Shown here: positions 1 through 33,998 of the stretch, piece after piece | Position numbering within the stretch: the first letter of the stretch is position 1 | How the letters are laid out: each line of letters starts with the position of its first letter | NCBI GenBank assembly: GCA_947178475.1 | Contig: CAMWYM010000022.1 | Coordinates: 1-33,998 of the forward strand | DNA from: an uncultured Clostridium sp. | GTDB taxonomy: Bacteria > Bacillota > Clostridia > Lachnospirales > Lachnospiraceae | DNA length: 33,998 bases | Direction: 5' to 3' | Notes under the pieces: model-generated | The model's input: the letters and a program-made list of their open reading frames with translations, nothing else | Told to the model about the DNA's origin: nothing | Database searches by the model: none | Translations under genes and position numbers: made by a program

Positions 1-1
1 T

Positions 2-67
2 ATTATAGGAATTATTTTCATCTGCGGATTTTTATCCTATATCAAAATTCAAAATATAGACATGTAA
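2..67 (+). CDS. C-terminal end of a membrane protein, probably an ABC-2 permease (partial)
   Basis: This reading frame is open from the window edge to a TAA at 65-67. It encodes 21 residues: a hydrophobic stretch (IIGIIFICGFLSYI) followed by a short polar tail KIQNIDM. ABC-2 type permeases of the bacitracin/lantibiotic export class often end in one transmembrane helix plus a short tail of the F-x-x-K/R-D-I kind, and an ABC ATPase starts 49 nt downstream on the same strand. The natural reading is therefore a permease whose ATPase partner is the next gene. Only the last helix is visible, so the family is inferred from context. The other frames across this stretch give no membrane-like tail. Confidence 0.45.
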   Translation: MIGIIFICGFLSYIKIQNIDM

Positions 68-116
68 CAGGTTATATCAAATGACTGATAAAAACAACAA
101 AAATGGAGGGCAAAAG

Positions 117-752
117 ATGCTTAAGGTTATGAATCTAAACAAGCAGTTTAAAAATCAGGAAGTATTAAAGGACGTAAGTCTGCATGTAGATAGGGGAAGT
201 ATATGCGGAATTGTAGGAAATAACGGTTCCGGTAAAACCGTACTATTTAAATGTATTCTGGGCTTATATCATGCTGACAGCGGAGAAATATATATTGACG
301 GAACGCTGCGAAAAAGAAAAGATGATGTGTACAAGGAGGCAGCGGCTCTCATTGAATCTCCTGCCTTTCTATCCGAATGTACCGGACTTAAGAATTTAGA
401 ATACTTGTACGAGCTGAACCACAAAAAGAATAAGCCTTATCTCAAAGAAATCATGCTGCGGGTAGGCTTGGACGGAGATTCCAGAAAGAAGGTTAAGAAC
501 TATTCTCTCGGAATGAAACAGCGCTTAGCAATCGGACAGGTACTAATGGAGGATAAGGATTTTATCATATTGGACGAACCGATGAATGGTTTAGACCGAA
601 ACGGAGTAAAAGAAATGCGCTCAATATTCTTAGATTTAAAGCAGCAGGGGAAAACTATTTTGCTGGCAAGCCATATCCGGGAGGATATAGAACTATTATG
701 TGATACCGTATATCAGATGGACGGCGGAAGAATAACGACTCAGAATAACTAA
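117..752 (+). CDS. ABC transporter ATP-binding protein (BcrA-type)
   Basis: This is a 211-residue nucleotide-binding subunit that should power an ABC-2 exporter at the membrane. Walker A is GNNGSGKT near residues 36-43, the signature is YSLGMKQR, Walker B is FIILDEPMNGLD, and the H-loop is in ASHIRED. It is shorter than BcrA/NatA-type ATPases of about 300 residues but ends cleanly after the H-loop region. The chosen start is the ATG at 117, preceded by GGAGGG at 105-110. The in-frame ATG at 81 has no ribosome binding site and would add 12 polar residues. It follows the apparent permease tail at 2-67, so the two probably form one exporter. Unusually, the Walker A lysine-threonine is followed by V rather than T/S. 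The substrate cannot be read from the sequence. Confidence 0.85.
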   Translation: MLKVMNLNKQFKNQEVLKDVSLHVDRGSICGIVGNNGSGKTVLFKCILGLYHADSGEIYIDGTLRKRKDDVYKEAAALIESPAFLSECTGLKNLEYLYELNHKKNKPYLKEIMLRVGLDGDSRKKVKNYSLGMKQRLAIGQVLMEDKDFIILDEPMNGLDRNGVKEMRSIFLDLKQQGKTILLASHIREDIELLCDTVYQMDGGRITTQNN

Positions 753-771
753 TCCTCCTGTCTTGCATCAT

Positions 772-1335
772 TTAAATCCCCGTTAGATAATAAAACCCAT
801 TACGCATTTTTATATTATTGTTTTGTTTAATCCTTTTTTCGGTAAGAATTTCCACTCTTTCCCACATTTCCTCCTGAAACATACCAATACGCTGCTTTAT
901 AAATTCTTCATCATCAGAAAGAAACAACTGAACCATTGGGATAAAATCTACCCATCTATTCAAATACTTCTCACCTACAATAATATCAGCGGCTATTTGA
1001 GAACCCCTGAAATAAACATTTGATGTAACCAGCCTCATCCCTTTTTTAAGGATATACATGTTTTGCATTTCGTATGGAAATCTGAGAAGCACTACTGCAT
1101 CCATCTCATCTGAATATGCTGATATGACAAGAGGATTCAAAGAAGTTACAACCGCAGGCTGTGTATCACCATGCGCTAAATATTGATTAATACGCTCAAA
1201 CTGCCTGTTGTAGTATCCTTTCTTTAAAAATGGCACTTTCAATACATCGTCACGGAGCTCTTTAAATTTTCTTTTTGACAGGTGTACCTCTCCTGCATTT
1301 TGTGCAGAAGTTGTTTGATCCATATAATTTTTCAT
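772..1335 (-). CDS. Conserved-looking hypothetical protein, 187 aa
   Basis: I do not recognise this protein. It is soluble (no signal peptide or transmembrane segment), with a basic N-terminal third (LSKRKFKELRDDVLKVPFLKKGYYNRQFERI), a central mixed hydrophobic part (VVLLRFPYEMQNMYILKKGMRL) and a helical acidic/basic C-terminus. The gene has a good AGGAGG ribosome binding site six bases before its ATG, and its codon use resembles its neighbours, so it is very likely real. It lies downstream of the XRE regulator gene on the same strand, separated by 168 nt, and its 3' end faces the ABC ATPase gene, with 19 nt between the stop codons. It could be a target of the XRE regulator or an accessory of the ABC system. 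No function is assigned. Confidence 0.7.
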   Translation of the reverse strand: MKNYMDQTTSAQNAGEVHLSKRKFKELRDDVLKVPFLKKGYYNRQFERINQYLAHGDTQPAVVTSLNPLVISAYSDEMDAVVLLRFPYEMQNMYILKKGMRLVTSNVYFRGSQIAADIIVGEKYLNRWVDFIPMVQLFLSDDEEFIKQRIGMFQEEMWERVEILTEKRIKQNNNIKMRNGFYYLTGI

Positions 1336-1456
1336 AACTTGCCTCCTAAAATTTGTTGTTTTATTATCAAAATTTTCAATCGCTTATTATTCGCTTCAAT
1401 ATGATTATTAATACATTTTTATCATACCACAAAAAGAACCGGAAATACAGACAAGG

Positions 1457-1477
1457 TAATCTTTCCTATAAAGATTA
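1457..1477. repeat. Inverted repeat downstream of the XRE gene
   Basis: TAATCTTT and AAAGATTA form a perfect 8-bp inverted repeat around CCTAT, 27 nt downstream of the XRE stop codon and upstream of the hypothetical gene. It could be a weak terminator or an operator. No U-tract follows on the minus strand, so a terminator is not favoured. Confidence 0.3.
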
Positions 1478-1503
1478 TCGAAATCAGAAACAGATTTTTC
1501 TCC

Positions 1504-2052
1504 TTAATCGACAACTCGAGGTTGTCCAAACAAGCCTTTATATTCCACTTTTGTAAAATACTTCAGTTCATATTGGTTTTCCCCTCGTTTCATAGCTTCA
1601 TTAATTTCTGTGATTTCTTTCTGAATTTCATCTGCTGTTTTGTACCAGCCTAAAATAACGTTGTGCTCTCCCCAAAAAGTAACCCCTTCAACACCTAACA
1701 GCACATAGGCAGGTGCTTTACCGTTACCAAAAACCTTTGATGATTTTACTGCCTGGCAAGCCACAATATGGTTCTTATCAAAAGAAGCAATTGTAATTTT
1801 TTCTGACGGTGCATAGATAACCGTTCTATCCTGTCCCTCTATATTTCCAATATTGGATTGCTCTTTTACAAGATAGTCGATAGATACATTAAGTTTTTGA
1901 GAAAGCAAAATCAGTTTTTCAGTTTCGGGATACCCAGACTCTGACTCCCATTTTGAGATAGCCTGTCTTGATACATCCAACATCTCAGCTAGCTGCTCCT
2001 GCGTTATTCTTCTCTCTTTTCTAATAAGTCTTAAATTTTCTCCAAAGGACAT
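1504..2052 (-). CDS. XRE-family transcriptional regulator with unknown C-terminal domain
   Basis: This is a 182-residue DNA-binding protein. An HTH_3/XRE domain fills residues 5-62, with helix-turn-helix residues in TQEQLAEMLDVSRQAISKWE, a very typical clostridial form. The C-terminal 110 residues are mostly beta-like (ITIASFDKNHIVACQAV, AYVLLGVEGVTFWGEHNVILGWY) and resemble a small PH-like or ligand-sensing fold, but I cannot name it. The start is the ATG at 2052, with GAAGG ten bases upstream. A perfect palindrome at 2078-2092 and a palindrome cluster at 2125-2152 lie just upstream, suggesting autoregulation. The downstream gene at 772-1335 is the nearest candidate target. Confidence 0.85.
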   Translation of the reverse strand: MSFGENLRLIRKERRITQEQLAEMLDVSRQAISKWESESGYPETEKLILLSQKLNVSIDYLVKEQSNIGNIEGQDRTVIYAPSEKITIASFDKNHIVACQAVKSSKVFGNGKAPAYVLLGVEGVTFWGEHNVILGWYKTADEIQKEITEINEAMKRGENQYELKYFTKVEYKGLFGQPRVVD

Positions 2053-2077
2053 TGTTATACCTTCTCTCTTATTTTTT

Positions 2078-2092
2078 GTAAGAAAATCTTAC
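2078..2092. promoter_or_regulatory. Candidate autoregulatory operator of the XRE gene
   Basis: GTAAGA-AAA-TCTTAC is a perfect 6+6 bp inverted repeat, 25 nt upstream of the XRE start codon, where a promoter -10 region or transcription start would be expected. XRE repressors commonly bind such short dyads over their own promoter. The assignment is inferred from position and symmetry. Confidence 0.5.
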
Positions 2093-2124
2093 TTATTTTT
2101 TCTCATTTCAACCACCAACCTGGA

Positions 2125-2152
2125 GTTGCGTTTACGCAACGTAAAGTTGCAA
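2125..2152. promoter_or_regulatory. Nested palindromes upstream of the XRE gene
   Basis: Two overlapping perfect dyads are visible: GTTGCG-TTTA-CGCAAC (2125-2140) and TTTACG-CAA-CGTAAA (2131-2145). They are followed by a further GTTGCAA half-site (2146-2152). No U-tract follows on either strand, so an operator is likelier than a terminator. The CTTTACGTTGCGTAAA reading resembles dyads bound by MerR-type regulators, but the binder is unknown. Confidence 0.45.
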
Positions 2153-2183
2153 TTCTTATTTCGTAAATGGAATCTGTATTTTA

Positions 2184-2861
2184 TTACAACAACTCCTTAA
2201 TCTCACTACGCCTGCTGACTCCAAGCTTTGCAAAAATATTAGACAGATGTTTCTTTACTGTGGTTTCCGATATAAACAGCTCATCTGCTATTTCCGCATT
2301 ACTTTGATTTTTTATCACCAGTAATGCAATCTCAACCTCTCTTTTTGTCAAGCCCAGTGCCTGAAGCCGTTCTCTGTAGTTAGTTCCTCCCGCCGCCTTT
2401 TGGTCTTCAAATTCCCTACCCGGCAGAGCATTTGCATCCTGCCTCACAGTCTCAGCTTTTTCCTTTGATGTATCCTGCAAAATCACCCATATACAGAATC
2501 CATATAGAATCGGACGACAGGACAGAGCAAGCACCTGCATGCTTGTGTTTTCGGTATCCGGCCAGACTATGCCCATATTGGCTAGTAGCAAGACAAAGGT
2601 TTGCAGGATTCCCGCCCACAGGGCATTTTGTCCAATCCAAATTTTTTCACGATGAAAAAAAGCTTTCCAGCCTTCCACGGGCTGATCCTCTGCTTTCTTC
2701 CCCCATTCCCTGTGCTTGTCAGCCAAAGCCGGGAGAAGGAGCAGGCACGTACCGAATATCACCAATACAAATTGCCTGAAATCAAACAAAAGCCGCAAAT
2801 CAAATTTTAAAAATGCTGCAATCAGCACAAGATACAACAGAACTCCTATGCCCTTTTTCAT
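2184..2861 (-). CDS. Membrane-tethered LuxR-type DNA-binding protein
   Basis: This 225-residue protein is a likely membrane-bound transcription factor. The N-terminal half has about four transmembrane segments (near residues 5-22, 30-48, 80-100 and 106-126). A polar linker leads to a LuxR/GerE helix-turn-helix at about 170-222 (LTKREVEIALLVI, NAEIADELFISETTVKKHLS, IFAKLGVSRRSEI). It has no receiver domain, no phosphorylatable aspartate and no kinase domain, so control must come through the membrane part or a partner. Its start overlaps the stop of the MotA-like gene by 4 nt (ATGA), so the two are translationally coupled and probably interact. It is the last gene of the 4899-to-2184 operon with an ABC-2 exporter, so autoregulation of that exporter is a reasonable inference. 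Confidence 0.8.
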   Translation of the reverse strand: MKKGIGVLLYLVLIAAFLKFDLRLLFDFRQFVLVIFGTCLLLLPALADKHREWGKKAEDQPVEGWKAFFHREKIWIGQNALWAGILQTFVLLLANMGIVWPDTENTSMQVLALSCRPILYGFCIWVILQDTSKEKAETVRQDANALPGREFEDQKAAGGTNYRERLQALGLTKREVEIALLVIKNQSNAEIADELFISETTVKKHLSNIFAKLGVSRRSEIKELL

Positions 2862-3328
2862 TCTTCACTCTCCATAAAATCTGCGATTTTCTGCTCCAAC
2901 CGGCTATTAATCGGAAACAATATAAGACAAATGATAAATCCGTATAACAGGCTAATCAGTGCTACGGAATACCCCATTCCCGCCTCTGACCACCCACCTG
3001 CTTTGGCTCCTACTCTCACACACTCTACCAGTGTGCTTACCGCACCCGCAAACAGTGAGCTGCTCATAGCAAGCTTTATTGCAGCCTTTGCCCTTCTAAG
3101 CTCCTTTAAGCACTCTGCTTTTTTCCTGCCAAGGGTCAGTTTAAATGCATTATGAAAGTCCTTAAGCAATCCCGCTGCTGCAAGAATCGGAACCACAATA
3201 ATTGCCATAAACAAAATGGTCGCTGAATCAATATAATAGAAAGCAATATTGATATCAAATCCGGAGGCATTTACTGCCAGCATCAAATAAACCGATAAAA
3301 TGATTCCTAATATTACAAAAATATACAT
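2858..3328 (-). CDS. Small MotA/TolQ/ExbB-like membrane protein
   Basis: This 156-residue integral membrane protein has four likely helices, near residues 2-22, 34-55, 92-108 and 118-140. The layout recalls flagellar stator MotA and ExbB/TolQ proton-channel subunits. The N-terminal part (FYYIDSATILFMAIIVVPILAAAGLLKDFHN, quoted here only by its ends FYYIDSA and LLKDFHN) is like the MotA helix 1-2 region. The helix-4 stretch YSVALISLLYGFIICLILFP is like the MotA helix that ends in a proline before a polar tail. MotA is about 250-290 residues; here the cytoplasmic loop between helices 2 and 3 is cut to about 35 basic residues. No MotB/ExbD-like partner with a single helix and a catalytic aspartate is nearby. 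The gene is coupled to the membrane LuxR gene. Channel activity is not proven by the sequence. Confidence 0.65.
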   Translation of the reverse strand: MYIFVILGIILSVYLMLAVNASGFDINIAFYYIDSATILFMAIIVVPILAAAGLLKDFHNAFKLTLGRKKAECLKELRRAKAAIKLAMSSSLFAGAVSTLVECVRVGAKAGGWSEAGMGYSVALISLLYGFIICLILFPINSRLEQKIADFMESEE

Positions 3329-3376
3329 CTACATCCTCCTTAATGAAACCCTGCATCAAAATGTGACCTGCCCGGG

Positions 3377-4105
3377 TTATTTTAATTCCATCCGCTCAAA
3401 TATAACTGTCGCTGCCGACAGTGCCAGTAAAAGAGTAAGCACCATAACCATCACAAATGTTCCGATTGAAAACTCTTGTCCCAAAAACGCAAGCTGCCCA
3501 ATCTGATATGAATAAGAATATCTCAAAAAAGGTAAAAGTGCCTCCGACAAATTTGTTTCCGCCCACAGCAAAGAATATGTTATCCCTATACCGGCACCGA
3601 TTGTCACAATCGCTCTTTTTGCTATCACAGCAACAAGAATCATCACTGCTCCCATTGCTGCGTATCCCAACACTCCATAAAATAGCAGAAATATCGCATT
3701 CTGACAAGTTTCCGGACAAATTCTTTCACCAAAACCATTGGCAATTGACACAACAACCGTTGTCATTCCCGTATATACCAAAAAAAGCAGGAGCAGTCCG
3801 GCAAGGAATACAAAGGCCTTGGACAGAAATATCTTCCTGCGGGAATGACCGCATAACAAACTCATTCCGAAGGTTCGATTGGAAAATTCCACACACAGGA
3901 AAACTGCTGCAAATAAATACCCGATAACCGCATGATGCAATATGTATGTCAAAGCAATGATATACATATCATATCCTGTCCCCTTGGCCCCCATGGCAAC
4001 CAGACAAAGGGTACTGAATAATGAAGCCGCATTACATAGGAGCAACGTTTTAAAGCCACGGGATTTTGATAATTTAAACCATTCTGCTTTGATTAAATTT
4101 CTCAT
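3377..4105 (-). CDS. ABC-2 type exporter permease
   Basis: This 242-residue membrane subunit is the channel of an ABC-2 exporter. It opens with MRNLIKAEWFKLSKSRGFK, the amphipathic N-terminal interface helix typical of bacitracin/lantibiotic-immunity permeases, and then has six hydrophobic segments. The cytoplasmic loop EFSNRTFGMSLLCGHSRRK between helices 2 and 3 matches the coupling-loop pattern (E-f-x-x-x-T) of this family. Its ATG overlaps the ATPase stop by 4 nt, so it is cotranslated with its partner. A gap of 48 nt separates it from the MotA-like gene. The substrate is probably a peptide or cell-envelope antibiotic, inferred from the family only. Confidence 0.85.
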   Translation of the reverse strand: MRNLIKAEWFKLSKSRGFKTLLLCNAASLFSTLCLVAMGAKGTGYDMYIIALTYILHHAVIGYLFAAVFLCVEFSNRTFGMSLLCGHSRRKIFLSKAFVFLAGLLLLFLVYTGMTTVVVSIANGFGERICPETCQNAIFLLFYGVLGYAAMGAVMILVAVIAKRAIVTIGAGIGITYSLLWAETNLSEALLPFLRYSYSYQIGQLAFLGQEFSIGTFVMVMVLTLLLALSAATVIFERMELK

Positions 4106-4899
4106 CGTTCCCCTCCTTCCCCCTTTATGACTGTCATATAATATTTTTCCAGACTGGCGTTTTTCTCTTCCAGCCTCTTCTCTTTTAATTTTTCCCTAAG
4201 CCTTTCCGCTGTAATCTCTTCTACCATTTTACCCTTATGGATAAAGCCATAGCAGGTTGCAAGCTGACTAAGTTCCCCCAAAAGGTGGCTCGAAATCAAA
4301 ATCGTTATCCCTAATTCCCTGTTCAGTTTTTTTAAAAGCTCTCTAAATTCCACAATTCCTTCCGGGTCCAGACCGTTGATGGGTTCATCCAGCACCAAAA
4401 ATTCCCGATTACTCATCAACGCCATTGCAAGACCTAACCGCTGTTTCATCCCTAAAGAGAAATCCTTTACTCTTTTATCAGCAGCATCTGTCAGTCCCAC
4501 AAGCTTTAGCAGCTCCAAAATACAGCCCCGTCCGGATATGCCATACTGAAGCCTTAAAACCTCCAGATTATCCGTTGCCGTCATCCCAAGATACAGTGCT
4601 GGTATTTCAATCATTGCACCGATGCGCCTGCGCTGTACGCATAAGCCCTTCTCTTCGCTTTCCCCAAAGAACTCCACTTTCCCTGCGCTCTGCCTCGCTC
4701 TCCCTGCCAATATACGCATCAGCGTTGTTTTCCCGGCACCATTTTTTCCCACAAATCCATAGATATCTCCTTTGTGAATCTCCATACAAAGCCCGTCAAG
4801 TGCATAAAATCTATCCGTATAAAAACCCCCGGATTTGATATCAAATGCCCTTCGATACTGCTTGGTTAAATTGCTGGCAGCAAATATGATTTCCGACAT
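4102..4899 (-). CDS. ABC transporter ATP-binding protein (BcrA/NatA-type)
   Basis: This is a 265-residue ATPase subunit for the adjacent ABC-2 permease. Motifs are all intact: Walker A GKNGAGKTT near 53-61, signature FSLGMKQRLGLAMAL, Walker B FLVLDEPINGLDPEG, and the H-loop in ISSHLLGELSQLA. An insertion of about 12 residues after Q14 (RRAFDIKSGGFYTDR) precedes the usual aromatic A-loop position. A GAGG-rich ribosome binding site (AAGGAGG) stands seven bases before the ATG. It is the first gene of the operon running to 2184. The region upstream, shared with the divergent LytTR operon, holds an inverted repeat at 4981-4997. Confidence 0.9.
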   Translation of the reverse strand: MSEIIFAASNLTKQYRRAFDIKSGGFYTDRFYALDGLCMEIHKGDIYGFVGKNGAGKTTLMRILAGRARQSAGKVEFFGESEEKGLCVQRRRIGAMIEIPALYLGMTATDNLEVLRLQYGISGRGCILELLKLVGLTDAADKRVKDFSLGMKQRLGLAMALMSNREFLVLDEPINGLDPEGIVEFRELLKKLNRELGITILISSHLLGELSQLATCYGFIHKGKMVEEITAERLREKLKEKRLEEKNASLEKYYMTVIKGEGGER

Positions 4900-4980
4900 A
4901 CCATTCCTCCTTTATCCCATTTTTCTCCTTTTTAACAAAGGTATGGCATAAAGTCCATACTCCTATGGTAGTATATGGGG

Positions 4981-4997
4981 TAGTATTTTTTATACTA
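4981..4997. promoter_or_regulatory. Inverted repeat between divergent ABC and LytTR operons
   Basis: TAGTAT-TTTTT-ATACTA is a perfect 6-bp dyad. The same half-site motif (GTAGTAT) recurs nearby at 4968-4974 and 4980-4986, so this is a cluster of related half-sites 82 nt upstream of the ATPase start codon and about 48 nt upstream of the LytTR promoter -35. A shared operator is plausible. No regulator of the GntR/YtrA kind, which would fit such sites, is encoded here. Confidence 0.4.
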
Positions 4998-5044
4998 TAC
5001 TGAAAAGCAGGGCAAATTTGCACTATCACCCCTTTGTTTAAGCA

Positions 5045-5073
5045 TTGATAATTCCACCTCATTAAAGTATAAT
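5045..5073 (+). promoter_or_regulatory. Sigma-A promoter of the LytTR/GHKL operon
   Basis: TTGATA (5045-5050), a 17-nt spacer and a perfect TATAAT (5068-5073) make a near-consensus vegetative promoter, with transcription expected to begin near 5080 and a 5' leader of about 30 nt. CACCTCA (5055-5061) and TGAGGTG (5092-5098) form a distant inverted repeat across the -10. The second arm contains the Shine-Dalgarno, so this symmetry may be chance. Confidence 0.75.
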
Positions 5074-5109
5074 CATTCCTATAAGTTTACCTGAGGTGAG
5101 GTGTTTTTT

Positions 5110-5823
5110 ATGTACAACATTGCGATTTGTGATGATGAAGATATACTCATTCGTGAGCTGAAAGAAAATTTACAAAAATATGCCACCGAAACAAACAGAG
5201 AATTTTGCTTCTTTATCTATCATGATGGCAGCGAATTATTACAAAATTATAACTCTGATTACGATTTGATATTTATGGATATAAAAATGGAACAGCTAAA
5301 CGGTTTAAAAACGGCCGAAGAAATCCGGAAAATAGACAATACAGTGGGACTGATTTTCCTAACCTCCTTAAAGAAATATGTATGGAAGGGGTATGAATTT
5401 GGTGCGGTCAATTATCTGCTAAAGCCGGTGAACTACAATATCCTGAAAATGGAGCTTGACCGTTACTTTGCCCGCTACCAGGGCAGAGACGAGCCGTATA
5501 TCAGTTTTTCCAATAATAATGGCAGGTATAAAGTATTATATAAGAATTTAAGCTATGCCGAGACAGATAAGCGTAATGTAATGCTGCATTTTGAGGGACA
5601 GAAGCAGGTCATTTATAAGAATATGAAAACGGTTTCTTCCCTGCTCTGTTCACAGCCGCAGTTTGCACATTGTCATCAGAGCTTTGTCGTGAACCTGTCC
5701 TTTGTAAAGGGCGTGGAGGGATTAGAGCTGTTTCTGATTACAGGAGAACGGATTCCCATCAGCCAGCCAAAGCGAAAAGAATTTATGGAAAAATTAACCG
5801 CATACATAGGAGAGTTGTTATGA
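5110..5823 (+). CDS. LytTR-family response regulator (AgrA/VirR type)
   Basis: This 237-residue cytoplasmic response regulator has a receiver domain at 1-120, with acidic pocket D8-D9, phospho-acceptor D57 in DLIFMDIKM and the conserved lysine K105 in LLKP. A LytTR DNA-binding domain lies at about 130-236 (YKVLYKNLSYAETDKRNV; FAHCHQSFVVNLSFVKGV). The ATG at 5110 (MYNIAICDDE, as in the family) is preferred over an in-frame GTG at 5101. The GAGGTGAGG stretch at 5093-5101 is well placed for the ATG. The stop overlaps the kinase start (ATGA), so the two are a coupled pair. Targets may include its own promoter or the ABC genes at 7438-10527, since LytTR/GHKL pairs often sit beside exporters. This is inference. 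Confidence 0.92.
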   Translation: MYNIAICDDEDILIRELKENLQKYATETNREFCFFIYHDGSELLQNYNSDYDLIFMDIKMEQLNGLKTAEEIRKIDNTVGLIFLTSLKKYVWKGYEFGAVNYLLKPVNYNILKMELDRYFARYQGRDEPYISFSNNNGRYKVLYKNLSYAETDKRNVMLHFEGQKQVIYKNMKTVSSLLCSQPQFAHCHQSFVVNLSFVKGVEGLELFLITGERIPISQPKRKEFMEKLTAYIGELL

Positions 5824-7106
5824 TACGATTTTTAGATATTCTTTCTTTTCTGCTGGAATTGAGCTACAGTGTTGTATTTTTTTTGATGATTCATACGTTT
5901 CTGCCTCTGCGTAAAAATCGACTGGTACGTATACTTGCCTTTTTTGCATGCAGCACCTTATCCGCAGTTATAATCTATTCCAACGACCTGGCCAATCTTC
6001 TCGGGGCACTTTTAGGAATTTCCGCATATATTGTGGTATTTCACTGCGGACACTGGGCAAGAAAAATGACTGCTATACTGGTGTTTTATCCAGCACTGAT
6101 TGCGGTAAACTATCTTATGCAGGATATTGGGTCAAGATGCTTCTTCTCCACAACGGGAGCTCCCAATCCTTCAGCCGGATGGACAAAGGAGCTATATTTA
6201 ATCAGCACCGCTATTCATACGCTGTCTTTGCTGCTCAGACTTTTATTCTGGATTCTGTCATTGCGGATTTTACAAAAATATTTGCGGCATATCACGTCTA
6301 ATTTAACAGTAAAAATGTGGCTTATGATGGATGCTTTAATGCTGGCTCCCTTCATAGCAATCTTTACCATTATTTATTCTATGCCGGAAAACCCTCTGAT
6401 TGTCTATCCTATATGCGGGGCATCCATATTTTCCAGCTTTGGCTGTATATATCTTGCTTCTTACATTTGTGATTCCGTACAAACCGCATACTATGCACAG
6501 GAATTAGAAATGAAGCAGGCATATTACCGTGACCGGACAAGCGATGAGGAACGGGTCCGCTCTGTTTACCACGATATGAAGAATCACCTGCTTGTGCTGG
6601 AGAGGCAGACCAGTTCAAAGGAAACCGCCCAAATGTTAGAGACACTGCAGCAGGAGGTGGAAATGTACGAGAACTATGCACATACAGGCAACGACATTTT
6701 GGATATCATTTTGAAGGAAAAAACAGAGCTTGCAAGGAAAAAACAAATCGACTTTTCCATTACCGCTGACTTAGACGGCATCAATTTTATCGAACCATTA
6801 GATATCAGTACCATTTTCGGCAACAGCCTTGACAATGCCATTGAAGCGAGTGAGAAGCTTCCCGAAGGGCAAGGCGCTATTCTTGTGAAAGCGGTCAGAG
6901 TGCAGAATTTTCTCTCCATTCTCATTGAAAATAACTGCGAGGAAAACAGCCCTTCTGTCAGCAGGCGGACTACCAAGAAAGATGATTTCCTCCACGGCTT
7001 CGGCATCTCTAACATGAAGAATGCCGCTGCAAAATACAAGGGACAGCTGATTACAAAATGTGAAAATGGCAAATTTACTTTAAAAATATTAATTCCAATC
7101 CCATAA
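5820..7106 (+). CDS. GHKL-domain sensor histidine kinase (AgrC-like)
   Basis: This 428-residue membrane sensor partners the LytTR regulator. The first 215 residues carry about six hydrophobic segments, as in AgrC-type peptide sensors. A dimerisation helix follows with phospho-acceptor H251 in VYHDMKNHLLVLE. The GHKL ATPase part has an N-box GNSLDNAIEA near 334-343 and a G-box HGFGISNMKNAAAKYKGQL near the end. The start is the ATG at 5820, which overlaps the regulator's TGA; frame extension upstream only translates the regulator gene out of frame. No AgrD-like prepeptide or AgrB processing protease is encoded here, so the signal is unknown. A strong terminator follows at 7121-7152. Confidence 0.92.
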   Translation: MIRFLDILSFLLELSYSVVFFLMIHTFLPLRKNRLVRILAFFACSTLSAVIIYSNDLANLLGALLGISAYIVVFHCGHWARKMTAILVFYPALIAVNYLMQDIGSRCFFSTTGAPNPSAGWTKELYLISTAIHTLSLLLRLLFWILSLRILQKYLRHITSNLTVKMWLMMDALMLAPFIAIFTIIYSMPENPLIVYPICGASIFSSFGCIYLASYICDSVQTAYYAQELEMKQAYYRDRTSDEERVRSVYHDMKNHLLVLERQTSSKETAQMLETLQQEVEMYENYAHTGNDILDIILKEKTELARKKQIDFSITADLDGINFIEPLDISTIFGNSLDNAIEASEKLPEGQGAILVKAVRVQNFLSILIENNCEENSPSVSRRTTKKDDFLHGFGISNMKNAAAKYKGQLITKCENGKFTLKILIPIP

Positions 7107-7120
7107 GCGTAACGCTATGT

Positions 7121-7152
7121 GCCTGTTGTCGATTCTGACAGCAGGCTTTTTT
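7121..7152 (+). terminator. Rho-independent terminator of the LytTR/GHKL operon
   Basis: GCCTGTTGTC (7121-7130) pairs with GACAGCAGGC (7137-7146) through ten pairs including one G-U, closing a 6-nt loop. A run of six T follows at 7147-7152. It begins 15 nt after the kinase stop codon, a textbook arrangement. Confidence 0.9.
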
Positions 7153-7200
7153 ATCGTGTATTAAATTTTGCGCTCTGGATATTAGAATCTGCGTCCTCTA

Positions 7201-7228
7201 TTGTTTATTTTTTCTGATGAGATATGAT
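7201..7228 (+). promoter_or_regulatory. Candidate promoter of the MacB-type ABC operon
   Basis: TTGTTT (7201-7206), a 16-nt spacer and TATGAT (7223-7228) form a reasonable sigma-A promoter directly after the upstream terminator. Transcription would start near 7235, exactly where a series of hairpins begins, giving a 5' leader of about 200 nt before the ATG at 7438. Confidence 0.5.
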
Positions 7229-7236
7229 GAAGCTGT

Positions 7237-7306
7237 CGAAAATACCTCGCTAAGTGGCCAAGTGTATTTTCGCACTAAATTCGCAGCATAGCTGCTCATT
7301 AAGTGC
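7237..7306 (+). repeat. Two consecutive hairpins in the ABC leader
   Basis: CGAAAATAC (7237-7245) and GTATTTTCG (7264-7272) are perfect 9-bp arms around an 18-nt loop. Immediately after, GCACT/AGTGC (7272-7276/7302-7306) encloses GCAGC-ATA-GCTGC (7283-7295), a nested second hairpin. The stretch at 7237-7254 matches 17 of 18 bases of the loop of the palindromic element at 29453-29470, so this region may derive from a dispersed repeat rather than being a purpose-built leader. Confidence 0.55.
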
Positions 7307-7318
7307 TCAATAAAAACA

Positions 7319-7413
7319 GTATCCGCCCGTAAGGTACACAGATTCCTTTATGGACGCATGCTCTTGGCGGACAGAAAGGAATCTAAGAGATTTGTGTACC
7401 GGAGGACGGATAC
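7319..7413 (+). repeat. Long three-segment hairpin directly upstream of the ABC ATPase gene
   Basis: Three perfect arm pairs stack in register: GTATCCG/CGGATAC (7319-7325/7407-7413), GGTACACA/TGTGTACC (7333-7340/7393-7400) and GATTCCTTT/AAAGGAATC (7341-7349/7375-7383). There is a 9-nt bulge on the 3' side and a 25-nt apical loop. The structure ends 11 nt before the AGGAGG of the ATPase gene. It could be an attenuator or protein-binding leader, or a short MITE whose arms are terminal inverted repeats. No U-tract follows, so it is not an intrinsic terminator. Confidence 0.7.
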
Positions 7414-7437
7414 GGAACTGGAATAGGAGGGATTCAT

Positions 7438-8103
7438 ATGACAATATTAAACGCAGCTCATTTAAAAAAGTATTACGGCAGGGACGAAAGCCTTGTAAAA
7501 GCATTGGATGATGTAAATGTATCGGTTGAGACCGGACAATTTGCAGCGATTATCGGCACTTCAGGAAGTGGAAAATCCACACTGCTGAATATGCTCGGCG
7601 GTCTAGATGCCCCGACTTCCGGCAGTGTGCAGGTGGAGGACAAAAATATTGAAAAACTGACGGAGGAACAGCTTACTGTGTTCCGCCGACAAAGAATAGG
7701 CTTTATCTTCCAGAACTATAACCTTATCCCCTATCTCACGGCTTATGAAAACATCGTGCTGCCTGTCCGTTTGGATGGCAAGACAGAGGACAAAGAATTT
7801 CTGGAGGAAATCGTTAAATTTCTGGAGCTTGACAAGAAGCTTTCCAATTATCCAAGCCATCTTTCAGGCGGTCAGCAGCAACGGGTGGCAATCGCCCGTG
7901 CGTTGATATCAAAGCCTGCTATCATCTTAGCCGATGAACCCACGGGCAATCTTGACAGTAGAACAAGCGACAAGGTGATTGAGCTTTTGAAGCTGACTAG
8001 TGAACGTTTTGGGCAGACGATTGTGATGATTACCCATAATCCTGAAATTGCCCAAAAAGCAGATGTACAAATCCGCATTGAAGACGGCAAAATCCAATCA
8101 TAA
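7438..8103 (+). CDS. MacB/LolD-type ABC transporter ATP-binding protein
   Basis: This 221-residue ATPase powers the FtsX-family permease encoded next. Walker A is GTSGSGKST near 40-48, followed by LLNMLGGLDAPTSG, the hallmark of the MacB/LolD/BceA group. The Q-loop region is FIFQNYNLIPYLTAYENI, the signature is LSGGQQQRVAIARAL, Walker B is IILADEPTGNLDS, and the H-loop is MITHNPEIA. AGGAGGG seven to thirteen bases before the ATG supports this start. This class usually does not transport through a pore but drives mechanical work, such as antimicrobial-peptide resistance or lipoprotein/peptide release; the role here is unknown. It sits behind a structured leader and downstream of a LytTR/GHKL pair that may regulate it. 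Confidence 0.92.
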   Translation: MTILNAAHLKKYYGRDESLVKALDDVNVSVETGQFAAIIGTSGSGKSTLLNMLGGLDAPTSGSVQVEDKNIEKLTEEQLTVFRRQRIGFIFQNYNLIPYLTAYENIVLPVRLDGKTEDKEFLEEIVKFLELDKKLSNYPSHLSGGQQQRVAIARALISKPAIILADEPTGNLDSRTSDKVIELLKLTSERFGQTIVMITHNPEIAQKADVQIRIEDGKIQS

Positions 8104-8118
8104 GGGGGCTTGGTGGAA

Positions 8119-10527
8119 ATGAACAACAAAAAGATAAGCAAAAAAATGATTCTACAGATGGCAAAGCAAAGCTTAAAATCAAGCCGCATGCGAAACATCT
8201 TTGTGATGATTACAATTGTTTTAGCTTCCGCCCTGTTAACCGTCATCCTGATGTTTGCAATGGGTCAGAAGCAGCAGACAAAAAATGAGCTTTCACACAG
8301 ACAGCAGGTGAGCTACTATAACCTTACCAGTGCGCAAATGGAGGCACTGACAAATGACGAGCGCATTGCCTATCAGATACAGGTAAAGACCGGTATTCTT
8401 TCCGAAATGGACGGCTTTGATGTGATGCCATATTATGTGAGTGAGCTGTCTGATAAAATTAAAATCGGCGAGTTGGAAAGCGGTCAAATGCCTGAAACAG
8501 AAAATGAGATTGCAGTACAGGCGGAAATGCTGAAAAAAATGGATATTACACCCACTGTTGGCAACAGTGTAAGCTTTACTTTTTATGACGGAACCACGGA
8601 AACCTTTACCGTGTCAGGTATTTTAAAGGGCGGCGATACGGCGAAGCAGTTTTCCGTTTTCTTTTCCAGAAGCTATGCGGAAAGCGGCAGCCAGCTAAAG
8701 GATATGCCTTATGAAGTACATGCAAAACTATATAATGCTGATAATCTTTATGCTGAGGATTGCAAAGAAGCAATGTATTTAATCGGCAGCGATGCAGGAA
8801 TCGAAAGAAAATATATCACTCCTTCAAAGGCATTTCTCGACTCTCTGTCCATAGATACACAATCGGTAACGCTTTATGGTCTGGTAGGTGCGGTAATCCT
8901 GCTTGCCTGCATTCTTGTTGTCTATGGTGTATTTTATCTATCCGTTATTGGAAGAATCCATCAATTCGGACAGCTTCGCACGATTGGCATGACAAAAAAG
9001 CAGATGAAGAAGCTTGTGTCCCATGAAGGCCGTAAGCTGTTTCTGCGTTCTGCACCTATCGGCATTATCATTGGGGGAGTTGCGGGATATTGCATTATTC
9101 CAGATGGTTTTAACCTCTTCAATACACTTATCATTATTGGTCTTGTGTTTGTGGTTATCTATGTTATCACGATGATTTCTATCGGAAAACCTGCCCGTCT
9201 TGCGGCGATGGTCTCCCCAATGGAGGCCCTTCGTTACATGCCGCAGACCGGAATGACGCAGGCGGCAAATAGAAAAATGTGCCGCAGACTGACACCATTT
9301 CGCTTAGGTGTAATGAATTTTTCAAAAAATAAAAAGAAGGCAGTTATCACGATGCTGTCCCTGGCTTTGGGAGGGATTCTCTTTATGACCGCAGCAACCT
9401 ATATGTCCTCTTTTGATAAGGCGAATTATGCAAGACAGGGATATTTTACAGATGCAGAATTCCATATAGAATATTCCCCGTCAGCCATCAGTCTGAACGA
9501 ATACGGAATGAGTGGTCTGCAGGCCAAAGCTCTGCTTAACAAGGAATTGATACAACAGCTTACCTCTTTGGATGGGGTAAGAACGGTAACAGAAATAAAG
9601 GGCTTCGGTGTCAAATTTGATTATCCTAAAAATGATGAATATGCCAATGACGATGCTATTTATCCAATGACGGAGGAAGAAACAAGGGAAATCGAAGGCT
9701 ATCTGGAGGACGGCTCTGCTGACTATGAGAAGCTAATGAGCGGTGACTATATTCTTGTGGCAGGCAACAAAACTGCCGAGGAAATTTTCGGCTGGAGGTT
9801 TGCCGTAGGAGATACCATTACGCTCCATTACTATGATGGCGATCAAACAGCCCAAAAGGACGTCAAGGTGCTTGGTATTTTGAATGAACAATATGTCCTT
9901 GACAATAACGGGTTGGAAGGATGGTTTTTAATGCCTGAACAGGCAATTTTAAAGCAGGTGTCCTATGACAGCTTAAATGCCCATCTCCTGATTTCAACCG
10001 AGGCAGACAAAGAAGCGGCAATCGGAGAAGTTCTTACGGAAATGATCGCAGAAAAACCGGAGTTACTTCTTGAAACACTTGCAGAACGCAGAATCTCCTA
10101 TGAACAATCTGCAAATCAGATATTCGGGGCAATCGGCGGTCTTGCTATTTTCATCATGATGTTTAGCATCTTAAGCATGATCAATACCCTGATTACCAAT
10201 ATCATTACCCGTAAACAGGAGCTTGCAATGCTTGAATCCATCGGTATGAGCAAAGGTCAAATCCGCAAAATGCTCCTTTCAGAGAGCCTGCTTTTGGTAT
10301 TTGCCACTGTCGGTGTCACAATTACCATCGGAACCCTGTGCGGCTATGAACTGAGTAATCTGCTTTACAATATGGGAGCATTCTATATGGCATTCCGCTT
10401 CCCGGCAGGCTTTGCCCTTGCATATGCTGGTGTGTTAGTAATCGTCCCTCTGCTGATTACCCTGGTGTCTATGCACAGCTTTTCCAAGGAGATACTTGTG
10501 GAAAGATTACGAGGTACAGAAAATTGA
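8119..10527 (+). CDS. ABC transporter permease with two FtsX domains
   Basis: This is an 802-residue membrane subunit partnered with the preceding ATPase. It has a first helix near residues 25-45 and an extracytoplasmic domain of about 200 residues. A first FtsX block of three helices covers about 255-365 (LVGAVILLACILVVYGVFY; RTIGMTKKQMKKLVSHEG). A further helix near 410, a second extracytoplasmic domain and a final FtsX block (LAMLESIGMSKGQIRKMLL) follow. The paired GMTKKQ/GMSKGQ loops are the coupling motifs of the family. The start is taken as the ATG at 8119, although GTG 8113 and TTG 8110 are in frame; the GGGGG at 8104-8108 and GGTGG close to the ATG leave the choice open. The 3' end overlaps the convergent YfhO gene by 21 nt. 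Confidence 0.88.
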   Translation: MNNKKISKKMILQMAKQSLKSSRMRNIFVMITIVLASALLTVILMFAMGQKQQTKNELSHRQQVSYYNLTSAQMEALTNDERIAYQIQVKTGILSEMDGFDVMPYYVSELSDKIKIGELESGQMPETENEIAVQAEMLKKMDITPTVGNSVSFTFYDGTTETFTVSGILKGGDTAKQFSVFFSRSYAESGSQLKDMPYEVHAKLYNADNLYAEDCKEAMYLIGSDAGIERKYITPSKAFLDSLSIDTQSVTLYGLVGAVILLACILVVYGVFYLSVIGRIHQFGQLRTIGMTKKQMKKLVSHEGRKLFLRSAPIGIIIGGVAGYCIIPDGFNLFNTLIIIGLVFVVIYVITMISIGKPARLAAMVSPMEALRYMPQTGMTQAANRKMCRRLTPFRLGVMNFSKNKKKAVITMLSLALGGILFMTAATYMSSFDKANYARQGYFTDAEFHIEYSPSAISLNEYGMSGLQAKALLNKELIQQLTSLDGVRTVTEIKGFGVKFDYPKNDEYANDDAIYPMTEEETREIEGYLEDGSADYEKLMSGDYILVAGNKTAEEIFGWRFAVGDTITLHYYDGDQTAQKDVKVLGILNEQYVLDNNGLEGWFLMPEQAILKQVSYDSLNAHLLISTEADKEAAIGEVLTEMIAEKPELLLETLAERRISYEQSANQIFGAIGGLAIFIMMFSILSMINTLITNIITRKQELAMLESIGMSKGQIRKMLLSESLLLVFATVGVTITIGTLCGYELSNLLYNMGAFYMAFRFPAGFALAYAGVLVIVPLLITLVSMHSFSKEILVERLRGTEN

Positions 10528-13134
10528 TTTCCTATGAAAAGTAATCAATAGAAACAGCCCAATGATAAATGACAACATGCTAATGATAAGACCTGCCCTA
10601 AATCCTGGAGCCTCATAGGTAATTTCAATGCTATGTCTTCCCTCTTCTATCGGAAAGCCTACAAATGCAGTATTGACCCTGCAGGCATTTACTGTCTGAC
10701 CATCAATCTCTACGCTGTAGCCTTTCCGATATGGGTATGAGGTAATAAAATATCCTGCGCTGTCCATAGTAATCTGTCCTTTATATACACTCCGTCCATC
10801 TTCAGACCTGCTTTTGTCGCTTTCTGGTCTGACGATATCCTGATGCAGCGATTTCTTGTCCAGTGCATATACACAAAGTCCCTCAACCTTATAGCTTCCT
10901 TCTGAAACATCTACATTTAGCTGATTTAACGGTTTCTCGGCTGAAATAATATAGGTAAAATCATTATTTCTATTGGGGTATGGTGCCGATTTTGCCGACA
11001 GCTTATTTTTTATTCCGTTTATCCTGATTTCCACCGCTTTTCCGTCACTGCTTTCCACATGAAAACGTATAATCAATATCCTATCAGAAACCGTTTTTGT
11101 CAGCTCCATCACATAGCTTTCCTTTTTCCCCGAGGGCTTCAGCAGCTTATCCTTTTCACCAGGTTTAAAAAATTCATCAGCATCTATCTCTTTCACACAG
11201 GAAGCCTTATTCCCCGTATTACCGCTTTGAATATCAGCGGATTTGCCATCCTTTCCTGCGCCATCGGCAAGAATATTCGTCCCATTGTTCGGCACCACTG
11301 CCCTGCTGCCAAGCTTCTCCAATGTCTCCGGAAAATCCAGCTGCCCATACTCATCTTCACTCAGAAGGTTGACCGTTCCATAGCAGACAGGAAGAACATC
11401 TTCATTTTTAACAAGCACATAACCATCCTTCTCCATTTCAATTTCATAGCCCTCCGGCACATTTTCCTTATCCGTCAAAAGATATTTTTCTCCCATAAAA
11501 TACAGGAAGAAAGGATTCGTGCTCGGGAGCAGGGCAACCCGGTTGTTTATGCTGATTGGATTCTTCATCGTATCATAGCAAAATCTCGAATATGCTGTAT
11601 TCGTAACAGATGAATACATCGCTGTCCTATTTATTCTGCCATCCGCCAGTAAATTACAGTTTACAAAATTGTTAGCCAGCACATCAAAACGATATTCCCT
11701 GTCCTTTGCAAAATCAGAAATCTCCTGCAGGGTAAAATGCTGCTGGCGTTTATCCTCTTTTTTGATATACTCCCCACCTGTGCGAATCCCAAGCTTTGCA
11801 CAGACTGGATTTAAACAGGAATCACTCATGTTCAGACACAGATTAAACAGAATCGGAACCAGATATACAATCAAAAACACACATTTCTTTACTGCCCTTT
11901 CTCGCTTATCTGCGTCAAACCCTCCCAGCTTCCAGATTAACAGCCACAGCAGCATAACTGCACCGTCTATAAACACAAGTATTCTCCAAGAGGAAAAAAA
12001 TGCCGGTATCAGACAGCAGACTAAAAGACAAACGGAATGCTTCTGCCGCCCATGATATAAATCCTGAAGAGTGTCTGCCGCCAATAGCACAAACAATACA
12101 ACAAACGGAATCAGAATCTTCGCTCTGGCATACAAAAATCCATTTAACACATAGGAAACTGCTGGAAACAGTATGCACAATAAAAGTACCACCGATAAAA
12201 AACGCTTCCTTCTTTTGGTGAGCGACAACAGCAGACAATACAGTGCAACAAGTGTCATACCACACCCGTATGGTGTATATAGCAATCCGTCCAAGCTTCC
12301 GTCCAAGAGTTTAATCGAAGCTGCGGCAAAGCTTCCTCCATCCTTCTCATTGGAAAAAATATCAATTGCAGTGGGAATCAAAAGTACCGCCGCCATACCG
12401 ATAGATATGCCAGCAGCGCATACCAGTATTCCCACCTCCTTTCCCATTATTGCCGCCAGCTTTTTCACCTGCTTAAGAGCAATGCAGTCCTGAACCTCCT
12501 TTTTTTGCAGCAATTGATGTAATACATAGATTCCCACTACAAACAGACAGGAAATAGAATAATAGAAGCTGTGAATATAAATCATAAAAAGTGAAAGAAT
12601 AAGCAGCTCCGCACGCCTTTTCTCCATCATCCTGTCCGCCCCCATCAATGCCAACAGCAAAAATGACATGTAATTCACAAACATTATCTGATGGTGCGCC
12701 TGATAAAAGCAGGCAGAAGCAGCCAATAATATAGCACCAAAAAATGCAAAAAACTCAGAAATATTTCGCCCCTTTAACCACCGATAGCAAAGATTTACGC
12801 TCACAACAACCCCCATGGCTGCGTATCCGGCTATAATATATTTCATTTCCACCCAGGGAAGCAGACAGGAAAGCAAAATATCCGGTCTGAGCAGTCCGTA
12901 ATAAGCAAAATCATAGATATTACTGCCACCACCTAAACGGATAAACTGCGGAATCAGTTTCTTTGTCTCCAGCATTACCTGTCTTATACTCTGTGCAATC
13001 CCCACATGCTGGCAGTACCAGTCTCCCTCAGATCCAAAAAAATACTCTGTTCCAAGAGGCAGGAATAAAAGCAGTAATGTTATCATTGTCAGCAAAGCAT
13101 GATTAATAAAGATTTTTCTTTTGTCCTTTTTCAT
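10507..13134 (-). CDS. YfhO-family polytopic membrane protein
   Basis: This 875-residue membrane protein has about a dozen N-terminal transmembrane helices, an extracytoplasmic domain near residues 480-840, and a final helix near 850-868 (GLIISMLSFIIGLFLLITFH). The early motif GTEYFFGSEGDWYCQHVG followed by a loop with an aromatic FAYYGLLRPD matches the YfhO family, and the C-terminal jelly-roll-like part ends in a YEAPGFRAG-type segment typical of the family. YfhO-type proteins are GT-C-like glycosyltransferases; in Listeria and Bacillus they act on wall or lipoteichoic acid glycosylation, so a role in envelope glycosylation is inferred. The ATG at 13134 is preferred over an upstream GTG at 13149, because AGGAG at about 13142-13146 is its ribosome binding site. 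Monocistronic. Confidence 0.85.
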   Translation of the reverse strand: MKKDKRKIFINHALLTMITLLLLFLPLGTEYFFGSEGDWYCQHVGIAQSIRQVMLETKKLIPQFIRLGGGSNIYDFAYYGLLRPDILLSCLLPWVEMKYIIAGYAAMGVVVSVNLCYRWLKGRNISEFFAFFGAILLAASACFYQAHHQIMFVNYMSFLLLALMGADRMMEKRRAELLILSLFMIYIHSFYYSISCLFVVGIYVLHQLLQKKEVQDCIALKQVKKLAAIMGKEVGILVCAAGISIGMAAVLLIPTAIDIFSNEKDGGSFAAASIKLLDGSLDGLLYTPYGCGMTLVALYCLLLSLTKRRKRFLSVVLLLCILFPAVSYVLNGFLYARAKILIPFVVLFVLLAADTLQDLYHGRQKHSVCLLVCCLIPAFFSSWRILVFIDGAVMLLWLLIWKLGGFDADKRERAVKKCVFLIVYLVPILFNLCLNMSDSCLNPVCAKLGIRTGGEYIKKEDKRQQHFTLQEISDFAKDREYRFDVLANNFVNCNLLADGRINRTAMYSSVTNTAYSRFCYDTMKNPISINNRVALLPSTNPFFLYFMGEKYLLTDKENVPEGYEIEMEKDGYVLVKNEDVLPVCYGTVNLLSEDEYGQLDFPETLEKLGSRAVVPNNGTNILADGAGKDGKSADIQSGNTGNKASCVKEIDADEFFKPGEKDKLLKPSGKKESYVMELTKTVSDRILIIRFHVESSDGKAVEIRINGIKNKLSAKSAPYPNRNNDFTYIISAEKPLNQLNVDVSEGSYKVEGLCVYALDKKSLHQDIVRPESDKSRSEDGRSVYKGQITMDSAGYFITSYPYRKGYSVEIDGQTVNACRVNTAFVGFPIEEGRHSIEITYEAPGFRAGLIISMLSFIIGLFLLITFHRKSIFCTS

Positions 13135-13238
13135 TGTAATTCTCCTCACCCATGAAATTTACAGTCAAAAACTGCCTTTTGTTTTCATGAATAATGATAG
13201 AATTACAACCTTAAAAAAAAGCGGACTTTCTCTATAAA

Positions 13239-13262
13239 ATTTCTTAACATATTTCTTAACTA
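13239..13262. promoter_or_regulatory. Tandem 12-bp direct repeat upstream of the lipoprotein promoter
   Basis: ATTTCTTAACAT and ATTTCTTAACTA lie head to tail and match at 10 of 12 positions, placing TTAACA and TTAACT one helical turn apart. This is the pattern of an OmpR/PhoP-type response regulator box. It lies about 40 nt upstream of the -35 at 13304. The OmpR-family regulator encoded at 15833-16543 is the obvious candidate binder, by inference. Confidence 0.5.
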
Positions 13263-13303
13263 TTTCCGAAGAAAAGTTAATATTTTTTTAAGAATATCTG
13301 GTA

Positions 13304-13332
13304 TTGAAAATCAACCGAAACAGAATTAAAAT
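13304..13332 (+). promoter_or_regulatory. Sigma-A promoter of the lipoprotein gene
   Basis: TTGAAA (13304-13309), a 17-nt spacer and TAAAAT (13327-13332) give a good promoter. The predicted leader of about 77 nt contains a small hairpin with arms AGCAGG (13352-13357) and CCTGCT (13372-13377). Confidence 0.65.
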
Positions 13333-13415
13333 ACTTACATAAACACTTAAGAGCAGGCAAATCCAAAACAACCTGCTTTGCAATTCAGAATCCATTACAG
13401 ATAAAGGAGGAAAAT

Positions 13416-14540
13416 ATGAAAGCCAAAAAAATACTTGGATTGTTTTTACTTAGCAGTACATTACTTATGTCAACCGGATGTTTCAGAATCTATGAAGACT
13501 TCACGGTAAACCCGGACGGAACCGTTACTGAGACAGCTAAAATCTGTATCAGCAAGGAATACATAGACAGCTCCGGAGATAAACTGGATGCCGATACCAA
13601 AGTGGAAACATTAGAGGACGGAAAGGTTTACTACACTACCACCGATAAACAAAAAATATCAACCTCTACAACAATTCTCCCCTCAGACAGCTCCCTTGGT
13701 TTTATCCTTACAAAGGATATTTTCTATTATGCCCACGAGAACAGTCTCAAAAATATTCCACTCTATGCACGGGAAGAATATTCACCAGATGACCTGTATG
13801 CAAAATTTAACATTACGCTTGCCGGTCCTATAGCGGACACTAACGCCAATATCAGCGCAGAAACAGCAGGCAATACAGCCTCTTTTGATACCTCAGGTAC
13901 ATCCTCTATATGGTATGCCTATACGGCAGAGGGAAAGAAACAGATTGAAGAAGATACAATTGCCCCTGTGATCAAGGGAGTGAAGAAAAACAAATACTAT
14001 CAATATCACTATATGCCGGATATCTCCATATCCGATAATGTTGCCGTTACGAAAATTACGCTTAACGGAAGCAACGCTACACCCTCACAGCGAACAAAGT
14101 CGGTCAAAGAAGACGAGATCAGATACCAGCTTATTAAAGGTCGGACAAAGAAATATATCATCTATGACTGGGTAACTATTGCCGACAACTGCGAGGTAAG
14201 CCTTGTAAAAGAGGGGAAAAACGTATTAACCGCATATGATTTACACGGAAACACCACTTCGGTTACCTATTATGTAGATTCCAAGGCACCGATAATAAAA
14301 GGCGTAAAGAACAAGAAAACCTACCGCAAACAGGCAATCCTCTATGTCAAAGACAAACAAAAGCTTGCAAAAGTAACCGTTAATAACAAAAAGCAAAAGC
14401 TATCCCGAAAGAATCTTGTCAAAAAAGGAAAATACAAAGGTTACTACAAAATCAAGGTATCTCAAAAGGGAAGCAATTACATCACAGCCTATGACCAGGC
14501 TGGCAATAAAAAGAACATTACCATTAATATTGTGAAATAA
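13416..14540 (+). CDS. Lipoprotein with LppM-like start and two Ig-like repeats
   Basis: This 374-residue surface lipoprotein has a signal peptide ending in the lipobox LMSTGC, so C22 should be lipidated. The following YEDFTVNPDGTVTETAKICIS pattern resembles the start of LppM-type lipoprotein domains (a beta-rich 'D-x-T-V-N-x-D-G-T-V' entry). Two C-terminal repeats begin APVIKGVKKNKYY (about 182) and APIIKGVKNKKTY (about 290). They end in WVTIADNCEVS-like and SNYITAYDQAGN-like strands, as in bacterial Ig-like domains found on surface proteins. The last repeat is strongly lysine-rich, suggesting contact with anionic wall polymers. AAAGGAGG precedes the ATG. Its stop is one base from the stop of the convergent kinase gene, and the kinase/regulator pair may control it through the repeat at 13239. 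Confidence 0.8.
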   Translation: MKAKKILGLFLLSSTLLMSTGCFRIYEDFTVNPDGTVTETAKICISKEYIDSSGDKLDADTKVETLEDGKVYYTTTDKQKISTSTTILPSDSSLGFILTKDIFYYAHENSLKNIPLYAREEYSPDDLYAKFNITLAGPIADTNANISAETAGNTASFDTSGTSSIWYAYTAEGKKQIEEDTIAPVIKGVKKNKYYQYHYMPDISISDNVAVTKITLNGSNATPSQRTKSVKEDEIRYQLIKGRTKKYIIYDWVTIADNCEVSLVKEGKNVLTAYDLHGNTTSVTYYVDSKAPIIKGVKNKKTYRKQAILYVKDKQKLAKVTVNNKKQKLSRKNLVKKGKYKGYYKIKVSQKGSNYITAYDQAGNKKNITINIVK

Positions 14541-14541
14541 C

Positions 14542-15843
14542 TCACTCTATTTGCCGTGAAAACACTAATGTCGCTTTAAACTGGTCACAGTCAATTCGAA
14601 TATCAAATTCTCCGCCTAATGCGCTTGTATAGGTACTGACAATGGCAAGACCCAGACCATTTCCTTCACTGGTTCTCGCCTTGTCAGCCCTTGCAAACCG
14701 CTCCACAATATCTTCCTTCTGAAAGTCCATAAAGTAGCTTGCCGTATTGACTATTTCCAGACATAGTTTTTCCTCTGTCTCACCGCTGGCTGTCTCTCTC
14801 GTTTTCACATAGGTCCTTATAAACACTCTGGTCCCCTTCGCCGAGTATTTCAATGTGTTTTCTATCAGATTTTGGCAAATCCGGTATAGATGCATATTAT
14901 CTGTCACCATGGAGGTATTCTCCTCCGTAAGCTGCATTACATAGGCAAGACTACTTCCTTTAATGCGGTCATCCATATCTGCAAAAATCTGCTCTATCAG
15001 CCGGTTTAACTCAAGTGACTCCTTATGGAGCTCTACATTTCCACTGCTGGCCTTTGCAAGAGAAAAAAGGCTCTCTATCATTTCCTTAAGCTTCACTGCC
15101 TTAGCGGAAATCACCTCCACATAATCTCTCACCGTGTCATTTAACTCCTCCTTCTTCATCAGCTCAATATATCCGACCATAGAGGTAAGAGGTGTTTTCA
15201 AATCATGAGATACATTGGTAATCAAATCCACCTTGAGCTGATCACTCCTTGAAACCTTTTCCAGACTTTTCTTCTCTATTTCCATTGCCTTTGCAATACT
15301 CTGATGCTCAATCTCCAGTGCCTCATCAAGCCTTTGCCTGTTAATCTCCGCCATACGCTCCATGAGAAGATTCAGTTTTTTTCCCATAAAGCTTACTACG
15401 ACAAACTGACAAATTCCATACTGGATAATCACAGTAATAATCAGCACATATCCCGATGCATAATTGCTATAAGAATATGCCCACTGTTGTGCAGAATACG
15501 TTAGATACGACATATACCAGCAAGCCAGCAACCCTAAGACAATTCCTGTCGCTCCCATAACCTGCTGCTGTTTTCTAAATTTCATCCTCCACTCACTATA
15601 GTAATTCTCATCCTCAGGGAGCCAGTACCTATATTTATTCTGCATCATCTTTCCCAAAACAAGAATAATACCTATGCCCAATAAGACATTGCCTACAATA
15701 CCAAAGAACCAGGCCTCTTCAGTGGGATGATACCACCGATAAGCAATTAAACTGTAAAAGAATGGGAAACAAACAATCAGAGAAACTAATCCCAACAGCA
15801 GCCTTCGATTTCTCTTAAAAAAATTTTTTATTTTATTGACCAT
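14542..15843 (-). CDS. Sensor histidine kinase (HisKA/HATPase_c)
   Basis: This membrane sensor kinase of about 433 residues has four hydrophobic segments in its first 155 residues. A cytoplasmic helical linker follows, then HisKA with phospho-acceptor histidine in NVSHDLKTPLTSMVGYIELM (about residue 213) and HATPase_c with N-box NLIENTLKYS and G-box ARTSEGNGLGLAIVSTY. There is almost no extracytoplasmic loop, so it probably senses events in the membrane or via a partner such as the convergent lipoprotein. The ATG at 15843 overlaps the regulator's stop by 11 nt. An in-frame TTG at 15864 is also possible (440 residues) and neither has a clear ribosome binding site, so coupling to the regulator is likely. 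It pairs with the OmpR-type regulator upstream. Confidence 0.88.
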   Translation of the reverse strand: MVNKIKNFFKRNRRLLLGLVSLIVCFPFFYSLIAYRWYHPTEEAWFFGIVGNVLLGIGIILVLGKMMQNKYRYWLPEDENYYSEWRMKFRKQQQVMGATGIVLGLLACWYMSYLTYSAQQWAYSYSNYASGYVLIITVIIQYGICQFVVVSFMGKKLNLLMERMAEINRQRLDEALEIEHQSIAKAMEIEKKSLEKVSRSDQLKVDLITNVSHDLKTPLTSMVGYIELMKKEELNDTVRDYVEVISAKAVKLKEMIESLFSLAKASSGNVELHKESLELNRLIEQIFADMDDRIKGSSLAYVMQLTEENTSMVTDNMHLYRICQNLIENTLKYSAKGTRVFIRTYVKTRETASGETEEKLCLEIVNTASYFMDFQKEDIVERFARADKARTSEGNGLGLAIVSTYTSALGGEFDIRIDCDQFKATLVFSRQIE

Positions 15844-16543
15844 ATTTTTCCATTTTGTAGCCAATTCCCCACACCACCTTTACATATCTTGGATTTTTTG
15901 TATCAATCTCAATTTTCTCTCTGATATGGCGGATATGAACCATAACCGTGTTCTCCACTGCATAATCCGCCGTCTCCTCCCACACATTTTCATAAATTTG
16001 TTCCGCTGAAAACACCTGACCGATATGCTCCATCAGCAGCTCCAATATCTTATATTCCTTTGCCGTCAGCTTGACCTCTTCTCCCTCTACAATAACCAGT
16101 CTTTGCTTTTTGTCCAGTACAAGCCCTCCATTTACAATCATATCCTCATCCGATCCAGGTGTACCTCCGCCCCATGTTTTGTACCTTCTAAGCTGAGCCT
16201 TCACTCTGGCTGTCAGCTCTGCAGGATTATAGGGCTTGCTGATGTAATCATCAGCTCCTAACATCAGCCCCGACACCTTGTCACTCTCCTCCGTCTTGGC
16301 AGATAAAATGATGACCGGTATCTTTTCCTTCTCCCTAATCTTCATCAGCGCAGATAATCCGTTTAACCGGGGCATCATCACATCCAGCAGAATCAAATCA
16401 ATATGCTTTTGCTCCAGCACCTCTAATGCCTCCATACCGTCATATGCGGTCTCAATCCGGTATCCCTCATATTTTAAAAGCTCCGCAAGAGAATATACGA
16501 TTTCCCTGTTATCATCCACAACTAAAATGGTTTCATTATTCAT
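15833..16543 (-). CDS. OmpR/PhoB-family response regulator
   Basis: This 236-residue cytoplasmic response regulator has a receiver domain with D10-D11, phospho-acceptor D54 in LILLDVMMPRLNG, the switch threonine/serine position in VIILSAKTEE, and the lysine in YISKPYNPAEL. A winged helix lies at about 135-234 (VKLTAKEYKILELLMEH; ENTVMVHIRHIREKIE; VWGIGYKMEKYGQ). The start is the ATG at 16543 with GGAG seven bases before it; in-frame sequence upstream to 16597 has no support. It is cotranslated with the kinase gene. The tandem TTAACA repeats before the lipoprotein gene are a plausible target. A gap of 77 nt separates it from the repair operon upstream. Confidence 0.93.
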   Translation of the reverse strand: MNNETILVVDDNREIVYSLAELLKYEGYRIETAYDGMEALEVLEQKHIDLILLDVMMPRLNGLSALMKIREKEKIPVIILSAKTEESDKVSGLMLGADDYISKPYNPAELTARVKAQLRRYKTWGGGTPGSDEDMIVNGGLVLDKKQRLVIVEGEEVKLTAKEYKILELLMEHIGQVFSAEQIYENVWEETADYAVENTVMVHIRHIREKIEIDTKNPRYVKVVWGIGYKMEKYGQ

Positions 16544-16620
16544 ATGCTCACTCCTGTGTAATCCTTTAATTGGCACTAAATAATACCCTGCTGCCACAAC
16601 ATACTATTTTGATAAAAAAA

Positions 16621-17487
16621 TTACCATTTAACCTCACTTAGTACCTCCAGCCGCATCCGGTCACGATATTCAGGCTTCACCAGATAATAAATAAAGCTTT
16701 CCAATACCTTATACCGGCGAAATGCCCGTCCGTCCAGCTTAAAATTGCAAAAACCAGCTTCACGGTACTTCCCGTACATCGCCTCTGTCGTAATAAATGA
16801 ACGATTTTCCATCACCTGATAAAAATCTCGTCGGATATTTCCGCAAGCCGGAAAATCAATCTCGGAAAACTCAAGCTGACTCTGTCCCACCACATCATAG
16901 TGCTCTTTGCGCCTCGGGCAGTCATCTGCACAATAGTGGTTGGCAATCAATTCCACCTTATCCTTCCTAGAAATCGCAAATAACTCCTCTGTATTATTAA
17001 AGGCCGAATCCAGAACTACCAAAGCATAGTCCTTTGCCAGCTCCTCCTCCACACTCTTCACATCCCTCAGGCATTTTGTTGTAGAAGATAATACCGAATA
17101 ATTCGGATAGCCCTTACGAATATACTCCTCCAATATGGGGGAATTTACCAAAACCTCATTTTTCCCGTTATCCCCCACTTCAAGGCAGAGGTTGCAAAAG
17201 GTGTCCAGCAAGTGCCATTCCTTCAGCAGTGGATTGGTAAAGGTATAACGGACAGCAATATCTCTGGCATTCAGTTCGGAAACTGCATATTCCATCTCCT
17301 GCTTTGTACAGCTTCCGAGCATTACCCTTCCACCGTTCCATATGCTGCCGGGAAAGCATCCATATGCTGCTCCTATCCGTATATCCTCATAAAAATATTC
17401 CGGTTTTTGCTTTATCCTGTCTGCCAGATAGATAATCAATCTGAAATTTGTATAAAAATCCGGCAGAAAAAAATTAATTGTCTTCAA
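16621..17487 (-). CDS. Conserved protein of unknown function, U32-peptidase/TIM-barrel-like
   Basis: This is a 288-residue soluble protein. The fold pattern resembles peptidase U32/TIM-barrel proteins: alternating strand and helix with IRIGAAYGCFPGSIWNGG, VRYTFTNPLL, NEVLVNSPILEEYIR, YSVLSSTTKCL and YALVVLDSAFNN. A late cysteine motif, NHYCADDCPRRKEHY, recalls the cysteine cluster of U32 proteins and may bind metal or Fe-S. I know similar uncharacterised proteins from Lachnospiraceae but no function. I chose the TTG at 17487, which gives a KTINFFLPDFY start directly after GGAGGTGAG (17495-17503). The ATG at 17505 would place that ribosome binding site inside the gene. It is the last gene of the helicase-sbcD-sbcC operon, close behind sbcC, so a link to DNA repair is possible but unproven. 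Confidence 0.65.
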   Translation of the reverse strand: MKTINFFLPDFYTNFRLIIYLADRIKQKPEYFYEDIRIGAAYGCFPGSIWNGGRVMLGSCTKQEMEYAVSELNARDIAVRYTFTNPLLKEWHLLDTFCNLCLEVGDNGKNEVLVNSPILEEYIRKGYPNYSVLSSTTKCLRDVKSVEEELAKDYALVVLDSAFNNTEELFAISRKDKVELIANHYCADDCPRRKEHYDVVGQSQLEFSEIDFPACGNIRRDFYQVMENRSFITTEAMYGKYREAGFCNFKLDGRAFRRYKVLESFIYYLVKPEYRDRMRLEVLSEVKW

Positions 17488-17510
17488 CCTGCTGCTCACC
17501 TCCATTTAAC

Positions 17511-20500
17511 TCACTGTTCCCATTCCACAGTACTCCCTGCATTGTTCTTCTTTACCATCAGCCTGTCATCAATAGTATCTCTTAATTCTGCCACATGAGA
17601 GATTATACCAATCAGGCGTTTCCCTCCTGCCAGCCCCTTTAGCAGCTGCACTGCTGCATTGCGGGAATGGCTATCCAGAGAACCAAAGCCTTCATCAATA
17701 AACATCATATCAAGCTGTAAACCACTATTGGCGCTCTGAATACAATCAGCTATTCCCAGTGCGAGTGATAACGCCGCCATAAAAGATTCTCCCCCGGAAA
17801 GAGTGACAATATCCCGATAGGAATCTGTTACCAGTGAATGTACGACAAAATCCAGTCCTTCATTTATCCGGTTTCCCACCTGACTAAATTCCTTCACCTG
17901 AAGCTCATATTGACCAGCCGTCATCTCCGTAAATCTGCGGTTTGCAGCAGATAGTACCTGCTTCAAATAATATCTCTGCACATAGGTTTCCAAGTCCATC
18001 TTGTTCTGCCCCGCTACATTTCCACTGGCAATTTCATATAGACGACGTAAAACTGCTGCTTCTTTATATGTCTCACTATGCTTTTCCTGCAATAAACGTA
18101 AGCTGTTAAGGCTCTGCACTGCCGGTTGAAAATATCCCTGAAGTCTCTCCTTTTGGTTTGTATATTCTGCTGATTCCCTTCGGTTCTTTTCTAAAGCCTC
18201 CCTTAATCCGTCAGTATCCGGCTTCGCCCTTCCCTCCGTCACCTGTCTGGCTGCATGAATCCTCTCCGTACACTGACGCATACGCTCCCGGTAAGCCTCT
18301 GCCTCCTCCTTCTTTTCCCGATATTGCTCCCTGGTATAAGAAGTTAAATCATTTTCCAACAGACTACGTCCCATGCCTTTTTTCTCCAGCATATCTTGAA
18401 GCCGTTTCTCCTGTTTTTCCCAGTTACTTTTTAACACACTCTGCCTGCTTTTCTGCTCATCAATCCGGTCTGAAAGTGCCTGAAGCTTTCTTATGGTTTT
18501 TGCCTTTATCTCTTCACATTCCCGAAAGCTTTTTTCTCTAATATGATAATCCTTCTCCTGCTTTTCAAATTCACGTTTGGCTATTTTCTGATTCTCACAG
18601 GAAAGCTGTCTTGCCTGTTCCTCCATAGAACTCTCGAGAGCGGTAAGTCGAAGTGTACATTGGCTTAACTCCTCCTTCTTCTGTTCTTTCTGACGTTCCA
18701 GCTCCTCAAGCTGTTTCTCCAGCAGCTTCTGTCGTTTTTGCTGCTCCTCCTGCTGTTCAACCCGCCGTTCCCATTGCTCCACATCCTCCTGCCGCAGCTT
18801 TAACTGCCGGCAAAGCTCTGCTCCCCGTTGTTCTAGCACCTCATCTGGTTCTACAGAGGAATCCCATTTGCCAAAAAGCCTCTCTCCTCTCTCGGCTATC
18901 TGTCGGATAAGCTGCTCCTGTGCTTCTCCCTTTTTCATTACACTGGCAGATGCCTCCTCTGTTCTCTGCCTTGCCTGTCGCCACATCTCTTCCTCACGGT
19001 TCACCTCATCCTCCGTATACACCCTACCCCCACAAAGCTTTGCCGGTGCAGGATGATGAACGGAACCACAGACGGGACACGGCTCCTCCTCCTTTAAAGC
19101 TTCCGCCAAAACCCCTGCCTGATTATCCAGAAAATGCCGGCGGATTTCCTGAAATTTTTGGTTTACCTTATTCTCCTCTTCTTTAGCCCTCTTATATTCC
19201 TCCTGCAGCGTAACCAGTGCTTCCCTATCCTTTTTCCAGCGGTCGGACAGGCTCTCAAGCTCTTCCTTTTCCTCCACCTGCTGCCTTGCTTTTTCCAGAA
19301 GCTGCCTTGCCTTCTCCAACTCAAGTCCTGCATTTTCCGACTGTGCAGAAGCTTCCCGTATTTTCTGGCATTCCTCCTGCCTTACGGCAAGCTCCTCCGA
19401 CACTTTTGCATAGGCTCCTTCCAATTTCAGCCTATCCTGTTCAATCCTGTTTTTATCTTTCTCCTTTTTCTCTAATTCCTCATAGATACTCTTTTGCCTG
19501 CTATATTTTTCCTTCGCCACATGATATGCTTTAAGCGCCTCGTCCCACTGAGGCTTTTCCCGGTCAAAAGCCGCCTCCGCCTCTTCAGCCTCTTTTTTAC
19601 ATTGTGGTAACCTTTCCAAATTTTCGTTTAAATTCTGCTCATTTTCCCGGAAGCGATTCCCTGCCTCACATGCCGCATTCCAATAAGACTCCAGCTCGTA
19701 AGCCCGTTCCAATTCAGCTACCAGCTTCTCCTCGCTTTCTCTGTCCTTTTCTTCCTGCCGCAAAAGAGATAAGGTCTCCTCCGCATTTTGCAACTCTAAA
19801 AATGCCTTACCAAGAGCCTGTGCCTCCCCCTGTGCCTTGGTCAGCTCCTGTTGCTCTTTGCTTAACCGGTCTGCCTTTTGCAACAGTTCCTTCAGCTCAC
19901 CACTCTCCCAATCCATCAGCTGCTCCAATTCCGCCAGATATTCTTCTAAATAACTAAGGCTTTTACACACCTTCTCCTTTGCCTTATCATAGCCTTCTCC
20001 ATTTTCATACTCCTCTGGTATCAGAACAGCACTAATCACCGTCTCACAACGTGTCTTCAAAATTGCCGTCTCTTTCTCCTTTTCATCCTTGCGTGACTTT
20101 AATTCATCTCTAATCTGCCTATACATTTCCGTATTAAACAGCTTTCGGAATATCATGACCTTTTTATCCGTGTCCGCCCGAAGCAACTCCATAAACTCTC
20201 CCTGGGCAATCATCGCCACCTGCATAAACTGCTCCTTGGTAAGTCCCACCAACTCGATAATCCTTCTTTGTATATCCTTCTCCCTATAAGCAACACCGTC
20301 TGGCAGTATCAGCTCCACTGACCCCCGTTCCTCTATCATTCCCCTTGTACCCGCACTTTTCCGCTTTGCCCGCCGTATATGCTTCGGTATTCTGACAATG
20401 GTATAGCAGCCCTCACCAGCCCTTAACGAAAACGTAAACGTTACCTTCGGTGTCACATCCAGGTCTGCAAACTGGCTCTGCAGCATTACCCCTTCCTTTG

Positions 20501-20681
20501 CATCTCTGGTGGAGCTGCCCTCTCCGTACAAAGCAAAAACAATGGCATCAAAAATAGTGGTTTTTCCTGAACCGGTATCTCCACTGATAAGAAAAAGATT
20601 CTGTGATGGTCGGGTAAAATCAATTTCCGTCCACTCTCTGTATGAGCCAAATGCCTGCATTCCTAATTTCAGTGGTCTCAT
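17511..20681 (-). CDS. sbcC: Exonuclease SbcC (Rad50-like SMC ATPase)
   Basis: This is a 1056-residue ATPase subunit of the SbcCD (Rad50-Mre11-like) nuclease, which opens hairpins and cleans blocked DNA ends. The N-terminal ATPase half has Walker A SGDTGSGKTTIFDAI near residues 33-47. Two long coiled coils very rich in E, K, Q and R flank the zinc hook CPVCG at about residue 534. The C-terminal half has signature LSGGESFMAALSLALG (about 955) and Walker B MMFIDEGFGSLD (about 990). The ATG follows the SbcD stop with no gap, and the end of sbcD supplies the ribosome binding site AGGGGG. Length is normal for the family (about 1040-1050). Confidence 0.96.
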   Translation of the reverse strand: MRPLKLGMQAFGSYREWTEIDFTRPSQNLFLISGDTGSGKTTIFDAIVFALYGEGSSTRDAKEGVMLQSQFADLDVTPKVTFTFSLRAGEGCYTIVRIPKHIRRAKRKSAGTRGMIEERGSVELILPDGVAYREKDIQRRIIELVGLTKEQFMQVAMIAQGEFMELLRADTDKKVMIFRKLFNTEMYRQIRDELKSRKDEKEKETAILKTRCETVISAVLIPEEYENGEGYDKAKEKVCKSLSYLEEYLAELEQLMDWESGELKELLQKADRLSKEQQELTKAQGEAQALGKAFLELQNAEETLSLLRQEEKDRESEEKLVAELERAYELESYWNAACEAGNRFRENEQNLNENLERLPQCKKEAEEAEAAFDREKPQWDEALKAYHVAKEKYSRQKSIYEELEKKEKDKNRIEQDRLKLEGAYAKVSEELAVRQEECQKIREASAQSENAGLELEKARQLLEKARQQVEEKEELESLSDRWKKDREALVTLQEEYKRAKEEENKVNQKFQEIRRHFLDNQAGVLAEALKEEEPCPVCGSVHHPAPAKLCGGRVYTEDEVNREEEMWRQARQRTEEASASVMKKGEAQEQLIRQIAERGERLFGKWDSSVEPDEVLEQRGAELCRQLKLRQEDVEQWERRVEQQEEQQKRQKLLEKQLEELERQKEQKKEELSQCTLRLTALESSMEEQARQLSCENQKIAKREFEKQEKDYHIREKSFRECEEIKAKTIRKLQALSDRIDEQKSRQSVLKSNWEKQEKRLQDMLEKKGMGRSLLENDLTSYTREQYREKKEEAEAYRERMRQCTERIHAARQVTEGRAKPDTDGLREALEKNRRESAEYTNQKERLQGYFQPAVQSLNSLRLLQEKHSETYKEAAVLRRLYEIASGNVAGQNKMDLETYVQRYYLKQVLSAANRRFTEMTAGQYELQVKEFSQVGNRINEGLDFVVHSLVTDSYRDIVTLSGGESFMAALSLALGIADCIQSANSGLQLDMMFIDEGFGSLDSHSRNAAVQLLKGLAGGKRLIGIISHVAELRDTIDDRLMVKKNNAGSTVEWEQ

Positions 20682-21824
20682 CTATACTTCCCCCTGTACC
20701 TTGTTGATAACATCCTTGATAATCTGCTGTTCCTCCCTGTCCAGTTCAGGGCAAAACTGCATAAATAATTCAAATGCACTTTGCTCTTTTATCTGCTCCA
20801 TTTCCACATCCTCTGCAGCAAAGGATACCGCATATTCATTTCGGACACCCAGGAGATGAGGAAATGCCTCTCTGAGTCTTTGCTGCATATCTGTAATGTC
20901 CAAGTCTGTCCTTTCTGTAAGCGATACCCATATATAATCCTCACTGGGAACCGCTGTCACTTCCTCCAAAGTTCCCCTTTGGGTGCGTACCTGACGGAGC
21001 GGTATCAATGGCAGCCGGCGAATAACCGGTGCATCTCCTTTTTGGGTAAGCGTGACCACCAGCACTCCCTTCTCCTGATTTTCCTCGCTGATGGAATATG
21101 CCATAGGCGTACCACAATAGCGGATAGTATCCCGCTCCACCCGCATTGGTTTATGAAGATGCCCTAATGCCACATAGTCAAAGGGCGCTAAGCAGTCAGT
21201 GGTAACGGAATCAATATTTCCAATAGTATAAACCTCCGTTTCCGCTCTCTCTATATTTGCGGCATCTTCTTTGTCTCTCACAAAGAACTGATGGCTTACC
21301 AGCACATTGCGTTCTTCCAAATCAATATTCTCCCTCTCCAGCAGCAAATGAAGTGCCTCATCATAGGAAACTGCCTGCTCTCCGAAAATCCCCCGCAAAA
21401 AGAACGGTTTTACAAAGGGCAGTAAATAGAAATGCACCGGACCATGCTCGTCCCTTACCGTTACCTTTTCAATATATTCCTCCGGTGTCTGTGGCGGCAG
21501 TCCCACCATATATACCTGTTCTTCCTTTAAAATATTTCTAAAACAATCAATTCTCTGCGGAGAATCATGATTTCCTGCAATCAACATAATCGGCATATCT
21601 GATTTCACCCGTCTAAGCCCGGTAATAAATCCATCAAACACCTCCACTGCTTCTGCTGAAGGCACAGACTTATCATAAATATCCCCTGCAATAACAACAG
21701 CATCCGGCTGTTCCTCGTCTGCCAACTGGATAATCTGGTTCAAAATATGCTGCTGATCATCCTTTAAGTCATAATTATGTAAATGTATCCCAATATGCAA
21801 ATCGGACAAATGCATGAATTTCAC
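20682..21824 (-). CDS. sbcD: Exonuclease SbcD (Mre11-like nuclease)
   Basis: This is a 380-residue metallophosphoesterase nuclease and the catalytic partner of SbcC. Metal-binding motifs are all present: DLHIG (8-12), GDIYD (47-51), GNHDS (84-88), VSHQFF and GHLHKPM. The C-terminal capping region follows, and the family length is about 380-400. The start is the GTG at 21824, giving the family-typical MKFMHLSDLH; the helicase gene end supplies GGGAGGTG six bases before it. An internal ATG at 21815 would lose the first beta strand. It is part of the four-gene operon 24185 to 16621, and its product should meet SbcC in a two-plus-two complex. Confidence 0.95.
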   Translation of the reverse strand: MKFMHLSDLHIGIHLHNYDLKDDQQHILNQIIQLADEEQPDAVVIAGDIYDKSVPSAEAVEVFDGFITGLRRVKSDMPIMLIAGNHDSPQRIDCFRNILKEEQVYMVGLPPQTPEEYIEKVTVRDEHGPVHFYLLPFVKPFFLRGIFGEQAVSYDEALHLLLERENIDLEERNVLVSHQFFVRDKEDAANIERAETEVYTIGNIDSVTTDCLAPFDYVALGHLHKPMRVERDTIRYCGTPMAYSISEENQEKGVLVVTLTQKGDAPVIRRLPLIPLRQVRTQRGTLEEVTAVPSEDYIWVSLTERTDLDITDMQQRLREAFPHLLGVRNEYAVSFAAEDVEMEQIKEQSAFELFMQFCPELDREEQQIIKDVINKVQGEV

Positions 21825-21827
21825 CCT

Positions 21828-24185
21828 TCACACCTCCCAAAATTCCGCCAGTCTCTCTCTGACGTTATCCAGTGTTACCACCTGATAGTCAGCCCATTCT
21901 GCCGGAAATGTCTCTACCACCTGAGCAGACACAAAACGCTCATCCAAAAGCAGAATCACACCTCTGTCCTCCATGGTTCGAATTACTCTGCCTGCCGCCT
22001 GCTGTACCTTATTCATGCCCGGATACAGATATGCATAGGCAAATCCCTTATCTCCCTTTGCCGCAAAATATTGCTGTTGAATTTCCCGCTCATTGCACAC
22101 CATAGGCAGTCCTGTGCCGATTATCGCCACTCCCACTAAAGAATCTCCGGTAAGGTCAATCCCTTCTGAAAAGATTCCACCGAGAATGCAAAATCCCAGC
22201 ACCGGTTTATCGCTATACTGAAACCTTCCCAGAAATTCCTCCCTTTCCTTTTCTGTCAGGCTGGCAGTCTGGCAAACTATCTCGATATTCTCCAGCAGCC
22301 CCAGCTCTTTTGCCCGTTCATAGACATCCTGAAGCATTTTGTAAGACGGGAAAAATGCCATGTAATTCCCCTCCTTACTGCTTACCATCGCCTCCAAATA
22401 CCTTGCCATTTTCTCGTACTGTACCGGTCCTCTTAACCGATACCGGCTGCTCACATCCACACCGGTGAACAAGCCTCTTCTCTCCTTTGGAAAAGGGGAA
22501 GGAATATAGATTGCATAGTCTCCCTCATCATCATGCAGAAGCTCTTTATAATATGCAATGGGAAGCATCGTAGCCGAAAAAAACACTGTTGCATTTCCCT
22601 TCTCGATACATTCCGTCAGATTATTTGCCGGATGAATACAGTAAAGCTTCACCATAAACGAATGATCATTTACCTGTTCGCCGTATATCTCATAGCTCTC
22701 ATCCATCAGCTCATAAATATTTAAAAATTGGTTAATCTGAAAATAGAAATCTAAAATTTCTTCCTTATAGGGAGCAAGTGCTTTAATCTCCCTGCTCTCC
22801 TCCATAAATGCTTCCATCTGGGCATGGAGTCTTAACAGCTTAAGATAAAGCGCATTTATGTCATAAATCATACAGTACTTCTTCTCTGCATCACAGGCCT
22901 TTTTAAACTCCAGCATTTCCCGGTTACAGCCTGCCAGCAGTCTGCCGATTTTGGTATTATAGGGTGTCAAAATCCTGCGCATTTTCAGAAAATCCTCTTT
23001 AAATATTGCTGCACTATACATTGAGGAAGCTCTCTCCACCAGATTATGTGCCTCATCCACTAAAAAGATATACTCTCCCTTAGCGCCCTCGGCAAAATAT
23101 CTGCGCAGCTTCACCCTCGGGTCAAATACATAATTGTAATCACATATAATTCCATCCACAAAAAGGCTTACATCCAGCCCCAGTTCAAAAGGGCATACCA
23201 TATGTCTGTCCGCATATTCCTGCAATACCTCTCTGGTAATATTCATCTCATGGGTAAGACAGTCAAACATCGCCTCATTAATCCGGTCATAATGTCCTTT
23301 GGCATAAGGACAATGCTCCGGTTCACATTTCATTTCCTCCTGCGGACAGATTTTTTCCTTTGCCGTAATCAACACGCTTCGGAAATGCATTCCGTTTCCT
23401 CTTAAAATCTCCAAACCATCTAAAGCTACCCCTCTGGCAATCGTCTTTGCGGTCAGATAAAAGAGCTTCTCTCCATATCCGTCTCCCATGGCCTTAACTG
23501 CAGGATAAATTGCTGCCATGGTCTTGCCAATTCCCGTTGGAGCCTGCACAAACAAATTCTGCTTTTTTTTGATGGAAAGGTATACCATTCCTGTCATGTC
23601 CCGCTGTCCGCTCCGATATGGATACGGAAACTCCAAATCCTCAATCGAATCATTTCTAAGCCTCCGATTATCCACCTCAAACTGGGTCCATTTACAGTAG
23701 TTATCCACCAGCTCATGAAACCACGTTTTCAGATATTCAAAGGTATAATGTTCACGAAAACGCTTAATCTCCTCCGAATCCAGATTGCAATAGGTCATCT
23801 GCACCGTTATCTCGTCCAGTTCATGATCAAGCGCATAGATATAGGCATAGCACATTGCCTGTGCCTGATGCACAAAAATAGGACATTCCATATTATCAAG
23901 CTTTCTGCGTACGCCTTTGATTTCATCAACAGTAACACCCTTTTCCTCCGTAAGGATTCCATCTGCCCTGCCCTCAATCGTCAGCACAAAATCCGGTCTT
24001 ACTATATCGATTTTCAACGGAACCTCCGCCTCATAGTTCAATCCCATTTTTCCTTGAATTTTCCTGTGGATCTTGCTGCCTTCCTGCATTGCCTCCTTTG
24101 AAAAGCTGCCGTCCCCACCGGAAATGTCACCGCTGCGAAAAATGAATTCCACCAGACCCCGAACGGGTATCTTAACCTGATACAT
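21828..24185 (-). CDS. XPD/DinG-like Fe-S DNA helicase with PDDEXK nuclease-like N-terminus
   Basis: This is a 785-residue superfamily 2 helicase. Residues 1-130 look like a Cas4/RecB-type PDDEXK domain: H40 in EGSKIH, D75 in EGRADGI, E88 and K90 in DEIKG, and Q107/Q109 before YAY. The helicase has Walker A APTGIGKT (215-222). Four cysteines at 280, 287, 292 and 331 are spaced as in the XPD/DinG Fe-S cluster, followed by VDEAH (376-380). The late motifs include GIFSEGIDLTGDS and QAAGRVIRTMEDRG. A helicase-plus-nuclease protein upstream of sbcDC fits processing of stalled forks or branched DNA. GAGGAC eight bases before the ATG supports the start. The N-terminal domain may bind DNA rather than cut it if the metal site is incomplete. 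Confidence 0.9.
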   Translation of the reverse strand: MYQVKIPVRGLVEFIFRSGDISGGDGSFSKEAMQEGSKIHRKIQGKMGLNYEAEVPLKIDIVRPDFVLTIEGRADGILTEEKGVTVDEIKGVRRKLDNMECPIFVHQAQAMCYAYIYALDHELDEITVQMTYCNLDSEEIKRFREHYTFEYLKTWFHELVDNYCKWTQFEVDNRRLRNDSIEDLEFPYPYRSGQRDMTGMVYLSIKKKQNLFVQAPTGIGKTMAAIYPAVKAMGDGYGEKLFYLTAKTIARGVALDGLEILRGNGMHFRSVLITAKEKICPQEEMKCEPEHCPYAKGHYDRINEAMFDCLTHEMNITREVLQEYADRHMVCPFELGLDVSLFVDGIICDYNYVFDPRVKLRRYFAEGAKGEYIFLVDEAHNLVERASSMYSAAIFKEDFLKMRRILTPYNTKIGRLLAGCNREMLEFKKACDAEKKYCMIYDINALYLKLLRLHAQMEAFMEESREIKALAPYKEEILDFYFQINQFLNIYELMDESYEIYGEQVNDHSFMVKLYCIHPANNLTECIEKGNATVFFSATMLPIAYYKELLHDDEGDYAIYIPSPFPKERRGLFTGVDVSSRYRLRGPVQYEKMARYLEAMVSSKEGNYMAFFPSYKMLQDVYERAKELGLLENIEIVCQTASLTEKEREEFLGRFQYSDKPVLGFCILGGIFSEGIDLTGDSLVGVAIIGTGLPMVCNEREIQQQYFAAKGDKGFAYAYLYPGMNKVQQAAGRVIRTMEDRGVILLLDERFVSAQVVETFPAEWADYQVVTLDNVRERLAEFWEV

Positions 24186-24259
24186 ATGAATGTCCTCTGC
24201 TTCTGCTTATCTATTAACCGCTAACCACTACCGGAGGTCAGTCTCCAACATCCGGTCAA

Positions 24260-24278
24260 CCTGTCCCTTATCGACAGG
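24260..24278. repeat. Short inverted repeat between the helicase and DJ-1 genes
   Basis: CCTGTC and GACAGG form a 6-bp dyad around a 7-nt loop in the 94-nt gap between the DJ-1 stop and the helicase start. It may help end the DJ-1 transcript, but no U-tract follows. The same gap contains a weaker ACCGGA/TCCGGT pair. Otherwise the gap holds only the helicase ribosome binding site. Confidence 0.3.
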
Positions 24279-24279
24279 A

Positions 24280-24840
24280 TTAGTCAACACTGTAATACAC
24301 GATTTTCTCTCCGATATTCTGTGCCATCTGCTTGTCCGTCAGCTTTTCTAAAAGAGTAAGTCCAAAATCAATACAGGTTCCCATTCCCCGGCTTGTGATA
24401 AACTGCCCGTCACACACTACCTTATCCGTCTTTAAATCAGCTCCCTTAAGACCATCCTCCAGTCCGGGGTAACAGGTTGCAGCTTTCCCCCCTAACAGAC
24501 CCATTTCTCCGTAAACAGTCGGTGCAGCACAGACAGCAGCCAGATATTTACCAGCCTCCTGATACTGTCTGATCAGCCTCTCCAAACCCGAATGTGCCTT
24601 CAGATTCGGCGTTCCCGGAATCCCTCCCGGCATAATCAGCATATCTGCATCACCCAAATCCTGCTGATCAAAAAGTAAATCAGCACGAATAGTAACTGCA
24701 TGGGAGCTTATCACATCATAATCTCCGGTAACAGACACCGTTTTACAATCCACTCCGCCTCTTCTAAGAATATCTACCACTGTCAGAGCCTCAACCTCCT
24801 CAAATCCAGTAGCAAAAAATAAATATGCCTTTTTCATCAT
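24280..24840 (-). CDS. DJ-1/PfpI (YajL/ThiJ) family protein
   Basis: This 186-residue cytoplasmic protein of the DJ-1 superfamily has the characteristic acidic residue E17 in GFEEVEALT, the nucleophile cysteine C104 in AAVCAAPTVYG, and the MPGGIPG loop. The C-terminal segment ITSRGMGTCIDFGL is also family-typical. Members act in oxidative or carbonyl stress, or as glyoxalase/deglycase-like or chaperone enzymes; the exact activity is debated. AGGAGG stands six bases before the first of two adjacent ATGs. It has its own strong promoter at 24886-24914 and sits 94 nt ahead of the helicase gene, so partial read-through into the repair operon is possible. Confidence 0.92.
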   Translation of the reverse strand: MMKKAYLFFATGFEEVEALTVVDILRRGGVDCKTVSVTGDYDVISSHAVTIRADLLFDQQDLGDADMLIMPGGIPGTPNLKAHSGLERLIRQYQEAGKYLAAVCAAPTVYGEMGLLGGKAATCYPGLEDGLKGADLKTDKVVCDGQFITSRGMGTCIDFGLTLLEKLTDKQMAQNIGEKIVYYSVD

Positions 24841-24885
24841 CCTATTCCTCCTTTTTCATTTTTCTCACTGAAAATCATACTCTTT

Positions 24886-24914
24886 ATTTTAATTTATGAC
24901 CTATTATTTGTCAA
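24886..24914 (-). promoter_or_regulatory. Sigma-A promoter of the DJ-1 gene
   Basis: On the minus strand, TTGACA (24914-24909), a 17-nt spacer and TAAAAT (24891-24886) form a near-consensus promoter with a leader of about 40 nt to the ATG. Confidence 0.8.
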
Positions 24915-24993
24915 TGAAGCTGGGGTGCCTCTTTGCTCGCCTCTGCGAACCCGCTTGTCTTTATATCCCTTCTATTATATAATTATTTAGATG

Positions 24994-25192
24994 ATTGCGA
25001 AACTCTGTTTTAGAAAACGTCCGTCGTACAATATAGACAAATCACCGCAGGGCACGCTTGCGCTACTTGTCGCTCGTAACGGTACATAAGGTGCCAAAAT
25101 ACGGCACCTAAGTACCGACGGCTCCAAAGTACCCTGCTTGCGATATTGTCTATATTGCACAACTAGTTTTTAGAAATAAAGAGTTTCGCAAT
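24994..25192. mobile_element. MITE-like palindromic element, copy 1 (199 bp)
   Basis: The element opens with ATTGCGAAACTC (24994-25005) and closes with the exact inverse GAGTTTCGCAAT (25181-25192). Inner arms ACAATATAGACAA and TTGTCTATATTG also pair, and the centre folds as CGGTAC...GGTGCC/GGCACC...GTACCG. A second copy is at 29356-29550 with the same termini and the same inner arms. It contains no coding frame of note. Such elements are non-autonomous, mobilised in trans by a transposase that is not present here. It occupies most of the 439-nt gap between the DJ-1 and CYTH genes. Confidence 0.8.
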
Positions 25193-25198
25193 TACCCA

Positions 25199-25264
25199 AT
25201 ATAATTATTCAGATAATTGACAACACTGTTTTTTAAGACGTCCATCGCACAAAAATAGAAAAAT
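25199..25264. repeat. Degenerate partial copy of the MITE-like left arm
   Basis: This segment repeats 24977-25045 in direct orientation: first the flank ATATAATTATTCAGAT (one change), then ATTGACAACACTGTTTTTTA aligned to the element's left end. It continues with GACGTCCATCGCACAA against AACGTCCGTCGTACAA. Only the left arm is present. It runs directly into the Shine-Dalgarno of the CYTH gene, so part of that gene's leader is derived from a repeat. Confidence 0.6.
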
Positions 25265-25279
25265 GAAGGAGACTACCAC

Positions 25280-25771
25280 ATGGAAATTGAAAGAAAATTC
25301 CTGATTGATAAAAATAATTTGCCTGTAGATTTATCACAATATCCCCACAGCGATTTAGAGCAGGCATATCTTATCACCAATCCGGTGCTTCGCATCCGGA
25401 AAAAGAATAATTGCTATATCCTGACCTATAAGGGACAGGGATTAATGAAACGTGAGGAAGTGGAATTTCCTCTGCCGCAGGAAGCCTATGACAAGCTTCT
25501 AAGCAAAACAGAGGGAAATGTAATTACCAAGACTCGCTACAAGATTCCGGAAAAAGATAATTTAACCATTGAACTGGATCTTTTTCACGGACTGTTTGAA
25601 GGTCTGTACCTTGCAGAGGTAGAATTTCCTGACGAAGATACAGCACAGTGCTATCTACCGCCCTCATGGTTCGGACGGGAGGTTACAGAGGAACTCACCT
25701 TTCACAATTCCACGCTCAGCGCTATGGACAAGGCGGCTATAGAATCTCTGATTTCATCTTTATCTGCATAA
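25280..25771 (+). CDS. CYTH-domain phosphatase
   Basis: This 163-residue cytoplasmic protein starts with MEIERKFLID, the ExExK signature of CYTH enzymes. Basic and acidic tunnel residues follow: RIRKKN, TYKGQG, EEVEFPL, TKTRYKI, IELDLF and AEVEFPD. Bacterial members hydrolyse inorganic triphosphate or related organic triphosphates with divalent metal, and some were first described as class IV adenylate cyclases; here a triphosphatase is the likely activity. GAAGGAG precedes the ATG at normal spacing. The 3' end overlaps the convergent DUF1189-like gene by 35 nt. No clear promoter was found in the repeat-derived leader. Confidence 0.9.
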   Translation: MEIERKFLIDKNNLPVDLSQYPHSDLEQAYLITNPVLRIRKKNNCYILTYKGQGLMKREEVEFPLPQEAYDKLLSKTEGNVITKTRYKIPEKDNLTIELDLFHGLFEGLYLAEVEFPDEDTAQCYLPPSWFGREVTEELTFHNSTLSAMDKAAIESLISSLSA

Positions 25772-26573
25772 ATGCTCGGTTCATTATCATTATAGTAATC
25801 AGCATGGAAAAGGAGCCTCCTGCCAAAACGAGGATTGGTATGTTAATGCAGCACATCACTGCATTGACTATCACTCCCACTGCCTGTGCGTAAAGCGACA
25901 TCTTATATACCTCACCAAAGGTAGTCTCTACCATCATTGCCCTCACCATGAGATTCATCAAAATCGCATAGAACAAGCCTGCTCCTATATATTTAATCAC
26001 CTCAACAAAATACATCATTACTAGAATAATTCCAAGACAGAAATATATCACATGACTCTGCCCCGCAACAATTTTATTGCTGAGCGTAATCCCCTGAAAA
26101 TCTGAGAACGGGCTATCCTGCATCATTTCACTGACTCCTGCCACCTGATTATACACCAGCATATTTGATTTGCTCACCATAATCGCTTCTATCATATTCG
26201 GTGGAACATCCTCACTGGTGTATTTATCTACACTGGTATCCACTACCATATATATACCATTGATTTCGTCCGTGCGCTCCAGCCTTTCTCCAAGAGTAAA
26301 CACTCCATTCTCCAGCTTAAAGTCCGGCACCTCATTCATGATAATATTTTTCACCCCACCCATTCCGGCAATGGCTCCTAATGTCGGCACAGCATAGCGT
26401 ATTACAGTTACCAGCAATATAAGCAGAGCAACGAAGCCTACCAGCTTCCCTGCTGAAAGCCGTAACAGCTTCTCATATTCCTTTGGCAGAAACATGGCCG
26501 TAATAAAGCGGTCCGTCATATTCATTTCCTTTTCCTGTATCCTCTGGTCACTTTCCTGCGTTGTATTTTCCAT
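25737..26573 (-). CDS. DUF1189-like membrane protein
   Basis: This is a 278-residue membrane protein. A polar N-terminus leads to one helix near 43-65. An extracytoplasmic part follows (VPDFKLENGVFTLGERLERT; NGIYMVVDTS), and then four further helices in the C-terminal half. The 'P-D-F-x-x-x-N-G' segment after the first helix and the overall layout match the DUF1189 family of Firmicutes, whose function is unknown. The start is the ATG at 26573, preceded by GGAGG seven bases upstream; the ATG at 26585 overlaps that ribosome binding site. It is separated by 12 nt from the sensor-kinase gene stop and so is translated after it. A joint envelope-sensing role is inferred. Confidence 0.75.
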   Translation of the reverse strand: MENTTQESDQRIQEKEMNMTDRFITAMFLPKEYEKLLRLSAGKLVGFVALLILLVTVIRYAVPTLGAIAGMGGVKNIIMNEVPDFKLENGVFTLGERLERTDEINGIYMVVDTSVDKYTSEDVPPNMIEAIMVSKSNMLVYNQVAGVSEMMQDSPFSDFQGITLSNKIVAGQSHVIYFCLGIILVMMYFVEVIKYIGAGLFYAILMNLMVRAMMVETTFGEVYKMSLYAQAVGVIVNAVMCCINIPILVLAGGSFSMLITIMIMNRAFMQIKMKSEIL

Positions 26574-26585
26574 GTATACCTCCAT

Positions 26586-28451
26586 CTACTCCATCAAATC
26601 CTCTGGTGCCAGTTCTTCCTCCGATTCATTGTCCAGCATCGGCAGCACAATCGTAATCACTGTACCCTTGCCCTCCTTGGAAATAATCTCCATCATAGCA
26701 TTGCATTTTTGCTCCAGCAAATCAGACAGGCTTAACAATGCTGTAGGACTGTTACGCTTCAATATCGACTGGTCAAATCCTATTCCGTCATCAATAACCT
26801 GAATCGCATAGCCCTCTGCCCGCAAATAGGTTCGGATTACAATATTTCCCTGGTCTCCCTTTCCTGCAATCCCATACTTTACGGCATTTTCCACCATAGG
26901 CACCAGACTGTGTCTGGGAACCTTAAACTCCTTCACCTTACACTCAAGCGCAAAATTGAGATTACCGTTACGGGTTTTCTGAAGCTGCAGATAGGCAATG
27001 ATATGCTCCAACTCCTCTTCAAAATCTATCATTTCACCACTCAGTTCCACCGCCTGAAGATTGCCTCTTAAATATACAGAAATATAGTATATCATTTTTA
27101 CACTCGCTGCGGAACCGCTTTTTATCAAATTCTGCAAAGATTGAAATGAGGCAAACAACAAATTAGGATTTAACTGGTCAACAATCCTTTCTCTAACCTC
27201 TGCCTCGTCATAGGGAATGACTTCTCTTTCAGGTTTCACATAAAATGCCTGTTTTAAACCTAAAACCCATACAAACACAATATAAACCACCAGTCCCGCT
27301 GGAATAAATAGATCATTAAACCGGAGCTCTCTGCCGATAAAATGCATCACCAGCTGAATCACAAAGCATAAAATCAAAAATACATTGACATAAAAAACCG
27401 GTTTTCCCTCTCTTCTTCCGTATTCATAAATGGCCACCGCAAGCACAACCGTATAGACAATCACACAGATTCCAAAAATAACCTCACCGACAGCATATAA
27501 AACAGAAAACGAAACCAAAGATAATGCCGGCAGTACCATGGAAGTAATAAAAAAGATTCCATACAGCAGCACCCCAGTATCTACCAGCGCCAGCACCTTT
27601 TTCTTATACACATAACAGCGGATAATCATCAAATGGAAGACTGCCGCAAGAATCACTGCGCACGTCTTCAGCATATAGATACCATTGTTCCAGCCAGTCA
27701 ATACCGCAAAAAAACGCCCGCTGCCTGCAAAGAGTATTCCCATTAAAATCCCTTCCACACAACCGTATACCAGCACACGCTTCTGAACCCACGTATTCTT
27801 CAGCAAAATCTGGATAAGCAGCAAGAAAAGTCCTAACACCATTATCACTATTCCCATTACTACCGCTGCACCATCCCAATTTAACAGACTAACCCAAAGC
27901 TGATTTCTTGTGCCCAGCAGAATCTGTTTAACCTCCATGCTGCCTGATTTCTCACCGATTAATTCAACCGTCAATATCTGATTTCTGTATTCTGGTGACA
28001 GCGGAATAACATGAAATGCAGGAAGCCGTCTCTCCCATTTACTGCTCTCATAGACAACATCCTCTCCCACTGTTACCTTAAGTGACTGGGAATCAGTCTC
28101 TATAAGCATATAAAGCGTCTCTATTCCTATCTCCGGAGCCCTGTGCATCATCTTAAGAACTGCCTTATTCGCCACTAAAAGTGTATCGGGAAGATTAACC
28201 ACCTCATAAATCATTTTGCTATCGGTGTTGATTTCTCTCTCTTCTGTGCTGCGGTAATCCTCCAGCTTCCGCTGGCTGTCTGTTTCATAGGAACATACCC
28301 AGCCGTCAGAAAAGCTTTCCATTCCTGCCGTCCTTCCATAAGAATCCGCCCTTGGAATCCGTTCAACCCCTAGAAATCCGAACAAAAGCAGACTGACGCC
28401 TGCCATCAGATAAATAATGATGTGTAATTGCCGCTCTTTTAATCGAAACAT
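26586..28451 (-). CDS. LytS/YesM-type sensor kinase lacking the usual phospho-acceptor histidine
   Basis: This is a 621-residue membrane protein. One N-terminal helix, an extracytoplasmic beta-rich domain (about 30-190) and a cluster of about seven helices (195-395) resemble a 7TMR sensor. The C-terminal part follows the His_kinase (PF06580)/HATPase layout. The conserved Q-I-N-P-H-F-L-F-N block is DQLNPNLLFASFQSL here, so the histidine is asparagine (codon AAT, 27162-27164, residue 430). The ATP-binding motifs VENAVKYGI, DDGIGFD and GKGTVITIVLP remain. No response regulator gene is adjacent; the next gene is the DUF1189-like one. AAGGGAG lies before the ATG. It may be a pseudokinase or a kinase using another residue. 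Confidence 0.8.
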   Translation of the reverse strand: MFRLKERQLHIIIYLMAGVSLLLFGFLGVERIPRADSYGRTAGMESFSDGWVCSYETDSQRKLEDYRSTEEREINTDSKMIYEVVNLPDTLLVANKAVLKMMHRAPEIGIETLYMLIETDSQSLKVTVGEDVVYESSKWERRLPAFHVIPLSPEYRNQILTVELIGEKSGSMEVKQILLGTRNQLWVSLLNWDGAAVVMGIVIMVLGLFLLLIQILLKNTWVQKRVLVYGCVEGILMGILFAGSGRFFAVLTGWNNGIYMLKTCAVILAAVFHLMIIRCYVYKKKVLALVDTGVLLYGIFFITSMVLPALSLVSFSVLYAVGEVIFGICVIVYTVVLAVAIYEYGRREGKPVFYVNVFLILCFVIQLVMHFIGRELRFNDLFIPAGLVVYIVFVWVLGLKQAFYVKPEREVIPYDEAEVRERIVDQLNPNLLFASFQSLQNLIKSGSAASVKMIYYISVYLRGNLQAVELSGEMIDFEEELEHIIAYLQLQKTRNGNLNFALECKVKEFKVPRHSLVPMVENAVKYGIAGKGDQGNIVIRTYLRAEGYAIQVIDDGIGFDQSILKRNSPTALLSLSDLLEQKCNAMMEIISKEGKGTVITIVLPMLDNESEEELAPEDLME

Positions 28452-28543
28452 AAGTTTGCTCCCTTATCTGTTTATTAATCTCCGTATCATCCATGGTAAA
28501 CTATTCGTTGCCTGAAGCTGGTGGGATTGCTATCCCCCTTATT

Positions 28544-29332
28544 TCAAATAAGCCCATAATGCTTCAGTGCATTAGAGATCCCGTCTTCAAGTATATCCGT
28601 CGTGCAGTATTCCACAATCTGTAATACCTCGTTTACCCCGTTACCCATACCCACAGAATGCGGTACATACCGTAACATTTCCATATCATTGATGGAATCC
28701 CCGAATGCATAACAGTCGGAGAGTGAGCTGCCCAGATAGTCTATCAAAAAACTAATTCCCGTAGCTTTACTGAAATTCAACGGAACAGCCTCAACCACAT
28801 GCTCTCCATGAGAAATCAAATTAAAATCCGCTGCAAATTGCTTTTGGAAAGCCTCCCAGTCACTATCCGGCAAACGTGCCGTAGTGAATTTGTCAAAGCA
28901 AAGCTCAGGGTGCGAGGCATCCTCTATAGGATACTCTGCATTCTCCGAAAAATAGTTGTAAATGTATTCCATAAAGCTTCCCGGTCCGTGATCGCCTTCG
29001 ATAAACAGGCGTTCCTTTCCCTCAAATATAGTATGGAGTTTAAGCTCTCTTAGCATTCCTGCATATTCCGCACATTTCTCTCCAAGCAGTGTATGATGAA
29101 AAATCGTTTCACCGCGATATTCAATATATGTACCACAGCCACAGACCAGACCATCAAAACCAAAGTCCAAAAGATGTCTGTCAATGGCAGTCTTCACTCT
29201 TCCAGTATTGATAAAAATTTTATGACCGTTTTCCCTTGCTTTATAAAGAGCATGCTTTGTGCTTTCCGGCATTTCATGCTTATCATCCAAGGTAAGCAAT
29301 GTTCCGTCAATATCAAAAAATAATAGTGCCAT
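28544..29332 (-). CDS. Cof-type HAD-superfamily phosphatase
   Basis: This 262-residue cytoplasmic hydrolase has HAD motif I FFDIDGT with nucleophile D7 and D9, motif II in FINTGR, motif III lysine in SKATGI, and motif IV YAFGDSINDMEML. A cap domain of the C2 type lies between. The family dephosphorylates sugar phosphates or flavin/PLP phosphates with broad specificity. The start is the ATG at 29332, giving MALLFFDIDG with a GAGGAG upstream. The frame stays open another 94 codons upstream, but that part only translates the palindromic element at 29356-29550 and has no family resemblance. Monocistronic, 92 nt from the sensor-kinase gene upstream of that operon. Confidence 0.9.
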   Translation of the reverse strand: MALLFFDIDGTLLTLDDKHEMPESTKHALYKARENGHKIFINTGRVKTAIDRHLLDFGFDGLVCGCGTYIEYRGETIFHHTLLGEKCAEYAGMLRELKLHTIFEGKERLFIEGDHGPGSFMEYIYNYFSENAEYPIEDASHPELCFDKFTTARLPDSDWEAFQKQFAADFNLISHGEHVVEAVPLNFSKATGISFLIDYLGSSLSDCYAFGDSINDMEMLRYVPHSVGMGNGVNEVLQIVEYCTTDILEDGISNALKHYGLI

Positions 29333-29355
29333 GCCTGTCCTGACTCCTCTCGGAA

Positions 29356-29550
29356 ATTGCGAAACTCTGTTTTTGATAACATCCGTTGTACAATATAGAC
29401 AAATCACCGCAGGCACGCTTGCGCTGCTTGTCGCTCGCAACGGTGCTAAGCTCGAAAAAACCTCGCTAAGCACCGGCGGCTCCAAAGCACCTTGCTTATG
29501 ATATTGTCTATATTGCACAACTAAGTTTTCTAAATCGGGAGTTCCGCAAT
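29356..29550. mobile_element. MITE-like palindromic element, copy 2 (195 bp)
   Basis: The termini are ATTGCGAAACTC (29356-29367) and GAGTTCCGCAAT (29539-29550), one mismatch from perfect inversion. The inner arms CAATATAGACAAATCACCGC and the stretch ATATTGTCTATATTGCACAA are the same as in copy 1 at 24994. The central hairpin differs (CGGTGCT/AGCACCG here), so the two copies vary mostly in the loop. It lies 23 bp upstream of the HAD start codon and would place the promoter of that gene within or beyond the element. Confidence 0.8.
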
Positions 29551-29570
29551 CACCTAATTTTATTACAACA

Positions 29571-29631
29571 TATGTCACCGATTTTCGGAGAAAATCGATG
29601 ACCTGCTTGCGCATCAGCGCAATTCATTATA
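29571..29631. repeat. Second repeat family, copy A, downstream of ribH
   Basis: GTCAcCGATTTTC (29574-29586) pairs with GAAAATCGaTGAC (29590-29602) around GGA, with a single C-A mismatch. A hairpin TTGCGC-ATCA-GCGCAA follows, then AATTCATTATA. The same unit, with identical second hairpin, recurs in the same orientation at 30119-30246. The repeat ends 3 nt from the ribH stop, so on the minus strand it could act as a 3' hairpin for ribH. Confidence 0.7.
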
Positions 29632-29634
29632 ATA

Positions 29635-30096
29635 TTACATCTGCTTAAGCAGATTTACCATCTCGATGGCTCCAAGTGCACAGTCATAGCCCTTATTACC
29701 AGCTTTAGTTCCCGCACGCTCGATTGCCTGTTCAATATTTTCTGTGGTTACAATACCAAACATCACCGGTATTCCAGTATTCAGGGATACCTGTGCAATT
29801 CCCTTGGAAACCTCGTTACATACATAATCGTAATGGCTGGTAGCACCGCGGATTACGGTTCCGAGACAGATAACTGCATCATACTTGCCTGACTCTGCCA
29901 TCTTCTTTGCCGCCACCGGAATCTCAAAGGCACCTGGCACCCACGCAAGAGTAACATTCTCCTCCGGAATATCATGACGGGTAAGCCCGTCCATTGCACC
30001 ACCGATTAATTTGGATACAATAAACTCGTTAAATCTTGCTGCAACAATGCCAATCTTCATGTCATTTGCAACTAATTTTCCCTCTAATGTTTTCAT
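29635..30096 (-). CDS. ribH: 6,7-dimethyl-8-ribityllumazine synthase
   Basis: This 153-residue subunit of lumazine synthase joins a pyrimidinedione amine and dihydroxybutanone phosphate in the penultimate step of riboflavin synthesis, usually as a 60-mer or pentamer. Motifs are intact: RFNEFI near the start, [10 protein letters not shown], the phosphate/active-site stretch [17 protein letters not shown] with the catalytic histidine, and [12 protein letters not shown]. The ATG at 30096, preceded by AAAGGA, gives the normal length; in-frame sequence upstream adds nothing family-like. No ribD, ribE or ribBA genes are near, and no FMN riboswitch pattern was recognised before it. The gene is bracketed by direct repeats at 29571 and 30119. 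Confidence 0.95.
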
Positions 30097-30118
30097 ATTG
30101 TCTATTTCCTTTCTATAG

Positions 30119-30246
30119 TATGTCACCAATTTTCGAAGAAACTTCGTTTGTTGCAATAGTCGCCAAATGTATATACAAGTATCTACGCTTGGCTCGTTAT
30201 CTGCACAAATTGATGACCTGCTTGCGCATCAGCGCAATTCATTATA
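30119..30246. repeat. Second repeat family, copy B, upstream of ribH
   Basis: This has the same outer arms as copy A with a matched change: GTCAcCAATTT (30122-30132) pairs with AAATTGaTGAC (30207-30217). The G-C pair of copy A (29580/29596) is an A-T pair here (30128/30211). The loop is enlarged to 74 nt and contains CGAAG-AAA-CTTCG. The second hairpin TTGCGC-ATCA-GCGCAA and the AATTCATTATA tail are identical. It lies across the probable ribH leader. Confidence 0.65.
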
Positions 30247-30248
30247 TC

Positions 30249-30309
30249 ATGTGCTTCGCACATTCAATAAAGCACACAAATTCACCCTTGCAAGCAAGTG
30301 AATTTGTGT
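30249..30309. repeat. Two hairpins between ribH and the MFS leader
   Basis: ATGTGC-TTC-GCACAT (30249-30263) is followed by a 12-bp perfect stem ACACAAATTCAC/GTGAATTTGTGT (30274-30285/30298-30309) with an inner TTGC/GCAA pair. The motif CATTATATCAT lies on both sides of the pair (30240 and 30311). No U-tract follows on the plus strand. These look like dispersed palindromic repeats. The rest of 30097-30375 holds no gene that I can support. Confidence 0.55.
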
Positions 30310-30375
30310 ACATTATATCATAATTTTCCCAGATTATCTCTGTTATTATCGCATAGATACAAAATTTATGCAATA

Positions 30376-30404
30376 TTGTATAATTACATATATTATGATA
30401 TGAT
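30376..30404 (+). promoter_or_regulatory. Sigma-A promoter of the MFS transporter transcript
   Basis: TTGTAT (30376-30381), a 17-nt spacer and TATGAT (30399-30404) form a good promoter. The transcript would begin near 30411, about 195 nt before the MFS start codon, with the leader ORF and hairpin in between. Confidence 0.65.
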
Positions 30405-30447
30405 TTATACTGTGTAAAACATAAAAATCACATTCGGGAGGGATAAT

Positions 30448-30534
30448 ATGCTGTGTCATATAATAATAGATTTAAGCGATTCACTCTGTACAAGATCTGA
30501 TGATTGGACGAAGCTTGTGCAGAGATACTGGTAA
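30448..30534 (+). CDS. 28-codon leader peptide upstream of the MFS gene
   Basis: This small reading frame starts with ATG at 30448, preceded by GGGAGGG with normal spacing, and ends with TAA at 30532-30534. The peptide begins MLCHIIIDLSDSL and ends WTKLVQRYW. It has no transmembrane segment or recognisable domain. Its second half forms the left arm of a 23-bp hairpin, and its stop codon falls in the hairpin loop, so translation of the peptide would control the fold of the leader RNA. Leader peptides of similar size control drug-resistance genes (tet, erm, mef classes) by ribosome stalling or attenuation. That parallel is from organisation, not from sequence identity. Confidence 0.55.
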   Translation: MLCHIIIDLSDSLCTRSDDWTKLVQRYW

Positions 30535-30592
30535 AAATTCGTCCTCATTGGATTTTGTACTTATGGATTGCTATAAAAATATAAAACCATAA
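30488..30592 (+). promoter_or_regulatory. Attenuator-like structured leader of the MFS gene
   Basis: The arm 30488-30512 (GTACAAGATCTGATGA, then GGACGAA) pairs with 30538-30560 (TTCGTCC, TCAT, TGGAT, TTTGTAC) over 23 pairs, three of them G-U, with a 2-nt bulge and a 25-nt loop. Directly after it TTATGG (30561-30566) pairs with CCATAA (30587-30592), which abuts the GGAG (30593-30596) of the MFS ribosome binding site. A translating ribosome on the leader ORF would open the first stem. No U-tract follows the first stem, so translational control is likelier than intrinsic termination. Confidence 0.6.
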
Positions 30593-30605
30593 GGAGATAA
30601 ATTCA

Positions 30606-31889
30606 ATGAATAACAGTTTTAAAAGATATATTATATTTTGGCTTAGTCAGGCATTGTCACAATTAGGAAGTTCTATGACCGCATTTGCATTAATTTTATG
30701 GGCATATACACAAAATGGTTCAGCAATGGCAATTTCGCTGATGTCATTTTTCAATTATGTGCCATATGTCATTGTAAGTTTATTTGCAGGCACATTTGTA
30801 GATACTCATAGTAAAAAGAAAATTATGCTGGTATCAGATAGTATAGCAGCCATTTGTTCGGTTGCCATATTGACATTAAGCATAGGAAACGGACTGCAGA
30901 TATGGAATATTTATCTGGTGAATTTTATCATTGGGTTCATGAATGCTTTTCAAGGACCTGCCTCATCAGTGGCAATTGGAAAAATTGTACCTAAGGATAA
31001 ACTGACGCAGGTAAGTGGCATGAATTCATTTTCCGGCAATCTGGTAGCCGTTATGTCGCCGATATTGGCTGCGTCATTGTTTGCAATGGGAGGACTTAAA
31101 TTAATCCTGACAATTGATTTACTTAGCTTCGTATTTGCCTTCGGGGTATTACTATTCGTACTCAAGATTCCGGAGGATACACCGCAGAAGGTGGAAAAGA
31201 AATCTATGCTTGCCGGATGTGCAGAAGGTTTTCGTTATCTGACAGGTAACAGAGGAATCTTTATGATCATTATCACCATGGCGTTGTTAAATTTCTTTTC
31301 CAGACTGACCTATGAGAATATTTTGTCACCAATGATACTTTCAAGAAGTGGGAACGATAGTGTCGCTCTGGGTATAGTGAATGCAGTAATGGGAATTGCA
31401 GGAATTGTAGGTGGTATTATTGTTTCAACCGGAAAAGTGAAAGGAAGCAACATAAAGATGATTTATGTATCAGCACTGCTTTCATTTTTATTGGGTGATG
31501 TTATGATGGGAGCTGGCAGAAATCTAATCGCTTGGTCGTGTGCCGGATTTGCAGCAAGCTTTCCGATTGCTTTTATCAATGCAGGGCAGATGGTCATTCT
31601 GTATAAACGTGTACCCGAAGAGGTACAGGGAAGAATATTTGCGGTACGAAATGCACTTCAATTTAGTACTATCCCTTTAGGAATTTTGTTGGGAGGTTTT
31701 CTGGCTGATTATGTATTCGAACCATTTATGATAACAGAAAATCCAGTCTCTAATTTTTTAAAGATTATAGTAGGAACTGGTGCAGGAAGCGGTATGGCAG
31801 TAATGTTCTTATGTACCGGAGTATTGGGCGCATTATTCAGTTTATTTTCATATTACCAAAAGGATATTCGTAAGCTTGAAGTTGAATAA
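30606..31889 (+). CDS. MFS drug exporter (DHA3/Mef-like)
   Basis: This is a 427-residue membrane transporter with about twelve helices. The loop 2-3 motif FAGTFVDTHSKKKIMLVSD matches the MFS signature G-x-x-x-D-x-x-x-R/K-K-x-x. The central layout (FQGPASSVAIGKIVPKDKLTQVSGMNSF; VPEEVQGRIFAVRNALQFSTIPLG) resembles Mef-type macrolide and related DHA3 drug exporters driven by proton exchange. The ATG follows GGAGATAA at spacing nine. Its leader holds a 28-codon ORF and hairpins, suggesting inducible expression by a ribosome-targeting compound. A strong terminator lies at 31908-31962. The substrate is not known. Confidence 0.88.
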   Translation: MNNSFKRYIIFWLSQALSQLGSSMTAFALILWAYTQNGSAMAISLMSFFNYVPYVIVSLFAGTFVDTHSKKKIMLVSDSIAAICSVAILTLSIGNGLQIWNIYLVNFIIGFMNAFQGPASSVAIGKIVPKDKLTQVSGMNSFSGNLVAVMSPILAASLFAMGGLKLILTIDLLSFVFAFGVLLFVLKIPEDTPQKVEKKSMLAGCAEGFRYLTGNRGIFMIIITMALLNFFSRLTYENILSPMILSRSGNDSVALGIVNAVMGIAGIVGGIIVSTGKVKGSNIKMIYVSALLSFLLGDVMMGAGRNLIAWSCAGFAASFPIAFINAGQMVILYKRVPEEVQGRIFAVRNALQFSTIPLGILLGGFLADYVFEPFMITENPVSNFLKIIVGTGAGSGMAVMFLCTGVLGALFSLFSYYQKDIRKLEVE

Positions 31890-31907
31890 GACTGTGGGTA
31901 GTCATTA

Positions 31908-31962
31908 AAAAGTTTCCCTTGTTTCGCACCTTTTTATAAAGGAATGCACAAGGGAAACTTTT
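31908..31962. terminator. Bidirectional terminator between the MFS and aminotransferase genes
   Basis: AAAAGTTTCCCTTGT (31908-31922) and ACAAGGGAAACTTTT (31948-31962) are perfect 15-bp arms around a 25-nt loop, 18 nt after the MFS stop. T-rich sequence follows on the plus strand, and the A-run at the start of the stem gives a U-tract for the minus strand, so it probably ends transcripts from both convergent genes. Confidence 0.85.
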
Positions 31963-32041
31963 AGTTTTCTATATAGAATTTTCTTAGTCTGCACGCTTCC
32001 TATAGACTCTGGTTTGAGATTCGATATATATTATGAACCCT

Positions 32042-33325
32042 TTACTCATTTAATAATTTTTCCACCGAAACAAGTTTTACACAGAGCACAAAGATCCTTG
32101 TGGCATCTTCCATTTCCTCAGGTGTCGGAAAGGACGGGGCAATACGGATATTAGAATCCTCAGGATCAATTCCATAAGGATATGTTGCACCTGCACCCGT
32201 GAGCACTACGCCCAATGACTTACACTTTGCAACTATAGCCTTTGCACACCCAGGCATTGCATTAAAGGAAATAAAGTATCCGCCTCTTGGCTTTATCCAG
32301 CTTCCGATTCCTGTTCCCGTAAGTTCGGAATCCAAGGTGTTAAGCACAGCCTCGAATTTCGGGCGAAGAATTTCCGCATGCTTCTTCATATGAGCATTTA
32401 AGCCATCTATATTTTTGAAAAATCTCGCATGACGCAGCTGGTTAATCTTATCATGTCCGATAATCTGCACTTCCATAAACTTCTTAATATATTCCATGTT
32501 TTCCAGCGAAGTGACAATGGCCGATACACCGGAGCCCGGGAAACTCACCTTTGAGGTTGAGGTAAAGATGTACACCATATTCGGATTACCAGCCTTTTCA
32601 CACTCCTCCAGAATATTTAAAATCTCATCCTGTATCTCATCATAAATATGATGGATACAATATGCGTTGTCCCAGAAAATCCGGAAATCCTGTGCTTTTG
32701 GTTTTAGATTTGCAAACCGTCTCACCACTTCATCAGAGTATGATATACCTGTGGGATTGGAATACTTGGGTACACACCAGATTCCTTTTACTGCATCATC
32801 ATTATTCACATACTCTTCTACCATATCCATATCCGGTCCATCTTCATTCATCGGAATATTTATCATCTCAATTCCAAACAATTCCGTAATCTTGAAATGT
32901 CTGTCGTATCCCGGAACCGGGCACAAAAACTTAACCTTATCCAGCTTACACCATGGCGTAGCTCCATTCACTCCCTTTACCATAGATCGTGCTACCGTAT
33001 CATACATAATATTCAAGCTGGAATTACCGCATACGATTACATTATCTTTTTTGGCTCCTACCATATCAGCCAATAGCTGTCTGCACTCACCAATACCATC
33101 CCAATCTCCATAATTTCTGGTATCGTTTCCTAGCAGAGTATTCATATCTGCCTCGCTGTTGATAACGTCCAACATTGGCATAGATAATGCTAACTGTGAA
33201 GCTCCAGGCTTACCCCTCGCCATGTTCAGAGAGAGGCCTTTCGCTTCCGCCTTCTTGAACTCTTCCTCCAACCCTGCTTTCAATGTTAATAGTTCGTCTC
33301 TGCTCATGTCCTTATATGCTTTCAT
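32042..33325 (-). CDS. Aspartate aminotransferase, subgroup Ic (Asp_aminotransf family)
   Basis: This is a 427-residue PLP-dependent fold-type I aminotransferase. The lysine that binds PLP is K259 in FTSTSKVSFPGSGV. Supporting residues are N190 in YSNPTG and D219 in FWDNAY, and the substrate carboxylate arginine is probably in SNIRIAPSFP. The N-terminal RGKPGASQLALS and the GNDTRNYGDWDG segment are characteristic of the PF12897 group, earlier annotated as MocR-like aminotransferases. The enzyme should interconvert aspartate/2-oxoglutarate and oxaloacetate/glutamate. AAGGAAGGA lies eight bases before the ATG. The 222-nt gap upstream to 33548 contains no gene and no clear operator. Confidence 0.9.
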   Translation of the reverse strand: MKAYKDMSRDELLTLKAGLEEEFKKAEAKGLSLNMARGKPGASQLALSMPMLDVINSEADMNTLLGNDTRNYGDWDGIGECRQLLADMVGAKKDNVIVCGNSSLNIMYDTVARSMVKGVNGATPWCKLDKVKFLCPVPGYDRHFKITELFGIEMINIPMNEDGPDMDMVEEYVNNDDAVKGIWCVPKYSNPTGISYSDEVVRRFANLKPKAQDFRIFWDNAYCIHHIYDEIQDEILNILEECEKAGNPNMVYIFTSTSKVSFPGSGVSAIVTSLENMEYIKKFMEVQIIGHDKINQLRHARFFKNIDGLNAHMKKHAEILRPKFEAVLNTLDSELTGTGIGSWIKPRGGYFISFNAMPGCAKAIVAKCKSLGVVLTGAGATYPYGIDPEDSNIRIAPSFPTPEEMEDATRIFVLCVKLVSVEKLLNE

Positions 33326-33548
33326 AATATATCCTTCCTTTTCATACTTTTTGCATGTTATTTTGTATCAAATTCTTATCCACAACACATTCTATCATTT
33401 TCCAACGCTTGATGCAATATGCACAGACACTATGAATTTTACTGTCCATTTTTATTTTTATGATATTCACTTCCAAAGTACAAATCGTATAGCTTCCATC
33501 GCTTAATTAAATCATTTCACAATGAAAAGATGTTCGTTGTAATCTTCC

Positions 33549-33998
33549 TTAATACTTGCTCTTTATGATAGAACATTCGGATACTTTGATAAAACCTAGC
33601 TTTTCTGCCATTTTTTCAGAAGCAACATTTTTATAATGACATGCCCACACAGGTTCCTTGGCTTGCTCAATGGTATATTGAATCATCTTATTTGCAACAA
33701 TCATCCCTAATCCCTGCTGTTTATATTCAAGCTTCGTTTCTATTCCGATATCTATTTCTTTCGTACTTACTGCAGCAGAAAATGCCCATGAAGCAATATC
33801 ATCGTTACAAGTTATACAATACCCTTTTCCTTTTACCAAAAAATCATTTACATCCTTCCAAAAAAGAGAAGGTACAATTTTTCCTGAAATTTGTTTTAAT
33901 AACTGGTTATCTATTTCTTTCAATTCATAGCCGTCAGGTAAAGAAGGTTCAATATATTGTTTAGGTCCCAAGTACTTAAACAAATATCTTTTTTCTTC
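33549..33998 (-). CDS. GNAT-family N-acetyltransferase (N-terminus outside the window)
   Basis: The last 149 or so residues of a GNAT acetyltransferase are visible. The frame is still open at the window edge, and no ATG with a ribosome binding site appears; a TTG at 33983 is possible but unsupported. A beta-strand/loop KGYCITCNDDIASWAFSAAV and strand DIGIETKLEYKQQGLGMIVANKMIQY contain the acetyl-CoA binding Q/R-x-x-G-x-G/A pattern (QQGLGM). NVASEKMAEKLGFIKV is the C-terminal GNAT 'N-x-x-S/A-x-x-x-x-x-x-x-G-F' motif. The sequence ahead of the fold suggests the longer GNAT_acetyltran (ZmaR-like) type. The acceptor substrate is unknown. Confidence 0.82.
   Translation of the reverse strand, partial: EEKRYLFKYLGPKQYIEPSLPDGYELKEIDNQLLKQISGKIVPSLFWKDVNDFLVKGKGYCITCNDDIASWAFSAAVSTKEIDIGIETKLEYKQQGLGMIVANKMIQYTIEQAKEPVWACHYKNVASEKMAEKLGFIKVSECSIIKSKY

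Follow-up and report, generated by a model that had tools for sequence, protein, structure and literature searches.

What does a small membrane protein of the MotA type do in an operon that also encodes an ABC-2 exporter and a membrane-bound DNA-binding protein? The locus lies on a contig of 33,998 bases (hereafter the window, meaning the whole stretch that was analysed), part of a 3.12-Mb draft genome, and comprises four minus-strand genes and a putative upstream site:

4102..4899, minus strand: ABC transporter ATPase, 265 aa (PF00005, ABC_tran, 5.5e-26)
3377..4105, minus strand: ABC-2 type permease, 242 aa (PF12730, ABC2_membrane_4, 5.4e-9, above the cut-off)
2858..3328, minus strand: MOT, 156 aa, a short membrane protein of the MotA fold (family profile; hydropathy with four segments)
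2184..2861, minus strand: LUX, 225 aa, with a MotA-like membrane domain (modelled; residues 1-140) and a LuxR/GerE DNA-binding domain (residues 164-225)
4958..4985, minus strand: putative operator, direct half-sites TACTAC-N6-TACTAC, N4, inverted GGAGTA

A preliminary description of this stretch had placed the four reading frames exactly where they are; it was also right about the two 4-nt overlaps (4102-4105 and 2858-2861) and about the 48 nt that separate permease and MOT. The best NCBIfam match of the ATPase is TIGR03740 (lantibiotic-protection ATPase); at 195.9 bits it stays under the curated cut-off of 309.75 bits, which does not support an assignment to lantibiotic-protection exporters. 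Elsewhere the window carries a 187-aa ORF whose best Pfam match is no better than 0.1 (772-1335), a 374-aa ORF without a Pfam match at E <= 1e-6 (13416-14540) and an ordinary SbcC/SbcD-like nuclease pair (17511-21824).

The relationship of the 156-aa protein to MotA, which the preliminary description had proposed, is confirmed by family profile and hhalign comparisons, although the single protein stays below the threshold of Pfam MotA_ExbB (PF01618; 14.2 bits, cut-off 22.9). PF01618 matches 6 of 14 members of the MOT family at E <= 0.1 (best 3.7e-7), and the family profile matches MotA/PomA proteins of the PDB (six sequences at 4e-10 to 4e-9, three more at 0.006-0.02). With hhalign, MOT alignments match 15 MotA-length proteins at 6.7e-11 (A7) and 1e-14 (A1), against 0.12 for the reversed control, and structural comparison assigns MOT to the MotA fold. 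Its hydropathy profile has four hydrophobic segments (around residues 1-19, 37-55, 86-104 and 122-140), the TM3-TM4 signature of MotA is retained, and a spacing of ~30 residues between TM2 and TM3 takes the place of the torque domain. In short, MOT is homologous to MotA and lacks the loop that contacts the rotor.

MotA/ExbB/TolQ-type proteins are known as ion-driven motors. MOT is unlikely to be a working one, because a B-subunit gene is not among the conserved neighbours of MOT and LUX and the one MotB found in the genome, at C4, sits beside a full-length motA (288-aa frame). MOT does not fit a flagellar MotAB stator, since the torque domain is missing and this sole MotB lies beside another motA; in the search for MotB-type proteins, an orphan MotB was rejected on the latter ground.

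LUX consists of two halves. Its C-terminus is a GerE/LuxR domain (5.5e-17, 61.6 bits against a cut-off of 23.5) that is 54% identical, over 54 columns, to the corresponding domain of E. faecalis LiaR, and LytTR is not among the 15 Pfam matches of LUX at E <= 1. The N-terminal half contains four hydrophobic segments (4-22, 28-46, 81-99 and 110-128) and models as MotA-like, with the same fold as MOT, a likeness that had been missed before. In the structural comparison its six best rows are all MotA/PomA, and hhalign matches it to the MotA-like domain of the XRE fusions described below at 4.6e-6 (reversed controls 0.03-0.55); in a Foldseek search with LUX, MotA is absent among the best 50 matches listed.

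The preliminary description had suggested looking for conserved co-occurrence of the 156-aa and 225-aa families, and this is what we found. The single MOT protein matched 25 of 299 family genomes, with 16 stand-alone short proteins and 9 XRE-MotA fusions; a LuxR gene lies directly downstream of 14 of the 16 short ones (window included), and two weaker stand-alone relatives (L048, L053) have no LuxR neighbour. With the MOT profile at E <= 1e-12, 27 of the 299 genomes match, 14 with short and 13 with long proteins, and every one of the strong short genes has a LuxR neighbour (14/14). A second collection, from a scan of named genomes, has LUX next to MOT in 19/19 loci, 3 of which come from genomes already in the 299-genome set; L030-L032 are from the same genomes as L091, L087 and L099.

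Further afield, the MOT-LUX pair occurs in Acetoanaerobium noterae (Filifactoraceae) and in two genomes of another family in the same class. Short MOT proteins were found in 6 of 291 genomes of a class-wide draw, and in a phylum-wide search at E <= 1e-12, 2 of 398 genomes matched, namely that of the window itself and another member of its family. The pair is absent from G188, the only other genome of the same genus that was drawn, and a scan of genome contigs with the single MOT protein found no relative. Searching plasmids by tblastn with MOT gave one record only, from Acetoanaerobium, and phages gave no match at E 1e-5.

The surroundings of the pair vary. Neighbour clustering covered 41 loci (30 LuxR pairs, 9 XRE fusions, L048 and L053), and in the LuxR pairs LUX is the sole constant gene beside MOT, the next neighbour cluster spanning 7 loci; the clustering overlooked LUX in L044 and L086, where an overlapping frame had been chosen, and the gene is present in both. 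An ABC-2 type exporter lies beside the pair in 2 of 31 loci (the 30 LuxR pairs plus the window), before it in the window and after it in L087 of genome G184. The two ATPases are 45% identical; the L087 permease, recognised by eye, gave no meaningful alignment with that of the window and was rejected as its homologue. An ABC importer-like set precedes the pair in L033 (by eye), an ABC gene lies on the opposite strand near it in L093, and other neighbours are, by eye, coaX/coaBC-like, HisS-like, radical-SAM and other genes. The exporter is an accessory to the MOT-LUX pair, and the idea of four genes forming one conserved system, implied by their joint expression in the preliminary description, is not borne out. 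In L091 (6283-7660) the operator is followed by a full-size motA (268 aa), with no motB, and then immediately by MOT. This motA could be left over from the origin of the module, could be cargo, or could have been joined on when the metagenome contig was assembled.

MOT relatives occur in three architectures. Class A, the window type, combines MOT with the MotA-like-LuxR protein; class B combines MOT with a bare LuxR domain of 78-85 aa (L038, L042, L044, L046, L051, L055, L056), a pair also found in two more genomes of one genus; and in class C an XRE HTH is fused to the N-terminus of the MotA-like domain. In the class C alignment (A2) HTH_3 is found in 9/9 rows and MotA_ExbB, at E <= 0.1, in 3/9; at least one such fusion, L036, passes the Pfam MotA_ExbB cut-off (28 bits), and MOT and the XRE fusions align at 1.9e-28. 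The long relatives (about 250 aa) at E <= 1e-12 in the 299 family genomes were considered as flagellar MotA and rejected, since all 13 start with an XRE-type domain. Automated annotation may already show the XRE-MotA architecture without comment. Because two unrelated DNA-binding domains attach to the membrane module, in cis and in trans, there is strong circumstantial evidence that it serves transcription control.

Several further features of these classes were noted. Upstream of the XRE-MotA genes of L039, L041, L045 and L052 there are, by eye, ATTCTAC-like repeats, suggesting a separate operator for the XRE fusions. ABC transporter genes follow the XRE-MotA gene in L050 and in L154 (minus strand), with a one-base overlap in the latter, and the exporter association may thus recur in the XRE-fused class. 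In L038 (3081-3773), L046 (8564-9253) and L055 (2195-2884) the bare-LuxR pair is followed by proteins of 229-230 aa that are related to one another, have a hydrophobic stretch at the N-terminus and, by eye, resemble peptidyl-prolyl isomerases.

The putative operator of the window heads the four-gene unit, with 58 nt between it and the start codon of the ATPase gene, and is the only match of its pattern, at that spacing, in the 3.12-Mb genome. Upstream regions of related MOT-LUX operons share TACTAC-N6-TACTAC-N4 or N14-GTAGTA. We counted 43 half-sites in 5,129 bases upstream of 23 operon heads against 272 in 357,098 bases elsewhere (expectation 3.9; 300 dinucleotide shuffles gave a mean of 4.5 and a maximum of 13), for a pattern chosen after looking and loci that are related to one another. 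This count omits L089 (a near copy of L086), L096 (short upstream region), L033, L057 and L058, and takes L091 with the region upstream of its MOT, which has 0 sites. The composite site, with at most 3 mismatches in 18, is present at 19 of 27 class-A operon heads and in 5 of 1,976 control pieces, which are incompletely masked, so that the one scoring 0 may be a true site. The 27 heads are L083-L102, L034, L035, L037, L040, the window, L057 and L058, with L091 represented by its motA head and both L086 and its near copy L089 counted; the head of L033, scored outside this set, and the extended L087 have 4 mismatches each. When the spacing is left free, 22 heads reach a score of 3 or better. The gap pairs are 6/14 in 6 loci, 6/4 in 4, 5/4 in 3, 6/3 in 2 and seven others once each, and the commonest second spacings, 4 and 14 nt, are one helical turn apart.

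Directly upstream of MOT in the window there is no composite site (best score 7 mismatches, as in controls), and in L091 the site lies upstream of motA, at the head of motA-MOT-LUX. The composite site marks the head of the whole unit, since it moves with that head, which is the exporter in the window and motA in L091. As a family-wide specific word the operator was rejected, the pattern matching 38 of 299 genomes and its reverse 62 (counted from the listing); 3 of 44 matches listed adjoin MOT, and only that position is informative. Class B has a 12-mer of its own, AAAAGGTACTAT, in 7/7 loci; it occurs 5 times in 640 kb (both strands, L030-L053), and these are the sites of the five class-B loci present. 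About a dozen family genomes also have a recurrent 30-mer resembling TACTACCAATTTTACTACTAACAGGTAGTA, away from MOT (e.g. L107, L108, L109, L111, L117, L120, L125, L128).

On the minus strand between 4899 and 5200 no promoter-like (sigma-70-like) site was found; the near-consensus promoter on the plus strand (5045-5073) belongs to the divergent regulator gene. The same scan returned two minus-strand sites just ahead of MOT, one resembling a promoter (3427-3399) and one resembling a terminator (3422-3405); another terminator-like site precedes the ATPase (4960-4941). Overall there were 11 promoter-like sites (7.4 expected) and 6 terminator-like sites (2.5 expected). Given these sites, separate or attenuated transcription within the unit is possible. 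The divergent genes encode a LytTR response regulator and a GHKL sensor kinase (5101-7106), followed by an ABC transporter pair (7438-10527, by eye); they make up a separate unit of the peptide-sensing type.

We propose that MOT and LUX together act as a two-gene transcription switch, bound to the membrane and made up of MotA-type domains, that activates its own operon, and we give this reading a probability of roughly 55%. The LuxR domain of LUX would bind the composite operator, and MOT-LUX probably switches its operon on; an activator is plausible because the minus strand has no sigma-70-like site between the ATPase start and 5200. With a putative LuxR-type operator upstream of the ATPase gene, it is likely that exporter transcription is set by the LuxR protein, as the preliminary description had suggested. 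MOT and the membrane half of LUX would associate in the membrane, as MotA subunits do, with MOT either keeping the LuxR domain inactive or sensing a signal, for which envelope stress, a membrane-active compound and the ion-motive force are candidates. Release of the LuxR domain would result in positive feedback and, in the window, would also raise the ABC-2 exporter and so expel the inducing compound. More tentatively, MOT and the MotA-like half of LUX may form a mixed ring that responds to the proton- or sodium-motive force, or to the integrity of the membrane, and controls the dimerisation of LuxR on DNA; flagellar-motor machinery would then have given rise to transcription factors that read the pmf or the membrane, the XRE fusions among them.

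The sign of the regulation could also be the opposite, in the manner of an anti-sigma system, with membrane-held LUX repressing its own operon until MOT relieves it on a signal. The operator is close to the presumed promoter region, which suits either sign, but no promoter-like minus-strand site lies near the ATPase start, and in several loci the sites are upstream of the best -10-like sequences (by eye), as is more typical of activators; we consider repression rather unlikely. We give still less weight to the reading that MOT forms a true ion channel, or a pore that reads the pmf, and that its state gates the LuxR domain. The homology to MotA, TM3-TM4 signature included, and the joint encoding of two different MotA-type proteins fit such a sensor, yet when MotB-type partners were looked for, no B-subunit with its ion-binding aspartate was found beside MOT.

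Retention of that signature, together with adjacent, overlapping genes headed by a putative operator, would also agree with an exporter that has a built-in energiser, in which a proton channel formed by MOT (with LUX) powers or regulates the ABC exporter, with a secondary role for the LuxR domain. ABC exporters are, however, driven by ATP, the LuxR partner is constant whereas the exporter is beside 2 of 31 pairs only, and there is no conserved B-subunit neighbour, the genome having one MotB, all of which makes this reading improbable. Mere coincidence, in which a LuxR protein of the usual membrane-anchored kind happens to adjoin a small membrane protein unrelated to it, is the least credible: membrane-bound regulators are described as common (PMC10269533) and two weak MOT relatives lack a LuxR neighbour, but the adjacency is conserved over several families in varied surroundings, which contradicts chance, and modelling gives one fold for both MOT and the membrane half of LUX.

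The closest functional parallel to the proposed switch is found in the LytTR Regulatory Systems (HdrRM, BrsRM), described as pairing a DNA-binding regulator with an inhibitor in the membrane, with direct repeats ahead of the operon's promoter and, in some operons, ABC transporter genes (PMC6193735). Like the systems of that account, MOT-LUX is a two-gene unit of regulator and membrane protein, and a putative composite site of repeats heads its operon, close to the presumed promoter region. Unlike there, the regulator is LuxR or XRE, the membrane part has the MotA fold, the gene for the membrane protein precedes that for the regulator, and the regulator has a MotA-like membrane half of its own; inhibition and autoactivation, shown for the LytTR systems (PMC6193735), are inferred for MOT-LUX. 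It is plausible, by analogy, that MOT-LUX works like such a system. Membership is excluded, since LUX carries GerE and not LytTR.

MOT shares with MotA/PomA stator subunits (PF01618) the fold, the four helices and the TM3-TM4 signature, and differs in having no torque loop and no adjoining MotB-type gene and in its tie to HTH proteins. LUX resembles LiaR/VraR/GerE-type LuxR proteins in its C-terminal DNA-binding domain, but unlike LiaR/VraR it has a MotA-like membrane half instead of a receiver domain. As a membrane-anchored HTH protein it is also like the transmembrane transcription regulators, or membrane one-component systems, presented in PMC10269533, from which it would differ by working with a second, MotA-fold protein; the terms 'MotA', 'ExbB', 'LuxR' and 'GerE' are absent from the main text of that article. 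No described MotA-HTH switch was found in the open-licence PMC literature that was searched. The parts are known, the combination is new as far as that literature shows, and the membrane fold is unexpected for a transcription switch.

The occurrence of the MotA fold in a conserved regulator pair and in a second, unrelated DNA-binding fusion suggests that this fold is also a membrane signalling module. With two genes and one putative operator, MOT-LUX is a small testable system in which to ask whether a stator-type complex can report the state of the membrane to a promoter. The pair also provides a rule, based on genome neighbourhood, by which uncharacterised small membrane proteins can be annotated in Lachnospiraceae and their relatives.
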